Both the position numbers and the translations under genes were made by a program. This document shows, piece after piece, positions 1 through 64,000 of a stretch of DNA of 64,000 nucleotides; positions within the stretch are counted from its first letter, which is position 1; every line of letters starts with the position of its first letter. Source of the stretch: Hydrogenobacter thermophilus TK-6. Its GTDB lineage: Bacteria > Aquificota > Aquificia > Aquificales > Aquificaceae. The stretch spans positions 248,001 to 312,000 of the forward strand of contig NC_013799.1 of assembly GCF_000010785.1 (NCBI RefSeq), written 5' to 3'. Below the pieces are notes generated by a model. That model was not told where the DNA came from. It did no database searches and was given only the letters and a program-made list of their open reading frames with translations.

Positions 1-317
<317 letters not shown>

Positions 318-403
318 AATCCCCACTTTTGGGGTCCTTCCTCCTTATTCAGTTGCCAAGATGACAAGGGGTTTCTAAACCCCTCAATTTTTCAGAGTTT
401 TTT

Positions 404-432
404 ATTATACATCCCATCTTTACCTTTGTCAA
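404..432 (-). promoter_or_regulatory. rrn promoter P3 (consensus sigma-70)
   Basis: On the minus strand TTGACA (427-432), 17 bp and TATAAT (404-409) form a fully consensus promoter, with transcription expected near 397, toward 16S. Confidence 0.85.
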
Positions 433-465
433 GGGATCTTGTGATCCCTCACAACAAGATGAATT

Positions 466-493
466 ATTATAGAGCATTTTTGGGTTTTGTCAA
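466..493 (-). promoter_or_regulatory. rrn promoter P2
   Basis: On the minus strand TTGACA (488-493), 16 bp and TATAAT (466-471). It lies 62 bp upstream of P3 in the same orientation. Confidence 0.83.
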
Positions 494-538
494 GTCCTTT
501 TCAAGGGACCTTGGAAATCCCTCTTCTTCTGTGTATTT

Positions 539-567
539 AATATATACCTAAAAAGAAAATGTGTCAA
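539..567 (-). promoter_or_regulatory. rrn promoter P1
   Basis: On the minus strand TTGACA (562-567), 17 bp and TATATT (539-544). It is the most upstream of three tandem promoters and gives a leader of about 215 nt. Confidence 0.83.
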
Positions 568-774
568 GAGGATAGGAAGCCTGTTGAAAAGATCCTCAAA
601 TACCAAATTCTCAGCTTTGGCAAAAAACAGCACAGCTCTCAAAAGCAAAAAACACAATAAAAGGAGCTTCGCAAAAACCATCAGGTTGTATAAAGCAAAC
701 CTCCCAAGCACATAAAGGCTCGCCAGATGAAAGTCATACACCCTGTCCCCAAACTTGGCATAAATTACTTCATC

Positions 775-1917
775 ATGCTGGGAATTCTTAAAAGGAAGGG
801 AGAAAAAGTAAAAAAGGATAGATCCGGCATAAAGGTAGGTATCCCCAAGTTTTTGAACATATGGGGAACACACCAATTTTGGGTCGGTTTTTTTAACCAC
901 TTGGGAATCAAAGTAGTTTTTAGCTCAGACACTTCCGAAGAACAATACAGGCAGTACGGGAAGGGTAGGATTACCATGGACAGCTGTTTTCCTGTGAAAG
1001 CTTTAGCTGGGCATATAGGTGAACTGCTTGCAAAGAATGTGGATATACTCTTTGTACCTATGATCTACTCCCTGCCATCCTTTCTGAGAGGACATGTGTT
1101 GGATACGGTGAGCTGTACGAGGGTTATGATGGCTCCGGAAAACATAAAGGCGGGTTTCACCAGAGAGAAGGATGAGTTTTCCTCAAGAGGGGTAAGGTTT
1201 ATTTCACCCTTCGTGACCTTTGGAGAGCCAGAGCTCCTTCCCAAACAACTTTACGAAGCGCTAAAGGAATTCCTTGACCTGTCTTATCAAGAGGTGACTC
1301 AAGCAGTCAAGCATGGACTAAGATCCCTTGAAGATTTTGACGCTTACATAAGGGGTAAGAGTCTGGAAATAGTAAAGTGGTGCGTAAAAGAGAACAAGCC
1401 GGCCATACTTGTTCTTGCAAGACCTTACCATATGGATACAGGCATAGGACACGAGATAGATGTGGAGTTTCAAACTTATGGATATCCCGTCCTTTGGTAC
1501 AATTACCTACCCTTAGATGATTGGCTATTGAATTGGCTCTTTGGTCAAGAGGTGAAGGCGGGCATTATAAAGAGTCCTTTTGATATATCCGATGTTTGGA
1601 CATCTTCTTATAGTTCAAACACCAACGAAATTATATGGGCTGCCAAGTTTGCCTGCAGGTTTCCATGGATAACTGGAGTTATAAGACTTTCCAGTTATGA
1701 GTGCGGTATGGACCAGCCCACTTTTACCCCAGTGCAAAAGATAGTTGAAAGCAGAGGGACTTTGTACTTTAAATTTGGCGAGCTTGATGAGACAAAGCCT
1801 GCAGGGAGTATCAAGATAAGGGTTGAGACTATAGTCTATTACTTGGAGAAGTATTCGGCAGACATAATAAATAAGAAGCTTAGTATGCTACCGCCTCTAC
1901 CCAAAGAGCTTTCTTGA
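775..1917 (+). CDS. DUF2229 protein (2-hydroxyacyl-CoA dehydratase activase-related), stand-alone
   Basis: The protein of about 380 residues begins directly with a DUF2229-type domain (KVGIPKFLNIW, then DSCFPVKALAGHIGEL) and ends with the conserved region containing YECGMDQPTF. In many bacteria this region is the C-terminal half of very large proteins whose N-terminal half is a BcrAD/BadFG-type ATPase activase. No activase domain is encoded upstream: the frame has stops at 658 and 691, then the rrn promoters begin. The gene is therefore either a stand-alone DUF2229 gene or the 3' half of a split one. There is no Shine-Dalgarno at either in-frame ATG (727 or 775). A TAAATT hexamer 8 bp before 775 would suit a leaderless start there. 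The enzymatic role is unknown; a link to radical or Fe-S acyl-CoA dehydratases is by family association only. Confidence 0.7.
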   Translation: MLGILKRKGEKVKKDRSGIKVGIPKFLNIWGTHQFWVGFFNHLGIKVVFSSDTSEEQYRQYGKGRITMDSCFPVKALAGHIGELLAKNVDILFVPMIYSLPSFLRGHVLDTVSCTRVMMAPENIKAGFTREKDEFSSRGVRFISPFVTFGEPELLPKQLYEALKEFLDLSYQEVTQAVKHGLRSLEDFDAYIRGKSLEIVKWCVKENKPAILVLARPYHMDTGIGHEIDVEFQTYGYPVLWYNYLPLDDWLLNWLFGQEVKAGIIKSPFDISDVWTSSYSSNTNEIIWAAKFACRFPWITGVIRLSSYECGMDQPTFTPVQKIVESRGTLYFKFGELDETKPAGSIKIRVETIVYYLEKYSADIINKKLSMLPPLPKELS

Positions 1918-1942
1918 AAAATACGGACAAAAGGTGTATAAT
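1914..1942 (+). promoter_or_regulatory. promoter of the acpP leader/operon
   Basis: TTGAAA (1914-1919), 17 bp and TATAAT (1937-1942). The -35 overlaps the stop codon of the DUF2229 gene. Start of transcription is expected near 1949, giving a leader of about 140 nt. Confidence 0.75.
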
Positions 1943-1979
1943 TTTAAGCATGAAAAATGACCCTCTCTTATTGTGGGGT

Positions 1980-2076
1980 TTTTAAGGCACACCTAAAACC
2001 GCCTGCTGGGGTAGGGTGTGCTTTAAAAGGCGGGATACAAATACCCCAGCACCGGGTCTAAATGAGTAGATCCGGT
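1980..2076 (+). ncRNA. structured 5' leader of acpP with interleaved helices
   Basis: Four complementary pairs are visible. Helix A is 14 bp with one G-U pair (1980-1993 with 2015-2028). Helix B is CCGCC (1999-2003) with GGCGG (2029-2033). Helix C is TGCTGGGG plus T (2004-2012) with ACCCCAGC plus A (2043-2051). Helix D is a 10-bp hairpin (2051-2060 with 2067-2076) with loop AATGAG. The strand order A-B-C-A'-B'-C' makes A, B and C mutually crossing, so this is either a pseudoknotted RNA or a set of competing folds. The acpP start at 2092 has only a weak Shine-Dalgarno (GGGA). I do not recognise a known riboswitch, SRP, 6S, RNase P or ribozyme signature. A cis-regulatory role is inferred from position. 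Confidence 0.6.
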
Positions 2077-2091
2077 TTTCGGGAATAAGTA

Positions 2092-2328
2092 ATGGATTTA
2101 GAACAGAAGGTTAAGGAGATAATAGCGGATCAGTTGGGAGTTGAGGTGGAAAAACTAAGCCCAGAAGCCAAATTTGTTGAGGATTTGGGGGCTGATTCTC
2201 TTGATGTGGTGGAACTTATAATGGCTTTTGAAGAGGAGTTTGGCATTGAGATACCAGATGAGGATGCGGAGAAGATAAGAACAGTAGGAGATGTGCTCAA
2301 TTACCTTAAAGAAAAAGTAAAGGGCTAA
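2092..2328 (+). CDS. acpP: acyl carrier protein
   Basis: The 78-residue acidic protein matches the ACP family over its whole length. It carries the phosphopantetheine attachment motif DSL (Ser36 in [12 protein letters not shown]) and the IPDEDAEKI helix. It shuttles growing acyl chains in type II fatty acid synthesis in the cytoplasm. The stop codon overlaps the fabF start (TAATG), so acpP and fabF are translationally coupled. It is the first gene after the structured leader. The order acpP-fabF-rnc is common in bacteria. Confidence 0.98.
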
Positions 2329-3566
2329 TGCGCAGAGTTGTGGTAACTGGCCTGGGTGTAGTCTCACCCATAGGTACAGGTGTAGAAAAGTTTTGGATGA
2401 ATCTCACGGCGGGTGTGAGCGGCGTTGATATTATAAAGAGGTTTGATCCCATAGAGGTGGGGCTATCCGTCCACATAGCTGCAGAGGTAAAGGACTTTAA
2501 TCCTGAGAATTACTTTGAAAAAAAAGAATTACCAAGAGTTTCTGACTTTATAAAGTACGCAGTAGCTGCATCTGAGGAGGCTCTCAAAGACAGTGGTCTT
2601 TTGGATGAAAAGTTTGACCCTTACAGAGTGGGTGTGATCATAGGTACAGGTATAGGGGGTTTAAGGGACATAGAAGAACAGCAAAAGATCCTTTTGGAAA
2701 AAGGACCAAAGAGGGTTTCCCCCTTCTTTATACCTTACGGTATATCCAACATGGCAGCGGGTCTGGTTGCCATAAGATATGGCTTTAAGGGACCCAATTA
2801 CTGTGTGGTGTCTGCATGCGCAACTGGCAATCACTCAATAGGAGATGCCATGAGGCTTATACAGAAGGGGGACATAGATGTGGCAATAGCTGGTGGCTGT
2901 GAAAGCGCCATAACACCCTTAGGTATAGCGGGATTTGCCTCTATGAAAGCTCTTTCAACAAGGAATCATGAGCCTCAGAAGGCATCAAGACCTTTTGACT
3001 TGGAAAGGGATGGTTTTGTTATGGGAGAAGGTGCAGGTATTCTTGTGCTGGAAGAGTACGAGCATGCAAAGGCAAGAGGTGCAAAGATATATGCGGAACT
3101 TGTTGGTTATGCTGCAACGGATGATGCTTACCACATAACTGCCCCGTGTGCTGACGGAGAGGGGGCTTACATGTGTATGAAGCTGGCTCTTGAAGATGCC
3201 AAAATAAAGCCCGAGGAGGTGGATTACATAAATGCACACGGCACATCCACACCTCTTAATGACAAAGCGGAGACATTAGCTATAAAGAGTCTCTTTGGTG
3301 AACATGCCTACAAGCTTAGCATAAGTTCCAACAAGTCCATGATAGGACATCTGCTCGGTGCTGCGGGTGCGGTTGAAGCAGTAGCCACAGTAAAGACTGT
3401 GCAGACAGGTATAATACCTCCCACCATAAATCTTGAAAAGCCCGACCCCGAGTGCGACCTTGATTATACTCCCAACAGGGCGGTTCAAAGAGAAGTCAAC
3501 ATTGCCATATCCAACTCCTTTGGTTTTGGTGGAACAAATGCCTGTCTCGTCTTCAGAAGAGTATAA
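2328..3566 (+). CDS. fabF: 3-oxoacyl-ACP synthase II (KAS II)
   Basis: The 412-residue condensing enzyme has the Cys-His-His triad: Cys164 in SACATGNHS, His304 in NAHGTSTP and His341 in [10 protein letters not shown]. The C-terminal [11 protein letters not shown] signature is also present. It elongates acyl-ACP with malonyl-ACP. Length and motifs are typical. It is coupled to acpP by TAATG, and the following rnc start lies inside its 3' end. Confidence 0.97.
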
Positions 3567-4236
3567 AGAGTTAGAAGAGAAGCTGGGATACACCTTCAGG
3601 GACAAAAAGCTTCTGGAGCAAGCTCTTACCCATAAGTCCTACGCTGTGGAAAAGGGCGTGAAGAGTTATGAGACTCTTGAATTCTTGGGTGACGCGCTTA
3701 TAAACCTCTTTGTGGTGGATATTCTGTTGCAAGAATTTCCTCAGGCAAAGGAGGGACAGCTTGCACCTATGAAAGCTTTCTTTGTAAGTGAAGAGTTTTT
3801 GCACCAGCTTGCGCAGGAGCTGGAGCTTGAAAAGTATTTACTCTTGGGTGGAAAAAAGGGAAAGTTTAAGGTAAATGTGTCCATATTAGGTGATGCCTTT
3901 GAATCCCTGTGGGGAGCCATTTACATAGACACAGGCAGAGATACCAACTTTACCAGGTCCCTCTTTGAGAGACTCTATAAAAACAGGATCATAACCATGG
4001 CCAGGTCCTCCGACTACAAAAAGGACTACAAAACCATACTTCAGGAAATAACGCAAAAAAGGTGGAAGGAACGCCCTACCTACAGGGTTGTATCTGTAAG
4101 CGGTCCCCAGCACGGCAAGGTCTTTGAGGTGGAGTGCTCTGTGAGGAATATAAGAGCTGTTGCTGCAGGTAGCAATAAAAAGGAAGCGGAACAGCTTTCT
4201 GCCAAGAGAGTGCTTGAGCTCCTTCAAGAGCTTTGA
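3538..4236 (+). CDS. rnc: ribonuclease III
   Basis: The 232-residue protein has the RNase III signature [11 protein letters not shown] with the second acidic cluster [14 protein letters not shown], followed by a C-terminal double-stranded RNA binding domain ([19 protein letters not shown]). It cleaves dsRNA during rRNA and mRNA processing. ATG 3538 is chosen because the family homology begins shortly after it. This overlaps fabF by 29 bp. An upstream ATG at 3433 would add residues that merely shadow fabF. The 3' end overlaps the convergent gene by 13 bp. Confidence 0.95.
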
Positions 4237-4724
4237 AAAACAAGATCCCAAACCTTTTTGTTGAAGGATATGGAATGCTCTATCACTTCCCTGTAAACCC
4301 TAAAGGGTGTTAAGATGGCTTTTAGCTTCTCGCTTTCACCTTCAAAGAGCAGAAGTTCATCAATAACAGAAAGTATAAGTTCAAGTTTTGTATTTATAGA
4401 GTTTAGAGCATCTAACCTTTCTATCTCTCTCTCTATCTCCTCAGGCACAGATGCCAAAAAGGTAATGTCAAAGTTAAAGATCTCGTAAAGATCATACACA
4501 TGCTCCAGCATCTCCGAAATTTTAAGGAGGAGGTTTCCTTCTATTACCAGCATGGCTTTTTCGTAAGTTTCCATCTCTTTACCATCAAGGCACGCATCAG
4601 CCAGTATCTTACTCTCCTCTATGTCTGCCTTTATCTCCGATAGAAGACCCTCAAGGAGACTTAAGTTTAACCTTATGAGCCTGTCCTGTACCAAAATAGC
4701 TGTCAGCATCTCTGACTTTTTCAT
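4224..4724 (-). CDS. uncharacterised helical protein of the recN-ogg operon
   Basis: A protein of about 166 residues, rich in Leu, Glu, Ile and Lys and predicted to be almost entirely alpha-helical, with no motif I recognise. It is the last gene of a minus-strand group recN-ogg-toprim and begins inside the 3' end of the toprim gene, which argues for translational coupling. Possible starts are ATG at 4739, 4724 and 4709; 4724 (MKKSEML) is a compromise. Its 3' end overlaps rnc on the other strand. A role in DNA or RNA metabolism is guilt by association only. Confidence 0.55.
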   Translation of the reverse strand: MKKSEMLTAILVQDRLIRLNLSLLEGLLSEIKADIEESKILADACLDGKEMETYEKAMLVIEGNLLLKISEMLEHVYDLYEIFNFDITFLASVPEEIEREIERLDALNSINTKLELILSVIDELLLFEGESEKLKAILTPFRVYREVIEHSISFNKKVWDLVFQSS

Positions 4725-5049
4725 AAAGCTCCTCCACAAAAAGAAGGTTAAGTCCTCTCATCCTTTCTCTAAAGTCCTCTATTAAAATATAGCCCTGAGT
4801 GGACAGTATGTCTCTGACCTTTCTATTTATCCTCTCACCGTGTTTATCAAGGTCAAAGAGCAGTATAACTTCAGAAAAATCCTCCAGCATGTCAGGAAGG
4901 TCTGCAAACCTCTTGCCACCAAGTGTAAAAACATTCTTTATGCCAAGTTTTATAAGGGATTCCCTGTCCTTTTTGCCCTCAACAAGAACTGCTCTATCTT
5001 TGGAAGCCTCTCTTAGGTCCCTCACAAAAGCGCTTAAAGGTTTTTCCAT
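4651..5049 (-). CDS. small toprim-domain protein
   Basis: The 132-residue protein has the toprim fold signature: the glutamate motif VLVEGKKDRESL near the N-terminus and the DxD-type motif LLFDLDKHGE about 45 residues later. Single-domain toprim proteins of this kind include RNase M5-like maturases and OLD-like fragments; the catalytic acids Glu and Asp-x-Asp are present. It sits 2 bp downstream of ogg in the same operon. Its substrate is unknown, probably a nucleic acid phosphodiester. Confidence 0.75.
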   Translation of the reverse strand: MEKPLSAFVRDLREASKDRAVLVEGKKDRESLIKLGIKNVFTLGGKRFADLPDMLEDFSEVILLFDLDKHGERINRKVRDILSTQGYILIEDFRERMRGLNLLFVEELYEKVRDADSYFGTGQAHKVKLKSP

Positions 5050-5051
5050 TT

Positions 5052-5726
5052 TTACTTTAAAACCTTCTTGGTCTTTATGTAAAAGATATAGAGGTCAAGC
5101 TCTGCTTGTGTAAGATTTAGCTGAGAACACACATCTTGGAGCCTTTCCTCAGCCATCAGGTATATCCTTCTGGTTAGCGTTTTCTGGTCCGGCACCAGCT
5201 TGTTTTCTCTTAGGTATCTCAGCACATGCCTGTCAATTATGGCAACATCATCAAACCCTACATTTCTCAAAAAGTGGGATGCTTCTTTGAGACCAAAACC
5301 TTCCACCTTATACTTGGAACACGCATCGCTCAAAAGATCTCTTATCTCCCTACCGCTCTTTGCGCTGTTTATTATATCAAGCACGTCTTCAAAAGTCTCC
5401 CTTGCTTTCACTATCCTCTCTGCCCTCTGCTTTGCAAACCTGTGTCCATATCTTGATATGGTGTGGACAAGCTCTTCAAAACTCATGCGTTTAAAACCTT
5501 CTATACCTATCTCCTTTTGCAAGCGTATGCCGATGCTGGCTGAAGAGTTGGCAGTTAAAAGACAGAAGCAAAGCTCGGAAAATATGTCCGCTTCCAACTG
5601 CACATCAAGGAAGGGTCTAAAGTCGTAAAAAGTTATCCCTTCTCTTCCGAGTTTTTTAAACTCCTCTATTCTCTTCTTCACAAAATGCCCCACAGATGCC
5701 TTAGCTTCTATTATGTCTTCAAACAT
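5052..5726 (-). CDS. ogg: 8-oxoguanine DNA glycosylase/AP lyase, Ogg2 family
   Basis: The 224-residue helix-hairpin-helix enzyme has the catalytic lysine and aspartate at the Ogg2 spacing: Lys147 in GFGLKEASHFLRN and Asp165 in AIIDRHVLRYL. Ogg2 proteins, known from archaea and thermophilic bacteria, excise 8-oxoguanine and nick the abasic site by beta-elimination. The start overlaps the recN stop by 8 bp, so the two are coupled as an oxidative and double-strand repair operon. Confidence 0.9.
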   Translation of the reverse strand: MFEDIIEAKASVGHFVKKRIEEFKKLGREGITFYDFRPFLDVQLEADIFSELCFCLLTANSSASIGIRLQKEIGIEGFKRMSFEELVHTISRYGHRFAKQRAERIVKARETFEDVLDIINSAKSGREIRDLLSDACSKYKVEGFGLKEASHFLRNVGFDDVAIIDRHVLRYLRENKLVPDQKTLTRRIYLMAEERLQDVCSQLNLTQAELDLYIFYIKTKKVLK

Positions 5727-7284
5727 TGCTGGTCTCCTTTACCAGATCCTTTGCGCCCTCTATGGTCTTTTCCGAAACCACACCCATGAGCCTTGCAATC
5801 TCCTCAAGTCTCTCTTCACCGCTTAGCTCTTCTATCTTAACAAAAGCCGAATCATCTTTAAACTCTTTTTTGACAAGTATGTGCTTGTGTGCTGCGCTGG
5901 CAATGGCCGGAGAGTGCGTTATTACTATGACCTGCATACTTTCCGAGAGTCTTCTCAGAAGTTTTGCAAGCCTTAGAGATGTCTCTCCGCCAATTCCCGC
6001 ATCAATTTCGTCCAGCACATAAGTTTCGGAGGTTGGAGAGAGAAGGAAGAAGGATAAGGCTATCCTTGATATCTCACCACCAGACACCACACTCTCAAGA
6101 GGTTTTTCATCTTTGCCATAAGAGGAAAAGAGGAACTCCACCCTTTCCCTTCCGTATCTGCCCTCCTCCTGGGAAAAATTTACCTTAAAAGAAGACCTTT
6201 CTAAACCCATATCCCTAAGAGTTTCCATTACTCTCTCTTCAAAGGTCTCTTTTGCCGAGCGCCTCCCATCTGATAGTTTATCCGCCAGGCTTGTGAGTGT
6301 CTTCTCAAGATGCAGTATTTCTTCTTCCAGCTCCTCTTTGCTATCTTCTTCCTTTTGGTAAGCCTCTATCTGGGATCTTAGTTTCCCTGCGTAAGCAAGT
6401 ATATCTTTATACTTCATACCATAGCGTCTTTCCAGTTTTTGCACCTGATAAACCTTCTCATTGAGTCTGTTTATCTCCTCAGGATCTAGGTCCAAAAGCT
6501 TGGAACTGAGAAATTGCCTCAGATACTTTAGCTCATCGCTTATGTTTTCCATACCTTTTACAAAGGGTTCTACGGTTTTGTCATACCTGCACAGCTCAGA
6601 CAGCGCCCTTTTCAGGTCCAGCATCCTATCAATTAGACCACCGTGGGTATCAAGGTGATCAAGGGCACGCCCTACAAGCGCATTTATCTTTTCCATATGC
6701 TCAATAGTGCTGAGCTTCTCTTTTATATCTTCATACTCTTGATGGCTTAACCCAACTCTCTCTATGTCTCTGAGCTCTTCAAGAATTACAGCAAGTCTTA
6801 TTTTTCTCTCTCTCTGTCTTTCGTTCCAATCTCTCAGTTTTTCTTTAAGATGCTCAAGCCTTGCGTAAAGCTTTTCGTACTCCCTTCTCAAATCCAGCAC
6901 ACCAGCAAACCTATCGTATAAATCCCTCTGAAAATCCCTTCTGAGAATTTTCATGCGGTCGTTCTGACCTTGAAGAAGCACCATGCTGGAGACTATCTCT
7001 TTTACCACCTTCTGAATGCTTCCTACACCGTTCAGGTAGTATCTGCTTTTGCCCTTCTTTATCTCCCTTCTTACCAGTATCTGCTCCCCATCCTTTAAAA
7101 ATTCAGCTTCAACCGCAGTACCCTCTGGGTATTCCTGCTGATGCCCCATAAGAAAGAGGAGGGAAGACACAGTTAATGATTTGCCTGCGCCCGATTCTCC
7201 CGTAAGCACATTCAGCCCCTCTCCAAACTCCACCTCCTGATGCTTTATGATGAAAAAATCCTCTAAGTATATGCGAACTAACAT
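5719..7284 (-). CDS. recN: DNA repair protein RecN
   Basis: The 521-residue SMC-like ATPase has an N-terminal Walker A motif (GESGAGKS, about residue 30). A long coiled-coil centre follows, then a C-terminal ABC signature and Walker B (SGGEISRIALSFFLL and YVLDEIDAGIGG) and the D/H-loop region IVITHSPAIASAA. RecN acts early in double-strand break repair. It is a little shorter than the E. coli protein, mainly in the coiled coil. It is transcribed away from atpA, and the atpA -10 overlaps its start codon. Confidence 0.95.
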   Translation of the reverse strand: MLVRIYLEDFFIIKHQEVEFGEGLNVLTGESGAGKSLTVSSLLFLMGHQQEYPEGTAVEAEFLKDGEQILVRREIKKGKSRYYLNGVGSIQKVVKEIVSSMVLLQGQNDRMKILRRDFQRDLYDRFAGVLDLRREYEKLYARLEHLKEKLRDWNERQRERKIRLAVILEELRDIERVGLSHQEYEDIKEKLSTIEHMEKINALVGRALDHLDTHGGLIDRMLDLKRALSELCRYDKTVEPFVKGMENISDELKYLRQFLSSKLLDLDPEEINRLNEKVYQVQKLERRYGMKYKDILAYAGKLRSQIEAYQKEEDSKEELEEEILHLEKTLTSLADKLSDGRRSAKETFEERVMETLRDMGLERSSFKVNFSQEEGRYGRERVEFLFSSYGKDEKPLESVVSGGEISRIALSFFLLSPTSETYVLDEIDAGIGGETSLRLAKLLRRLSESMQVIVITHSPAIASAAHKHILVKKEFKDDSAFVKIEELSGEERLEEIARLMGVVSEKTIEGAKDLVKETSNV

Positions 7285-7319
7285 GGTATAATTTTTAATT
7301 AAAGTTATACAAGGAGGTT
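7284..7319 (+). promoter_or_regulatory. atpA promoter (extended -10) and strong Shine-Dalgarno
   Basis: TGG followed by TATAAT (7287-7292) is an extended -10. No good -35 is seen. AAGGAGGT (7312-7319) lies 4 bp before the atpA ATG. The -10 overlaps the divergent recN start codon (7282-7284). Confidence 0.65.
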
Positions 7320-7323
7320 TGCA

Positions 7324-8835
7324 ATGGCAACACTTACCTACGAGGAAGCTCTACAACTTCTTAGGGAACACATAAAGGACTTTGAAGCTACTGCAAGGAT
7401 GGAAGAGATCGGCGTGGTTTACTATGTGGGAGATGGTGTTGCAAGGGCGTATGGACTTGACAATGTAATGGCTAACGAGCTTGTAGAGTTTGAGAGTGGA
7501 GTTATGGGTCTTGCCTTCAACCTTGAAGAGGATAATGTGGGTATAATAATTCTTGGCAGTGAGAGTGGTATAAAGGAAGGCTCCGTAGTCAGGAGAACAG
7601 GGAGGATCCTTGACGCACCAGTAGGTGAAGGACTCATAGGCAGGGTTATAGACCCGCTTGGCAACCCCCTTGACGGGAAAGGTCCCATAAAGTACGAATA
7701 CAGATCACCTATTGAGAAGATAGCTCCCGGAGTGGTAAAGAGAAAGTCTGTGCATGAGCCTCTCCAAACCGGTATAAAAGCCATTGATGCTATGATCCCT
7801 ATAGGTAGGGGACAGCGTGAGCTTATCATAGGTGATAGGTCAACGGGTAGAACCACCATATGCATAGACACCATACTCAACCAGAGGGATACGGATGTTT
7901 ACTGTATATATGTGGCAATAGGACAGAAGCGCTCAACTACTGCGAGGATCATAGAGCTTCTTGAAAAGAACGGAGCTATGGATTACACTTGTGTGGTTGT
8001 GGCTTCCGCTACTGATCCTGCATCACTCCAGTATTTGGCTCCCTTCGTAGGATGCACCATAGGTGAGTATTTCAGAGACAACGGTAAGCACGCCCTTGTT
8101 ATATACGATGACCTTTCAAAGCATGCGGAAGCCTACAGACAGCTCTCCCTTCTCATGAGAAGACCCCCCGGAAGAGAGGCATACCCTGGTGATGTTTTTT
8201 ATCTGCACTCAAGACTTCTTGAGAGAGCTGCCAAGTTAAACGATGAACTCGGTGCAGGGTCGCTGACAGCCCTTCCCATAATAGAGACAAAAGCGGGTGA
8301 TGTGGCTGCATACATTCCTACCAATGTTATATCCATAACGGATGGGCAGATATACCTTGAACCAGACCTATTTAACAAAGGTGTAAGACCGGCTATAAAT
8401 GTGGGACTCTCCGTATCCCGTGTAGGTGGAGCTGCTCAGATAAAAGCTATGAAGCAAGTGGCTGGTACCCTCAGGCTTGACCTTGCCCAGTTCAGAGAAT
8501 TGGAAGCCTTCGTTCAGTTTGCCGCAGAGTTGGATAAAGCTACTCAGCAAACTATAAACAGGGGATTGAGACTGGTAGAGCTTCTCAAGCAAGAACCCTA
8601 CAGTCCTATACCCGTAGAAAAGCAGATAGTCGCCATATACGCAGGAACTGGTGGATACCTGGATGACATACCCGTTGAATCTGTCAGGAAGTTTGAGAAG
8701 GAGCTTTATGCATACATGGACAGAGAGAGACCTGATATACTCAAGGAAATAAAAGAGAAGAAAGCTCTTGACGACGACCTAAAGAGAAAAATGGAGGAGG
8801 CACTCAAAGACTTTAAGTCCAAGTTCATACCTTGA
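7324..8835 (+). CDS. atpA: F1Fo ATP synthase subunit alpha
   Basis: The 503-residue protein matches F1 alpha over its full length: N-terminal crown, nucleotide-binding domain, [10 protein letters not shown] acidic pair, arginine-finger region [10 protein letters not shown] and helical C-terminus. The P-loop reads GDRSTGRTT, so the Walker A lysine (E. coli alpha K175) is arginine (Arg176, codon AGA at 7849-7851). Alpha subunits bind nucleotide at non-catalytic sites. No other atp genes are adjacent, so the operon is split in this genome. The start has an excellent Shine-Dalgarno. Confidence 0.97.
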
Positions 8836-9623
8836 AGGTTTATGTAGGATGCAGCGGTTTTTCCTATGAAGATTGGAGGGGAGTGTTTTATCCCCACAAT
8901 TTGAAAAGAGAGGAGTTTATAGTTTATTACTCAAAGTTTTTCCATGTACTTGAGCTTAACTTCTCCTTCTACTCCTTTCCCAGCAGAGGCGCTATAAAGA
9001 GCTTTCTTTCAAGGTCCAAAGACCTTCGCTTTTCCGTAAAAGCTCACCGCAGTTTTACCCACACAAGACATTACAGGAGTGAAGATGTTAAAAGATTTCT
9101 TTACAGCTTGGAGCCTCTGCTTGAGGAAGATAGGTTCATAGCTCTCCTTTTTCAATTTCCCGAGAGCTTTCATCTCACGCAGGAAAACTTAGAATACTTA
9201 AAAAAGCTCTCGCAGGACTTTGCAGATATGGAAAAGGCAGTTGAAGTAAGAAGCAAGAGCTTTAAAAGTTGGGACTTTTACCGTATGGTTGAAGAGTATG
9301 GCTTTTCTCTGGTGAATAGCGATGCTCCTAAAAACAGCAGATTTCTTGTAGGACCTTGGGTATCGGTAGGTAGTATAAATTATGTAAGACTGCACGGAAG
9401 AGATGTGCAAAGACCTTACGACTACCTTTACTCAATAGACGAGCTTAAAAGGCTCAGAGATAAAATAAAAAAGTTAGGAGACAAAGATACATATGTATTT
9501 TTTAACAACACGGCAAAGGCTCAGGCTGTTTATAACGCACTGCAGATGAAAATGCTCTTTGGTCTAAAAGTCCAGATACCCAAGAGCATGGAGGATGCTT
9601 ACAGAGAGAGGGAGTGGGAATAG
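8832..9623 (+). CDS. DUF72 family protein (YecE-like)
   Basis: The 263-residue protein has the DUF72 hallmarks: N-terminal [17 protein letters not shown], the [10 protein letters not shown] strand, [11 protein letters not shown], and the C-terminal [20 protein letters not shown]72 proteins adopt a TIM-barrel fold of unproven function. Translation starts at TTG 8832, overlapping the atpA stop codon, so expression probably depends on coupling to atpA. Confidence 0.88.
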
Positions 9624-9635
9624 TTTAGTATCCCA

Positions 9636-9663
9636 TTGTCAAACTTTCTAAAAAATTTATATT
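9636..9663 (+). promoter_or_regulatory. promoter upstream of the TPR gene
   Basis: TTGTCA (9636-9641), 16 bp and TATATT (9658-9663), directly followed by the Shine-Dalgarno AGGAGGTG (9671-9678). Confidence 0.6.
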
Positions 9664-9684
9664 AAAAAAAAGGAGGTGACCCCT

Positions 9685-10164
9685 ATGGAAGACCTCAGGA
9701 AGGATGCGCAGGAGCTATTTAATAGGGCTTACACTTATCACATGATGGGGGATATAGAAAAGGCTATTGAGTTTTATAAGCAGTCTATTGAGATTTATCC
9801 CACCGCTCTTGCATACACTTTTCTTGGGTGGGCTTACAGCATGCTGGGAGAGTACGAAAAGGCTATAGAAATGTGTGAGCAAGCCATAAAACTGGACCCA
9901 GACCTTGGAAATCCATACAACGACATAGGCTCTTACCTTATAGCGCTGGGAAGGTACGAAGAGGCAGTACCGTGGCTCAAAAGGGCTATTGTGGCGAAAA
10001 ATTACGAACCCAGACACTATCCCCATATGAACCTTGCTCGTGCTTACTTGGCTATGGGAAGGTTTAAAGATGCTCTAAAAGAAGCTGAAAATGCAATAAA
10101 ACTGGCACCTGACTATAAACCTGCGCACATTTTGAAACACCAGATACTTGGCATGTTAAACTGA
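9685..10164 (+). CDS. tetratricopeptide-repeat protein
   Basis: The 159-residue protein consists of about four TPR motifs (for example AYTYHMMGDIEKAIEFYKQS, AYSMLGEYEKAIEMCEQA and GSYLIALGRYEEAV) and has no signal peptide. TPRs are protein-interaction scaffolds. ATG 9685 is chosen because AGGAGGTG sits 6 bp upstream; an in-frame GTG at 9676 lies inside that Shine-Dalgarno. It lies 15 bp ahead of the pseudopilin operon, so a role in pilus or type II secretion assembly is possible but unproven. Confidence 0.88.
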   Translation: MEDLRKDAQELFNRAYTYHMMGDIEKAIEFYKQSIEIYPTALAYTFLGWAYSMLGEYEKAIEMCEQAIKLDPDLGNPYNDIGSYLIALGRYEEAVPWLKRAIVAKNYEPRHYPHMNLARAYLAMGRFKDALKEAENAIKLAPDYKPAHILKHQILGMLN

Positions 10165-10166
10165 TG

Positions 10167-10172
10167 TAAAAT
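10167..10172 (+). promoter_or_regulatory. -10 element of gspG (leaderless)
   Basis: TAAAAT lies exactly 7 bp before the gspG ATG with no Shine-Dalgarno between, which predicts transcription starting at or next to the start codon. Confidence 0.5.
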
Positions 10173-10179
10173 ACTCTTC

Positions 10180-10581
10180 ATGAAGAGAGGTTTTACCCTC
10201 ATAGAGCTTCTGGTAGTTATCATAATTTTGGGTCTTCTTGCCGCCATAGTGGTACCAAGGATAACGGGAAGAGTTGAAGAAGCCAAGATAGAAACTACAA
10301 AGGTGCAGATGAAAGCCATAAAGGATGCCCTTGAGCAGTACAAACTGGATAACGGCTTTTACCCCACAACGGAGCAGGGATTGAAAGCTCTCGTGGAAAA
10401 GCCCTCAACACCACCCATACCACCAAGATGGAGGCAGTACCTGGATAAACTGCCCAAAGATGGCTGGGACAGAGACTTTATATACATCTCACCGGGCGTA
10501 GGTCATCCTTACGAACTGAGGTCTTTGGGTCCTGATGGTAAAGATGGTACGGAAGATGATATAGATGTGTGGAAGCTCTAA
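10180..10581 (+). CDS. gspG: type II secretion major pseudopilin GspG
   Basis: The 133-residue protein has a class III prepilin signal (KRG cleaved before FTLIELLVVIIILGLLA), the PRITGR motif, the GlyPheTyrPro-Thr-x-x-Gln-Gly loop (NGFYPTTEQG) and the C-terminal calcium-binding loop SLGPDGKDGTEDD. GspG polymerises into the periplasmic pseudopilus of the type II secretion system after processing by prepilin peptidase. It heads a run of three pseudopilin-like genes. Confidence 0.95.
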   Translation: MKRGFTLIELLVVIIILGLLAAIVVPRITGRVEEAKIETTKVQMKAIKDALEQYKLDNGFYPTTEQGLKALVEKPSTPPIPPRWRQYLDKLPKDGWDRDFIYISPGVGHPYELRSLGPDGKDGTEDDIDVWKL

Positions 10582-10852
10582 AGGCTTTACTTTATTGGAA
10601 GTTCTTGTGGCAAGCGCTCTTTTGGCTCTTTTTTTTGGTGTGCTTTTTGAACTAATTTCCAAAGCTCGCAGAGACTATTACTATTCGGTGAGTCTTTATG
10701 AAGATATCATCACTCTCACCAACAGGCTAACTCTAAACCAGATGGAAGGGCTTGGTGTGGAGGAAGAGACGCTAAGAGACTATCCTATCATAAAAGAGTT
10801 TACTTACACTTATGGTAAGGCAAAAATTTACATCTATGCTCCTAAAAAGTAA
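10565..10852 (+). CDS. minor pseudopilin (GspI/GspH-like)
   Basis: The 95-residue protein has the prepilin N-terminus (SSKG cleaved before FTLLEVLVASALLALFF) including Glu5, followed by a short globular part. It overlaps the end of gspG by 17 bp and is probably translationally coupled. The exact subfamily (I, H or J) cannot be assigned by eye. Confidence 0.8.
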   Translation: MCGSSKGFTLLEVLVASALLALFFGVLFELISKARRDYYYSVSLYEDIITLTNRLTLNQMEGLGVEEETLRDYPIIKEFTYTYGKAKIYIYAPKK

Positions 10853-11336
10853 AAAAGGTTTTACCCTGTTAGAAGTCCTGCTGGTTTTGGTTCTGATAAG
10901 CCTTCTATTTGGCACTCTCTCTTATACCTACTACTCAGCTCTTAATAGCTCTCTGGATTTAGCCCGCGACAGTCAAAAGCTGAGGCAGGAAGCGTATCTT
11001 CTTTGGAACCTTAAGCGTAAAGTCGTATCCGCAAAGATACTTCACATGGAGAAGGATAGGCTCTTTATGATCACATCAGCCGGGGACTACTACGAGGGGA
11101 TGGTAAAATGTGCTTACATATACAAAGATGGGGTCCTTTATTACTACGAATTTCCCTATCCTTATGGAGATATAAAGTTTTATGAAGAGGATAAGCTAAT
11201 AAAGTTGGGGAAGTTCAACGCCTTCTCTTTTAGAGCTTACGCAGGAGGAAACTTCTATGACACCTTTGATGGCATTCCTGAGCTTTTGTATGTGAAATTA
11301 GATACAAGGCAATTGGTGATAAAATTATTATCATGA
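10836..11336 (+). CDS. minor pseudopilin (GspJ-like)
   Basis: A protein of about 166 residues with the prepilin motif KSKKG before FTLLEVLLVLVLISLLFG. The downstream globular domain is rich in Tyr. ATG 10836 places the cleavage site close to the N-terminus, as expected; an in-frame GTG at 10812 would give an unusually long leader. It overlaps the preceding pseudopilin gene. Confidence 0.8.
   Translation: MLLKSKKGFTLLEVLLVLVLISLLFGTLSYTYYSALNSSLDLARDSQKLRQEAYLLWNLKRKVVSAKILHMEKDRLFMITSAGDYYEGMVKCAYIYKDGVLYYYEFPYPYGDIKFYEEDKLIKLGKFNAFSFRAYAGGNFYDTFDGIPELLYVKLDTRQLVIKLLS
11320..11325 (+). promoter_or_regulatory. -10-like element 7 bp before the next start
   Basis: TAAAAT lies exactly 7 bp before ATG 11333, the same geometry as gspG and accA. 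Confidence 0.4.
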
Positions 11337-12049
11337 CGAGGGTTGCTTGGAGCATAACGCATCAGGAGTTTACTATAACAGATTACTACTACTTTTCTAA
11401 GCTAAGCAGAGAAGCGCAAAAAGCCGGCATACTCATAGAGGAGGTGGATAGCTGGGACAGGTTAAAGGATTACGACACCATAGTCTTTAACTATCCAGAG
11501 ATACCCTTCACAGAAAGAGAGGTGCAAGACATAGAAAGGCTTGTGTGGGAAGATGGTAAAAAGGTCATTCTTTTGGGGTACTACAAGAACGAGGATCGCA
11601 TAGCTGACACTTGCAACACTCTTGCAAAGCGCTTTGGCATGGAGCTAAACGGTGATGAGGTTACAGATGAGGTAAACAATCACCAAGGTGATGCTTACTT
11701 TGTTGTCACATCCAAGCTCAGAAGATATACAAAGAACGAGAAAAATGAGGTGACGGTGAATAAAATTCTCCTTCCTTGCACTGCATCTATAAAACCTCTG
11801 ATGCCAGACATAAAGGTGGTGGCTCGTGCCGAAGACACTGCCAGGTCCAATCAGGATAACTACACACTTTTGATAGCTGAGCAGATAGCACCTACCAGCG
11901 GTGGATACTTTTGTCTTGCCGGAACCTGTGTCTTTTGGGACAACTATTCCATAGAGCTTTATGACAACTTAGCCTTTTCTCTAAACCTTCTCAGACACAA
12001 GACACCACTAAAAACGGTGGGTGGAAAGCCGGTGGTCTTTGGTTTGTGA
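11333..12049 (+). CDS. uncharacterised protein, Rossmann-like
   Basis: The 238-residue protein has no signal peptide. The N-terminal part alternates strands and helices (TRVAWSITHQEF, DTIVFNYPEIPFTE, KKVILLGYYKNED) in a manner reminiscent of class I glutamine-amidotransferase/DUF4350-like folds, but no catalytic triad is obvious. It overlaps the preceding pseudopilin stop and the following nuclease-like gene, so it belongs to the same transcription unit. Function unknown. Confidence 0.6.
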   Translation: MTRVAWSITHQEFTITDYYYFSKLSREAQKAGILIEEVDSWDRLKDYDTIVFNYPEIPFTEREVQDIERLVWEDGKKVILLGYYKNEDRIADTCNTLAKRFGMELNGDEVTDEVNNHQGDAYFVVTSKLRRYTKNEKNEVTVNKILLPCTASIKPLMPDIKVVARAEDTARSNQDNYTLLIAEQIAPTSGGYFCLAGTCVFWDNYSIELYDNLAFSLNLLRHKTPLKTVGGKPVVFGL

Positions 12050-12057
12050 GGAAAAAG

Positions 12058-12999
12058 ATGTTGTGGGGAAGATACAGAGTATCTCTTAAGCCTTGGGAGC
12101 TTCCCGATGTGGACCTTTTGGAATACGAGGAGTCAGAGGGGTTGGTAGATTTAGCGGAAGAACCAAAACCTTACGATGGAGAGCCTTTGCAGGAAGGCAT
12201 AACTGTCGCTTTCGTGGATGGTGTGAGAAGAACCGAATATGCCATGTATCTTATAGATGATAGCGGGTCAAGCTACGAGGGAGCTTTTGCATCTCTTGGT
12301 GCCGGTGCGGTACTTATAGAGCTTGGTAAGCTCAATCTGGTGAAAGAATCTATGCTTCATTCTATTGTCAAAAGGTACCTGGTGGTAAGGGGAGAGCTCC
12401 AAGGGATTCCCCAAAAAAGCATTGGATTTGAAATGCGCACTACTTATGAGGATGTTTCCAAGGAAATAAACAGGATCATGAGGGAAGAGCTTGAGGTGCG
12501 TGTGGCAAGAAAGCTTGCCCAACAGGTAAATCCTACCCTTTTGATATGCGATGGAACACTCAGCAACAGACTAAGAGGAACCACCTGCGTAGGCTATATA
12601 AAAACCATAAAAAAGCTTTTCATAAGAAGAGATGAAGCTAACTTACTTGCCCATTTAAAGCGGGGTCAGAGAACACCCATAATAAAACTGCACTATCAGC
12701 ATAAGCAGGAACAGAAGGAAAAGGTGGAAAAGTATACATGGTATGTAAAGCTAACAGATGCGGAAGGTGTGGGCTCTCTTGCAAGACTTGAGGTTTTTGA
12801 GAATGTGGGTCTAAGTATGGCAAAGCGCATTGCCAATATGACTGCAGGCATCCTCCCTATGCTCGTAAGCACTACTTTTCAGGACAAAAGGTCTCCTCAA
12901 AATCTCTTACCTATAAAGAGCCTTGAAAACTTCTTGAGAAGGCACTTGGGGTCTTATTCCATAGTCAGAAGAGAGATAGAGCAGCTTATTTATGCTTGA
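12058..12999 (+). CDS. NurA-like nuclease domain protein
   Basis: A protein of about 313 residues with features of the NurA nuclease family: an early acidic motif AFVDGVRRTEYAMYL, a central LLICDGTLSNR, and the C-terminal block RSPQNLLPIKSLENFLRRHLG followed by VRREIEQLI. NurA is a Mn-dependent 5'-3' exonuclease that works with the HerA ATPase in end resection. HerA is not nearby. ATG 12058 is preceded by GAGG 6 bp upstream; GTG 12046 is an alternative start. The assignment rests on recognised motifs, not an alignment. Confidence 0.65.
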   Translation: MLWGRYRVSLKPWELPDVDLLEYEESEGLVDLAEEPKPYDGEPLQEGITVAFVDGVRRTEYAMYLIDDSGSSYEGAFASLGAGAVLIELGKLNLVKESMLHSIVKRYLVVRGELQGIPQKSIGFEMRTTYEDVSKEINRIMREELEVRVARKLAQQVNPTLLICDGTLSNRLRGTTCVGYIKTIKKLFIRRDEANLLAHLKRGQRTPIIKLHYQHKQEQKEKVEKYTWYVKLTDAEGVGSLARLEVFENVGLSMAKRIANMTAGILPMLVSTTFQDKRSPQNLLPIKSLENFLRRHLGSYSIVRREIEQLIYA

Positions 13000-13864
13000 G
13001 GTTCTTCTGATAGTTGCCTCAGGTTATCTATTAAGAAAGATAGGCGTATTCAAAAAAGAGGATGCAAGGGTTTTTATCAATTATGTAATTTATCTGGCGC
13101 TGCCTGTGGTGAGCTTTAGGTCAGCGCACAGCCTGGGCATTTCAAAAAGTGTAATTTTTGTGGTTCTTCTTGCCTGGATAGCCATTATCTTCTGTTTGGT
13201 AGTGTCCTTCATCTTGGGTAAGGTGCTTAGGCTAAAAGGCAGTGATTTGAGAACTTTCTTACTGGTATCCTCTTTTGGAAACACCGCTTTTTTGGGATAT
13301 CCCTATGCACTTTCTTTCTTTGGTCAGGAGGGGCTAAGGTACGCAGTCATATACGACAGCCTGGGTTCTTTTCTTTTGGTTTCCACTGTAGGCTTTCTTA
13401 TATCAAGGGGAAGCGTTAACCTCAAGGAGCTTTTCACCTTCCCTCCTTTTATAGGTCTCGTGCTGGGCTTTTCACTAAGAAGCTATAACTTTGATACAGC
13501 CTTGAAGGGAGCGTTAGATACTCTTGCCTTTTCTCTCTCACCAGTCATCCTGTTTGCCCTGGGTCTTTCTGTGAGTTTTGTAGGCATCAAAAGATACCTG
13601 AGCATAAGTCTCTTTGCTCTCTTTATAAAAATGGTCGTATCCTTCTTGATAACTTATCAGGTGGCTAAGGCGCTAAAAATGGAGCCTCTTGCCTTTAAGA
13701 TTTCCCTTCTGGAGTCCAGCATGCCCAGTATGATGATGTCTGGTGTCTTGGCTCTCAAATACGGACTCAATCATGAGCTTGCTTTTGCAAGCATAGGTCT
13801 TGGCTTGCTTTTCAGCTTTGTTATAGTTCCCCTTCTCTTTCACCTTTTCTTAGCATCTGTTTAA
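12992..13864 (+). CDS. AEC-family permease
   Basis: The 290-residue integral membrane protein has about 10 hydrophobic segments and the AEC (auxin efflux carrier/malate permease) pattern, including [24 protein letters not shown] and [19 protein letters not shown] near the C-terminus. Family members export organic anions or auxin-like compounds; the substrate here is unknown. Its start overlaps the nuclease gene and its 3' end overlaps the convergent decarboxylase gene by 44 bp. Confidence 0.88.
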
Positions 13865-14783
13865 ACCAGTTTATGGTTATCTTGAGCCCATCCTTTAAGC
13901 TAACCTTTGGCTCCCAAGAGAGAAGCTCCTTGGCTTTTTTTATGTCTGGACAGCGCCTTTTGGGATCGTCAGCGGGAAGTGACCTGAAAACTATCTTTGA
14001 AGAACTTCCTGTCAGCTCAAGTATCAGCTTTGCTACATCTATTATGCTAACTTCCTGTGGGTTTCCAAGGTTTATAATCTCTCCCGATAGTCCATCTTCT
14101 GTTGATAGCCTGAATATGCCTTCTACAAGGTCGTCAATATAGCAAAAGCTTCTGGTTTGCTTTCCGTCTCCGTAAACAGTCAGAGGCTCACCTTTTAGCG
14201 CTTGGGTTATAAAGTTGGGTATCACCCTTCCATCGTTTATCCTCATACGAGGTCCGTAAGTGTTGAATATCCTTGCTATCCTTACATCAATACTGTGTTC
14301 TCTGTGGTAAGCCATGCACATAGCTTCAGAAAACCTCTTTGATTCGTCGTAAACGCTTCTTGGTCCAACAGGGTTCACATATCCCCAATAAGTCTCTGGT
14401 TGAGGGTGGATGGTAGGATCTCCGTAAACTTCTGATGTGGAGGCAAATACATACCTTGCCCTTTTGAGCTTGGCAAGCCCAAGGGTGTTTAGAGTTCCCA
14501 AAGAATCCACCTTCATGGTGTGAATAGGATGAGAGAGGTAATCTATAGGTGATGCAGGACAGGCAAAGTGAAGCACCAGGTCTACAGGACCCTCCAAGTA
14601 TATGTAGTTTATGACATTGTAATGTATGAACTTAAACTTGGGATGACCAAAGAGGTGTGCTATATTGTCGGGTGAGCCTGTGATAAAGTTATCCATACCT
14701 ATGACTTGAAAGCCCTCTTTTAGAAATCTTTCGCACAGATGAGAGCCTATGAATCCCGCAGCACCCGTTATAAGCACGCGCAC
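13821..14783 (-). CDS. UDP-glucuronate decarboxylase (UDP-xylose synthase)
   Basis: The extended short-chain dehydrogenase of about 320 residues has the NAD-binding motif [10 protein letters not shown], the UXS-typical [12 protein letters not shown], the catalytic YDESK (Tyr-x-x-x-Lys) and [10 protein letters not shown]. It converts UDP-glucuronate to UDP-xylose for surface polysaccharides. GTG 14783 is chosen because homology starts there and a TATAAT lies 7 bp upstream; an ATG at 14810 would place that promoter inside the gene. Confidence 0.92.
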
Positions 14784-14790
14784 ATAGATT

Positions 14791-14796
14791 ATTATA
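14791..14796 (-). promoter_or_regulatory. -10 of the decarboxylase gene (leaderless)
   Basis: Minus-strand TATAAT, exactly 7 bp from the GTG start at 14783. Only 3 bp separate it from the divergent tRNA -10. Confidence 0.6.
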
Positions 14797-14799
14797 TGA

Positions 14800-14805
14800 T
14801 ATAAT
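14800..14805 (+). promoter_or_regulatory. -10 of tRNA-Val
   Basis: TATAAT ends 9 bp before the first nucleotide of the tRNA, suitable for a start a few bases upstream of the mature 5' end. Confidence 0.6.
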
Positions 14806-14814
14806 TCCAACTAA

Positions 14815-14889
14815 AGGCGCGTAGCTCAGAGGGAGAGCGCTGGCCCGACACGCCAGAGGTCGGCGGTTCGAGTCCGCCCGCGCCTACCA
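14815..14889 (+). tRNA. tRNA-Val (anticodon GAC), unusual C33
   Basis: A complete cloverleaf: acceptor AGGCGCG with CGCGCCT, T8-A9, D arm GCTC/GAGC, anticodon stem CTGGC/GCCAG, T arm GGCGG-TTCGAGT-CCGCC, A73 and encoded CCA. The 7-nt anticodon loop is CCGACAC, so the anticodon is GAC (Val) and position 33 is C instead of the near-universal U. Confidence 0.95.
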
Positions 14890-14898
14890 TGGTATAAT
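14890..14898 (+). promoter_or_regulatory. extended -10 of accA (leaderless)
   Basis: TGG followed by TATAAT (14893-14898) starts directly after the tRNA CCA end and lies 7 bp before the accA ATG. No Shine-Dalgarno is present. Confidence 0.65.
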
Positions 14899-14905
14899 CT
14901 TACAT

Positions 14906-15856
14906 ATGCCTCTTGAGTTTGAAAAGGAGCATCTGGAACTGTATCAAAAGATAGACCAGCTAAGGCGTCTCTACCAGCTTGGAGAAAAAGATAAAGAGGC
15001 AGAGTTGAGAAAACTCCAGAGAGAATTCAGAAAAAATGCAAAGGAATTGTATAAAAAGCTGGACCCTTGGAGCAGGGTGCTAATAGCCAGACATCCTCAC
15101 AGACCACACACGGTAGATTACATAAGCCTCATCTTCAGAGATTTTACGGAGCTTCACGGAGACAGATGCTTTGGTGATGATAGGTCCATAGTAGCGGGCT
15201 TTGCTTACCTGGATAATATGCCGGTTGCCATCATAGGTCATGAGAAGGGAAGAAGCACCAAAGAAAAGATGGATAGAAACTTTGGCATGCCACACCCCGA
15301 AGGCTACAGGAAGGCTATCAGAGTAGCCAAGCTGGCGGAAAAGTACCGTATGCCTGTGATAACCTTTGTTGACACACCGGGAGCCTACCCTGGCATAGGT
15401 GCGGAAGAGAGAGGTCAATCGGAAGCCATAGCTCGTAGCCTATACACCTTTGGATACTTAAAAGTGCCTTCAATAGCTGTAGTTATAGGAGAGGGGGGTT
15501 CTGGAGGTGCGCTTGCTCTGGCAGTTGCTAACAGGATTCTTATGCTGGAAAATGCCATCTATTCGGTAATATCACCTGAAGGATGCGCTGCCATACTGTG
15601 GAAGGACCAGTCAAAAGTCAAAGAGGCTTCAGCAGCTCTCAAACTTACGGCTCATGACCTTTTAAAGTTGGGTGTTATAGACTACATAGTCCCAGAGCCT
15701 CTGGGAGCTTCCCACATAGATCCCAAAAGAAGCGCCAGAGTTCTAAAATACTTTCTGAGAAGATGCCTGAAAGAGCTGATAAATAGAAGTCCCGAAGAGA
15801 TCCTCAGCGAAAGAATCAAGAAGTTTGAAAGGATGGGGGACTTTTTGGAAAAATGA
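14906..15856 (+). CDS. accA: acetyl-CoA carboxylase carboxyltransferase subunit alpha
   Basis: The 316-residue protein matches AccA from the N-terminal helix (LEFEKEHLELYQKIDQL) through DRCFGDDRSIVAGFAYL, the oxyanion-forming GEGGSGGALALAVA and the SVISPEGCAAILWKD block. It transfers carboxyl from carboxybiotin to acetyl-CoA with AccD, the first step of fatty acid synthesis. The predicted mRNA is leaderless. The stop overlaps the start of the GH57 gene (ATGA). Confidence 0.97.
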   Translation: MPLEFEKEHLELYQKIDQLRRLYQLGEKDKEAELRKLQREFRKNAKELYKKLDPWSRVLIARHPHRPHTVDYISLIFRDFTELHGDRCFGDDRSIVAGFAYLDNMPVAIIGHEKGRSTKEKMDRNFGMPHPEGYRKAIRVAKLAEKYRMPVITFVDTPGAYPGIGAEERGQSEAIARSLYTFGYLKVPSIAVVIGEGGSGGALALAVANRILMLENAIYSVISPEGCAAILWKDQSKVKEASAALKLTAHDLLKLGVIDYIVPEPLGASHIDPKRSARVLKYFLRRCLKELINRSPEEILSERIKKFERMGDFLEK

Positions 15857-17886
15857 ATACTTTTGTAATTCACGGACACTTTTACCAGCCTTACAGAGCA
15901 AACCCTTATGTGGGTGATGTTATGATAGAAGATACAGCATACCCTTATGAAAACTGGAACGAACGCATATACAGAGAGTGTTATCTTCCCAACGCTTACG
16001 CCCACCTTAGAGTAGACACAAAGGTAAAAGCCATAATAAACAACTATACGAAAATGAGCTTTAACTTTGGCTGGCCACTTTTAGACTGGATGGAAAAGAA
16101 CCATCCTGAGCTTCTGGATAAGATAAGAGAGGGTGCTGAAAATGCAATAGCCACATCCTTTAATCACACCATACTTCCCCTTGACCCCCAGGAGGACAAG
16201 GAGATCCAGCTCTTTTGGGGCATAAGAGCCTTTGAGAAGTTCTTTGGCAGAAGACCAACAGGCTTTTGGCTTCCGGAGCTTGCCATTGACAAGCAAATAG
16301 TCCATATGCTTATAAAGTATGGAATAAAGTATATCCTTTTAGCACCGCATCAAACGAAGGCAAGGGGCAGTTTTTTGAGATACTATGTGCAGGACGGTCA
16401 TCTTGACATTTTTGTTTATAATGGTGAGCTCTCTCAAGGTATTGCCTTTGGTGATCTTTTGAGCGATGCCAAATCTCTTCTTGAGACCCTCAGGAGCAGA
16501 AGGGGACTTACCATCATAGCAGCTGATGGCGAAACCTTTGGACATCACAAGAAGTTTGGTGAGATGGGTCTTGCATACATGTTTGCCAACTCTTCCGAGT
16601 TTAAAAGTTTAGAAGCATACTACAAAGAAAATATGCCTAAGCTCTCCACAGACATAAACTGGAACACATCCTGGAGCTGTCCACACGGCGTGGAGAGGTG
16701 GAGAAGCGATTGCGGATGCTCCACAGGAGGCTTGCCTGGCTGGCACCAAAAATGGAGAAAACCCCTAAGAGATGGGCTTGAAGCTGTAAGGTCAAGAATA
16801 AAGGAGATTGTTTATAATAAGCTGGAGGAATACTTTTTTGATGTACATGGGGCAATTTTGGGCTTTGTGGATGTTATTCTTGGAGCTTCCAAAGATGAGT
16901 ACTTTTCCAAGTATCTGAAGAGGGATATAAACAAGGAGGAAAAGGTAAAGATATTAAAACTTTTGAATGCTATAAAGTATATTCAACTTGCTTTTTCTTC
17001 GGACGGTTGGTTTTTTGCAGAAATATCAGGTATAGAGCCTGTAAAAAATTTGCTCTTTGCCAAAAGAGCCATTGAGCTCATAGAAGATAGCTCCATAGAA
17101 AGGACGCTTCTGAGATACCTGGAAGAAGCTCCCAGCAACATACAAGCTTACGGCAATGGCTTGGGGGTTTGGAAGAACTTGGTGCTTACGCAAGTTTATT
17201 CTCCGCAGACCATCTCCAGAACTGCTCTAATTTTGCACATTTCTGAGCTAAAGGATAAAAAAGACAGGCTGGGCAAGTGGGAGTTTGAGGTTTTAGAAGA
17301 GAGCAAGATAAGACTCATAGACACGGAAACGGAGGAGGAGCTCTCTTTTGAGGAAGACCTTACTTCCTTTGATGTGTCAATGCTTCCTTCTCTGTATGCC
17401 AAGCACATCTTTGAAAAGTGGGCTATGGACTACATGAAAGAAGAGGAGGAGTTTTTAAAAGATTACGAATTTCTCTTGGAGGATATGGTGCTTCACTCAA
17501 AATCTCTAAGGTTCCGCACCGCTCAGTATATGAGGGAGAAACTACGGCTACTTTTAAAATCCAAACTCTTGATCCTCATAAAAGAAAAAGCTTCCACAGA
17601 TAAAATAAAGGAGATACTTACAAAAGCTGACACTCTCTCGGTGGATGTAAGAGACGAGCACTTGGCGCAGGAGCTTACCAGCTATGTGGTGGATAAAGCC
17701 ATAAAGGCTGGTGATGAAGAACTTCTAAGGCTCCTTGAATTTGCCAGAGAGTATAACCTCTCTGTGGTAAGATACGAGCTTGCCATTGACCTCTGGCAGG
17801 TGCAAAACATAGTTTGGGAAAGAAGACAGGCGATAAAAAACAACAGAATATTTGAACTTCTCAATATCCTACCTTTTTCTTCTTGA
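15853..17886 (+). CDS. glycoside hydrolase family 57 / DUF3536 protein
   Basis: The 677-residue protein begins with the GH57 motif VIHGHFYQP. It continues with TSFNHTILPL, the catalytic-Glu-containing TGFWLPELAID and the acid/base region ADGETFGHHKKFGE, followed by a DUF3536-type helical C-terminal half. GH57 enzymes are retaining amylases and branching enzymes of thermophiles. With malQ elsewhere in the window it suggests alpha-glucan (glycogen) turnover. It is coupled to accA by ATGA and overlaps secA by 18 bp at the 3' end. Confidence 0.92.
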   Translation: MNTFVIHGHFYQPYRANPYVGDVMIEDTAYPYENWNERIYRECYLPNAYAHLRVDTKVKAIINNYTKMSFNFGWPLLDWMEKNHPELLDKIREGAENAIATSFNHTILPLDPQEDKEIQLFWGIRAFEKFFGRRPTGFWLPELAIDKQIVHMLIKYGIKYILLAPHQTKARGSFLRYYVQDGHLDIFVYNGELSQGIAFGDLLSDAKSLLETLRSRRGLTIIAADGETFGHHKKFGEMGLAYMFANSSEFKSLEAYYKENMPKLSTDINWNTSWSCPHGVERWRSDCGCSTGGLPGWHQKWRKPLRDGLEAVRSRIKEIVYNKLEEYFFDVHGAILGFVDVILGASKDEYFSKYLKRDINKEEKVKILKLLNAIKYIQLAFSSDGWFFAEISGIEPVKNLLFAKRAIELIEDSSIERTLLRYLEEAPSNIQAYGNGLGVWKNLVLTQVYSPQTISRTALILHISELKDKKDRLGKWEFEVLEESKIRLIDTETEEELSFEEDLTSFDVSMLPSLYAKHIFEKWAMDYMKEEEEFLKDYEFLLEDMVLHSKSLRFRTAQYMREKLRLLLKSKLLILIKEKASTDKIKEILTKADTLSVDVRDEHLAQELTSYVVDKAIKAGDEELLRLLEFAREYNLSVVRYELAIDLWQVQNIVWERRQAIKNNRIFELLNILPFSS

Positions 17887-20664
17887 CTGGAGTCTCTCTT
17901 TGAGAGTTTTTCTCCTGGGACCCTTCTGGTCAGATTTTCCTTCAACACCGCTGAAAACCGCCTGTTTTAGAAGGCTCTCCATCTGCTGCTCTTCCCTCTG
18001 GACTTCTTGCTCTAGCTCCTCCTGAGACCTTATCTCCACCTTCATGAGGTCAAAGATGGCACGCTCCTTGAAGTTTAGCATCATGTTCTCAAACAGGTAG
18101 AAGGCTTCCTTTTTATACTCCACAAGTGGGTCTTTGGAAGCATAGCCTCTCAGGTATATGCCCTCTCTCAGCCTATCAAGTATGTGTAAATGCTCTCTCC
18201 ACAGGTGGTCAAGGTTGTTAAGCAGAACCACCTTTGTTACTTCCAAGAAAAGGTCTTTGCCCAAGCTTTCTTCCTTTTCTGCATACATTTCCTTTATTGT
18301 TTGAGTGAGCTTTTCTACAAGCTCTTCCTTGTCTCTGGCCTGCGGTACTTCTACGTCTCTGCCTGTGAGTTCCTTAAGATAGTCTGCAAGCGGTTTTGTG
18401 TCCCAAAGCTCCGGCTCGTCCTCCACAAGCAAAGCGTGTAGTCTCTCTTCAATTACATCCCTTATAAACTCCTCCACATACTCTTTGAGCCATTTGCCTT
18501 CCAAAATGTCCCTTCTTATCCCATAAACTGTGAGTCTCTGTGTGTTCATAACATTGTCGTACTCAAGGAGTCTCTTTCTTATCTGGAAATTCTGTGCCTC
18601 AACCCTCTTTTGCGCGTTCTGTATGGCTTTTGTGACCATCCTGCTCTCTATGGGCTCTCCTTCTGGGATCCTGAGAAACTCCATCATCTTCTTTACTCTG
18701 TCACCTCCGAAGATGCGCATAAGGTCATCCTCAAGGGAGAGTACAAATCTTGTCTCTCCGGGATCTCCCTGTCTTCCTGCCCTTCCTCTGAGCTGATTGT
18801 CTATCCTACGAGATTCGTGCCTTTCTGTACCTATCACTAAAAGTCCACCAAGCTGCACCACCTTCTCCTTTTCTTCTTGAGTTATTCTGTATGCTTCTTC
18901 AAGGGCTTGTTTCCACTCCTCTTGGGTGGCAGTCTCCAATGTCTTTCCCCTCTTTGTTAGGATCTCCTTGGCTAAATATTCTGGATTACCTCCCAAGAGT
19001 ATGTCTGTACCTCTTCCAGCCATATTGGTGGATATGGTCACCGCCCCAAGCCTCCCTGCCTGCGCTATGATTTCTGCTTCCTTTTCGTGATGTTTGGCAT
19101 TTAAAACATTGTGAGGTATGCCTGCTTTTTTGAGAAGCTGAGAAAGATGCTCCGAATCCTCTATGGACACTGTACCTACCAGAATAGGTCTTCCCTTCTG
19201 GTGCTCCCTCTTTATGTAATCCACCACCGCCTGCCACTTTTCTTGTTTAGTCTTATAAACCAGGTCCGGATGGTCATACCTCCTTACTGGCTTGTGGGTT
19301 GGTACTACCACCACATCAAGTCCGTATATTTCCTTAAACTCAAGGGCTTCCGTTTCTGCTGTGCCTGTCATACCCGAAAGTTTTCTGTAAAGCTTAAAGT
19401 AGTTTTGAAAGGTGATGCTTGCCAGTGTCTGGTTTTCCTGCTGAATGGGTACACCCTCCTTTACCTCAATAGCCTGATGAAGCCCATCGCTCCACCTTCT
19501 ACCCGGTAGAACTCTGCCGGTGAATTCATCCACTATGAGCACTTCTGAATCCTTAACAATATAATGAACATCCCTTTTGAAAAGCTGATGCGCCCTGAGT
19601 GCCTGATTTACAGCGTGAAGAAGGTCTATGTTTTTAACATCGTAAAGATTTTCAATACCCAAAAACTCTTCTACCTTTTTTATACCTTGCTCTGTAAGTA
19701 ATACAGTTCTGTTTTTTTCGTCCACCGTAAAGTCTTCGTCCTTTTTGAGTTTTCTTACCACTTCATCCGCCTTATAGTAAGCGGATGTATCCATCTGAGA
19801 GGGACCCGATATGATAAGGGGAGTTCTCGCCTCGTCTATGAGTATAGAATCTACCTCGTCCACTATGGCAAAGTTGTGCCCCTTCACCTGAACTATGTCT
19901 TCCAGAGACACCGCCATGTTGTCCCGCAGGTAGTCAAAGCCAAACTCGTTGTTGGTACCGTATGTTATGTGAGCTTGATAGGCTTGTTTTCTGTCACACA
20001 GCTCAAGCTTTGTAAAGAAGGCTTTTTTTGCCTTTGTGTCTATAAGATGGGAGGGGAGAATCTCTTCAAAATATCCTTTTGGCCACACACGAAGGTCCTC
20101 TTCTATAGCCTCCTTAACCACCTCCTCATCCACCCACTCTACCCTGTAAGAGGAGTAGTCAGAATTTATTACACCCACATCAAGCCCAAGAAACTTGTAT
20201 ATGGGACCCATCCACTGGGCATCCCTTCTTGCAAGGTAATCATTTACGGTGACAACATGCACACCCTCATTTGTTAGAGCATTTACATAAACTGCCGATG
20301 TAGCCACCAGCGTTTTCCCTTCTCCCGTCTTCATCTCCGCAATCTTTCCCTGATGAAGCACCAGACCACCTATCATTTGAACATCAAAGAACCTAAGCCC
20401 TATAGTCCTTTTACCCGCTTCTCTAACCAAGGCAAAGGCTAAAAGCACCTCCTCTGTTATATCCCCCCTCATTATCCTTTCCTTTAAAGACTCATCACCC
20501 ATTACCTTAAGGTGAAGTTCCTTAGAAAGCTCAATAAGTTCCCTGTTGGTGAGGGCATCAAGCTCCATCTCCTTTTCTGCTATCTTCTTAACATACCCTC
20601 TTAACCTTTTTACTTCCCTTTCGTTTTTTGTGCCTATGAGCTTTTTGATGATCCAGTCTATCAT
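17869..20664 (-). CDS. secA: preprotein translocase ATPase SecA
   Basis: A protein of about 931 residues with Walker A MKTGEGKT, Walker B-type AIVDEVDSILIDEARTPL and the helicase region TNMAGRGTDI and QLRGRAGRQGD. Between VGVINSDY and AHITYGTNNEFGFDYLRD there is an extra segment of about 50 residues absent from E. coli SecA; an insertion at this place is described as a signature of Aquificales and some other thermophiles. The C-terminal zinc-binding tail is missing (it ends LQSRRKR). ATG 20664 matches the family start; TATATT lies 8 bp upstream. Confidence 0.97.
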   Translation of the reverse strand: MIDWIIKKLIGTKNEREVKRLRGYVKKIAEKEMELDALTNRELIELSKELHLKVMGDESLKERIMRGDITEEVLLAFALVREAGKRTIGLRFFDVQMIGGLVLHQGKIAEMKTGEGKTLVATSAVYVNALTNEGVHVVTVNDYLARRDAQWMGPIYKFLGLDVGVINSDYSSYRVEWVDEEVVKEAIEEDLRVWPKGYFEEILPSHLIDTKAKKAFFTKLELCDRKQAYQAHITYGTNNEFGFDYLRDNMAVSLEDIVQVKGHNFAIVDEVDSILIDEARTPLIISGPSQMDTSAYYKADEVVRKLKKDEDFTVDEKNRTVLLTEQGIKKVEEFLGIENLYDVKNIDLLHAVNQALRAHQLFKRDVHYIVKDSEVLIVDEFTGRVLPGRRWSDGLHQAIEVKEGVPIQQENQTLASITFQNYFKLYRKLSGMTGTAETEALEFKEIYGLDVVVVPTHKPVRRYDHPDLVYKTKQEKWQAVVDYIKREHQKGRPILVGTVSIEDSEHLSQLLKKAGIPHNVLNAKHHEKEAEIIAQAGRLGAVTISTNMAGRGTDILLGGNPEYLAKEILTKRGKTLETATQEEWKQALEEAYRITQEEKEKVVQLGGLLVIGTERHESRRIDNQLRGRAGRQGDPGETRFVLSLEDDLMRIFGGDRVKKMMEFLRIPEGEPIESRMVTKAIQNAQKRVEAQNFQIRKRLLEYDNVMNTQRLTVYGIRRDILEGKWLKEYVEEFIRDVIEERLHALLVEDEPELWDTKPLADYLKELTGRDVEVPQARDKEELVEKLTQTIKEMYAEKEESLGKDLFLEVTKVVLLNNLDHLWREHLHILDRLREGIYLRGYASKDPLVEYKKEAFYLFENMMLNFKERAIFDLMKVEIRSQEELEQEVQREEQQMESLLKQAVFSGVEGKSDQKGPRRKTLKERLQSRRKR

Positions 20665-20668
20665 AACT

Positions 20669-20698
20669 TTATAATATAGCACAGATGGGGGGATAAAG
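20669..20698. repeat. imperfect 30-bp direct repeat, copy 1 (secA promoter side)
   Basis: Matches 21378-21407 at 24 of 30 positions in the same orientation, including TTATAATATAGC and GATAAA. The two copies bracket the restriction-modification wreck and may be a target duplication. Confidence 0.5.
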
Positions 20699-20762
20699 TG
20701 AGTAGAGATGGGAGTCAATATAAACGGCAGTTTTTATACCTACTGAATACTCCGTGAATATG

Positions 20763-21218
20763 CTATTCCTTTTTCAAAATGACTATATATTCGTGGCTCA
20801 TAGTTGTATCTGTTATTCCAGCTATATTACTCGGACTATTTCTTTTGGGCATCCTTTTATTTGGGATTTCTCTTATTACAGTTTTTATATGTGAAAATCC
20901 ATTTCTCTCAAAGAATTTTACAGTTATTTCATCGTTTGGTATTTCAATCCCTTTTACTTTCCTGTTGCCAACTACATAAGCTACGATACCATTTCTTTTA
21001 ATCACTTTAGAAACGTTGTTTATTGATTTTTCATAGTCCATATAAAAGGATAATACATCGTATGCTCTATTTTTGTCTATATCTGCAATTCGTGATAATA
21101 CTTCATCAAGAAGTTTAATGCCGAAATTTTTAATCTCTTTTTTTCTTATCCCGCCCATACATCTTTTGTCAACTTCGTTGAGTTCTTCAAGTCCAAGCCA
21201 TTGGTTGCTTATCTGATT
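20763..21218 (-). pseudogene. DNA methyltransferase, C-terminal fragment
   Basis: An open frame of about 150 codons, the only upstream ATG being 21158. It reads NQWLGLEELNEVDKR, then ISKVIKR-like and YVVGNRKVKGIEIP, and ends in TMSHEYIVILKK. This is the C-terminal third of an N4-cytosine/N6-adenine type II methylase, the part after the DPPY-YG-FSRLS region. The catalytic motifs (FxGxG and S/DPPY) are missing, so it cannot be active. At its 5' end it runs straight into a restriction-enzyme fragment, pointing to an internal deletion. Confidence 0.75.
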
Positions 21219-21347
21219 GTTTTAATTTCTACTCTACCCCCTATATCTGGAATTGGAATATTATTCTCTCTAACGCCGAAAAGCATTTCAAATGAACCCT
21301 TTGTCCCTTATTGTCCTCAGTTTATTTATTACTTCCTCCAGTTTCAT
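21209..21347 (-). pseudogene. MvaI/BcnI-like restriction endonuclease, N-terminal remnant
   Basis: From ATG 21347 the minus strand reads MKLEEVINKLRTIRDKGFI and stops. In another frame it continues FEMLFGVRENNIPIPDIGG and RVEIKTIR to a stop at 21209-21211. These two pieces are the consecutive N-terminal blocks of the MvaI/BcnI family (LEEL...KGW, then TLE-LLGI-ENN-IPDIGG-ELKT), with the RKGNTGVGYT part between them missing. The gene has a frameshift or internal deletion and is truncated at the junction with the methylase fragment. Confidence 0.7.
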
Positions 21348-21377
21348 TACCGCGGTTTCTGGAAACTATAAGATAGA

Positions 21378-21407
21378 TTATAATATAGCGCAGCCAGGGA
21401 GATAAAA
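21378..21407. repeat. imperfect 30-bp direct repeat, copy 2 (wecB promoter side)
   Basis: Partner of 20669-20698. It contains the TATAAT (21379-21384) and GGGAG that probably serve as promoter and ribosome binding site of wecB. Confidence 0.5.
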
Positions 21408-21410
21408 ATA

Positions 21411-22625
21411 ATGAACAGTAAACTACCAAAGGTGATGGTCATCCTCGGCACCAGACCTGAGGCAGTAAAGCTCGCGCCGGTGGTGCTAGCGCTGAAAAAG
21501 ATGGGTTTTAATGTAAAGGTGGTAGCTACCGGTCAGCACACGGAGATGCTTATGCAGGTGATAGATTTTTTTGGTATGGAGGCTTGCCTGCTTGATTGTA
21601 TGAGTGCAGACCTTCTGGAGAATACTGCCTGTATGACAAAAGCTCTCAAAAACAAGCTTCTTGAAGAAAAGCCTGATGCTGTTCTGGTTCAGGGGGATAC
21701 CCTAAGCTGTTATATGGGTGCTTATAGTGCTTTCCTCAACAAATTGCCGGTTATGCACTTAGAAGCCGGACTCAGAAGCCACGACAAGTTCTCACCTTTT
21801 CCCGAAGAGCTATACAGAAAACTCACCGACTCACTATCGGATATCTTCTTTGCTCCAACACCAAAAGCAGTAGACAACCTCTTATCGGAAGGTGTGCGTA
21901 AGGACCGCATACTTCTGACAGGCAACACGGTAGTGGATGCAATGCACTTGGCACTCAAAAGGTTGGACAGAGAGAAAATAAAGGGAGAAATAGAGAACAT
22001 AACTGGTAAAAAAATAGATGCTTACGAAGGGCTCGTGTTCATCACAAGCCACAGGAGGGAGAACTTTGGAAAACCCCTTGAGAACATAAGGGAAGCCATA
22101 TTGGAGCTATCAAAAAGGTACAGTTCTTTGCTTTTTTTATGGTCGGTCCACAAAAACCCAGAAGTAAGAAAGGTGGTGATGGATGGTCTAAAAAGCCTGC
22201 CCGAGAACTTGAGCCTTGTAGAGCCTCTCACATACCCACAGACGGTTTATGCGCTTGAAAAATCTAAGGTGCTCATCACAGACTCTGGAGGGTTGCAGGA
22301 GGAAGCGTGCGTAGTAAAAAAACCCGTCCTTATTACAAGGAATGTGTCAGAAAGACCTGAGGTAGTAGAGGTAGGACTTGGAAAAATAGTAGGCACTGAG
22401 AAGGAAAACATAATAAAAAGCTTTGATGAGGTTTACCTGAGCTACGATAAGTTTTCAAATCTTGAGTTTGAAAATCCCTACGGAGATGGCAGAGCTTCCG
22501 AAAGGATAGCCGGTTTCCTTCTCTGCCCTAAGGTGATGGACTTTATACTAAATTACAGAGAGAGGTACAGGGAGGACCTGCATGAGTGTTCTGAGCGTTA
22601 TTCTTACCCTGCTTTTGCTCTTTGA
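21411..22625 (+). CDS. wecB: UDP-N-acetylglucosamine 2-epimerase (non-hydrolysing)
   Basis: The 404-residue protein has the family N-terminus VILGTRPEAVKLAPV, ATGQHTEML, the HLEAGLRSHD catalytic region, TSHRRENFG and ITDSGGLQEEA. It interconverts UDP-GlcNAc and UDP-ManNAc, precursors of surface polysaccharides. It opens the exopolysaccharide cluster and overlaps the next gene by 44 bp. Confidence 0.93.
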   Translation: MNSKLPKVMVILGTRPEAVKLAPVVLALKKMGFNVKVVATGQHTEMLMQVIDFFGMEACLLDCMSADLLENTACMTKALKNKLLEEKPDAVLVQGDTLSCYMGAYSAFLNKLPVMHLEAGLRSHDKFSPFPEELYRKLTDSLSDIFFAPTPKAVDNLLSEGVRKDRILLTGNTVVDAMHLALKRLDREKIKGEIENITGKKIDAYEGLVFITSHRRENFGKPLENIREAILELSKRYSSLLFLWSVHKNPEVRKVVMDGLKSLPENLSLVEPLTYPQTVYALEKSKVLITDSGGLQEEACVVKKPVLITRNVSERPEVVEVGLGKIVGTEKENIIKSFDEVYLSYDKFSNLEFENPYGDGRASERIAGFLLCPKVMDFILNYRERYREDLHECSERYSYPAFAL

Positions 22626-23358
22626 GACTGCGCTGGCTTACAACTTCAGGCTTGAAGTCGGTGCAGGCTATGAGTACCTGAGCCCACACAGGATTTACGG
22701 AGACTGGAAGAGCGGGTTTTTAAGGTTTTACCACAGACCTTCTAATGACTTGACTTACTTTCTTGAAGCGGATGCCTTTTCGCGAAAAAATCTTGGGGAG
22801 GCAGCCTTAGGAGCTTTTGGTCTTTACAAGGACTGGAGTCCATGGCTTTACACTTACAGCTCTTTATCCGCCGGCAGCTCTTCCTCTTACCTTCCCAAGT
22901 TCAGGCTGGACCACGAGTTTAACCTCAAGCTGGGACCTCAGAAGAACATAGTACCTTCTGTAGGCTTTACCTACATAAAGTACCACGATGTTCATAAAGA
23001 CTACATCATGTATCCGGGCATCACTTACTACGGCGAAGGCTTTGTCATAACCTACAAGCACTTTTTTAACAAAAGTCAGCCTGGGTCTGTTAGCTCTTCC
23101 ACAGACCTTATAAGCTTAGGAATAGGTCAGGAAGGCAAAAGCTGGACTTATCTGGATATGTATTACGGCAAGCAGGCGTATCTTGCCACATATCTAACAA
23201 GCCCAGAGGAAGTAAGACAGAAATCCCTTTACATATCTTTAAAACACATTTTATGGATAAGAAAAGACTTTGCTCTATTCGGGGGTGTGAGTTATTTTAA
23301 GCTGAAAGATGGATACGAAAAGTATGGCTTCCAGGCAGGATTCTTTAAGGACTTTTGA
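22582..23358 (+). CDS. YaiO-family outer-membrane beta-barrel protein
   Basis: The 258-residue protein has a clear signal peptide (MSVLSVILTLLLLFETALA, then YNF). The mature part is made of alternating aromatic/polar strands and ends in Phe (FFKDF), typical of outer-membrane barrels. The GxGYEYLSP start and repeated YGxG motifs fit the YaiO/PgaA-like barrel group. It probably forms the exit pore for the polysaccharide made by the neighbouring synthase. The start lies within wecB, which suggests coupling. Confidence 0.75.
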   Translation: MSVLSVILTLLLLFETALAYNFRLEVGAGYEYLSPHRIYGDWKSGFLRFYHRPSNDLTYFLEADAFSRKNLGEAALGAFGLYKDWSPWLYTYSSLSAGSSSSYLPKFRLDHEFNLKLGPQKNIVPSVGFTYIKYHDVHKDYIMYPGITYYGEGFVITYKHFFNKSQPGSVSSSTDLISLGIGQEGKSWTYLDMYYGKQAYLATYLTSPEEVRQKSLYISLKHILWIRKDFALFGGVSYFKLKDGYEKYGFQAGFFKDF

Positions 23359-24121
23359 AGCTCAGGCAGTCCCTTACGCTCGTTTTGGAAGAGTTTTGAA
23401 GTTTAACAGAACATTATTCCTAATACAGCTACTTGTATTGACTGCATTTTTTGAGGCTGTGGTCTTGCATCTGCTGGATAAATATTTTGAAGCTCTAACG
23501 GGCATAACTCGGAGTATGTTCAAAGAAGGTCATATACTGGAGCATAGCGTAGGCTTTTTGAAGATAAAGTACTTTGCCATCTTTGGTAGATTGCCTACGG
23601 CGTTTGAATCCTTTACTTACCTGGTGCTTTCTGGAGTATTTCTTGCGTCTCTTCTCAGCAGGTTCAACCGCCTGCCAAGAAACCTCACCGCGTGGCTCAT
23701 ATACGTTGATATGATTTATCTTGTATCCTCCCTTTACTTTGTGCTTTTTGGAGAAAGATTTCCCTACACTGTGGCAGAGTTTGGAAAGCTTTACTTTCTT
23801 CAGCAGATGGGGGTTTTTCTCCTCATACCGGTTCTTCTTGGTATGACGCTGTCCGTATACACCTTTGGTTTTGTAAATTTTATGTTGAATTTTTTAACTA
23901 TAGCTCTTACCCTCTTCTATGCCTTTATCTTCGGGGCAGTTCGTTATCTGGCTTTTTTATCAATACTGCAAAACTGGTCCTACATACACATGCCTGCCAT
24001 GTTCTTTGTTGCCGGACCACTGCTTGACACGGTATATGTTGTCTCCTTTTACAGCCTTTGCAGCTACCTTACCGTAAAACTCCTGCACAGAAAAGAGAGC
24101 TACTACCAATGGGGGTATTGA
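23327..24121 (+). CDS. polytopic membrane protein of the exopolysaccharide cluster
   Basis: A protein of about 264 residues with roughly six to seven hydrophobic segments and no recognisable motif. ATG 23327 is chosen over an ATG 18 bp upstream because it lies at the overlap with the YaiO gene. It sits between the outer-membrane barrel and the glycosyltransferase, so a role as an inner-membrane partner of the synthase is likely but inferred from position. Confidence 0.65.
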   Translation, partial: ASRQDSLRTFEAQAVPYARFGRVLKFNRTLFLIQLLVLTAFFEAVVLHLLDKYFEALTGITRSMFKEGHILEHSVGFLKIKYFAIFGRLPTAFESFTYLVLSGVFLASLLSRFNRLPRNLTAWLIYVDMIYLVSSLYFVLFGERFPYTVAEFGKLYFLQQMGVFLLIPVLLGMTLSVYTFGFVNFMLNFLTIALTLFYAFIFGAVRYLAFLSILQNWSYIHMPAMFFVAGPLLDTVYVVSFYSLCSYLTVKLLHRKESYYQWGY

Positions 24122-25371
24122 CAGTAGTACTGAAGGGGTACTTGCTGTTTCTCGTTTTTCTGCTCCTACTCTATACCACAAGGCACTATATCTTTACGCT
24201 TAACAGAGCTTTTGGCAAACAGAGGTTTTACTATCAGGATATTATGGACAGCGACCTGCCTTCGGTATCTGTCCTGGTTCCCATGCACAACGAGGAAAAA
24301 GTGGCAAGGTTTATACTTGACAGACTGGTGGTTACGGACTATCCAAGAGACAGATACGAGGTTATCCCAATAAACGACCACTCTACGGATGCTACAAAGG
24401 AAATTCTGGAGGAGTATGCCAGCAAGTATGAGTTTATAAAACCATTGCACAGATACGGAGATTTACCAAGGGGAAAACAGAACGGTTTGAATGACGCTCT
24501 GAAAGTGGCAAAAGGTGATGTGATAATCGTTTATGATGCGGACTACCTACCTTCAAGAGGGCAAATAAAAATATTAGCCAATGCTTTCAAAGACCCCGAA
24601 GTAGGGGCTGTGATGGGAAGAGTTGTATCCATCAATGCGGGCAAAAACTTGCTGACACGCCTTTTGGACATGGAGAGAGCTGGAGGATATCAGGTAGACC
24701 AGCAGGCAAGGTACAACCTGAACCTGATACCCCAGTATGGAGGAACAGTGGGAGGCTACAGAAGGTCTTTAGTTCTGCGATTTGGAGGTTTTGACCCAAA
24801 CATCCTGGCGGAAGACACAGAGCTTACCTTCAAACTCTACATAAACGGATACAAGGTAGCCTATGCCAACATTGCAGAATGCTACGAAGAAGCCCCTGAG
24901 GACTGGAAAGTAAGGGCAAAGCAACTCAGAAGATGGTCAAGGGGACACAATCAGGTCATGTTCAAGTATCTCATACCCCTGTGGAAGTCAAGACACTTAA
25001 ACTTTTTCCAGAAGCTTGATGGTACGCTGCTTCTCATGATATACATGCAACCTTTTCTTATACTGCTGGGTCTTTTATGCTCCCTGGTGCTTTTCTTCTT
25101 GGGGGATATGGAGATATACACTACCACACTGACACTTCTTTTTCTTTTTTCTCACAACGCTTTTGGAAACTTTGCTCCCTTCTTTCAAATAGGAATGGCT
25201 CTCGTTTTAGATGGCTCAAGAGAGAAAATACTGCTCCTGCCTTTGATGTTCTTTAGTTTTATTTTCAATCTCATATATGCATCTCTGGGATTTGTTGATG
25301 CGGTTATTGACCTCTTAACCAAAAGATCTGTAGTTTGGCAAAAGACGGAGAGGTTCAGAGAGAATGCTTGA
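24109..25371 (+). CDS. processive family 2 glycosyltransferase (PgaC/BcsA-like)
   Basis: A protein of about 420 residues with an N-terminal membrane segment, GT-A core motifs VSVLVPMHNEE, INDHSTD and DADYLP, the acceptor motif LAEDTEL, the processivity signature QLRRW and a C-terminal membrane domain. Such enzymes polymerise and translocate beta-linked polymers such as poly-GlcNAc or cellulose. ATG 24109 overlaps the previous gene's stop. It is the catalytic centre of the cluster. Confidence 0.9.
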   Translation: MGVLTVVLKGYLLFLVFLLLLYTTRHYIFTLNRAFGKQRFYYQDIMDSDLPSVSVLVPMHNEEKVARFILDRLVVTDYPRDRYEVIPINDHSTDATKEILEEYASKYEFIKPLHRYGDLPRGKQNGLNDALKVAKGDVIIVYDADYLPSRGQIKILANAFKDPEVGAVMGRVVSINAGKNLLTRLLDMERAGGYQVDQQARYNLNLIPQYGGTVGGYRRSLVLRFGGFDPNILAEDTELTFKLYINGYKVAYANIAECYEEAPEDWKVRAKQLRRWSRGHNQVMFKYLIPLWKSRHLNFFQKLDGTLLLMIYMQPFLILLGLLCSLVLFFLGDMEIYTTTLTLLFLFSHNAFGNFAPFFQIGMALVLDGSREKILLLPLMFFSFIFNLIYASLGFVDAVIDLLTKRSVVWQKTERFRENA

Positions 25372-26299
25372 CCAAGCCCTTTTCGTGATACTTTTGTTTA
25401 TTCTCCTGATGCTACTACCATTTGGCGCATCTATTTTGGAAGTTATACTTAAAAAAGACGCAAAACCCATTCACATAGACCCAGAGCGCACAAAAGAGCC
25501 TGACTACTTTGGAAAGAGCTTTATGAGGATTCTCAAAGCCGCTTTAGCATCGCTAAAGATAGACCATGAGCGGGCATCTTCGTACTTCTACGCCAAAGTC
25601 CCTATGCCAAAGGGTGAGGAGTGGGTGGGCTTTATAACCCCAGAGTTACTTCTTGAGGAAGAAGTGTCAACTGTAAGCGTCTTTTTATCGGACACCCACC
25701 TGAATGTAAAAAGAACTTTTAAAAAAGAGGTGGTAGTTTTAGGAAGGCTTCTCATAACGGAGGAGTGCTCTATGCGTAGCTTATACACGCAGGGGGATTG
25801 CATATTAAAGGCTCCCCTGCGGATAGTAAGATGGCTACATGTAGAGGGCAACCTTGGAATTGACTCTCCCGCGGACCTGGGTCAGAGTGCTTATGTAAAG
25901 GGTGATGCAGCAGTAAAGGGTAGTGTGAAGTTCAAAAGGCTTTACGCAAGAAAAGTTAGCACCTTTGCCTACGAGCAGAGAAAAACAGGCTTTAAAGAAG
26001 AGCCTATAAACATAAGTGGAACCCTGAGGGTTAAAGGAAGCCTAAACATTGATGGCACAAGCAAAAGCGTGCATATAGACGGGGACCTATTCTCAGATGG
26101 AAAAATAGAACTGCAGGGGAATGTGCATGTGAAGGGCTCTGTATTCTCTCAGAGTGATGTGGTGCTAAAGCACGGCGTAAGGATAGGTGAGGAAGGTAAG
26201 GTAAAATCTGTGGTGGCAAAGGGGAGAATACTCATAAAGGGACCTTTTGAAGCTTACGGATACTTGCATGCGGAAGGAGGTGGTTCTATAGAGCCATGA
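25364..26299 (+). CDS. bactofilin-like beta-helix protein with N-terminal membrane anchor
   Basis: A 311-residue protein with one N-terminal transmembrane helix (ALFVILLFILLMLLPFGAS). After about residue 120 come repeated short strands (VKGDAAVKGSVKF, ISGTLRVKGSLNIDG, VHIDGDLFSDGKIELQGNVHVKGSVFSQSDV) resembling the right-handed beta-helix of bactofilins (polymer-forming cytoskeletal proteins). It may scaffold the synthase. Start and stop overlap the neighbours, so it belongs to the same operon. Confidence 0.7.
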   Translation: MLDQALFVILLFILLMLLPFGASILEVILKKDAKPIHIDPERTKEPDYFGKSFMRILKAALASLKIDHERASSYFYAKVPMPKGEEWVGFITPELLLEEEVSTVSVFLSDTHLNVKRTFKKEVVVLGRLLITEECSMRSLYTQGDCILKAPLRIVRWLHVEGNLGIDSPADLGQSAYVKGDAAVKGSVKFKRLYARKVSTFAYEQRKTGFKEEPINISGTLRVKGSLNIDGTSKSVHIDGDLFSDGKIELQGNVHVKGSVFSQSDVVLKHGVRIGEEGKVKSVVAKGRILIKGPFEAYGYLHAEGGGSIEP

Positions 26300-28110
26300 G
26301 AAGGTATGTACTTATAGTTTTAACCCTTTTACTGCTTGCTTTTTTGTTTACAGGAGTAAAGCGCTTGCTCTCACAGCTTGCTCTTGAGAGGGATAAGAGC
26401 CTTCAGGTGCTTTTAGTCTACGACAAAGATACCTACCAGGTTAGAGCTTTTAGGAGCGTTCTTGAGGAGGAGGGGGTGCCCCACAGGTTGGTGCACATTA
26501 ACACCCTCATATCCACAGACCCAAAAACGCTCAGCAAAACCAAGCCCGCTCTCTTACTGCCAGACGGCAGTTTGCAGTACATACATCCGGACACTATGAG
26601 CTGGTTTAAAAAGTACCTGTCTACAGGTGGAAGCGTTTTTGTATCTTACGATGCTGGCACAAAAAACTACGCTGGAGCCTATCTGAAAGAAGCTCTCTTT
26701 ACAAACTTGCTGGGTGCAAATTATGCTTTGTACGACAAGCTCAGGGGAGAGGCTTACTCTAAGGGTTATTTGAAAATTACAGACAGAAGCTTAGAAATCA
26801 CCCCGGGTAAGGTGGACAGAGAAAAGAGGTTGATAACTGGATACATGTACGGCTCCTTAGAGTATCCTTATACCAAAGTTGAAATGAGGAACTCCGCAGG
26901 CAAGCTCCTGGCGGTTGTTCTGGACAGCAGGGAAAATAAGGAATACCCCGTTATGTTCTGGGAAAGATACGAGAAGGGTTATATCTTTTACTCTGCTGTG
27001 CCTCTTGGGCATTTAAAAGCTTATTCTGACGACCTTGTTCTGAGAGCAACCCTCAGGTACTTTCTTTTTAAGCTTTTAAAACTTCCGCACCTTGTCAACA
27101 CGCCTAAGGGTAAGGGCGGTCTTGTGGTAAACTGGCACATAGATGCCAGTATAGACTGGAAGTCCATACCCATGATGCTGAAAGAGGGTTATTTAAGGAA
27201 GGGCATTGAGTATAGCTCACACATAACCGCTGGACCTTTTAGAGACCAACCTGGTGATGGGCTTGGTTTTGACGCCTGCGAAAAGGGTAGAGAGTATGTC
27301 AAGATGCTAATCCCTTACGGTGTTATTGGTTCGCACGGTGGATGGGCTCACAACTGGTTTTCTGAGAATGTGCTAAAAGGTAAGTTTAAAGAGAAGGAGA
27401 TATATGAGTACATAAAGAAGAATAATGACTGTCTGGCATCAATAACGGGTTATAAGATAAGAGAGTACTCCGCTCCCAACGGTGTACATCCACAGCCACA
27501 GACTACAGAAGTTCTAGAAAAGCTAGGAATGGTAGCCTATTACTACACAGGAGACAGTGGTTCTTCACCCAACAGGACTTTTATAAACGGTAAGATGGTA
27601 TCAGCAAAAGTTATAGCCTTTCCCATCACACCCTTTGAGAAAGCTGCCTCCCTGCACGAAATGAAAAAGCAGGGTGTTAGCGAGGAGGATGTTGCCATGT
27701 TCCTTACGAGGCTGGCAGAGTATGTGGAAAAAACCAGACAGGTGAGGCTCTTTTACTCTCATCCCTACGACATCCCGCTCTATCCAAACGCTATACTAAA
27801 GTTTTTAGACCTGGTGGAGGAGAAAGAGAGGAGCAAGAAAATTGAAGTGCATTCCATGAGCTACTTTGCGGAATTCCTTTTAAGATTTTTAAAAACAGAT
27901 TATAGTTTTAGGAAAGAGGGTGATGTACTAAAGGTAAAACTCAAAAATCCAGAAGGATTAAAAGACATATCCATTGCTATACCCCGTTATTACGGAAAGG
28001 TTTTGAGTTTTCCAAAAGAAGCTGTCTTTATTTCTCAGGACGAGAACTATTACTACTTTTACCTTGCGGATAACCCTAAAGAACTTGACTTCTCTTTCAA
28101 ATTTCATTAA
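26296..28110 (+). CDS. membrane-anchored polysaccharide deacetylase-like protein
   Basis: A 604-residue protein with one N-terminal membrane helix. Its N-terminal domain (about 35-260) looks like a ThuA/amidotransferase-like Rossmann fold (QVLLVYDKDTYQVRAF). A NodB-like region contains VNWHIDAS, GSHGGWAHNW, YSAPNGVHPQPQT and FYSHPYDIPL, offering candidate metal-binding Asp and His residues. A partial de-acetylation role like PgaB or PelA is plausible. ATGA overlap with the bactofilin-like gene supports a common operon. Confidence 0.75.
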   Translation: MRRYVLIVLTLLLLAFLFTGVKRLLSQLALERDKSLQVLLVYDKDTYQVRAFRSVLEEEGVPHRLVHINTLISTDPKTLSKTKPALLLPDGSLQYIHPDTMSWFKKYLSTGGSVFVSYDAGTKNYAGAYLKEALFTNLLGANYALYDKLRGEAYSKGYLKITDRSLEITPGKVDREKRLITGYMYGSLEYPYTKVEMRNSAGKLLAVVLDSRENKEYPVMFWERYEKGYIFYSAVPLGHLKAYSDDLVLRATLRYFLFKLLKLPHLVNTPKGKGGLVVNWHIDASIDWKSIPMMLKEGYLRKGIEYSSHITAGPFRDQPGDGLGFDACEKGREYVKMLIPYGVIGSHGGWAHNWFSENVLKGKFKEKEIYEYIKKNNDCLASITGYKIREYSAPNGVHPQPQTTEVLEKLGMVAYYYTGDSGSSPNRTFINGKMVSAKVIAFPITPFEKAASLHEMKKQGVSEEDVAMFLTRLAEYVEKTRQVRLFYSHPYDIPLYPNAILKFLDLVEEKERSKKIEVHSMSYFAEFLLRFLKTDYSFRKEGDVLKVKLKNPEGLKDISIAIPRYYGKVLSFPKEAVFISQDENYYYFYLADNPKELDFSFKFH

Positions 28111-28119
28111 TATGAGGTT

Positions 28120-28920
28120 ATGAAGCTTCTCCTAATAACTTTGCTTTTTATAAAACTTTCCTTTTCACACCCTGTCCTTGACATCATCAACAACCCCTAC
28201 GCAGTACCTTACTTTTTAAACCTCGCCTCTATTGACCTCATTTCCGACCCATCTAACATCACAAAGGTCAAGAGTTACATGCAGTGGTATTTAAACCACC
28301 TTAATTATCCTGACAGATATGGCTTGACAGGAACTATTTATGATTACTACATAACAGAAGATTCAGAAGTTCCTCTATACACATACGATTCTGCAGATGC
28401 TTATTCTGCCACTTTCCTTTTCCTTACCTACCTTTACGCAGAAAGAACTAATGACTACCACTTCATAAGAGAAAAATTGCAAAAGTTAAAAGACATGGCT
28501 TATGTGATAGCTTATCTGCAAGATACCGATGGACTCGTAAAAGCTCTACCTTACATAAACCTCAAATATCTTGTGGATAATATAGAAGATGTCTGTGGAC
28601 TTAGGGCTTTTTCATTACTGCTTTGGAAGCTAAGCGATCCCGATTGGCATTATTACTTTGTACTTTCTCATAATGTAGAAAAAGCTGTGATGAAAAATTT
28701 AATATGGCACGGACAGATAGCATGGGCTAAACTTGACAATGAGCTCTTTATTGCAGGCAATTCCGCAGTGTATCCAGACCTTTATGCCAAGGCGGTTTTT
28801 TACAGCTTTGTGGGGAAGCCTGTTCCTGATGAGTGGGTAAGCAGGTTCGACTATTTTCAGAGAATGGTAATAAGGATGGTAAAGATGTGCCGGAGGCTGG
28901 CATCAAACCCCCATCCTTAG
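28120..28920 (+). CDS. secreted alpha/alpha-barrel protein (glycosidase-like)
   Basis: A 266-residue protein with an N-terminal signal peptide (MKLLLITLLFIKLSFS, then HPV) and helical repeats rich in Tyr and Trp (MQWYLNHLNYPDRYGLTGTIYDYY, YSATFLFLTYLYAE, AYLQDTDGLVKA). These recall six-hairpin glycosidases, with the acid DSADAY as a possible active-site element. A Shine-Dalgarno GAGGTT precedes ATG 28120. It ends the exopolysaccharide cluster and may trim the polymer in the periplasm. The family assignment is tentative. Confidence 0.6.
   Translation: MKLLLITLLFIKLSFSHPVLDIINNPYAVPYFLNLASIDLISDPSNITKVKSYMQWYLNHLNYPDRYGLTGTIYDYYITEDSEVPLYTYDSADAYSATFLFLTYLYAERTNDYHFIREKLQKLKDMAYVIAYLQDTDGLVKALPYINLKYLVDNIEDVCGLRAFSLLLWKLSDPDWHYYFVLSHNVEKAVMKNLIWHGQIAWAKLDNELFIAGNSAVYPDLYAKAVFYSFVGKPVPDEWVSRFDYFQRMVIRMVKMCRRLASNPHP
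28872..28918 (+). promoter_or_regulatory. long imperfect hairpin at the end of the exopolysaccharide operon
   Basis: AAGGATGG (28872-28879) pairs with CCATCCTT (28911-28918), and GAT/TGCC (from 28884) pairs with GGCATC (28899-28904). There is no T-run, so it is not a classical terminator. It could protect the 3' end of the mRNA or be processed. Confidence 0.45.
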
Positions 28921-28931
28921 GAATTGTATAC

Positions 28932-28937
28932 TATACT
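28932..28937 (+). promoter_or_regulatory. -10 of pdxJ (leaderless)
   Basis: TATACT, exactly 7 bp before ATG 28945, with no Shine-Dalgarno. An overlapping TATACT at 28927-28932 is an alternative. Confidence 0.5.
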
Positions 28938-28944
28938 AACCTAT

Positions 28945-29673
28945 ATGAGGTTGGGTGTAAACATAGACCATGTGGCAACCCTCAGGCAGGCAAGGAAAAC
29001 CTTTGAACCGAGTCCTGTGTTTGCGGCGCTCATAGCACAGCAGGCTGGTGCTGACCAGATTACACTCCACCTTAGAGAGGACAGAAGGCACATACAGGAC
29101 AGAGACTTGGAGCTTATCAAAGAGCTGGTAAACCTTCCAGTAAACCTTGAAATGGCACCCACCCAAGAGATGAGGGAGATAGCTCTGAGAGTAAAGCCAA
29201 GCAGGATCACTTTAGTTCCAGAAAGGAGGCAAGAGATAACCACAGAAGGTGGTTTGAATGTCCCTGAGATGATGGACTTTTTGAGGTCTTACCTTAAACC
29301 TTTTAAGGAAAAAAAGATAGAAGTATCGCTCTTCATCGAGCCTAATGTAGACCACGTGCGTGCATCAAAAGATGTTGGTGCGGATGCTGTGGAGTTGCAT
29401 ACGGGGAGATATGCAAACCTCTGGAAGGAGGGGAATAAACTTTTGATAAAAGAGGAGATAGAGAGGATCAAAAGGGCAGGTATGGAGGCAAAAAGTCTTG
29501 GGCTTAAGGTTTACGCAGGACACGGTCTTACATATCAGAATGTTGGTGAGTTTGTGACAGAGCTTAAAGGTGTTGTGGAAGAGCTAAATGTGGGGCATTC
29601 TATAATATCCAACGCCGTCATCTTTGGTCTTGAAAGAGCTGTAAAGGAATTTTTGCACTTGATAAGGGGTTAA
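28945..29673 (+). CDS. pdxJ: pyridoxine 5'-phosphate synthase
   Basis: The 242-residue TIM-barrel protein starts with the invariant LGVNIDHVATLRQAR and has ITLHLREDRRHI, LVPERRQEITTEGG and the phosphate-binding GHSIISNAVIFGL. It condenses 1-deoxyxylulose-5-phosphate and 3-amino-2-oxopropyl phosphate to form vitamin B6. ATG 28945 fits the family N-terminus; an upstream TTG would include the promoter. Confidence 0.97.
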   Translation: MRLGVNIDHVATLRQARKTFEPSPVFAALIAQQAGADQITLHLREDRRHIQDRDLELIKELVNLPVNLEMAPTQEMREIALRVKPSRITLVPERRQEITTEGGLNVPEMMDFLRSYLKPFKEKKIEVSLFIEPNVDHVRASKDVGADAVELHTGRYANLWKEGNKLLIKEEIERIKRAGMEAKSLGLKVYAGHGLTYQNVGEFVTELKGVVEELNVGHSIISNAVIFGLERAVKEFLHLIRG

Positions 29674-29694
29674 AGGTGTGTTAGATTTAAAAAC

Positions 29695-29958
29695 ATGGCG
29701 CAAAAGGAAGAGTTAAAGCCAGAAAGTTTGGAGCAGGAAGTGGAGGAACTAAGAAAGAGCGTCTTTAAGCTCCTTGAGCTTTTCTTACCCCCAAAAGATG
29801 TAAGAAAGGAGATTATGAAAAATCTATATACAGCGGAGCTTTCTCTGCTTAAAGTGTTTAAGACTCTCTTAGATTATAAAGTTTCGCAGATAGAGAGGAA
29901 GATAGAGGAAAAAGAGGAAAAGAAGAGAGAGAGGGTGAAAAAAGTAGAGGTGGAGTAA
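29695..29958 (+). CDS. small charged coiled-coil protein
   Basis: An 87-residue protein, very rich in Glu and Lys, with heptad-like hydrophobic spacing (VEELRKSVFKLLELFLPP, SLLKVFKTLLDYKVSQIE). No known domain is recognised. It lies 21 bp after pdxJ and its stop codon abuts the malQ stop on the other strand. Composition and position make it a probable real gene of unknown role. Confidence 0.55.
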   Translation: MAQKEELKPESLEQEVEELRKSVFKLLELFLPPKDVRKEIMKNLYTAELSLLKVFKTLLDYKVSQIERKIEEKEEKKRERVKKVEVE

Positions 29959-31389
29959 TTACCTTCCATAGGTGGTGCAAAGCTCTCTTAGTCTCTGCGC
30001 TACCTTTTCATCGGGTATGCTTTTTAGTTTCCACTCCCAATTGCCTTCTTTCTTTCCCGGTGTGTTCATTCTTGCCTCTTTACCAAGATTGAGAATATCC
30101 TGCATAGGAATCACGCAAGCTTTAGCCACGGACATGTAAGCAAGCCTTATAAGAACATCACTTACCTGCTCTTCATCAACTGCTCTTCCCAGGTATCTAA
30201 AGAGTCTCTCCTTTGAAGCACTGCTTAGCTCCTCCAAAAACCAGGACCTTATGGGTGCATTGTCGTGAGTGCCTGTGTAAACGAAGGAATTTTTCTGGTG
30301 ATTGTGAGGCATAAAGGGATGGTTATCCTCCTCAAAAGCAAAGGCAAGCACCTTCATACCCGGAAAACCAAAGCTGTCCCTGATTCTTTCCACATCTGGC
30401 GTTATAAGCCCAAGGTCCTCTGCAACAAAAGGAAAGTCAGGAAACTCTCTCTTTAGCTTTGCGAAAAACTCTTCCGCAGGAGCATTCACCCACCTGCCTA
30501 CTATAGCCGTTTTTTCAGAAGCTGGCACCTCGTAGTAAGCCACAAAACCCCTGAAGTGGTCAAGTCTTAAAAGGTCAAAGAGCTTTAGGTTATGCCTAAT
30601 CCTCTCTATCCACCAATGAAACCCTGTTTCCTTCAGCCTGTCCCAGTTATAAACAGGATTTCCCCAGAGCTGACCTGTGGGACTAAAGTAATCGGGTGGA
30701 ACGCCTGCCACCACATATGGCATATTGTTTTCATCAAGCTTGAAAAGGTCCCTGTGAGACCACACATCACTGCTGTCAAAGGCAGGATAGATGGGAAGGT
30801 CTCCCATTATCCTTATCTCTTTAGAATTGGCGTAAGCTTTAAGAGTTTTCCACTGTTTGAAAAACAAAAACTGAAAAAACTTTTCTTTCTTTATCTGAAG
30901 TTCAAGCTCTTTTACACTCTCACTTTCCCACTCTCTCCAAGGTTTTTTAAACCTGTCTCTGAGAACCTTAAACCTGCAGTAATCCTCAAGCCAGTAGCCG
31001 TTTTCTTCTTCAAAAGACAGATACTCAGGCGTTTGACTAAAATTACTAAAAGCCTTCTCCAGAAGCTCCATCTTTATCCTTGATGCCCTCTCATAATCCA
31101 CCCTATCACTTTGGAACTTAGCTCTCTGAATATCCTTATCTGAGAGAAGCCCTTCTTTGCAAAGAAGTTCAAGACTTATAAGCAATGGGTTGCCTGCAAA
31201 TAGAGATATGCTAAAGTAGGGAGAGTTTCCAAACTCCATGCAGGTGGGGTTCAGAGGAAGTATCTGCCAAAGCTTCTGTCCCGAAGCTTCCAAAAAATCC
31301 ACAAACTCATAAGCGGTAGGACCAAGGTCTCCGACCCCAAAGGATGAGGGAAGAGAAGTTATATGCAAAAGTATACCTGCCAACCTCAC
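29959..31389 (-). CDS. malQ: 4-alpha-glucanotransferase (amylomaltase)
   Basis: The 476-residue GH77 enzyme has the N-terminal GILLHITSLPSSFGVGDLG and WQILPLNPT, the nucleophile region LLRLDHFRG, VAEDLG with the acid/base Glu and TGTHDN. It transfers alpha-1,4-glucan chains. The start is GTG 31389; TAAAAT (31396-31401) lies 6 bp before it, suggesting a leaderless message. It is divergent from the lipoprotein gene. Confidence 0.96.
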   Translation of the reverse strand: MRLAGILLHITSLPSSFGVGDLGPTAYEFVDFLEASGQKLWQILPLNPTCMEFGNSPYFSISLFAGNPLLISLELLCKEGLLSDKDIQRAKFQSDRVDYERASRIKMELLEKAFSNFSQTPEYLSFEEENGYWLEDYCRFKVLRDRFKKPWREWESESVKELELQIKKEKFFQFLFFKQWKTLKAYANSKEIRIMGDLPIYPAFDSSDVWSHRDLFKLDENNMPYVVAGVPPDYFSPTGQLWGNPVYNWDRLKETGFHWWIERIRHNLKLFDLLRLDHFRGFVAYYEVPASEKTAIVGRWVNAPAEEFFAKLKREFPDFPFVAEDLGLITPDVERIRDSFGFPGMKVLAFAFEEDNHPFMPHNHQKNSFVYTGTHDNAPIRSWFLEELSSASKERLFRYLGRAVDEEQVSDVLIRLAYMSVAKACVIPMQDILNLGKEARMNTPGKKEGNWEWKLKSIPDEKVAQRLRELCTTYGR

Positions 31390-31401
31390 AGTATAATTTT
31401 A
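31390..31401. promoter_or_regulatory. divergent overlapping promoters of malQ and the lipoprotein gene
   Basis: On the plus strand TATAAT (31392-31397) lies 7 bp before ATG 31405. On the minus strand TAAAAT (31396-31401) lies 6 bp before GTG 31389. The two -10 elements overlap, so polymerase can occupy only one at a time. Confidence 0.6.
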
Positions 31402-31404
31402 TCC

Positions 31405-31824
31405 ATGAAAAAAGTCTTGGCGTTTTTAACTCTGTTTATCTTCTCCTGCCAGCCTGTGCCAAAGAATGTACCCATAGAAAAGTACAGAAATCAGTTTATA
31501 AAAGGTGTCGTTGATGTATCTGCGGAGCTTAAAAGTAAGATACCCAATGGGGATCACTTTTTGATAATATCCGTAAGAGACCTTGAAAACCCCATGCCTG
31601 TTGCCGTTTTGAGGGTAAAAAATCCTAAGTTTCCATACAACTTTAAGATCACTGGCAAAAATAAAATTGATAACAGCAGGATAATGGAAGGAGATGTTAT
31701 TCTTACCGCAAGGGTGAGCAGATCTCCAATGGCGGAAGCGCAGAAGGGAGACCTTTTGGGTAGCCTGCAGACCAAAGTGGGAACTCAAAATAACAACATA
31801 CTCATCAATGCGGAGGTAAAGTGA
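31405..31824 (+). CDS. lipoprotein with CcmI-like C-terminal domain
   Basis: A protein of about 139 residues with a lipoprotein signal (MKKVLAFLTLFIFSCQPV, lipidated Cys15). The rest resembles the C-terminal periplasmic domain of cytochrome c biogenesis protein CcmI: FLIISVRDLENPMPVAVLRVKNPKFPYNFKI, then VILTARVSRSPMAEAQKGDLLGS. A haem-delivery or apocytochrome chaperone role is possible; this genome also has ResB. ATG 31405 is preferred over one 42 bp upstream because the promoter lies between them. Confidence 0.75.
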   Translation: MKKVLAFLTLFIFSCQPVPKNVPIEKYRNQFIKGVVDVSAELKSKIPNGDHFLIISVRDLENPMPVAVLRVKNPKFPYNFKITGKNKIDNSRIMEGDVILTARVSRSPMAEAQKGDLLGSLQTKVGTQNNNILINAEVK

Positions 31825-32282
31825 TGATAAGGAAGATGCTTGAGCTGGGGCAGGCAATAGCTTTCCTGCCTGCCATCAGCCTTTTTTTGGGAGCTACCTT
31901 TCTGGCACTTTACGGCGTTTACATACTTTTAGAAACTATATATAGTGTGGTTTTCAAGCCAGAAGTGAGGGATCCTGCCGTGCTTTCTACCAAGTTTATA
32001 TCCGTTATGGACATCCACCTTTTATCCATCGTCCTGTACATATTTTCTGTTGGTCTTTATGAGCTTTTTGTGGGGAAACTAAATGTACCTGATTGGCTCA
32101 GGATTACCAACATAGACCAGCTTAAGGCAAAGCTGGCAAGCGTTATCGTGCTTATACTGGCTATAACTTTTACCAAAAAGGTTGTTGAATGGAAGGACCC
32201 CTTAGACACCTTTCTATTTGCGCTTGCCATTACAGCTATTGTAGCGGTATTGATCTTCTACTACAAGGTGAAGGAAGAGTAA
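31824..32282 (+). CDS. UPF0114 (YqhA-like) membrane protein
   Basis: A 152-residue protein with four hydrophobic segments and the UPF0114 pattern (VMDIHLLSIVLYIFSVGLYELFV, ITFTKKVVEW). GGAGG lies 8 bp before ATG 31824; the start overlaps the upstream stop (GTGATG). Biochemical function unknown; some homologues are linked to ion transport. Confidence 0.85.
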   Translation: MIRKMLELGQAIAFLPAISLFLGATFLALYGVYILLETIYSVVFKPEVRDPAVLSTKFISVMDIHLLSIVLYIFSVGLYELFVGKLNVPDWLRITNIDQLKAKLASVIVLILAITFTKKVVEWKDPLDTFLFALAITAIVAVLIFYYKVKEE

Positions 32283-32327
32283 AAACTTATGAGATCCTTC
32301 AGTGCACAATTGTAAAAGGGTACTAAA

Positions 32328-33284
32328 ATGAATACCATGAAAAACATAGACCTGGACACGAGACTCCTTGAGCTTTTCTGTTGCGTTTACGAAAAAGGAA
32401 GCATATCCAAAAGCTCTAACTGTTTGCATCTGTCTCAATCCACCATTAGCTTTCACATAAACCAGCTTGAGAAGTCCATAGGTTTAAAGCTTTTCTACAG
32501 AAAAGGCAGAACGCTGATCCCCACCAGCAACGCTCACATTCTATACCCTTACGCTAAGAAGATACTTGAGATAAAAATATTGGCTCTGGAAGAGATCAAG
32601 TTAATATCTGGGTCTTACAAGGGTCACATAAGGATAGGTGCGAGTTCCATACCCGGAACTTACCTCCTTCCTGACATAGTGAGCAACTACCTTAACAAAA
32701 ACCCCAACAGCAGTATAGAGATAATTGTGGAAGACTCTATGAAGGTGGTGAATATGGTGGAGGATGGCAAAGTAGATGTGGGCTTTATAGGGTTCAGATG
32801 TGTAAATCCTGACTTTGAAGTTATCCAGATGTGGGAAGACACTATACACTTTGTGGGTAGCAAGAACATTCAGAGAAACTTATCACTGACGGACCTGGTA
32901 AAGTATCCCTTTATACTCAGGGAAGAATCCTCAGGCACGAGAAAGTTCGTGGAAAACCTTCTAAGGGCAAAGGGAATAGAATTGAGGGATCTCAATGTTA
33001 TAGCGGTTGTTGATAAAAACGACATCATAATATCACTGCTCAAAAAGGTCCAGGCTGTTTCCTTCATCTCTTCGTACGCCATAAGGGGTAAGAAGGATAT
33101 TAATGTACTCAAGATAAAAGATCTGGAACCTATAAAGAGGAGCTTTTATCTCATATACGATAGGGAAAGACCTCAGAGTCCTGCAGTGAGGCTATTTCTG
33201 GATATGACTTTAAAAGCGTGCCCTGGGGGACTTGAACCCCCGACCTTGGGCTTCGGAAACCCACGCTCTATCCACCTGAGCTAA
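32328..33284 (+). CDS. LysR-family transcriptional regulator
   Basis: A 318-residue protein with an N-terminal winged HTH (ISKSSNCLHLSQSTISFHIN, then LEKSIGLKLFYRKGRTLIPT) and a periplasmic-binding-like effector domain (IRIGASSIPGTYLLPDIVSNYL, VDVGFIG, REESSGTRKFVENLL). It resembles CysB/CbbR-type regulators. The last 22 or so codons are the antisense of tRNA-Arg, and the stop codon lies within that tRNA gene. Target genes are unknown. Confidence 0.88.
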   Translation: MNTMKNIDLDTRLLELFCCVYEKGSISKSSNCLHLSQSTISFHINQLEKSIGLKLFYRKGRTLIPTSNAHILYPYAKKILEIKILALEEIKLISGSYKGHIRIGASSIPGTYLLPDIVSNYLNKNPNSSIEIIVEDSMKVVNMVEDGKVDVGFIGFRCVNPDFEVIQMWEDTIHFVGSKNIQRNLSLTDLVKYPFILREESSGTRKFVENLLRAKGIELRDLNVIAVVDKNDIIISLLKKVQAVSFISSYAIRGKKDINVLKIKDLEPIKRSFYLIYDRERPQSPAVRLFLDMTLKACPGGLEPPTLGFGNPRSIHLS

Positions 33285-33290
33285 GGGCAC
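33217..33290 (-). tRNA. tRNA-Arg (anticodon CCG)
   Basis: On the minus strand: acceptor GTGCCCT/AGGGCAC, D arm GCTC/GAGC, anticodon stem TGGGT/GCCCA with loop TTCCGAA (anticodon CCG), T arm GGGGG-TTCAAGT-CCCCC and discriminator G. No CCA is encoded, in contrast to tRNA-Val. The gene is overlapped by the 3' ends of both flanking protein genes. Confidence 0.95.
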
Positions 33291-33555
33291 TCAAAATGTT
33301 CTCCTTATAATAATCCACCACAACCCGCCTTATACTCTCAAGAAGATCCTTTGACTTTATATCTATTATGACATAGCTCCTACCGTCCTTTTGCACCTCC
33401 GGAAGCTGTATAAAGTATCCGCCGTGCCTACTCTCAAAGAGCTTTATGTTTCTTATGATTATAATATTCTCCAGCTCTACATCTGCATAGCCCAAGAGCC
33501 GGGGTTTTTTCAAAGATGTTTCAAAAGGGTAAAACCTCAGGAGTTTTACCTTCAT
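33268..33555 (-). CDS. SpoVG-like protein
   Basis: The 95-residue protein resembles SpoVG family members: an N-terminal strand (KVKLLRFYPF), DVELENIIIIRNIKLFESRHGGYFIQLPE and a C-terminal helix (ESIRRVVVDYYKENIL). SpoVG proteins bind nucleic acid and act as regulators. The last five or six residues are encoded by the 5' part of tRNA-Arg on the same strand. The start overlaps the def stop by 4 bp, so it is transcribed with def. Confidence 0.6.
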   Translation of the reverse strand: MKVKLLRFYPFETSLKKPRLLGYADVELENIIIIRNIKLFESRHGGYFIQLPEVQKDGRSYVIIDIKSKDLLESIRRVVVDYYKENILSALSSGG

Positions 33556-34061
33556 ACTTTCTCTTTTTGGAGCTTGGCATACTTATCAAGAGCAAGACGT
33601 CTCTTTATACCGTTCACCCTGTCTATAAAAGTGATGCCCATAAGGTGGTCCATCTCATGCTGAAAGACTATGGCAGGAAAACCCTCCAGCAGGTATAACT
33701 TTTCCTCCCCGTTTATATCAAGCGCTTTGACTTTCACCTTGCTGTACCTGCTTACCTCAACTGAGAGACCTGGAAAGGATAAACAACCCTCTTTGTATTT
33801 TACCTCTCCTTCCGCCTCCAAAAGCTCAGGATTTATCATAACTGCCTTTAGTAGTGGACTGTCTTCCTTCTTTGAGGTGTCAATAACCATTATGCTCAAG
33901 CTAATGCCTATCTGATTTGCCGCAAGACCAACACCTTCTGCGTGATACATAGTCTCAAACATGTCCCCTACAATACTTTGCACATCTTTGTCTATCACAT
34001 CCACCTTCTGGGTTGGCATCTTCAACACAGGATGAGGAAACTTAATTATTTCCCTTACCAT
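33552..34061 (-). CDS. def: peptide deformylase
   Basis: The 169-residue metalloenzyme has all three motifs: GVGLAANQIG, EGCLSFPG (metal Cys) and QHEMDHLMG (metal His residues and catalytic Glu). It removes the N-formyl group from nascent proteins. It overlaps a predicted 39-codon upstream reading frame and forms an operon with the SpoVG-like gene. Confidence 0.96.
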   Translation of the reverse strand: MVREIIKFPHPVLKMPTQKVDVIDKDVQSIVGDMFETMYHAEGVGLAANQIGISLSIMVIDTSKKEDSPLLKAVMINPELLEAEGEVKYKEGCLSFPGLSVEVSRYSKVKVKALDINGEEKLYLLEGFPAIVFQHEMDHLMGITFIDRVNGIKRRLALDKYAKLQKEKV

Positions 34062-34161
34062 AGTTAATAATAGATATGCCTTTCCTCTGAGCTTTCAAGT
34101 ATGGAGGAAGGTGTTTAAAAAAATCCTCAAGCCATTGTCTATCCTTACCAAACAAGCTCAT
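34042..34161 (-). CDS. possible 39-residue protein upstream of def
   Basis: On the minus strand ATG 34161 has a GGAG Shine-Dalgarno 4 bp upstream. It opens a 39-codon frame (MSLFGKDRQWLEDFFKHLPP and so on) ending at 34042-34044, inside the def start region (20-bp overlap). def itself lacks a good Shine-Dalgarno, so coupling would make sense. The sequence looks amphipathic and protein-like. Homology could not be tested. Confidence 0.45.
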   Translation of the reverse strand: MSLFGKDRQWLEDFFKHLPPYLKAQRKGISIINYGKGNN

Positions 34162-34171
34162 AATACTCCAA

Positions 34172-34447
34172 ATGCTAACCCTTCAATGTAAGCTAATACT
34201 TGATAAGAAAGACAAAAAGAAACTCCTTGACATTATGAGAGTCCAATCTTCAGCAGTAAGATACGCCTACAATAGACTGCTGGAGAGTAATAACCCAAAG
34301 TCCTTACACACCTTCAACACCATCACAAAACAGCTCCAAGAAACCTTTAAGCTATTGGAAAGAAACCAAAACCCAAGAAAGATAATATTTAGAGGAAGAG
34401 AGTTATTTGAGAAGCTACAAAAAAGACGCATAAAGGGAAGCCTGTGA
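34172..34447 (+). pseudogene. TnpB (IS200/IS605 OrfB) N-terminal remnant
   Basis: The 91-codon frame reads LQCKLILDKKDKKKLLDIM and SSAVRYAYNRLLES, then IIFRGRELFEKLQKR, the N-terminal region of IS605-type TnpB. TnpB proteins are about 350-450 residues, and the RuvC and zinc-finger parts are absent here. No TnpA is nearby. Downstream, 34448-34562 holds no credible gene, only a terminator-like hairpin. This is a dead insertion-sequence fragment. Confidence 0.7.
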
Positions 34448-34516
34448 GTCAGAGAGAGTGTCAGAGCCTCTGGAAGGAACAAACAGGGTTAGCTTGCTGT
34501 CAGTATGGGTGGGCGT

Positions 34517-34551
34517 CCAAGGTCTTGATTGACAAGACTTTGGAAATTTTT
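34517..34551 (+). terminator. hairpin followed by T-run at the end of the TnpB remnant
   Basis: CCAAGGTCTT (34517-34526) pairs with AAGACTTTGG (34534-34543), 10 bp with one G-T, followed by AAATTTTT. It fits an intrinsic terminator on the plus strand, or the subterminal hairpin of the IS right end. Confidence 0.6.
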
Positions 34552-34562
34552 AAACATACTGA

Positions 34563-34847
34563 TTACCTTTCGTGAAAGGCAACCACCACCCTCCACATGA
34601 TGGGGGGTATAAAGAGATAAGCGATTATGCTAAAGAGTATTAGGACCCTCCAAAAAGTGTCTAGGTAATCAGAAGCCACCATGCCTAAACCTGATAAGAA
34701 CTCAAGCACTCCAAAACCGTAAGAAAGCCTTTGGAGGGAGGGGAGATGGCTCGCCCTCCCTAAGGCGTAAAGTATGGCGTAAAAGCAGGCAAAGAGGACC
34801 ATCAAAAAACCGTAAAGCATAAGCCTATAGAGTGTATCAGCGAGCAA
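34563..34847 (-). CDS. small three-helix membrane protein of the nor operon
   Basis: A 94-residue protein with three hydrophobic segments (LMLYGFLMVLFACFYAILYAL, FGVLEFLSGLGMVAS and VLILFSIIAYLFIPPIMW). It starts inside the 3' end of norB (11-bp overlap), so it is coupled to norCB. No family is recognised; an assembly or accessory role for nitric oxide reductase is inferred from position. Confidence 0.7.
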   Translation of the reverse strand: MLADTLYRLMLYGFLMVLFACFYAILYALGRASHLPSLQRLSYGFGVLEFLSGLGMVASDYLDTFWRVLILFSIIAYLFIPPIMWRVVVAFHER

Positions 34848-36246
34848 GTTCTGCCTCCTTTACCTGCTCTACCCTTTTACCTGCGGTGAGAAGGTCATAA
34901 AGAAGCGCCATGTAAGATAGCGCAAAGATGAGTCCAAAGAAGAACCTCCACCTGTAAGCGTGTTCCATCCATGGGTGCATCTGAGCCTGTATGTAAGCTT
35001 CCCATGTACTTCCAAGGCTAGCTCTCTCTATCATAGTTTGGGCAAAGCCTGCCACCGTTAAGGAAGCGACCATCCCAAACATACCTATTATAAGTCCTAT
35101 GTAGGCTATTCTCCATACTGCACCGTTCATTATGTATCCTTCTTTCACTCTCGTTTTACCCAGTATGTAGTAAAAAATAGCTAAGTTTGCTGCCACATAA
35201 GCACCAAAGAAGGCAAGGTGTCCGTGTGCTGCTGCAAGCTGAGTTCCATGACTGAAGAGATTTATCTGAGGTAGTGTGTGCATAAAACCCCAAACGCCTG
35301 CACCAAACAGATTACCAAAAGCCTGAGCAAAAGCCCAGAAGAGAGCAGGTCTGTTAACTGTTTGTAGTCTGTGAACACCAGCATCGTAAACCGCATGAAT
35401 AACCATAGCTACAAGAGGTAAAGGTTCAAGGGAAGAGAAGAAACCACCTATACCCAGCCAGTAAGGTGGTGTACCGATCCAGTAGTAGTGATGCCCAAGA
35501 CCCAGTATGCCTGTACCGAATACCAGCATCACCTCAATGTAAAGCCACGCTTCTATGATCTTTCTTGGAGTTCCCAAAAGGTGCATCAGGAGCCATCCCA
35601 TAAGCACACCTACCAAAACTTCCCAAGTAGCCTCAACCCACAGGTGTACTACCCACCACCACCAGAACTGGTCAACGGTTATGTTGGGAGTAAAAAACAT
35701 GCCTGCAAGATAAAGACCGAAGAGTGCGGCAAGGTCTACTATAAGCACACCCAAAATACCCGTCAGTCTCCTGCTTGCTAAGACAGTAGCTACCACATTG
35801 TAAGCAACTATCAGCGCAACCGCTACCACACCTATGTCCGCCCATCGTGGCGCTTCCACATACTCTCTTCCTTCGGTTATGAACCATAAAGTGAAGAAAT
35901 CTCCTTTACCGAACTGTTTGATGAGAAATACCAGCACCACTATTGCTACGGTTATTACAAAAGCAAAGTAGGCAAGCTTTCCCAGCTTTATACCCACAAT
36001 TTCTCTCTGAGTTTCAAGGGGTAAAAACCAGTAGATGCCACCTATGAAGCCCATCAAGAGCCAGATGACCATGGCGTTTATGTGCAGCATCCTGTTGGTC
36101 ATAAAGTTTAGCGTTCCGTAAAGAAAATCGGGGTTTATAAACTGGTAGGCTGCTAAGAGCCCAAAAAGTAGCTGAGCTCCAAAGAGAGCTATGGCAGTCC
36201 AAAAGTACCAGATGGCTAACCTCTGAGATTCGTAAAGCCTTTCCAT
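34837..36246 (-). CDS. norB: nitric oxide reductase subunit B (cNOR catalytic subunit)
   Basis: The 469-residue haem-copper-oxidase-like protein has His55 (low-spin haem b), FeB ligands His201 (HLWVE), His252 and His253 (GHHYYWIG), the cNOR-specific glutamates Glu205 and Glu209, and haem ligands His341 and His343 (HGHLAFFGAY). It reduces 2 NO to N2O in the cytoplasmic membrane, taking electrons from NorC. Shine-Dalgarno AAGGAGGG precedes ATG 36246; norC ends 18 bp upstream. The short length and lack of a cytochrome domain separate it from qNOR. Confidence 0.95.
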   Translation of the reverse strand: MERLYESQRLAIWYFWTAIALFGAQLLFGLLAAYQFINPDFLYGTLNFMTNRMLHINAMVIWLLMGFIGGIYWFLPLETQREIVGIKLGKLAYFAFVITVAIVVLVFLIKQFGKGDFFTLWFITEGREYVEAPRWADIGVVAVALIVAYNVVATVLASRRLTGILGVLIVDLAALFGLYLAGMFFTPNITVDQFWWWWVVHLWVEATWEVLVGVLMGWLLMHLLGTPRKIIEAWLYIEVMLVFGTGILGLGHHYYWIGTPPYWLGIGGFFSSLEPLPLVAMVIHAVYDAGVHRLQTVNRPALFWAFAQAFGNLFGAGVWGFMHTLPQINLFSHGTQLAAAHGHLAFFGAYVAANLAIFYYILGKTRVKEGYIMNGAVWRIAYIGLIIGMFGMVASLTVAGFAQTMIERASLGSTWEAYIQAQMHPWMEHAYRWRFFFGLIFALSYMALLYDLLTAGKRVEQVKEAELAR

Positions 36247-36264
36247 GACAAACCCTCCTTTACT

Positions 36265-36939
36265 TTATTGTGACACTTTAACTTCTGGAAAGTTAGCTGG
36301 GAAACCGTTGGTGTCTATTGTGGACATCCACTTTAGGTAGGCAACCACAGCCATCGCCTCATCTTCAGAAAGCTTCAGGTTGGGCATCCTTCTTACCCAT
36401 GTGGGGTACTTATCTGGATTCATCAAAAAGGCTCTCATGGCTTCCTCTCTTGTCTTTGCACCGGTCATGGGCATGAGCTGTTTTTCCCACTTGGGGTCAA
36501 GCCATGCTTTTGTAAGGTCCGGTGCGTAATAAGCTCCGTTTCCAAGTAAGGTGTGGCAGTCCATGCAGTTCCTGCTCTGTATGACGAGCTTACCCTTAGT
36601 TACGAGCTTCTCCGCCTCTTCCTCGCTCCACACCCTGCCAAAGAGACCCACCTCTTTACCCAAAGCCGGGACCATAGCCATCCTCTCCGCATCGTAAACA
36701 TAGCCTATCTCCCTGTTGATAACCGAAGGTGATGGCACCCTCTTGCTACCCATGCTTATCTGCCTTGAGGTATCAACGGTGAGGAGGACAAGAGTTATAG
36801 CCATTACACTGCTGGTTATGACCGCAGCAATCTTCCAAAAGCCAGGCTCAAGCCAGTGCCTCCCCCGTGCCAGGATAAGGCTAACTACGATGGAGATAAA
36901 CAGAGTTGCAACTACAACCTCCAGCCACCCTACACTCAT
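36265..36939 (-). CDS. norC: nitric oxide reductase subunit C (cytochrome c)
   Basis: The 224-residue protein has a single c-haem site C125-M-D-C128-H129, a candidate axial Met185 (RRMPNLKL) and the NorC-typical LLGNGAYYAPDL. It delivers electrons to NorB. Unlike the usual NorC of about 150 residues with one helix, it has two N-terminal hydrophobic helices (about residues 6-24 and 36-54). The strong Shine-Dalgarno AAGGAGG overlaps the palindromic operator. Confidence 0.93.
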   Translation of the reverse strand: MSVGWLEVVVATLFISIVVSLILARGRHWLEPGFWKIAAVITSSVMAITLVLLTVDTSRQISMGSKRVPSPSVINREIGYVYDAERMAMVPALGKEVGLFGRVWSEEEAEKLVTKGKLVIQSRNCMDCHTLLGNGAYYAPDLTKAWLDPKWEKQLMPMTGAKTREEAMRAFLMNPDKYPTWVRRMPNLKLSEDEAMAVVAYLKWMSTIDTNGFPANFPEVKVSQ

Positions 36940-36950
36940 GATGCTCCTCC

Positions 36951-36970
36951 TTGTAAGTATTCACTTACAA
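36951..36970. promoter_or_regulatory. 20-bp palindromic operator in the norC leader
   Basis: A perfect inverted repeat of TTGTAAGT and ACTTACAA with a 4-bp centre. It overlaps the norC ribosome binding site and lies downstream of the predicted start of transcription, the position of a repressor site. It resembles the two-half-site plan of Crp/FNR-family operators but not their usual half-site sequence. Confidence 0.75.
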
Positions 36971-36978
36971 CATAGTTA

Positions 36979-37007
36979 AATTTAAGACACCTTTATAACT
37001 TTGTCAA
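36979..37007 (-). promoter_or_regulatory. norC promoter
   Basis: Minus strand TTGACA (37002-37007), 17 bp and TAAATT (36979-36984). Confidence 0.65.
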
Positions 37008-37061
37008 GTTATTACGCAATCTCCTGGAGAAATTCTAAAATAGAATATACTTTTAATTGTT

Positions 37062-38711
37062 ATGCTAAAAGGTTTCTTTCCTATTGTAGTTTCGTCATTG
37101 TTCTTTTTAGCTACCATTATAGCTGGGCTTTTTTATCTTGACGAAAGAGGAGTCCTATATTACGCTCTTCTATTCCTGAGCGCCTCTTTCTTTATCTTAT
37201 CGTTGGTGGGACCTACCATAAGGGTTGTAAAGGCTTTTGTTGAAGATTACAGAAGGCATAAAAGCTTTTTAGACTTTCTCTATGACTTTTTCTCATCTCT
37301 CAAGCTTGCCATATTTCTAATGGTGTCCATAGGTGTCCTTTCTATGCTGGGCTCCACATACATACAGCAGAACCAGCCTCTGGGTTTTTATCTTGACAAG
37401 TTTGGCGTGGATGTGGGACTTTGGTTTTGGAAGCTATGGCTTACAGATGTGTTTCACTCTTGGTATTATATGCTTCTTATAGTTCTTCTTGCGGTTAATC
37501 TGATAGTATGCTCTGTTAAAAGACTTCCAAGGGTCTGGATACAGACCTTTACTAAGGAGAGGTTTCAAAGGTTAGACCAACATACACAGAAACACCTAAA
37601 ACCCATTAGCATAAAAACAAATTCTTCAAAGGATAAAGTAATTGCCTTTCTCAAAAAGATGGGTTTTAAGGTTTATACGGAGGAAGAGGATGGAAAGGTG
37701 TACTTTTACGGAGAGAAAGGTAGATACTCCCGTTTGGGTGTGTATGTAGTTCATATAGGTCTTTTGGTAATTATGGCGGGCGCTCTTATAGATGCCATAT
37801 GGGGTGTGAGGGGCTCGGTTATAGTGCCGGAAGGCTCAAGGAGTGATACGCTTGTTATACCTTCAAAAGAAGTTGGCTTGAAACTACCCTTTCAGATAGA
37901 GCTTGAAAACTTTAGGATAGTCACTTACGGTGAGGAAGCCCAAGAGAGAGGCAAAAAGATAAGCACACCCTTTAAAGACGATGTAGCCAGTTTTGAGAGT
38001 GATATACGTATCATCAAAGATGGCAAGGTAGTAGCTGAGGGTATGACTGCTGTCAACTCACCCTTTGACTTTGGCACTTACAGAATATTTCAGGCTACTT
38101 ACGGGCTTACGGGAGAGGCAGGCACAGTCAGGCTGGTTATCTTTGACAAAGAAAAGGCAGTAAAGGACCCGCGCTCCGCTCTGGTGGGTGAGGTGGTACT
38201 AAAAGCTGGTAAAGTTGCCGAGTTTAAGGATATGCTTCTCTCCATAGACAGGTCAACTCTCAACATTGAGAACGAGCAGGCAGGCATGAATGGAGACCTA
38301 AAACCCGCTCTTGTAGTCAAAGTGCTTTTAAATCATAAGGCTTACGATGTGCCTGTAGTATACTCTCCGGAGCTTACGCTAATTGCCTACAATCAAATGA
38401 AGGAGCTTAAAGACTTTCCCTATGTCTTTTTTATGTCAGATTTCAGGCCGAGATTCTTCAGCGGTTTTCAGGTATCAAGGCAGCCGGGCACACCCATAGT
38501 ATGGCTTGGGTCCATAATGGTAGTGGGGGGCATGATAGTAGCCTTTTACACCATTCACAGAAAAGTGTGGATGAGGTTAGAGGGGGATACCCTGTGGGTA
38601 GCCTTCTGGTCTCATAAGCTCAAAGAAGACTTTAAAAGGAGCTTTATAAAAGCTCTGGAGGAGCTAAAGCATGAAGGTACTTCTGATGGAAAAGAATCTT
38701 ATGCTGCTTAG
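37062..38711 (+). CDS. resB: System II cytochrome c biogenesis protein ResB/Ccs1
   Basis: The 549-residue membrane protein has N-terminal helices and a large periplasmic domain. Family motifs include LKLAIFLMVSIGVLSMLGSTYIQQNQ, the RYSRLGVYVVHIGLLVIMAG segment with a conserved His, and the C-terminal WLGSIMVVGGMIVAFY. ResB/Ccs1 works with CcsA/ResC in haem export and ligation to apocytochromes, fitting the adjacent c-type NorC. TATACT lies 10 bp upstream of the start. Confidence 0.92.
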   Translation: MLKGFFPIVVSSLFFLATIIAGLFYLDERGVLYYALLFLSASFFILSLVGPTIRVVKAFVEDYRRHKSFLDFLYDFFSSLKLAIFLMVSIGVLSMLGSTYIQQNQPLGFYLDKFGVDVGLWFWKLWLTDVFHSWYYMLLIVLLAVNLIVCSVKRLPRVWIQTFTKERFQRLDQHTQKHLKPISIKTNSSKDKVIAFLKKMGFKVYTEEEDGKVYFYGEKGRYSRLGVYVVHIGLLVIMAGALIDAIWGVRGSVIVPEGSRSDTLVIPSKEVGLKLPFQIELENFRIVTYGEEAQERGKKISTPFKDDVASFESDIRIIKDGKVVAEGMTAVNSPFDFGTYRIFQATYGLTGEAGTVRLVIFDKEKAVKDPRSALVGEVVLKAGKVAEFKDMLLSIDRSTLNIENEQAGMNGDLKPALVVKVLLNHKAYDVPVVYSPELTLIAYNQMKELKDFPYVFFMSDFRPRFFSGFQVSRQPGTPIVWLGSIMVVGGMIVAFYTIHRKVWMRLEGDTLWVAFWSHKLKEDFKRSFIKALEELKHEGTSDGKESYAA

Positions 38712-38973
38712 TAGGATAAAGAGCAGTTTAAGTGAGTATGAGGTAAGGGTAGGAGACAAACACACCGATGAAGACGTGGTTTTTATAAACGTGGAGGCAT
38801 TTCCGGTGGATACCATAAAGGAACTGAAAAGCAAGGGTGCAAAGGTGGTGGCATACTGCGGACACAAAAACATAGACCTTCAGTCAAAGGCAAGAAAGGC
38901 AGGAGCTGATGCGGTAGTCCCCAACAGTCAGGTAATTGATGCAAAAGCTATTATTGAAAAGCTGGGTGGATAA
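38671..38973 (+). CDS. small receiver-like protein
   Basis: A 100-residue protein with the alternating strand/helix pattern of a CheY-like receiver (MKVLLMEKNLMLLSRIKSSL, VVFINVEAFP, KVVAYCGHK, GADAVVPNSQ) but shortened. The phospho-acceptor Asp position appears to be Asn or Glu (INVE), so it is probably not phosphorylated. It overlaps resB by 41 bp and is likely co-transcribed. Confidence 0.6.
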   Translation: MKVLLMEKNLMLLSRIKSSLSEYEVRVGDKHTDEDVVFINVEAFPVDTIKELKSKGAKVVAYCGHKNIDLQSKARKAGADAVVPNSQVIDAKAIIEKLGG

Positions 38974-38990
38974 AGTGATAAAATGTTAAC

Positions 38991-41900
38991 GTGGGGGCAC
39001 CATCCACCGACCTTAGTTTCATAACCAACGAGGGGGGTATAAGTCTAAAAGACAGACTGCTTGCACTCATAAAAGACTGTGAGACTTTTGACTGTATAGT
39101 GGGGTACTTTTACCTTAGCGGTTTTCATCTCATATACAAGGCTTTGGAAAATACAAAAAAGATAAGGATACTCACAGGTATGGGCATAGACCCAAAAAGC
39201 GCTCATATCATACACTCCGCCAAGGAAATAAAAGAAAAAGCACAAAAGAAGATGGAAGAAGAATTGGAAGATTGTGAAGACTCCTACGAAGTGGAGTCCG
39301 CTATAAGAAGGTTTGTAGAGTGGATAGAGTCAGGAAAGCTTGAGATTAAAGCTTATCCTGACGGCAGACTTCACGCAAAGGTTTACATAATGACCTTTAG
39401 GGAAGGAGACAGGGACTTAGGAAGAGTAATTACAGGCTCCAGCAATCTTACTCAATCCGGTCTTGAGGGAAACTTGGAGTTTAACGTAGAGCTAAAAAAC
39501 AGAGCTGATTATGAGTATGCCAAAAAAAAGTTTGAGGAGCTTTGGAGTCAAGCGGTAGATATAACGGAGGATTACGTTAAAACCATAACAGAAAAAACAT
39601 GGCTCAACGATAAGATAACACCCTATGAGCTATACCTTAAGTTTTTGTATGAGTACTTTAGAGACGAGCTTAAGGCAGGTGATTTTGAGCTAAAACTCCC
39701 AAGTGGTATCAAAAGGCTAAAATACCAGGAACAGGCTGTAATAAACGCAAAGAGGATACTGGAAGCTTATGGAGGCGTCTTTATATCCGACGTAGTAGGG
39801 CTTGGAAAGACTTACATCACCGCCATGCTACTAAAACAGCTGGATGGTAGAACCGTAGTGATAGCACCCCCCAACCTGATAGATGAAAAGAATCCCGGTT
39901 CGTGGGTAAATGTGCTAGACAGTTTTAAAATAAATGCCAGATTCTTTTCCACAGGAAAGCTGGACGATGCCATATCTTACATACAAAGCAAAGACTCGGA
40001 GGATCCGATAAAGAACGTAGTCATAGACGAGTCTCATCGCTTCAGGACAGAGGACACCAAAAGCTACGAAAAGCTTGCGCAAATATGCCGTGGAAAAAGA
40101 GTCATACTTGTTTCCGCAACGCCCTACAACAATCACCCCATAGACATCCTATCCCAGCTAAAGCTTTTCCAAAGCCCCAGAAAGAGCCTCATACCAGGAG
40201 TTCCAAACCTTGAAAGCTTTTTTAAAAAGCTTGATAAGAAGCTAAAGGAGGCAAAAAAAGAAGGAGAGGAAGAGTATGTAAGAGTCTCCAGAGAGGTATC
40301 AAAAGAGATAAGAGAGAAGGTGCTAAAGCATGTGATGATAAGAAGGACCAGGAGGGACATACTTAATTACTTTAGAGAAGATATAGATAAGGAAGGCATT
40401 AAGTTTCCGGAAGTTGAGCCACCAAAACCCATCTACTACCAGCTTGAGAAAGAAGAGGACGATATTTTTATGGAAACTCTGAGAATTCTAACCAAAGATA
40501 TCAAGTACTCTAGGTACAAAGTGCTCACCTACCACAAGAATGAAGACATAAGAAACAAATTGCTAACCTCTCAGAAAAACTTGGCCACCATCATGAAGAT
40601 ACTGCTGGTAAAAAGGTTAGAAAGCAGCTTTCACGCTTTCAAGAACAGCATAAACAGATTTGTAAAGTATTACGAGAACTTTATAAAGGAGTACGAAAAA
40701 GGGCATGTCTATGTAAGCAAAGAGCACATAAATAAGCTTTTTGAGCTATTAGAAGAGGAAGACTACGAAGCCATAGAGAAGCTAATAGAAGAAGATAAGG
40801 TACAAAGATACCCAAGGGAAGAGTTTTTTGAGAAGCTGGAAAAAGACCTTTATGAGGATTTGAGCTCTCTGAGAAGAATAAAGCAGATGTGGGATAATAT
40901 AAAGAGAGATCCAAAATTGGAAAAACTTATAAAAGAGTTAGAGGAAAACCCTATTTTAAAGAATAATAAGGTAATAATCTTTACCGAATCAAAAGAAACT
41001 GCGGAGTACCTTTATCAAGAGCTTACCAAAAAGTTTGGAAATACGGTTCTTCTATTCCACGGAAGCGCTTCGGAAAATCATAAAGAATTGCTTATTAAAA
41101 ACTTTGATGCCAACCTTCCGCAAAAACAACAAGACAACACATACAGAATGCTGGTAACTACAGACACTTTGGCAGAAGGTATAAACCTACACAGGTCAAA
41201 CATCATAATAAACTATGACATCCCTTGGAACCCCACAAAGATTATACAGAGAGTTGGAAGAGTGAACCGTATTGGCACCAAGTTTGACACTATATATGTT
41301 TTTAACTTCTTCCCTACGGAGAAAGCAGACAGTGAGATAGAGCTTACCAAAATAGCCAGGTCAAAAGTGGAAGCCTTCTTAAACATGTTAGGAGAAGACT
41401 CTGCCATCCTAACACAGGATGAGCCAGTAGCTTCTCATGAACTCTTTGACAAGCTTGTCTCAAAAGAAGTCCTTGAAGAGGATAAGGAAGAGGAGAGCGA
41501 GATCAAGTACCTAAGAATCATTGAAGAGATTCGTGATAAAGACCCAAAACTTTTTGAAAAAATAAAGCATCTTCCCAAAAAAGCCCGCTCTTCAAAAAGG
41601 TTTTCAGAGAGTTTAAGAGATATTGCTTCTTCCAATTCTTTGCTCACCTTCTTTAGAAAGGGCAAACTAATGAAATTCTTTTTGTCAGACAAAGAAAAGA
41701 CTGTTGAACTTGACTTTTTAACGGCAGCCAAGATCCTTGAAAGTCAACAAAATGAAAAAAGAGCTGAGTTCCCACCGTCTAAAGATTTTTATGAGCTATT
41801 TAACAAAAACAAGGAAGCTTTTATGAATGCTACTGAGGATGAAATAGTTGAAACGCATAGGCAAGCTGGTAGAAGTAGTTATAATGACCTTTTGAAAATT

Positions 41901-42215
41901 CTTAAGGCAGTGCTAAGAAATGGCAAAGAACTAACTGAGGAGCAGCAGGAGTATTACAAAACTCTGATAAATCGCCTTGAAGAAGGTGCCATCCCTAAAA
42001 AAACAGTTCAAAAAACGCTTAAGGAACTAAACGCGCTCAAAGAAGACATACAAGACCCTATAAAAGTGCTAAGCGTCTGCCAGCGTACCATACCATCTGC
42101 TTTACTCAAAAGCCACTATGCCCAGGCTCCTGCTTTAGAGGAAAGCAAGAGGGAGGTTATACTATCTTTATACCTACAGGGTGATGAGCACCACAAATAT
42201 TTTGGAGTTGATTAA
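38991..42215 (+). CDS. PLD-nuclease/SNF2-type helicase defence protein
   Basis: A 1074-residue protein. An N-terminal phospholipase-D-like domain carries H128-A-K and GSSNLTQSG; the usual Asp of HxKxxxxD is Thr. A superfamily 2 helicase follows with Walker A SDVVGLGKTY (about 270), DESH (346), SATPYNNHP, TTDTLAEGINL and RVGRVNRIG (about 755). Helicases of this shape accompany DNA methylases in restriction-like anti-phage systems (DISARM DrmD and related loci). Translation starts at GTG 38991 with TAAAAT 6 bp upstream. The next gene starts immediately after its stop. Confidence 0.85.
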   Translation: MGAPSTDLSFITNEGGISLKDRLLALIKDCETFDCIVGYFYLSGFHLIYKALENTKKIRILTGMGIDPKSAHIIHSAKEIKEKAQKKMEEELEDCEDSYEVESAIRRFVEWIESGKLEIKAYPDGRLHAKVYIMTFREGDRDLGRVITGSSNLTQSGLEGNLEFNVELKNRADYEYAKKKFEELWSQAVDITEDYVKTITEKTWLNDKITPYELYLKFLYEYFRDELKAGDFELKLPSGIKRLKYQEQAVINAKRILEAYGGVFISDVVGLGKTYITAMLLKQLDGRTVVIAPPNLIDEKNPGSWVNVLDSFKINARFFSTGKLDDAISYIQSKDSEDPIKNVVIDESHRFRTEDTKSYEKLAQICRGKRVILVSATPYNNHPIDILSQLKLFQSPRKSLIPGVPNLESFFKKLDKKLKEAKKEGEEEYVRVSREVSKEIREKVLKHVMIRRTRRDILNYFREDIDKEGIKFPEVEPPKPIYYQLEKEEDDIFMETLRILTKDIKYSRYKVLTYHKNEDIRNKLLTSQKNLATIMKILLVKRLESSFHAFKNSINRFVKYYENFIKEYEKGHVYVSKEHINKLFELLEEEDYEAIEKLIEEDKVQRYPREEFFEKLEKDLYEDLSSLRRIKQMWDNIKRDPKLEKLIKELEENPILKNNKVIIFTESKETAEYLYQELTKKFGNTVLLFHGSASENHKELLIKNFDANLPQKQQDNTYRMLVTTDTLAEGINLHRSNIIINYDIPWNPTKIIQRVGRVNRIGTKFDTIYVFNFFPTEKADSEIELTKIARSKVEAFLNMLGEDSAILTQDEPVASHELFDKLVSKEVLEEDKEEESEIKYLRIIEEIRDKDPKLFEKIKHLPKKARSSKRFSESLRDIASSNSLLTFFRKGKLMKFFLSDKEKTVELDFLTAAKILESQQNEKRAEFPPSKDFYELFNKNKEAFMNATEDEIVETHRQAGRSSYNDLLKILKAVLRNGKELTEEQQEYYKTLINRLEEGAIPKKTVQKTLKELNALKEDIQDPIKVLSVCQRTIPSALLKSHYAQAPALEESKREVILSLYLQGDEHHKYFGVD

Positions 42216-45200
42216 ATGAACAGGGAGCAGGCAAAAAGGTTGGTGATTGAGACTTTTGAGAATCCTTTTGATGAAAAAAAGTTTATTGAATTCATTGCCA
42301 ATCTACTTAAAACCTATGACAGAAGTAAGGCGCTTGAACCAAGGAGCGGAATTCAGGGGATAACAGAAAGGTACTTAGACTTTATTAGCTCTTGGAAGAG
42401 GATAGGTAGGTATGAGGATGAGGACGGCAGGAAGATAGATATTCTAATAGTCTATTTAAAAAAGGAGACCTCTTTATATCGCGCCCGGACAGCTCAAAGA
42501 AACTTCGTAGCAGAATACCTACAAGGCAAATTGGGAACAGACTCTAAGAAGTATGCTGCACTTGTGGCTTTTGTTTCTTCACCAGAGGATTGGAGATTTT
42601 CCCTTGTAAAAATGGATTATAAATTTGTAGGGGGTAGGGTTAAAGAGGAGTTTACACCTGCAAAAAGGTTTTCCTTTTTGGTGGGTAAAAACGAAAAGAG
42701 CCACACAGCGCAGAGCAGGTTTTTGCCTTTGCTGGAAAGCGACAAGTATCCAACGCTGGAAGATTTGGAAGAGGCTTTTAATGTTGAGGTTGTAACGGAA
42801 GAATTCTTCAGAAAGTATAGAGATCTATTTATAAGGACTAAACTTGAGCTGGACAAAATTGTTCAAACTAATCCAAAAGTTAGGCAGGAGTTTGAAAACA
42901 AAAACATTAACACGGTTGATTTTGCCAAAAAGCTTCTGGGTCAAATTGTGTTTTTGTATTTCCTGCAAAAGAAGGGGTGGTTTGGTGTTAAAAGAGGTGC
43001 ATCTTGGGGCAGTGGTCCAAAGGACTTTATAAGAAGGCTCTTTAATGGTGAGTATGGAAAGTACGATAACTTTTATAACGATATTTTGGAACCTTTGTTT
43101 TATGAAGCTCTGAGAACCGACAGGAGCGCAGATGATCACTACTATAGCAGGTTTAATTGTAAAATTCCATTTTTAAATGGTGGACTTTTTGACCCAATAA
43201 ACAATTTTGACTGGGTAAATGTGGATATTCTTTTGCCCAATGAACTTTTCTCAAATAAAAACAAAACAAAAGAAGGCGACATTGGAGATGGCATTCTTGA
43301 TGTGTTTGATAGATACAACTTTACAGTAAACGAAGAAGAACCTCTTGAAAAAGAGGTCGCCCTTGATCCAGAGCTTCTTGGAAAAATCTATGAAAAGCTT
43401 AATGCTATAAGACCTGACAATTTTGATGAATATGTAAAGGTTTTAAAGTCTGGCAAAAAGGGTGATGAGACAAAGTTCAACAAAGAGTATGGAGTTTACT
43501 ACACACCGAGAGAAATAGTTCATTACATGTGTCAGGAAAGTTTGATAAATTATCTTGAAACAGAGCTTGCAGGAAAAGTAAAAAGAGAAGACTTAGAAAA
43601 ATTTGTAAGATATGCTGATCTTTTTTTGGAGCACGAAAGAACCGCCTTTGAAAAAAGAGAAAGGATTGAAAGAGGTGAACAAAAAGAGACAAAGTACGAG
43701 CATAGGATACCCGAAAGTATTATTCAAAACGCAGAGCTTATAGACAAACTTCTTGCTGATATAAAAGTTTGCGATCCTGCGGTTGGGTCTGGGGCTTTTC
43801 TTGTTGGTATGATGCATGAAATTGTAAAGCTAAGGCAATTGCTTTCGGTTTATAAAAGTAGCACAGGCATTCCTGAAAGTAGCACAGGCACAGGCATTTC
43901 TGCCTGTGATACTTACGGTGAAGGTGAGTTAAAAATCACGCGACGTAATCTTCCTCATTGGACCAAACCAGGTTCTATCTATTGGGTTACCTTTCGGTTA
44001 GCAGATTCCCTACCGCAGGAAAAACTACGCCAATGGAAAGAAGAATACGAGATGTGGTTAAAGCGTAATCCTAAGCCATGGAACGAAAAGCAGTGGAAAG
44101 AATACAATGAAAAATTTGGTGAGCGAATAGAAAAGTGGTTAGATAGTGGCTACGGTTCCTGTATTTTGGCAAAACCAGAAGTTCGTGAAATATTAAAAGA
44201 ATGTCTTTTCAAGTTTGATAAAGAACGATACTTAATACATGCGGTAGTTATAATGCCCAATCATGTCCATTTATTAATAGAGCCATTTTCTGGATATTCT
44301 CTTTCAGAATTATTAAAAGGCATAAAAGGAGCAAGTGCATACTATATCAATAAACTTCTCAATTCCACTGGTAATAAAGTTTGGATGGAAGAATCCTATG
44401 ACCATATTGTCAGGAGTGAAAAAGAATATCTCCGCTTTGTTCAGTATATTATAGATAATCCGAAAAAAGCTAACTTACCTGATGATAAATACTGGCTGTA
44501 TGTATCACAAACAGCAATGTCTGTGGTACATGGTGTAAAACAGGCAATCTTGCCTGTAAGTGAGAAAGAAACACAGAAAGGAACTTTACAGACAGGAATG
44601 TCTTCACAGACAGGAATGTCACAACAGACAGGAATGTCTGTGCTACATTATGACCTTAAGCGCCACTGTATTGAGAATTCCCTTTATGGAGTTGATATAG
44701 ACCCTGGAGCTGTTGAGGTGTGTAGGCTGAGGTTTTGGCTTTCTTTAGTGGTGGATGAGGAAGATTTTTATAGCATAAAACCGCTTCCTAACCTTGATTA
44801 TAAGGTGGTGCAAGGTGATTCGCTTTTGGGAGTTGAAAAAAATCTGTTCAATCAGGAAGATTTTAGAAAGTTAGAGGAGCTTAAAAAGAAATATTTTAAC
44901 GAGGCTAACCCAAGGCAAAAGCAAAACTACAAGAGACAGATTGACGAGCTGATTTATAAAATAACTAACGGGCATAAAGAGTTTGATTTTAGGGTTTATT
45001 TTTCTGAGGTGTTTCATGAAAAAGGTGGCTTTGATATTGTGATAGGAAATCCGCCGTATGTAAGGCAAGAAAGAATTAAACACCTAAAACCTAAGCTTGA
45101 AAAGGCATACAAAGATTTCTTTGTTTCCACGGCTGATCTTTATACATACTTTTATAAAAAATCCTATGATATCCTGAGAAAAAACGGGGTGCTTTGCTTT

Positions 45201-46442
45201 ATTTCAAGCAACAAGTGGATGAGGGCAAAGTATGGAGAAAAATTGAGAAAGTTTTTGAAAGAAAACACAAAGGTTATTGAAGTTGTGGACTTTTCGGGCT
45301 ACAGAGTTTTTGAGCAAACTGTGGACACTAATATAATCACTCTTTTGAAATCCAAACCAGAAAAAGGGCATTTGGTAAGCTTTGTTAATGTAGGAAGTGA
45401 TGTTGATGATGATGTTATAAAATACATCAGAAACAATAAGAAAACCATATTACAAGAGAAACTCTCTGACAGCGCCTGGACACTTGCAGAAGACAAGGTT
45501 TTGGCAATAAAAGAAAAGATAGAAAAAATAGGAACACCTTTAAAGGATTGGGATGTGAAAATTTATCGTGGAGTTTTAACAGGTTATAATGAAGCCTTTA
45601 TTATTGATACAGAAACGAGAAACAAAATCCTTGCTAATTGCAAAACAGAGGAAGAGAGAAAGAGGACAGAAGAGATAATCAAGCCGGTTTTGAGAGGTAG
45701 AGATATTGAAAAGTGGAGGTACAAGTGGGCGGGGTTGTGGTTGATTTATATTCCTTGGCATTTCCCTTTACATAATAATCCTAATATTTCTGGAGCTTCA
45801 AAGGAGGCTGAAGAAAGACTAAAGCAATTATATCCCTCTCTTTATGAACATTTGCTTAAATACAAGGAAAAACTTTTAAATAGAAATAAGGAAGAAACAG
45901 GAATAAGGTACGAATGGTATGCTTTGCAAAGATGGGCATCAGATTACTATCCTGAATTTGAAAAGGAAAAAATTGTGTGGCAGAGGGTGACGCAACAATT
46001 CTCATTTTGTATAGTTCCAAAAGGGATTTATGTTCTTGATTCTATGGCTTTTATGGTTGGGAATAATCTTCGCTTTTTAATAGGAGTTCTAAATTCGCGT
46101 CTTATTGACTATTATATAAGAACTTATGTCCATCAATATGCTGATAAAGGTTTTCTACTTTCCAACCAATATGTAGAACGCATACCCATTCCCAAAGTCC
46201 CCTCATCCCAACAAAAACCAATCATTGACCTTGTGGATAAGATACTTGAATGTACCACAGGCACTTTTGCCTGTGATTATAAAAACACAGACAAGAATGT
46301 CCATGCTACATCTGACTATGAAACAAACCAGCAAAAGCAAGCCAGAGTAAAAGAACTTGAAAAACAACTTGACCAGCTTGTTTATAAACTTTATAATTTA
46401 ACAGAGGAAGAAATTAATATTATAGAAGGAAATAAAATATGA
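42216..46442 (+). CDS. Eco57I-class DNA adenine methylase with in-frame transposase insertion
   Basis: A 1408-residue open frame. Residues about 1-515 are N-terminal restriction/coupling-like sequence. SAM motif I is D520-P-A-V-G-S-G-A-F and catalytic motif IV is N945-P-P-Y. Target recognition and coiled-coil regions follow. Residues about 548-810 do not belong to the family: they are a RAYT transposase domain with its REP hairpins. The methylase resumes in frame at YDLKRHCIENSLYGVDIDPGAVE. A second REP-pair insertion lies at about 1347-1365. It is presumably the modification (or modification plus restriction) partner of the upstream helicase. Whether the enlarged protein folds and methylates is unknown. 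Confidence 0.85.
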   Translation: MNREQAKRLVIETFENPFDEKKFIEFIANLLKTYDRSKALEPRSGIQGITERYLDFISSWKRIGRYEDEDGRKIDILIVYLKKETSLYRARTAQRNFVAEYLQGKLGTDSKKYAALVAFVSSPEDWRFSLVKMDYKFVGGRVKEEFTPAKRFSFLVGKNEKSHTAQSRFLPLLESDKYPTLEDLEEAFNVEVVTEEFFRKYRDLFIRTKLELDKIVQTNPKVRQEFENKNINTVDFAKKLLGQIVFLYFLQKKGWFGVKRGASWGSGPKDFIRRLFNGEYGKYDNFYNDILEPLFYEALRTDRSADDHYYSRFNCKIPFLNGGLFDPINNFDWVNVDILLPNELFSNKNKTKEGDIGDGILDVFDRYNFTVNEEEPLEKEVALDPELLGKIYEKLNAIRPDNFDEYVKVLKSGKKGDETKFNKEYGVYYTPREIVHYMCQESLINYLETELAGKVKREDLEKFVRYADLFLEHERTAFEKRERIERGEQKETKYEHRIPESIIQNAELIDKLLADIKVCDPAVGSGAFLVGMMHEIVKLRQLLSVYKSSTGIPESSTGTGISACDTYGEGELKITRRNLPHWTKPGSIYWVTFRLADSLPQEKLRQWKEEYEMWLKRNPKPWNEKQWKEYNEKFGERIEKWLDSGYGSCILAKPEVREILKECLFKFDKERYLIHAVVIMPNHVHLLIEPFSGYSLSELLKGIKGASAYYINKLLNSTGNKVWMEESYDHIVRSEKEYLRFVQYIIDNPKKANLPDDKYWLYVSQTAMSVVHGVKQAILPVSEKETQKGTLQTGMSSQTGMSQQTGMSVLHYDLKRHCIENSLYGVDIDPGAVEVCRLRFWLSLVVDEEDFYSIKPLPNLDYKVVQGDSLLGVEKNLFNQEDFRKLEELKKKYFNEANPRQKQNYKRQIDELIYKITNGHKEFDFRVYFSEVFHEKGGFDIVIGNPPYVRQERIKHLKPKLEKAYKDFFVSTADLYTYFYKKSYDILRKNGVLCFISSNKWMRAKYGEKLRKFLKENTKVIEVVDFSGYRVFEQTVDTNIITLLKSKPEKGHLVSFVNVGSDVDDDVIKYIRNNKKTILQEKLSDSAWTLAEDKVLAIKEKIEKIGTPLKDWDVKIYRGVLTGYNEAFIIDTETRNKILANCKTEEERKRTEEIIKPVLRGRDIEKWRYKWAGLWLIYIPWHFPLHNNPNISGASKEAEERLKQLYPSLYEHLLKYKEKLLNRNKEETGIRYEWYALQRWASDYYPEFEKEKIVWQRVTQQFSFCIVPKGIYVLDSMAFMVGNNLRFLIGVLNSRLIDYYIRTYVHQYADKGFLLSNQYVERIPIPKVPSSQQKPIIDLVDKILECTTGTFACDYKNTDKNVHATSDYETNQQKQARVKELEKQLDQLVYKLYNLTEEEINIIEGNKI
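43858..44646 (+). mobile_element. RAYT (REP-associated Y1 transposase) element inside the methylase gene
   Basis: The insert encodes RRNLPHWTKPGSIYWVTFRLADSLP, the HUH motif MPNHVHLLIEP, KGASAYYIN-like and FVQYIIDNPKKANL, all typical of TnpA_REP/RAYT transposases. Left end: two GTAGCACAGGCA copies and a perfect 8-bp hairpin CACAGGCA-TTTC-TGCCTGTG (43889-43908). Right end: a hairpin ACAGGCA-ATCT-TGCCTGT (44540-44557), three copies of ACAGACAGGAATGTC, and GTGCTAC. The outer 12-bp ends are inverted repeats with one mismatch. The span is 789 bp, an exact multiple of three, and stays open in the methylase frame. Confidence 0.85.
46252..46309 (+). repeat. solitary REP pair (transposase-less copy) in the methylase 3' region
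   Basis: GTACCACAGGCA-CTTT-TGCCTGTG (hairpin 46256-46275) is followed by ACAGACAAGAATGTC and a closing GCTAC. This is the left and right ends of the RAYT element without the transposase, 58 bp long. It adds about 20 residues in frame. Confidence 0.75.
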
Positions 46443-46566
46443 TGAATAACGTTCTTGATGACATTGTCTTTGACGCTCTTGGCTTAACAGAAGAAGAACG
46501 AAAGAGGTCTACTGGGCAGTTGCTGAGCTTGTAAAAACAAGATTAGAAAAAGCGAGGAGTGTGTGA
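46442..46566 (+). pseudogene. frameshifted C-terminal tail of a methylase-type gene
   Basis: ATG 46442 (overlapping the methylase TGA) reads MNNVLDDIVFDALGLTEEER, then changes frame near 46504. With one base restored it continues EVYWAVAELVKTRLEKARSV to a stop at 46564-46566. This text resembles the C-terminal end of N6-adenine methylases. It is evidence of a deleted or rearranged methylase end. Confidence 0.6.
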
Positions 46567-46567
46567 G
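46533..46567 (+). repeat. 35-bp direct repeat, copy 1
   Basis: Identical to 47881-47915 at 33 of 35 positions. It covers the end of the methylase tail and the ribosome binding region of the next gene. Confidence 0.85.
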
Positions 46568-46568
46568 G

Positions 46569-47894
46569 ATGAAAGAATATCGTTTAAAAGAGGTCTCAAA
46601 GGCAAAACATATAATTCTTGAAAAATATTTTCCAGCTTGGGCAAGAATCTTGAAATCAAAACATCAAACACTAATCTATGTTGACTGCTTTGCTGGATCG
46701 GGTCGATATTCATCTGGAGAAGAAGGTTCACCTCTCATTGTAGCTCGTAAAGCGAATGAACTTATTGAAAAAGACAAATCTATGAAGTTTTATCTTATTT
46801 TCGTTGAAAAGAATAAAAAGAGTGCCCAAGAATTAGAAAAGCAGTTAAAGTCTTACGAAAGAGAAAATGTGAAAATCTTTGTTTTTAATGAGGACTCGCA
46901 CGATTTTGTTCCTGAATTACTTGAAAAAATTCCTAAAAATATTCCCGCATTCTTCTTTATTGATCCTTACGGACATCCATTATCAATTCCTGTAATTAAC
47001 AAAATTCTAAGTATGCAAAGAAAAGAAATTTTATTAAACTTAATGTGGTATGCTATCAATATGCATCTAAATAACCCTAAAGCTGAGCAAACTATAAATA
47101 GAATGTTTGGAAATACTGACTGGAAAAATCAAAACTTTATTAGGAAAGAAAGAGAAAATAATTTTGTTGAATATTTTATAAGGCAAGTAAATGCAAAGTA
47201 TAACTTTAAATTTCGCATTCGCTTTAGTCCAGAAGACAAAGTACACGGAGGAGAAAACAGAACCAAATACTACTTAATCCATTTTGCAAATCATGAAAGA
47301 GCTATTTTACTCATGAAGGAAGTTATGTGGACAATAGGAGATGAAGAAGGAACTTTTGATTACTCCGCTTCCCATCAAGAAATATTATTTAGTAGGACTC
47401 CGACTGTGGAACAACTAGAAGATGTTCCAGCTCACTTTATTAAAAGTGTCTTTGAAGTGATGAATCGGGCTAAACATCTTACTTTTCAGGTTTTGACAAA
47501 AAGGTCAGAGCGACTCCTTGAAATAAGCAAAGAGCTTGAATGGACAGAAAACATATGGATGGGGGTTTCCGTTGAAAACTCAAATTACATTTACAGAATA
47601 AATTATCTTCTGCAAACGCCAGCCAAGATTAAATTCATCTCATTTGAGCCACTCTTAGGACCTATTTACGAATTCCCAACAAAGGGGATTGATTGGGTTA
47701 TTGTTGGAGGTGAATCGGGTCCAAATGCAAGACCTATGTTAAAGGAATGGGTAATGGAGATTTACCGCATCTGCAGAGAAAACAATATACCATTCTTTTT
47801 TAAGCAATGGGGTGGCGTATCTAAACGGAAAAACGGAAGAGAACTCAATGGAAAAATTTATGAGGAATATCCTTACGCTAAAAAACAAGGTTAG
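46569..47894 (+). CDS. TcmP / DUF5131 chimera (three-Cys motif lost)
   Basis: A protein of about 441 residues. Residues 1 to about 275 are a three-Cys-motif partner protein (TcmP; YVDCFAGSGRYSSGEEGSPL, AFFFIDPYGHPL). Residues about 285 onward are the C-terminal half of the usual neighbour, the Gp37/Gp68 (DUF5131) three-Cys protein (FEVMNRAKHLTFQVLTKRSERLLE, WMGVSVEN, IKFISFEPLLGP, DWVIVGGESGPNARP, FFFKQWGG). The N-terminal Cys-rich segment of DUF5131 is missing, so a deletion has fused the two genes. ATG 46569 follows GAGGAG by 10 bp; GTG 46563 is an alternative. The DNA is visibly AT-rich. Function unknown, possibly defence. Confidence 0.75.
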   Translation: MKEYRLKEVSKAKHIILEKYFPAWARILKSKHQTLIYVDCFAGSGRYSSGEEGSPLIVARKANELIEKDKSMKFYLIFVEKNKKSAQELEKQLKSYERENVKIFVFNEDSHDFVPELLEKIPKNIPAFFFIDPYGHPLSIPVINKILSMQRKEILLNLMWYAINMHLNNPKAEQTINRMFGNTDWKNQNFIRKERENNFVEYFIRQVNAKYNFKFRIRFSPEDKVHGGENRTKYYLIHFANHERAILLMKEVMWTIGDEEGTFDYSASHQEILFSRTPTVEQLEDVPAHFIKSVFEVMNRAKHLTFQVLTKRSERLLEISKELEWTENIWMGVSVENSNYIYRINYLLQTPAKIKFISFEPLLGPIYEFPTKGIDWVIVGGESGPNARPMLKEWVMEIYRICRENNIPFFFKQWGGVSKRKNGRELNGKIYEEYPYAKKQG

Positions 47895-47915
47895 AAAAAG
47901 CAAGGAGTGTGTGAG
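47881..47915 (+). repeat. 35-bp direct repeat, copy 2
   Basis: Partner of 46533-46567; it provides the AAGGAG ribosome binding site of mntA. The two copies bracket the TcmP chimera. Confidence 0.85.
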
Positions 47916-47917
47916 AG

Positions 47918-48238
47918 ATGAATAGAGAAAAAATCACAAGAAAAGATGAAGTTATTGAAAAACTCAGAGAAAATATGGGTAAGCTTAGAGAATTTGGAGT
48001 TAAAAGAATAGGCATCTTTGGTTCAGTTGTTAAAGAAGCTCTCAGAACTGATAGCGACATTGATTTAATTGTTGAATTTGAAAGAGGAAAAGCGACCTTT
48101 AAGAATGTCTCTGGACTTATTGATTTTCTTGAAGATTTATTTGGGAGAAAGGTTGATATTCTCACGCCAGATGGTATCGCTTCCATCAGAATTTCACATA
48201 TAAGACATCAAATAGAAAGAGAAATTGAATATGTATAA
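47918..48238 (+). CDS. mntA: MntA-type nucleotidyltransferase antitoxin
   Basis: The 106-residue minimal nucleotidyltransferase has IGIFGSVVKEALRTDSDIDLIVEF, the GSx10DxD catalytic motif. MntA antitoxins inactivate the HepT toxin by adding AMP to a tyrosine. AAGGAG precedes ATG 47918. It overlaps hepT by 8 bp, the standard order for this toxin-antitoxin pair. Confidence 0.9.
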   Translation: MNREKITRKDEVIEKLRENMGKLREFGVKRIGIFGSVVKEALRTDSDIDLIVEFERGKATFKNVSGLIDFLEDLFGRKVDILTPDGIASIRISHIRHQIEREIEYV

Positions 48239-48584
48239 GAGGGGAGATAGAGAATTTGTCTTAGATATGCTTTTTGCATGTAATAAAATTATGAACTACA
48301 CAAAAGGTCTAACTTATGAAGATTTCAAGAAAAATGAAATGGTTATTGACGCCGTAACCAGGAATATAGAAATTCTTGGAGAAGCTTCTAAATCCATTTC
48401 AGATGGTCTTAAAAATAAATACCCTGAGGTTGGCTGGAAAGAGATAGCAAGAACTCGCGATAAAATAATCCACTTTTATTTTGGTATTAATCTTGAAATA
48501 ATATGGGACATTGTTATAGAAGATATACCTAAGCTTAAAACTGAGCTTGAAAAGATCATTAAATTAGAAGGTTGGAGTTTATAA
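48231..48584 (+). CDS. hepT: HepT-type HEPN ribonuclease toxin (DUF86)
   Basis: A protein of about 117 residues with the DUF86 helical fold (AVTRNIEILGEASKSIS, GWKEIARTRDKIIHFYFG). It contains the Rx4HxY RNase motif (RDKIIHFY), whose Tyr is the site AMPylated by MntA in characterised pairs. It is coupled to mntA. It probably stabilises the island or acts in abortive defence. Confidence 0.88.
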   Translation: MYKRGDREFVLDMLFACNKIMNYTKGLTYEDFKKNEMVIDAVTRNIEILGEASKSISDGLKNKYPEVGWKEIARTRDKIIHFYFGINLEIIWDIVIEDIPKLKTELEKIIKLEGWSL

Positions 48585-48586
48585 CG

Positions 48587-49318
48587 GTGAAAACAATAGA
48601 CCTAAACCATCTTGGCGAAAAATGGCTTGAACTAAAAAAACAGAGAATGCAAAACCTTTTAAAGATTGCCCTTACCGATGAAGCGCTTTACAGAGAAATA
48701 ATGATATCGCTTGGCTATTCCAAAAATAAGGTGAACTTTCTTGAACTTGCTATAATTACTCCATACTCAGAAATAAGAAAACTAAAAGAAAAATCCATTA
48801 TAGAAAAAGCACTTTTGTATAGAGCCGGATTTATAGATGATAAAAATGGCTTGCCGGATGACTTTGATTTCTCGTTGAGGATGGATAAATCTGTATGGAT
48901 TTACAAAGGAATAAGACCTGCAAATTTTCCAGAGAAAAGAATTGAGGGTATATCGGTTCTTCTATCAAAAACTACTGAATGTGGTCTTGTGAATTTCTTT
49001 TTGGAGAGAATAAAGTCAGAGATAGGGAGTAAAAATCTCAAAAAATCTCTTAAAAGCATAATGAATTTTGAAGGGATTGGGTTATCAAGGAAGGAAGAGA
49101 TGTTTTTTAACACAATCATGCCTTTTATGATGGTTTACTCGCAGGATGATGAGGTGCAGAATTTTTTAAGGTTCATGTTTGAAAACTATCCGCCACTGTC
49201 CGAAAACAGCCTTATCAAATCTTTTAGGCTGAGTTATCCGGAAGTCAAAATAGAGAACTTAAAAACTTATATGGGCGCTATACTGTTTCAAAAAACAAAC
49301 CCAGGTCAAAGCTCTTGA
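48587..49318 (+). CDS. DUF2851 protein, N-terminally truncated
   Basis: The 243-residue protein resembles the C-terminal half of DUF2851 proteins, which are usually about 420-450 residues (DEALYREIMISLGYSKNKVNFLELA, YKGIRPANFPEKRIEG, FFNTIMPFMMVYSQ). The N-terminal half is absent and the upstream sequence is hepT. GTG 48587 or TTG 48572 would serve as starts; neither has a convincing ribosome binding site. Probably a decayed gene captured at the island edge. Function of the family unknown. Confidence 0.55.
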   Translation: MKTIDLNHLGEKWLELKKQRMQNLLKIALTDEALYREIMISLGYSKNKVNFLELAIITPYSEIRKLKEKSIIEKALLYRAGFIDDKNGLPDDFDFSLRMDKSVWIYKGIRPANFPEKRIEGISVLLSKTTECGLVNFFLERIKSEIGSKNLKKSLKSIMNFEGIGLSRKEEMFFNTIMPFMMVYSQDDEVQNFLRFMFENYPPLSENSLIKSFRLSYPEVKIENLKTYMGAILFQKTNPGQSS

Positions 49319-49359
49319 AAACCAAATTAACATGAATAACAGCCTTGAGGACTTCCTTG

Positions 49360-49365
49360 TATAAT
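49360..49365 (+). promoter_or_regulatory. -10 of valS
   Basis: TATAAT ends 9 bp before ATG 49375 with no Shine-Dalgarno, implying a leader of only a few bases. Confidence 0.5.
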
Positions 49366-49374
49366 AAATATCCC

Positions 49375-52300
49375 ATGAAAGACATAGGCAAGTATGATCA
49401 CAAAGCTGTAGAAAGCAAGCACTCAAGAAGGTGGATAGAGTCCGCCATATACAGCTCCGGCTCTGACCAAAGGGAAGAGAAGTTTTCGGTAGTTATACCA
49501 CCCCCTAATGTGACGGGCTCTCTTCACATGGGTCATGCTCTCAATGCCACGCTTCAGGACATGGTATGCAGGTGGCAGAGGATGATGGGTAAAAAGGTGG
49601 TGTGGGTGCCGGGGTTTGACCATGCGGGCATAGCAACGCAGTATGTGGTGGATAAAAAACTGCAGCAAGAAGGCAAAGACAGATTGGAGGTAGGAAGGGA
49701 AGAGTTTTTAAAAGAGGTCTGGAAGTGGGTGCCGATCTCAAGAGGTGCCATAAGGGAGCAACTGGAAAAGCTTGGGGTGAGCGTAGACTGGAAGAGGGAG
49801 CGATTTACCCTTGACGAGGGATTTTCGAGGGCTGTAAGGTATGCCTTTAGGAAGCTTTACGAGGATGGGCTCATATACAGGGGTGAGTACATAGTAAACT
49901 GGTGTCCCAATGACCTGACGGCTCTTTCGGACTTGGAGGTGGAGCACGAGGAGGAGGATGGAAAGCTATACTACATAAAGTATCCTCTGGAGGATGCAAG
50001 CGGGTACATAACGGTTGCCACCACAAGACCAGAGACCATGCTGGGAGATACTGCGGTGGCGGTTCATCCTCAGGACGAAAGATACAAGCACCTGGTGGGC
50101 AAAAGGGTAAGGCTTCCGTTGGTAAGCTGGAAGAGAAAAGCTATGTCCGGAGAGGAAGTTTCTGAATACATACCCATAGTGGCAGATGAGAGCGTGCTTT
50201 CTGATTTTGGTACCGGTGCGGTCAAAATAACTCCTGCGCACGACCCTACGGACTTCCAGATAGGAAAGAGGCATAACCTGCCTTTTGTGCAGGTGATGGA
50301 CCAGCATGCGCGCATGAACGAAAATGCGGGAGAGTTTGCAGGCTTGGACAGATACGAGGCAAGGCAGCAAATAGTTAAAAGGCTTGAAGAGTTGGGACTT
50401 CTTGAGAAGGTAGAAGACCACAGGCACGCGGTGGGTAAATGCTACAGGTGCAAAACCACCTTGGAGCCTATGGTTTCTGTGCAGTGGTTTGTTAGGGTTT
50501 CTGACGAGAGGATAAAGAAGGCAGCCATAAAGGTGGTGGAGGAGGGTAAGATAAGGTTTATACCGGAAGGCTGGAAGAAGATTTACCTTCAGTGGATGGA
50601 AAACCTCAAAGACTGGTGCATATCGCGGCAGATATGGTGGGGACACAGGATACCTGTCTGGTACTGTCAGGACTGTGGAAAGGAAAGCGTATATACTGAC
50701 GATGACTTTGACAGGGTTTACGACAAGCTCATTTTCAACCTCATAGCGGATGGCAAGATAGACTATGAGTTTACGCCGGAAGAGGTAGAAAAAGTGCTGC
50801 ACTCTCCTTCTTTTGTCCATCCTAACATGACGGTGCTGGACTTTTACAAGAAGTTTGCCTTCCACAAATACCATTCTACTGAGGTGAGCGCTCACTCCCT
50901 TAGACTCTTTTTTACTCAGGACATAAACCCTATGGCTATACTTACCGAGAAGAAAAATAGGTACAGGTATGACCCAAAGACCAAAAAGTACAGGTTTGTC
51001 TTGCGCTGCAAGCACTGTGGTTCAGAGAGGCTCAGACAGGAGGAGGATGTTTTGGACACGTGGTTTTCCTCAGCCCTCTGGCCCTTTGGGGTTTTTGGCT
51101 GGCCAGAAGAGGCGCAGGACCTAAAAAACCTCTACCCTACAGACCTTCTGGTGACAGGCTTTGACATCATCTTCTTCTGGGTGGCAAGGATGATAATGAT
51201 GGGGACATACTTTACGGGTGATGTGCCCTTTGTGGATGTTTATATACATGCTCTTGTGAGGGACGAGAAGGGTCAGAAGATGTCCAAGACCAAAGGCAAC
51301 GTGATAGACCCTCTTGACATAGTGGAAAGGTACGGAGCGGATGCTCTTAGGTTCACCTTAGCTATTCTCACCCAGCAGGGAAGGGACATAAAGCTCTCGG
51401 AAAAACGCTTTGAAGGCTACAAACACTTTGCCAACAAGCTTTGGAACGCAGGAAGGTTTATACTTATGAATTTGGACCAGGACCTTCTTGCTAATCTTCC
51501 TTACGCAGCGCCACCCAGAAGCGAGGACCTTTGGATAACCACCAAGCTTAACCAAACTGTTAGAAAGGTCAACGAGGCTCTCTCCCAATATGAGTTTTCT
51601 GAGGCAGCTCAGGCTCTTTACGAGTTTGTCTGGAGTGAGTTTTGCGACTGGTATTTGGAGATGAGCAAGCTCAGGCTGTATGCCAAGCCTACAGAAAACT
51701 TGCCGGAAGAGGAAAGGCAAAAGGAAGAGCAAAGAATAAAGGCGGAGAGAATTACCGCACAGGCTACGCTTCTGAAGATCTTTGACAGTGTGCTTAAACT
51801 CCTTCACCCTTTTATGTGTTATATAACGGAAGAGTTATACTCTCACCTTCCCACCTCTCACCTTGAGAGTGTTTCCCTCTGCCAATACCCACAGTATAAC
51901 CCGCAGGATGTTTTTGAACAGGCTCATGAGAAGGTGGAAAAGCTAAAGGGCGTCATATCCTCCGTAAGAGCTCTCAGGAGCGACCTTAGAATAGAGCCAT
52001 CAAGAAAGATAAGGCTTTACTGCAGGGGTGAAGGATGGAAAGAGATGCTGACTGAGTTTGAAGAGCACATAAAGAGTCTGGTAAAAGTTGAGGAGCTTAT
52101 ACACACCCAAGAAAGACCACCCAGAGCTGTGGCAGGCTTTTACAAGGACCTGGAGTTCTTCCTAAGTGTGGAGGAAGGTATAAACATAGAAGAGCTGATA
52201 AACTCCTACACCAAGAGACATAAGGAGGTGGTAAAGTCTCTGGAAAGCGTTGAAAGAAGGCTCCAGAATCCCAGTTTTCTGGAAAAGGCTTCACGCGAAG

Positions 52301-52401
52301 AGGTGGAAAAAGTCCAGAAAATCAGAGAGGAGCTTCTGGCAGAAAAAGCAAAACTGGAAGAGCTTTTAAAGTCTTTGGAGGAAGCAAGGGTAAGCTCATG
52401 A
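49375..52401 (+). CDS. valS: valyl-tRNA synthetase
   Basis: A class I synthetase of about 1008 residues with the HIGH-type PPPNVTGSLHMGHA, an editing domain (TTRPETMLGDTAVAVHP), the KMSKS-type KGQKMSKTKGN and a C-terminal coiled-coil arm (VVKSLESVERRLQNPSFLEK). Between the zinc-site halves CQDCG (about residue 430) and CKHCG (about 545) there are about 110 residues where most ValRS have 10-20; this explains the large size. ATG 49375 matches the family start. It overlaps hldD by 4 bp. Confidence 0.97.
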   Translation: MKDIGKYDHKAVESKHSRRWIESAIYSSGSDQREEKFSVVIPPPNVTGSLHMGHALNATLQDMVCRWQRMMGKKVVWVPGFDHAGIATQYVVDKKLQQEGKDRLEVGREEFLKEVWKWVPISRGAIREQLEKLGVSVDWKRERFTLDEGFSRAVRYAFRKLYEDGLIYRGEYIVNWCPNDLTALSDLEVEHEEEDGKLYYIKYPLEDASGYITVATTRPETMLGDTAVAVHPQDERYKHLVGKRVRLPLVSWKRKAMSGEEVSEYIPIVADESVLSDFGTGAVKITPAHDPTDFQIGKRHNLPFVQVMDQHARMNENAGEFAGLDRYEARQQIVKRLEELGLLEKVEDHRHAVGKCYRCKTTLEPMVSVQWFVRVSDERIKKAAIKVVEEGKIRFIPEGWKKIYLQWMENLKDWCISRQIWWGHRIPVWYCQDCGKESVYTDDDFDRVYDKLIFNLIADGKIDYEFTPEEVEKVLHSPSFVHPNMTVLDFYKKFAFHKYHSTEVSAHSLRLFFTQDINPMAILTEKKNRYRYDPKTKKYRFVLRCKHCGSERLRQEEDVLDTWFSSALWPFGVFGWPEEAQDLKNLYPTDLLVTGFDIIFFWVARMIMMGTYFTGDVPFVDVYIHALVRDEKGQKMSKTKGNVIDPLDIVERYGADALRFTLAILTQQGRDIKLSEKRFEGYKHFANKLWNAGRFILMNLDQDLLANLPYAAPPRSEDLWITTKLNQTVRKVNEALSQYEFSEAAQALYEFVWSEFCDWYLEMSKLRLYAKPTENLPEEERQKEEQRIKAERITAQATLLKIFDSVLKLLHPFMCYITEELYSHLPTSHLESVSLCQYPQYNPQDVFEQAHEKVEKLKGVISSVRALRSDLRIEPSRKIRLYCRGEGWKEMLTEFEEHIKSLVKVEELIHTQERPPRAVAGFYKDLEFFLSVEEGINIEELINSYTKRHKEVVKSLESVERRLQNPSFLEKASREEVEKVQKIREELLAEKAKLEELLKSLEEARVSS

Positions 52402-53318
52402 GGGTGCTTATAACAGGCGGTGCGGGGTTTATAGGTTCCAACATAGCCAAGCAGTTGGAAAGAAGCTATCCCAATGCAAAGGTTTACGTGCTGGATGACT
52501 TCTCCTCCGGACACTTTAAAAACCTGATAGGCTTTAGAGGAGAGGTTATCACAGGAAACATAAGCGATCCAAGCCTTTGGGAGTGGCTGGCTCAAAACTA
52601 CCAGTTTGACGTGGTGTTTCACAAAGCTGCCATAACCGACACTACCATCATGGACCAGGCTCTCATGATGAAAACCAATGCGGATAGCTTTAGACACCTA
52701 CTTAAGTGTGCTGTAAAATGGAAAGCAAAAGTTATATACGCATCCTCCGCAGGAGTTTATGGGAATGTTGAGCCACCCATGAGGGAGGAAGGACCCCAAG
52801 AGCCGGAGAACGTCTACGGCTTTTCCAAGCTGATCATGGACAGAATAGCCTTAAACTTTCTGGAAGAGCATAAGGACATAAAGTTAATAGGTTTTAGGTA
52901 CTTTAATGTGTACGGTGAAGGTGAATCGTACAAAGGAAAAACTGCCAGCATGGTTTATCAGCTATACAAAAAGATAGCCTCGGGAGAGAAGGCAAGGCTC
53001 TTCAAGTGGGGAGAGCAAAGAAGGGACTTTGTCTACATAAAAGATGTGATAAAAGCCAACATGCTTGCTCTGGAAAAGGATGTCTCTGGTATTTTCAACA
53101 TAGCCACGGGCGAAAGCAGGAGCTTCAACGAGATAGTGGATATATTGAGCATAGAACTAAACACTAAACCAGAGGTGGAGTACTTTGACTGCCCTTATGA
53201 CTTTTACCAGCAGCACACGCAGGCGGATATAAGCAAGGCAAGGGAAGTTCTTGGCTACACACCGGACTTTTCGTTGGAAGATGGCATAAGGGACTACATA
53301 AAGGTTTTAAGGGCATGA
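52398..53318 (+). CDS. hldD: ADP-L-glycero-D-manno-heptose 6-epimerase
   Basis: The 306-residue SDR epimerase has GGAGFIGSNIAKQL, the catalytic region SSAGVYG and YGFSKLIMD, the HldD-typical FKWGEQRRDFVYIKDV, and C-terminal QHTQADISKAREVLGYTP. It makes the heptose donor of the lipopolysaccharide inner core. The start overlaps the valS stop (ATGA). Confidence 0.9.
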   Translation: MRVLITGGAGFIGSNIAKQLERSYPNAKVYVLDDFSSGHFKNLIGFRGEVITGNISDPSLWEWLAQNYQFDVVFHKAAITDTTIMDQALMMKTNADSFRHLLKCAVKWKAKVIYASSAGVYGNVEPPMREEGPQEPENVYGFSKLIMDRIALNFLEEHKDIKLIGFRYFNVYGEGESYKGKTASMVYQLYKKIASGEKARLFKWGEQRRDFVYIKDVIKANMLALEKDVSGIFNIATGESRSFNEIVDILSIELNTKPEVEYFDCPYDFYQQHTQADISKAREVLGYTPDFSLEDGIRDYIKVLRA

Positions 53319-54226
53319 TAGAGGAGCTTATTCAGAAAGCTAAGATACTTCAGTCAGCGCTTCCTTACATAAGGAAGTTTTACGGAAAAACTTTCGTGGT
53401 AAAGTATGGTGGTTCTGCCATGCTGGAAGAGAGCCTCAGGGAGAGCTTTGCCAAGGATGTGCTGCTGCTCAGGTACACGGGTATAAAAGTTGTAGTGGTT
53501 CACGGTGGTGGACCACAGATAAGCGCCGCTCTGGAAAAGTTTGGAATAAAGTCCACCTTTGTGGGAGGCTTGAGAAAGACAGACCAGGAGACCATGCACG
53601 TGGTGGAGATGGTGCTATCAGGAGACATAAACAAGGACATAGTGGCTCTCATAAACAAGCACAGCGGAGAGCAGATATACGCGGTGGGACTTTCTGGCAG
53701 GGACGGAAACCTCATAAGAGCAAAAAAACTCAACAAGGAAGAGTACTTTAGGGAGATAGGGCTTGAAGTCCCCCGTGAGGACATAGGCTTTGTCGGTGAA
53801 GTGCTAAGCGTAAACACGCATCTACTTCAGGCGCTTATGGACAATGGCTACATACCCGTCATAGCACCAGTAGGAGTGGGTGAAGATGGACAAGCTTACA
53901 ACATAAACGCAGACATAGTGGCATCAGAGGTGGCAAGATACACAAAAGCTGAAAAACTTTTATTCCTGACGGATACGGAAGGCATAAAGGACAAGGACGG
54001 AAAGACTATATCCTCCCTAAGCAGGGAGGAAGCTTACAGGCTCATAAGCGAAGGCACCATAAAGGGGGGTATGATACCCAAGGTAAAAAGCGCCCTAAGA
54101 GCCCTTCAGGAAGGGGTAGGGAAGGTGCACATTGTGGACGGCAGAATACCTCACTCTATACTGCTGGAGATCTTTACAGAGGAAGGCGTAGGTACGGAGA
54201 TAGTCAACCAAAGGTCTATGGATTAG
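53315..54226 (+). CDS. argB: N-acetylglutamate kinase
   Basis: The 303-residue amino-acid kinase has FVVKYGGSAM, VVVHGGGPQISAAL, the substrate region SGRDGNL and C-terminal GGMIPKVKSALRALQEGV and VHIVDGRIPHSILLEIF. It catalyses the second step of arginine synthesis and is usually feedback-inhibited by arginine in cyclic-pathway organisms. The N-terminal helix before residue 25 is compatible with the hexameric arginine-sensitive type. ATGA overlap with hldD. Confidence 0.97.
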   Translation: MIEELIQKAKILQSALPYIRKFYGKTFVVKYGGSAMLEESLRESFAKDVLLLRYTGIKVVVVHGGGPQISAALEKFGIKSTFVGGLRKTDQETMHVVEMVLSGDINKDIVALINKHSGEQIYAVGLSGRDGNLIRAKKLNKEEYFREIGLEVPREDIGFVGEVLSVNTHLLQALMDNGYIPVIAPVGVGEDGQAYNINADIVASEVARYTKAEKLLFLTDTEGIKDKDGKTISSLSREEAYRLISEGTIKGGMIPKVKSALRALQEGVGKVHIVDGRIPHSILLEIFTEEGVGTEIVNQRSMD

Positions 54227-54279
54227 CTTCCCTTCATCACCCGTATGAAGCTCTCAGCTTGGTGGCTTTGAGTTAGACT

Positions 54280-54307
54280 TGTTAATATAATTGCCATTAT
54301 ATTAACA
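54280..54307. other. candidate dif (chromosome dimer resolution) site
   Basis: 28 bp with perfectly symmetric 11-bp arms, TGTTAATATAA and TTATATTAACA, around a 6-bp centre TTGCCA. The right arm resembles the classical XerD arm TTATGTTAAAT. It lies about 730 bp upstream of a tyrosine recombinase gene, in an intergenic region (54227-54402) with no gene. Confidence 0.6.
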
Positions 54308-54344
54308 TACTCTTCTATTACACCTTTGCTGTCAATTTCAGTAT

Positions 54345-54373
54345 TTGACATTGACGGCAAAATCTATTAAATT
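54345..54373 (+). promoter_or_regulatory. promoter of the HTH/Xer operon
   Basis: TTGACA (54345-54350), 17 bp and TAAATT (54368-54373). A TGTCAA dyad partner lies about 20 bp upstream of the -35. AGGAGGG precedes ATG 54403. Confidence 0.6.
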
Positions 54374-54402
54374 ATGTTAAATGAATTGTCAGGAGGGAGA
54401 TC

Positions 54403-55023
54403 ATGGATGATGTCAAGGTAAAAGCAAGCGAATATGCTGAGCTAACAGGTGTTTCACTGAACACTGTAAAGAACAGAATAAGGGCTGGAGTGGTAAGGGG
54501 CGGTAAAGAGGAGGATGGCATCTGGTATGTGTATCTTTCGCAGGATGAGTATCACCATCTTATGAGGTCTCAAGAAAAGAGGGGGGAAAGGCAGAGGGAG
54601 ATAAATAACAGTCTTGAAAAGCTAAAGGCTAGCTTTGAAGGACAGCTTATAGCAACTTACATAGAGATACAGATGCTCAAGGATTTGCAAAAGGAGGAGC
54701 TTCTTCATGAGATGTCAAGTCTTTACACCCTCTTAGCTGTAAGGGAAAAGGAGATACAGATAATGAGGAATCAGCTGGAAGAAGCGGAAAAGGCTCTTAA
54801 AGAGAGGGAGGAGAGTCTAAAGGAGCTTCAAAAGAAGCTGGCAGAGCTTGAAAAAAGTCTAAGGGCTTTGGAAAACCAGCTTAGAGATAAGGAGCTTTCG
54901 CTTGCTGAAAAGGACATACAGATGCAGAAAATGCTTTTAGAGAAAGAAAAGGAACTGCTTAGCAAAACTGCTCAGATAGAACAGTTAAAGAGAGAACTTG
55001 AGATAAAGGGAGGCAAGGAGTAG
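54403..55023 (+). CDS. HTH plus long coiled-coil protein upstream of xer
   Basis: A 206-residue protein. The N-terminal ~55 residues look like a MerR/excisionase-type winged HTH (VKASEYAELTGVSLNTVKNRIRAG, then GIWYVYLS). Residues about 60-205 are a continuous heptad-repeat coiled coil (EEAEKALKEREESLKEL and so on). AGGAGGG gives a strong ribosome binding site. It is co-transcribed with the recombinase 10 bp downstream; a role as recombination accessory or DNA-bridging protein is inferred. Confidence 0.75.
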   Translation: MDDVKVKASEYAELTGVSLNTVKNRIRAGVVRGGKEEDGIWYVYLSQDEYHHLMRSQEKRGERQREINNSLEKLKASFEGQLIATYIEIQMLKDLQKEELLHEMSSLYTLLAVREKEIQIMRNQLEEAEKALKEREESLKELQKKLAELEKSLRALENQLRDKELSLAEKDIQMQKMLLEKEKELLSKTAQIEQLKRELEIKGGKE

Positions 55024-55033
55024 AATTTAAACT

Positions 55034-55900
55034 ATGGACAAAGATCATCTTCTAGATACATGGAAGAGGTCCCTGGAGAGGACAAAAAGCGCAAGAACTG
55101 TTATCACATACATAAAAAGTCTTGAATCTTTTATAAAACACATAGGGGAGAAGGACCTGATCCACATTGACCCAAGAAGGATATATGAATATGTAGATAC
55201 TTCATCGCTAAATACCTCCTCTATTCTTACGCACTTGTCTGCCATAAAGCACTTTTACAAATTTGCCTTTAGAAGAGGGTATGTGGACAAAGAAAAGTAC
55301 TCAGACATAGAATCTGTTATAGACGAAGTAAGGGAAGATTTAGGGAGGAATATAGCTAAACGGTATCCCAAAGCACTAACAGAGGAGGAGATAAATAAGA
55401 TATTATCCGCAGTGAAGGGAGCCAAGTACGAAAAAATATATGTGCTTTTTCTTTACAGCGGTATAAGGCTCTCTGAGTATCTTTCCCTAAGAAAGAGCGA
55501 CTTTTATCAGGATAAGAGCGGTCTTCTCTGGATAAGACTATCCGCAGACATTACCAAAAGGAGAAAAGAGAGGCTCGTGCCTGTTTTGGGGAGTAGCAAG
55601 GAAGAAACTTACGCCGTAATAGACAGGCTACTTGTCTGGATAGAATCTTATGAGGAGAACTTTAGGGTAAAGAGGGGATCCCTTCAGGTATTTACCAACC
55701 GGCTGTCCCGCAAGCTATGCATTCCTTTCTCGCTGCACAGCTTTAGGCACACCTACATAACCAATCTGGTGAATAGTGGTTTCCCTGCGGAGGTGGTAAA
55801 GGAGTTTGCTGGCCACTCTAACGTAAGAACTACCATTGATATATACTACAAGTTTAGTCAGGAGAGAGCAAGGCAGCTTGTAGAGAACTTCCTCAAATGA
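55034..55900 (+). CDS. Xer-family tyrosine recombinase
   Basis: The 288-residue protein has a SAM-like N-terminal core-binding domain and a catalytic domain with Arg (YSGIRLSEYLSLR), the HSFRHTY box, GHSNVRTT and the nucleophile Tyr (IDIYYKF). The length is typical of XerC/XerD/XerA. A 28-bp symmetric site nearby suggests a single-recombinase dimer-resolution system. It overlaps trmD by ATGA. Confidence 0.88.
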   Translation: MDKDHLLDTWKRSLERTKSARTVITYIKSLESFIKHIGEKDLIHIDPRRIYEYVDTSSLNTSSILTHLSAIKHFYKFAFRRGYVDKEKYSDIESVIDEVREDLGRNIAKRYPKALTEEEINKILSAVKGAKYEKIYVLFLYSGIRLSEYLSLRKSDFYQDKSGLLWIRLSADITKRRKERLVPVLGSSKEETYAVIDRLLVWIESYEENFRVKRGSLQVFTNRLSRKLCIPFSLHSFRHTYITNLVNSGFPAEVVKEFAGHSNVRTTIDIYYKFSQERARQLVENFLK

Positions 55901-56643
55901 AGTTTTTTGTGCTTACCATTTTTCCAGAGATGATTCATGTGTACGCCCAGTATGGAATAGTAAAGCAGGCCATAAAAAAGGGATCGCTGACTATTGAAGT
56001 AATAGACCTTAGGCAGTATGCGGATAAAGGGAGGGTTGATGACGAAGCTTATGGAGGGCTTCCGGGTATGGTGATAAAGCCTGAGCCTGTCTTTCGTGCT
56101 TACAAAAGTATTACAGAAAGATATGGGAGACCTTACACCATATTGCCTGAGCCTTGGGGGAAAAGACTTGTCCAACAAGATCTTGATAGACTAAGTCAAA
56201 AGGAGAGTTTAGCGGTCATATGCGGAAGGTATGAAGGTATAGATGAGCGCGTAAAAGTTCTCGCTGACGAAGAGCTTTCCTTGGGTGATTTTGTGCTTTC
56301 TGGGGGTGAGATATTCGCTCTTGCCCTGCTCGAAGGTGTTGCAAGGCTTTTGCCTGATGTGCTTAGTGAGCCAGAAAGCCTGCTGTCAGACTCCTTTAGA
56401 AGATGGTTAGGTTATCCTGTTTATACAAGACCGCCTGAGTACGAAGGCTTGAGAGTTCCTGATGTACTCCTGTCTGGCAACCACAAGCTCATAGAGCTGT
56501 GGAAGCTCTGGCACTCCATAGAGAGAACCTTAACTTACAGACCCGACCTTATTCCGGAAGACATTACTTCCCTTGAAAGGGATATGATGGAAAGTATAAA
56601 GAAAGGGATTAAATTTGAAGAGTGGATAAAGACAAGGAGGTAA
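55897..56643 (+). CDS. trmD: tRNA (guanine-37-N1)-methyltransferase
   Basis: The 248-residue SPOUT methylase has LTIFPEM at the N-terminus, the DDEAYGGLPGMVIKPEP loop, the knot motif ICGRYEGIDERV and LSLGDFVLSGGE. It makes m1G37 in tRNAs to prevent frameshifting. The start overlaps the recombinase stop. Confidence 0.97.
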   Translation: MKFFVLTIFPEMIHVYAQYGIVKQAIKKGSLTIEVIDLRQYADKGRVDDEAYGGLPGMVIKPEPVFRAYKSITERYGRPYTILPEPWGKRLVQQDLDRLSQKESLAVICGRYEGIDERVKVLADEELSLGDFVLSGGEIFALALLEGVARLLPDVLSEPESLLSDSFRRWLGYPVYTRPPEYEGLRVPDVLLSGNHKLIELWKLWHSIERTLTYRPDLIPEDITSLERDMMESIKKGIKFEEWIKTRR

Positions 56644-56644
56644 A

Positions 56645-57562
56645 GTGGTGGTGAGAGCGCTTTTTACGCTGCTTATGGCTGTATTTTTGGCATTTTCGTA
56701 TGAAATCAAGCTCAGAAAGGTGGATAAGGACATATACATGGTGCGTGGGGAGGATGCGCTTCCCTCTCTGAAGAACGGTGGGTTTATTTCCAACGCTTTT
56801 GCGGTTTACACTGAGGAAGGCTGGGTGGTTATAGACACTCTCTCCACTCCTGAGCTCTCTGAGAAGTTTCTTAAAGAGCTCCTGAAGGTAAAGAAAGCAC
56901 CCGTAAAGTATACCATAATAACCCATTACCATCCGGACCACTGGTACGGCGCCAAAACCTTTAAAGATGCAAAAGCCAAGATGGTAGCTCACAAGAAATT
57001 AAAAGAGCTATACGATTCGGGCGAGGCAAAAGCTATACTTGAAGAAGCCAACAGAAGCTTCAATGGACTCTACGACAGCGTGGTTTTAGTCCCACCAGAT
57101 ATAGTGGTGGAAGACAAGGTGCGGCTCAAAGCAGGCTCTCGTACATTTGACATTATATCCATGACACCTGCTCACACCAACAGTGATATAGTGGTGTACA
57201 TGCCTGACAGAAAAGTCCTCTTTGCGGGAGACTTAGTCTATTACAAGCGCATACCCTTTATGGGTGATAGAAACGCCAGCTCCAAAGGATGGGAGGAGGT
57301 GCTAAGGAGAATCAAGAGCATGGATATAAAGCTCATCTTAGGAGGGCATAACGAACCGATGGACAAAAAAGCCATAGATTATACTCTTGGATACATCACT
57401 TACCTCAGGGAAAATATAAGGATGATGAAGCAGGAGGGTAAATTCATAGATGAGATAAAGCAGGCACTGAGCGACTCACCTTACAAAAAGGATGCTATGT
57501 ATCAGGAGTTTCACAACGCCAACATATTCAGAGTGGATATGGAACTGGATTTAGAGCCATGA
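56645..57562 (+). CDS. exported metallo-beta-lactamase-fold hydrolase
   Basis: The 305-residue protein has a signal peptide (VVRALFTLLMAVFLAFS, then YEI). The MBL zinc motif THYHPDHWYG is followed by TPAHTNSDIVVYMP, the GDLVYY Asp ligand and LGGHNEP. It resembles SoxH-like/quinoprotein-relay MBL proteins found in sulfur-oxidising bacteria. The substrate is unknown. It starts at GTG 56645, 1 bp after trmD. Confidence 0.82.
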   Translation: MVVRALFTLLMAVFLAFSYEIKLRKVDKDIYMVRGEDALPSLKNGGFISNAFAVYTEEGWVVIDTLSTPELSEKFLKELLKVKKAPVKYTIITHYHPDHWYGAKTFKDAKAKMVAHKKLKELYDSGEAKAILEEANRSFNGLYDSVVLVPPDIVVEDKVRLKAGSRTFDIISMTPAHTNSDIVVYMPDRKVLFAGDLVYYKRIPFMGDRNASSKGWEEVLRRIKSMDIKLILGGHNEPMDKKAIDYTLGYITYLRENIRMMKQEGKFIDEIKQALSDSPYKKDAMYQEFHNANIFRVDMELDLEP

Positions 57563-58818
57563 AGGTGGGAGTTATAAGTCTTGGATGTGCCAAAAACCTT
57601 GTGGATACTGAAGTCTTGCTGGGAAAGTTAAAGGCTGGTGGTGCTACCATAGTTAGCGACCCCAGGAGAGCCGATGTTATAGTCATAAACACGTGCGGTT
57701 TCATAGAACCTGCCAAGATGGAAGCAATAGAGACCATCTTGGAGTTTGCAGGTAGTAAGAAGGTTATAGTTATGGGCTGTTTGGTCCAAAGATACAAAGA
57801 GGAACTCAAAAAGGAGATTCCGGAAGTTAGTGCTTACTTTGGCACAGAGAGTTGGGACAGTATAGTGGAATTTCTCAATTTGAGATCTAACGAAAGCAAG
57901 AGGATAATTACTACTCCAAGTTCTTATGCCTACCTTAAGGTGTCTGAGGGATGCAACAGGCTTTGCTCCTTCTGTGCGATACCCCTCATAAGGGGTAGGC
58001 ACAGGTCAAGACCGATAGAAGAGGTAGTTGAGGAAGCTAAATATCTTGCTGACCAAGGCATAAAGGAGCTTTGCATAGTTTCTCAGGACACTACTTATTA
58101 CGGCAAGGACCTTTATGCTAAACCTTACCTGGTGGAGCTTCTAAAGGCTCTTGAGAAAGTGGAGGGTATAAAATGGATAAGGCTTCTTTACCTTTATCCC
58201 ACAGAAATAGATGAGAATTTACTCTCTTACATGGCTCAATCTGAGAAAGTTTTGCCTTACTTTGATGTACCACTTCAGCATGTTTCTACAGAGGTGCTAA
58301 AAAGCATGAGAAGGGGTTATGATGAAGCTTTTGTGAGAGAATTTGTAGAGAAGGTAAGGAAAAATATAGCTAATGCGGTTTTGAGAACTACCTTTATAGT
58401 TGGCTATCCTTTGGAAAGAGAAAGGGATTATCAGAAGCTGTTGGACTTTGTGAGAGAAGGGCATTTTCATTGGGTAGGAGCGTTTACTTATTATCAAGAG
58501 GAAGGTACGCATGCCTACGCCTTAGGAGATCCTATACCACAGAGGGAAAAGGAAGAGAGGAAGGAGGAGCTTTTGAGAGTACAAAGAGACATCACATACC
58601 AGAAGAACCTGTCGCTGGTGGGAAAGAGCTTTGAGCTTCTTGTGGACGGTTTTGACGAGGAGTTTGGTTTTGTTCCTGTGGGAAGGATTTATGCACAAGC
58701 TCCAGAGGTAGATGGCATCACATATGTAGAGTCCGACAAGGAGTTAAAAGCGGGTGATGTAGTCAAGGTTATGATAACTCAAGTGGGAGATTACGACGTG
58801 GGAGCTAAGGTACTCTAA
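57559..58818 (+). CDS. rimO: ribosomal protein S12 methylthiotransferase RimO
   Basis: The 419-residue radical-SAM enzyme has the N-terminal SLGCAKNLVDTE typical of RimO (MiaB differs), INTCGFIEPAK and the radical SAM motif C-NRL-C-SF-C in KVSEGCNRLCSFCAIP. A C-terminal TRAM domain follows. It thiomethylates an aspartate of ribosomal protein S12. The start overlaps the MBL gene (ATGA) and the 3' end overlaps the fumarase gene by 4 bp. Confidence 0.95.
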   Translation: MKVGVISLGCAKNLVDTEVLLGKLKAGGATIVSDPRRADVIVINTCGFIEPAKMEAIETILEFAGSKKVIVMGCLVQRYKEELKKEIPEVSAYFGTESWDSIVEFLNLRSNESKRIITTPSSYAYLKVSEGCNRLCSFCAIPLIRGRHRSRPIEEVVEEAKYLADQGIKELCIVSQDTTYYGKDLYAKPYLVELLKALEKVEGIKWIRLLYLYPTEIDENLLSYMAQSEKVLPYFDVPLQHVSTEVLKSMRRGYDEAFVREFVEKVRKNIANAVLRTTFIVGYPLERERDYQKLLDFVREGHFHWVGAFTYYQEEGTHAYALGDPIPQREKEERKEELLRVQRDITYQKNLSLVGKSFELLVDGFDEEFGFVPVGRIYAQAPEVDGITYVESDKELKAGDVVKVMITQVGDYDVGAKVL

Positions 58819-59372
58819 GGGTCTATCTGGGCAAACTTTTTCCTGCCCTCTTCAAACACATCTCCTCCGTATATGTCGTTAGCCACTATGACAGGAAAGT
58901 CCTCCACATAAAGCCTTCTTATGGCTTCAGTACCAAGATCCTCGTAAGCTATCACTTCCGAAGACTTTATGCTCTTGGATAGCAAAACAGCTACACCTCC
59001 AACCGCTGCAAAATAAACTGCCTTGTACTTTATGAGAAGGTCTTTAACCAGCTGACTCCTGTAGCCTTTGCCTATCATTCCCTTTAGCCCAAGCTTTAAA
59101 AGAGGTTCCACATACTTGTCCATCCTTATGGCTGTGGTGGGTCCTGCAGAGCCAATAACCTGTCCGGGTTTTGGTGGAGTTGGACCTACATAGTATATAA
59201 CTTGTCCTTTCATATCAAAGGGTGGAGCCTCCCCCCTGTTTAGAGCTTCCACCATCCTCTTGTGAGCTGCATCCCTTGCAGTGTATATGTATCCGGTTAA
59301 AAGCACCCTGTCGCCAGCCTTAAGGCTCTCTATGGTTTCATCCGTTAATGGAGTAAAGATCCTTTTCTCCAT
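58815..59372 (-). CDS. fumarate hydratase class I, beta (C-terminal) subunit
   Basis: The 185-residue protein matches the C-terminal domain of iron-sulfur fumarases: LKAGDRVLLTGYIYTARDAAHKR, YYVGPTPPKPGQVIGSAGPTTAIRMD, MIGKG and DFPVIVANDIYGGD. It pairs with a separate alpha subunit that carries the 4Fe-4S cluster and is not in this window. In Aquificales the enzyme runs in the reductive TCA cycle. TAAAAT lies 6 bp from the ATG. Confidence 0.92.
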   Translation of the reverse strand: MEKRIFTPLTDETIESLKAGDRVLLTGYIYTARDAAHKRMVEALNRGEAPPFDMKGQVIYYVGPTPPKPGQVIGSAGPTTAIRMDKYVEPLLKLGLKGMIGKGYRSQLVKDLLIKYKAVYFAAVGGVAVLLSKSIKSSEVIAYEDLGTEAIRRLYVEDFPVIVANDIYGGDVFEEGRKKFAQIDP

Positions 59373-59414
59373 ATCACCATTTTACAATATATTATTTTAG
59401 TAAAGGAGGGAAAG

Positions 59415-60506
59415 ATGACACCAACTGCTCAATCACAGGAAGTTAAGCTGATTGACCTTCTTGTAAAGACGGTACAGCTTGGTGCTAGTGACCTTCACAT
59501 AACACCAGGAGCAAAACCATCCGTGAGGATTGATGGCAGGATTACGCCTCTGGCTGAGTATCCGGTACTGACTCCTGAAATAACACAGAGGCTTGCTTAC
59601 TCGGTTATGTCAGAAAGGCACAGAAAGGAGCTGGAGGAAAAGGGACAGGTAGACTTCTCCTTCGGTGTCAAAGATATAGGGAGATTCAGGAGCAATGTCT
59701 TTTTCCAGAGGAACTCCATAGCGGGTGCCTTCAGAAGGCTTCCTTACAAGATCATGAGCGTAAAGGAGCTTGGGCTTACCGAGAAGGTGCTGGAGCTATG
59801 CCACAAGAGTATGGGATTAATTCTGGTAACTGGTCCTACAGGCTCTGGAAAAACCACCACCTTGGCATCTCTTATAAATTACATAAACGAGAACTTCCCG
59901 TACCACATAATAACCATAGAAGACCCCATTGAGTATGTTTTTCAGCACAAGAAGAGCATAGTAAACCAGATAGAGATAGGTGAGGATGTGGATAGTTTCG
60001 CAAGTGCCTTAAGAGCAGCTTTGCGTGAAGACCCGGATGTTATACTTGTGGGTGAGATGAGGGACCTGGAAACCATAGAGATAGCCCTGAGAGCTGCGGA
60101 AACGGGACACTTGGTGTTTGGGACACTTCACACCAATACAGCCATATCAACCATAACAAGAATCATAGATGTATTCCCACCCTCACAGCAGGAGCAGATA
60201 AGGATACAGCTTTCTTTTGTCCTTCAGGGGGTCATCTCTCAGAGACTTCTTCCCAAGGTAGGTGGTGGAAGGGTGCTGGCTTATGAGCTTATGATTCCCA
60301 ACACAGCCATAAGAAATCTCATAAGGGAGAACAAATTGCAGCAGGTTTATGCTATGATGCAAAGTGGTCAGGCAGAAACGGGCATGCAAACCATGAATCA
60401 ATCTCTGGCAAGCCACTACAGAGCAGGACTTATAACTCTTGATGACGCCTTCAAGTACTCTCCTGATGTGAAAGAGCTTGAAAGAATGATAGGTAGGAGC
60501 ATTTAG
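59415..60506 (+). CDS. pilT: type IV pilus retraction ATPase
   Basis: The 363-residue hexameric ATPase has Walker A GPTGSGKTTT, an Asp box (IEDPIEYVF), Walker B DPDVILVGEMRD, a His box (GTLHTN) and the PilT-type AIRNLIRE. It powers pilus retraction and twitching motility. AAAGGAGGG precedes ATG 59415. It is followed 2 bp later by pilC. Confidence 0.95.
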   Translation: MTPTAQSQEVKLIDLLVKTVQLGASDLHITPGAKPSVRIDGRITPLAEYPVLTPEITQRLAYSVMSERHRKELEEKGQVDFSFGVKDIGRFRSNVFFQRNSIAGAFRRLPYKIMSVKELGLTEKVLELCHKSMGLILVTGPTGSGKTTTLASLINYINENFPYHIITIEDPIEYVFQHKKSIVNQIEIGEDVDSFASALRAALREDPDVILVGEMRDLETIEIALRAAETGHLVFGTLHTNTAISTITRIIDVFPPSQQEQIRIQLSFVLQGVISQRLLPKVGGGRVLAYELMIPNTAIRNLIRENKLQQVYAMMQSGQAETGMQTMNQSLASHYRAGLITLDDAFKYSPDVKELERMIGRSI

Positions 60507-60508
60507 AT

Positions 60509-61732
60509 ATGCCAAGGTTTAGATACAGAGCCTTTGGAGAGGATGGGAGCTTTATACAGCAGGAGGTCACATACCCAAGCCATGAGCTTTTGGTGGCGGA
60601 CCTCCAGCAGAAGGGTTTTACCATAGTTGAGGTAGAAGAGTTAGAGGAGAAGAAAAAAAGAGAATTAAACATTCAGCTACCCTTTCTCGGTGGTGTAAGC
60701 GACAGGGACATATCCATCTTCTGCAGGCAACTTGGTACCATGATAAATGCAGGCGTTAATATAATAGATGCCATAAACATACTTGCGGAACAGCTACCTA
60801 ACAAGATGCTCTCCGATGCTTCCAAACAGGTAGCCAAAATGGTAAGCGAGGGTATGAACCTTTCTGCCGCCATGAACAGGTTTCCCAAGGTGTTCCCTGA
60901 GCTGGTGGTCAATCTTGCCAAAGTGGGTGAGGAAACGGGAAATCTTGATGTTGCTCTCATAAGAGCTGCGGAATACTACGAAAAGATGGCTATGATAAAG
61001 AGCAAGATAAAGAGTGCCTCCTTTTATCCTATCTTCGTGGTAGTTATAGCCACCATCATAGTCACAGGCATACTCTACTACCTTGTTCCCACCTTTGCCC
61101 AGATGTACGAAAGCTTAGGAGGAGAGCTTCCACTTCCTACCCAGATGCTCGTTAACGCATCCAATGCTCTCAGAAATAATCTTCTAACAATAATAGGCGT
61201 AATACTGCTTTTCTCAGCAGTTTTCAGGCTTCTCTATCAGAGGAGCTACGCTTTTAGAAAGTCTGTTCACACTTTTATGCTTAAAGTTCCCAAAATGGGG
61301 GAGCTTGTACTAAAAAGCTCCATGGCAAAGTTTGCAAGGACTATGGCAACGCTTTTTGCCAGCGGAGTTGCTCTTGAGAGAGCTTTTGATATAGCAGGTC
61401 AGGTAACTGGCAACTTAGTCATAAAGGAGTCCGTTGAAAGAGCCAAAAAGAGGGTCATAGAAGGAAAGCCTATGCACGCATCCTTAGAAGAGACGGGCAT
61501 ATTTCCCAAGCTTGTCATAGCTATGGTGAGAGTGGGTGAAGACACGGGTAGGCTGGATGAGATGCTAGACACCATAGCGAGGTTTTACGAGGATGAGTTT
61601 GACAGAGCGGTGGAGGGCATGATAAAGCTTATAGAACCCGCTCTTATGGTTTTCATAGGTGGCGTGGTGGGTATGATACTGGTGGCTCTTTATCTGCCCA
61701 TCTTCAAGATGGGAGAGCTTATAAAAGGTTGA
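60509..61732 (+). CDS. pilC: type IV pilus inner-membrane platform protein
   Basis: The 407-residue protein has two T2SSF domains (FCRQLGTMINAGVNIIDAI, then KFARTMATLFASGVALERAF) with transmembrane helices, and ends LVALYLPIFKMG. It links the pilus fibre to the assembly and retraction ATPases. It is the second gene of the pilT-pilC unit. Confidence 0.95.
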   Translation: MPRFRYRAFGEDGSFIQQEVTYPSHELLVADLQQKGFTIVEVEELEEKKKRELNIQLPFLGGVSDRDISIFCRQLGTMINAGVNIIDAINILAEQLPNKMLSDASKQVAKMVSEGMNLSAAMNRFPKVFPELVVNLAKVGEETGNLDVALIRAAEYYEKMAMIKSKIKSASFYPIFVVVIATIIVTGILYYLVPTFAQMYESLGGELPLPTQMLVNASNALRNNLLTIIGVILLFSAVFRLLYQRSYAFRKSVHTFMLKVPKMGELVLKSSMAKFARTMATLFASGVALERAFDIAGQVTGNLVIKESVERAKKRVIEGKPMHASLEETGIFPKLVIAMVRVGEDTGRLDEMLDTIARFYEDEFDRAVEGMIKLIEPALMVFIGGVVGMILVALYLPIFKMGELIKG

Positions 61733-61766
61733 TGTTCAGGAAGAAGGAGCTTATATTTAACAGTTT

Positions 61767-62864
61767 ATGAGTCTGAGCGTAGGGATAGTGGGGCTTCCCA
61801 ATGTGGGAAAGTCTACCCTCTTTAATGCCATCACCGAGTCTGCAAAGGCGCAGGCAGCCAACTACCCTTTCTGCACCATAGAGCCTAACGTGGGGGTGGT
61901 GGAGGTACCTGACAGAAGGCTTTACGAGATTGCAAGGCTGGAAAGGTCCAAAAAGATAACTCCTACCTTCATAGAGTTTGTTGATATAGCGGGGCTTGTG
62001 CGCAATGCCAGCCAGGGGGAAGGTCTTGGCAATCAGTTCCTTGCTCACATAAGAGAGGTGGATGCCATAGCCATGGTTCTAAGATGCTTTGAAGACCCGG
62101 ACATTGTGCATATAGAGGGAAGCGTTGACCCTGTGCGTGATGCCCAGATAATAGACCTGGAGCTTATAGCCAAGGACTTGGAGACGGTAAGCAAGAGGCT
62201 TGAGAAGGTGGAAAAGATGGCAAGGATTGGTGATAAGAAAGCCAAAGAAGAGTTGGAAAAGCTCAGCATGCTCAGGGAGATTTTGGAAGGGATGGAGCCA
62301 GTAAGGAGAAGGGAGCTTGCGCAGGATGTGCGGGAGTATGCTGAGAGAGTCCTTTTTTTACTCACCATAAAGCCGGTTCTGTATGTGGCTAATGTGGATG
62401 AGGAGGGGCTAAAGGGAAATGAGCATCTGGAGAAGGTTATGGGCTATGCACGGAATGAGAAAGCTCCGGTTGTTGCCATATGCGCAAAGCTGGAGGCGGA
62501 GTTGGTGAGCCTTCCTGCACAAGATAGGAAGGAGCTTCTTTTGGCTTACGGTCTTGAAGAGCCAGGTCTTAACAGACTTGTCAGGGAGGCTTACAAGCTT
62601 CTGGGTCTTATAACCTTCTTTACGGCTGGAGAGAAGGAGGCAAGGGCGTGGACCATAAAGAGAGGCACCAAAGCTCCTCAGGCGGCAGGCAAGATTCACT
62701 CAGACTTTGAGAGAGGTTTTATAGCTGCGGAGGTTATAAACTACGAGGACTACATAAAGGTGGGTTCTATCAGCAAGGCAAAGGAGATGGGGCTTGTAAG
62801 GCTTGAAGGAAGAGACTACCAGATAAAGGACGGAGATATAGTTTACTTTAGGTTCAATGTTTGA
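61767..62864 (+). CDS. ychF: ribosome-binding ATPase YchF/EngD
   Basis: The 365-residue Obg-family NTPase has [38 protein letters not shown], a helical insertion and the C-terminal TGS domain ([24 protein letters not shown]). YchF prefers ATP and binds ribosomes. TATATT lies upstream of ATG 61767. The 3' end overlaps the convergent glycosyltransferase by 11 bp. Confidence 0.96.
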
Positions 62865-63897
62865 GGCTCTCCAGTGCTTCTATGAAATCCTTGACTACTT
62901 TATCCCTTGAGAACTTTCTCCTGTACAGGCTCAGGGCATTCTGGGAAAGCTCTATCCACCTTCTTACAGCTAATGCCATTTTTTCCGTAAGGTCTTCTAT
63001 GCTTCCCGCCTTAAACACAAAGCCATTCTGTCCATCTTCCACAGCCTCCTTTATACCTCCTATGTCTGAGACCACCAAAGCACAACCGCAGGCAAGGGCT
63101 TCCAGCGCAACCCTTGGGAAAGCCTCCGTCTCCTTAGAAGGTATAACGCATATATGAGCCATCCTGTAGTAATCCTCCACCTTTGGAGTGTAGCCCACAG
63201 TAAATACTCTATCCTGCAAACCCCTTTCTGTTATAAAAGCTCTCACCTTCTGCCTTAACCTGCCATCTCCAACTATCCAAGCCCTTACCCTCTTATCCGT
63301 TTGGGAAAGTCTGTAGAAAGCTTGCAAAAAGTCCATAATTCCCTTACCCTCATCCAGCTTACCAACAAAAACCAACTCTACTGGGTCTTTTTGCTTTTCC
63401 TGATAGTAAAATCGCCCTTCATCCACCACATTGTAAATTACCCTTATCCTGTCTTGATTTACGCCTTCCTTTATAAGATTCTCCTTTACATGTTTGCTCA
63501 CTGCTAAGAAAAGGTCCACATGTGGGAAGACAAGCTTTCTCACTGCCCACTGTTTCATTTTCTCCATGTGCCTGAAGAAAACAACCCTGCACCCGCTTAG
63601 CCTGCCTGCCAGCAGAACATTCAGATACTCCTTTCCGTTGTTAGCTATTAAAAAGTCCACCTTTCTTCTTTTTGCTAAACTTGTAAGCCTGATGGTGCTT
63701 ATCAGTGCCAGACTGTTGGGAAAGGATATATGATACTTTTCTACACCTTCCGTGTGTTTATCCACATAAGAGTCTCTTGCGCAGACCAAAAGGACATCTA
63801 TGCCTTCTTTCTTTAGCTCTTTTACCATCTGCAAGGTGTGTATCTCCGTTCCACCAAAGTTAGGATTTGGATTGCCGTTAAGCCAGAGTATCTTCAT
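62854..63897 (-). CDS. GT4-family glycosyltransferase
   Basis: The 347-residue GT-B enzyme has an N-terminal [27 protein letters not shown], a [14 protein letters not shown] segment and the donor-binding [24 protein letters not shown] with the Glu-x7-Glu pattern. It probably adds a sugar to lipopolysaccharide or another surface glycan. Its start overlaps the stop of an upstream gene that runs off the window. Confidence 0.9.
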
Positions 63898-64000
63898 AGC
63901 AAAATTTTTAAAAGTAGCTTTAGAATAAAGTCGTTTCCAAACACAGTTATCCTTCTTATCTCAAAGAGATTCTCGCTCTGCTCAAAGGAGCCGGCTTTTG
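63894..64000 (-). CDS. C-terminal end of a gene entering from the right edge
   Basis: The minus strand is open from the window edge for 34 codons (SFEQSENLFEIRRITVFGND, then [11 protein letters not shown]) to a TGA at 63894-63896 that overlaps the glycosyltransferase ATG (ATGA). This is the normal coupling pattern for these operons. Too little is present to name the product. Confidence 0.6.
   Translation of the reverse strand, partial: KAGSFEQSENLFEIRRITVFGNDFILKLLLKILL

Follow-up and report, generated by a model that had tools for sequence, protein, structure and literature searches.

The closest described systems are the RAYT/TnpAREP REPtrons of the IS200/IS605-like Y1 HUH type, with which the unit reported here shares the HUH and Y---NP motifs, the GTAG-tagged hairpins opposed at the two ends and the 4er8 fold. 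Known REPtrons are free-standing genes, whereas this unit forms a domain of another enzyme and has neither start nor stop. GTAG-guided single-strand cleavage has been measured for TnpAREP other than the one studied here (PMC8266576). Additionally, GTAG/CGTC REPs located inside ORFs are often dimers and are biased to DNA synthesis and repair genes, and REP-encoded inserts span 20–30 aa with a maximum of 43–82 aa (PMC3733652). Both these REPs and our insert are read in frame, but the latter is ~264 aa long and includes a transposase. Rickettsia palindromic elements (~150 bp, described with a short ORF; PMC10969869) are also mobile palindromes translated in functional genes, while here the transposase itself lies inside the gene.

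Inteins share with this RAYT an in-frame address, patchy presence and spread through horizontal allele exchange. However, inteins have a splicing domain, whereas the RAYT has none, lies in loops rather than active sites and would leave its product in the protein. IStrons (PMC4227781) are comparable in that the transposon is harmless to its host gene, yet they rely on a self-splicing intron, and none was found in our unit. The eukaryotic fusions SETMAR and CSB-PGBD3 likewise join a transposase to a host enzyme, but they are single recruited fusions that arose via exon capture or alternative splicing, in contrast to the repeated in-frame insertion and retained mobile ends of the RAYTs. A survey of TnpAY1 excluded 'unexpectedly long proteins', which it attributed to fusions or errors of annotation (PMC6006769). 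Short REPs in genes and in-frame Rickettsia palindromes are already known; whole in-frame RAYTs appear to be new, no description of them having been found in a search confined to open-access papers.

An in-frame RAYT inside a type IIG restriction gene

The window analyzed here is a 64,000-nucleotide stretch of Hydrogenobacter thermophilus TK-6 (G000:C1:248001-312000), whose 1.74 Mb genome is a single contig with 99.99% completeness. The host gene matches the PADLOC profile PDLC03596 REase_MTase_IIG with 1120 bits, and its Pfam matches are Eco57I and TaqI_C, with the Eco57I MTase located at residues 821–1032. The family profile together with MTase motifs I (DPAVGSGAF) and IV (NPPY) identifies it as a type IIG enzyme. 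The initial annotation had placed DPAVGSGAF correctly at residues 520–528 and had described a 789-bp unit with imperfect inverted ends, comprising a RAYT kept in frame within a DNA methylase gene and flanking REP hairpins translated as linkers, all of which our analysis bears out. Specifically, the inverted arms AAAGTAGCACAGGCATTCCTG / CAGGAATGTCTGTGCTACATT are 21 nt long and 90% complementary, the insert spans host residues 548–811, and the three hairpins within it are all in frame (Table 1).

At host residues 653–754, the insert is matched by the Pfam model Y1_Tnp (E 2e-9) and the NCBIfam model REP_Tyr_transpos (2.4e-17). The RAYT passes the Pfam PF01797 cut-off (38 vs 23 bits) and misses that of NCBIfam NF047646 (63–66 against 80 bits), which is a curated threshold and not a biological feature; the LPHW subclass aligns only from about position 27 of the model. 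The AlphaFold model of the RAYT core has a pLDDT of 80, and Foldseek retrieves Y1 transposases for it, including 4er8 TnpAREP (E 1.4e-4); the joined MTase and RAYT segment (residues 378–1014) was modeled with a pLDDT of 47, too low to be informative.

Table 1 Features of the locus (window coordinates; A1 is a profile of eight RAYTs)
Feature	Position	Strand	Details
PLD + SNF2-type helicase, upstream operon partner	38991..42215	+	PADLOC HKD+Snf2 and DrmD matches
Type IIG restriction enzyme-methyltransferase (host gene)	42216..46442	+	1408 aa, ~1143 aa without insert
In-frame REPtron, GTAGC...GCTAC, 789 bp	43858..44646	+	Loop between MTase motif I (DPAVGSGAF) and YDLKRHCIENSLYG
Left REP hairpin ACAGGCA-TTTC-TGCCTGT, read as TGISACD	43890..43907	+	DNA fold z -5.1
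RAYT (Y1/HUH transposase) core	43932..44495	+	Host residues 573-760; Pfam/NCBIfam, AlphaFold, Foldseek
HUH motif NHVH	44259..44270	+	Invariant in A1/A3
Presumed catalytic Tyr of Y---NP motif (YIIDNP)	44445..44447	+	Invariant in A1/A3
Right-side REP hairpin ACAGGCA-ATCT-TGCCTGT	44540..44557	+	Hairpin search
Three 18-nt in-frame direct repeats (xQTGMS x3), from REP half-sites	44584..44637	+	
Right terminal REP hairpin ACAGACA-GGAA-TGTCTGT, then GCTAC	44624..44641	+	Hairpin search
Second in-frame REPIN-like insert near C-terminus, translated TGTFACDYKNTDKNVHAT	46255..46310	+	REP hairpin + degenerate inverted REP ending GCTAC

The usual RAYT trait, a free-standing gene with its own start and stop, is absent. 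The host ORF is unbroken across the insert, the first stop being that of the methylase, and no in-frame ATG, GTG or TTG occurs between the left end of the insert and the conserved RNLPHW motif. In 17/21 stand-alone RAYTs of the same subclass, by contrast, an ATG lies no more than 40 codons ahead of this motif. Lacking start and stop, the insert is readable solely as an extra domain of its host, and the predicted linker peptides of the fused product are TGISACDTYGEGELK and TGMSSQTGMSQQTGMSVLHYDLK.

As in other RAYT units, GTAG-tagged REP hairpins flank the core in inverted orientation (GTAGC...GCTAC ends), and, as with codogenic REPs and RPEs, a palindromic element lies in frame in an otherwise intact gene and is missing from homologues. 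Four REP hairpins were observed in the window, a number that no shuffle reached, versus 0.19 expected by chance, and the single-stranded hairpins fold well below shuffles. The fourth hairpin (46257–46274), which the initial annotation had missed, belongs to the C-terminal REPIN-like insert, which was not found in any homologue compared.

Two further observations concern the neighborhood. The segment 46563–47894 joins a TcmP-like N-terminal half to a DUF5131 missing its first ~83 profile positions, and looks like two adjoining defence genes (PADLOC PDC-M30A/M30B) fused via deletion. Directly downstream of the restriction locus, two small ORFs spotted by eye at 47918–48584 read like a MNT nucleotidyltransferase/HEPN (type VII) toxin-antitoxin pair.

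Distribution and history of the unit in its methylase family

We scanned one genome per bacterial or archaeal species with the insert as query, the comparison genomes being mostly MAGs, and found seven relatives, all in frame within the same methylase family. Six of them (L040–L045), from MAGs assigned to Omnitrophota, Ignavibacteriota, Acidobacteriota or lineages without a name, have this unit at one shared position, hereafter site A. The RAYT of the seventh, L046, lies in another loop, after MCQESLINYL, and its own site A holds REP hairpins only. The locus is therefore not the single case that it had first appeared to be, and its arrangement, found independently in seven other assemblies, is neither chance nor a local assembly error. 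No relative of the insert was found in the 135 other genomes of the window's phylum and no further RAYT in the window genome, which leaves this unit as the only RAYT found in 136 phylum genomes. Its absence from these relatives suggests that the host gene probably entered the genome horizontally, RAYT included; that different phyla share the unit in one and the same enzyme implies that it has moved horizontally together with the restriction locus. The A1 profile found no relative in IMG/VR; plasmid tblastn returned only two distant matches with <32% identity. The phylum of G137 (the genome of L041) yielded no more relatives at the cut-off except two partial stand-alone matches, and the search in the phylum of G141 covered 2 genomes. 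In another member of the methylase family, L115 (G469:C67), we observed a different Y1 transposase class in frame directly before GGFDVVIANPPY (residues 554–691), together with another short tag at site A, NNGLKPIVASSTRS, perhaps from a second palindrome family.

Alignment with insert-free homologues, which the initial annotation had called for, defined the junction. The closest ones, L011 (G057, same family) with 69% identity over 1100 aa and L022 with 58%, read ...IVKLRQLLSVY-TGKEIKT-YDLKRHCIENSLYG... and ...VY-TKNNLSN-YDLKRH..., respectively. The RAYT unit thus stands in place of 7 loop residues (TGKEIKT / TKNNLSN), and these short loops indicate that the segment is not an ancestral part of the methylase. 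Related methylase families show natural variation of tens of residues in the insertion loop.

Between site-A copies, dN/dS is 0.10–0.26 for the RAYT and 0.04–0.19 for the host segments; judged by codon substitutions, RAYT and host are both under purifying selection. RAYT and host divergence run parallel in most site-A pairs, which suggests that the insertion is old. Hosts with the insert at site A do not form one clade in the host tree (AU p 1.2e-4), and the insert-free L011 and L022 are placed among them; this interleaving means that the insert was lost, replaced or gained more than once. L040 and L041 share a recently exchanged block comprising the RAYT, ~100 codons upstream and ~50 downstream (codon identity 0.90 vs 0.65, p 6e-11). 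Precise transposition was considered for this low-divergence block and rejected, because the block reaches into the host flanks, as ordinary homologous recombination would produce. As far as sequence comparison can tell, the unit is old and co-inherited in this methylase family, and is one instance of a recurrent in-frame lifestyle.

In-frame RAYTs in other genes and the placement of REPs

We used A1 to search 396 genomes of Acidobacteriota and 395 from the phylum to which the Ignavibacteriota MAG belongs, and kept for host checking those loci whose RAYT lay within a long open frame. Hosts were checked by Pfam, NCBIfam, PADLOC and PDB alignments, and members of families already checked were read from the translation. 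In-frame RAYTs occupy at least about 15 host-sites in at least about 30 loci, counts that are lower bounds because neither search was exhaustive, with at most 6–11 candidates scored per genome, and the HUH motif is present in all in-frame copies. Methylase and restriction hosts include three type IIG families (that of the window at three loops), HmaB-type DUF1156 (two loops), type III Mod, PglX-like and HsdR (two loops). The others are PriA, acetyl-CoA synthetase (two loops) and RecG (L154), the last truncated by a contig edge and counted as provisional. In PriA, the 3'-DNA-binding domain (13–114) and the helicase (471 on) flank the RAYT (183–362). In acetyl-CoA synthetase, the alignment with a solved structure ends at residue 392 ahead of the RAYT and resumes at 400 behind it, with 7 residues missing. 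DNA-handling genes (methylase, restriction, repair helicase) account for ~13/15 host-sites, for which the chance is 6e-8 even when such genes are allotted 20% of coding space; this null ignores insertion tolerance and shared ancestry, so it shows the enrichment and leaves its cause aside.

Two other long frames, L114 (CarB) and L104 (aminotransferase), were not counted as internal, since the RAYT is read through only at the N-terminal end. In L114 (4659–8525) no stop separates the RAYT from the beginning of CarB, the large subunit of carbamoyl-phosphate synthase, and the two may form an N-terminal fusion. In the type IIG enzyme L102, about eight tandem ~21-aa REP-derived units (RVEQAFLPVTQQQTQTEMSLSRS) lie in frame at residues ~1190–1365, directly before the catalytic NPPY.

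The in-frame habit is concentrated in one subclass. With a general RAYT model in 347 Acidobacteriota genomes, counted by eye among the matches listed, long internal frames occur in 6/11 RAYTs of the LPH[WF] type (matching from model position 22) versus 1/~144 others (p 2e-7), and the sole long frame among the latter is CarB, an N-terminal read-through. In a tree of 62 in-frame and stand-alone RAYTs, the in-frame ones form several groups intermixed with stand-alone ones; the positions of the in-frame copies L115, L152 and L154, which have long branches, are uncertain. The L046 RAYT, from the second loop of the window's enzyme, is sister to that of L102 in another type IIG family (99/97), and the RAYT of PriA branches from within the acetyl-CoA synthetase RAYTs (100/93). 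In the second type IIG family, L102 and L148 carry their RAYTs in one and the same loop, and these two RAYTs are not sisters. Sister RAYTs in unrelated hosts and non-sisters in one loop indicate that these elements moved between frames and entered the same loop repeatedly.

Hairpins are concentrated around the RAYTs. At distances of up to 150 nt from the cores of in-frame RAYTs, those with a stem of at least 7 reach a density of 10.1/kb, versus 1.55/kb elsewhere in the same ORFs, and their tags vary by group, being GTAG/CTAC in the window and GGGAG/CTCCC beside HmaB and PriA. All four copies of the exact hairpin ACAGRCANNNNTGYCTGT in the window genome lie within the host methylase gene, and no copy occurs in the insert-free kin G057 and G032. 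The exact hairpins of G142 (10/10), G138 (7/7, a count inferred from the seven found in L042) and G139 (10/10) also lie inside the methylase or its helicase partner, so that 31/31 exact cognate hairpins of the four genomes fall within one restriction operon. These copies are not independent events, as the arrays may partly be tandem duplications. Only G137 has a genome-wide hairpin population (58 copies, mostly of the loop variant ATTCTT/AAGAAT). Every REP hairpin copy in L040–L046 is read in frame. The PLD/SNF2 helicase gene of the same operon also carries in-frame REPs in two relatives, as arrays at 2524–2748 of L043 and 2037–2117 of L041. The confinement of REPs to the operon may reflect a founder effect upon arrival in REP-free genomes, or a preference of the RAYT for its own gene.

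Explanations and implications

We consider it likely that the unit is an autonomous REPtron, a RAYT with GTAG-tagged REP hairpins, residing in frame in a permissive type IIG loop as a splice-less, intein-like hitchhiker. RAYT and methylase would be made as one fused polypeptide, in which the methylase would fold and work around the inserted domain. The RAYT would nick REP ends in single-stranded form, guided to its sites by GTAG, and on very rare occasions paste itself or a REPIN into another loop, while selection would purge frame-breaking insertions. The unit would spread chiefly as a passenger of a restriction locus that is both mobile and addictive, and through homologous allele exchange. 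Several points count against such a hitchhiker: the site-A insertion looks old and domain-like rather than freshly mobile, the one recent exchange (L040/L041) was ordinary homologous recombination and no precise jump, most comparison genomes are MAGs, and so marked an excess of DNA enzymes among the hosts might mean that the fusion is useful. A recruited fusion of this kind is the main rival, in which selection would have favoured an HUH nuclease/ligase domain as a functional component of defence or repair enzymes, maintained because the host profits, for instance from additional single-strand nicking to counter phage or at stalled forks. It is in keeping with the predominance of methylase, restriction and repair-helicase hosts, the retained catalytic residues, the low dN/dS and the old co-residence at site A. 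Nevertheless, close kin have insert-free versions of the same enzyme, insertion sites vary among relatives, sister RAYTs reside in enzymes as unrelated as acetyl-CoA synthetase, and REPs also stand alone at other loops. Moreover, the guide-tagged hairpins kept beside the RAYT would be needless for a pure protein domain, and we regard a recruited fusion as rather unlikely.

The initial annotation had weighed the same pair, hiding in the manner of an intein or a recruited fusion, and this choice was apt; neither a Hint domain nor an intron was detected. A self-removing intein, IStron or intron would fit an in-frame position within a conserved gene and the interleaved insert-free alleles. However, Pfam matches include no Hint domain, the junction reads ...MSVLH/YDLKR without a C-terminal HN, and Rfam gave no intron, group I included, which makes splicing scarcely credible. 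It is only slightly easier to picture a passenger in a decaying gene, that is, a recent chance in-frame insertion that inactivated the methylase and is soon to be lost. Restriction genes are often lost or replaced and the insert lies near the SAM site, but the same insert is in frame in seven diverged methylases of several phyla, the low host dN/dS is that of a constrained gene, and all motifs are intact; we hold this reading to be very improbable. An assembly or binning artefact might be suspected because the relatives are mostly MAGs, but the contiguity and completeness of the window genome and the recurrence of the junction architecture in unrelated assemblies render its probability negligible.

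Building on the hitchhiking REPtron, we tentatively envisage a class of translated, splice-less transposons, in which a RAYT subclass may live as a protein domain and pass between reading frames in the loops of DNA-handling enzymes. REPs might then be confined to the operon because the nascent fusion would act on its own gene while transcription leaves that DNA single-stranded. The system offers ready tests, of an own-gene preference of RAYT-REP activity and of DNA enzymes as usual hosts. In-frame RAYTs may also account for the 'unexpectedly long' RAYT proteins of the TnpAY1 survey (PMC6006769). Together, our data indicate that a whole transposase, beyond a short palindrome, can persist in working genes through frame-keeping, and RAYTs, usually described as domesticated, gain a visible route of spread by hitchhiking in mobile restriction loci.
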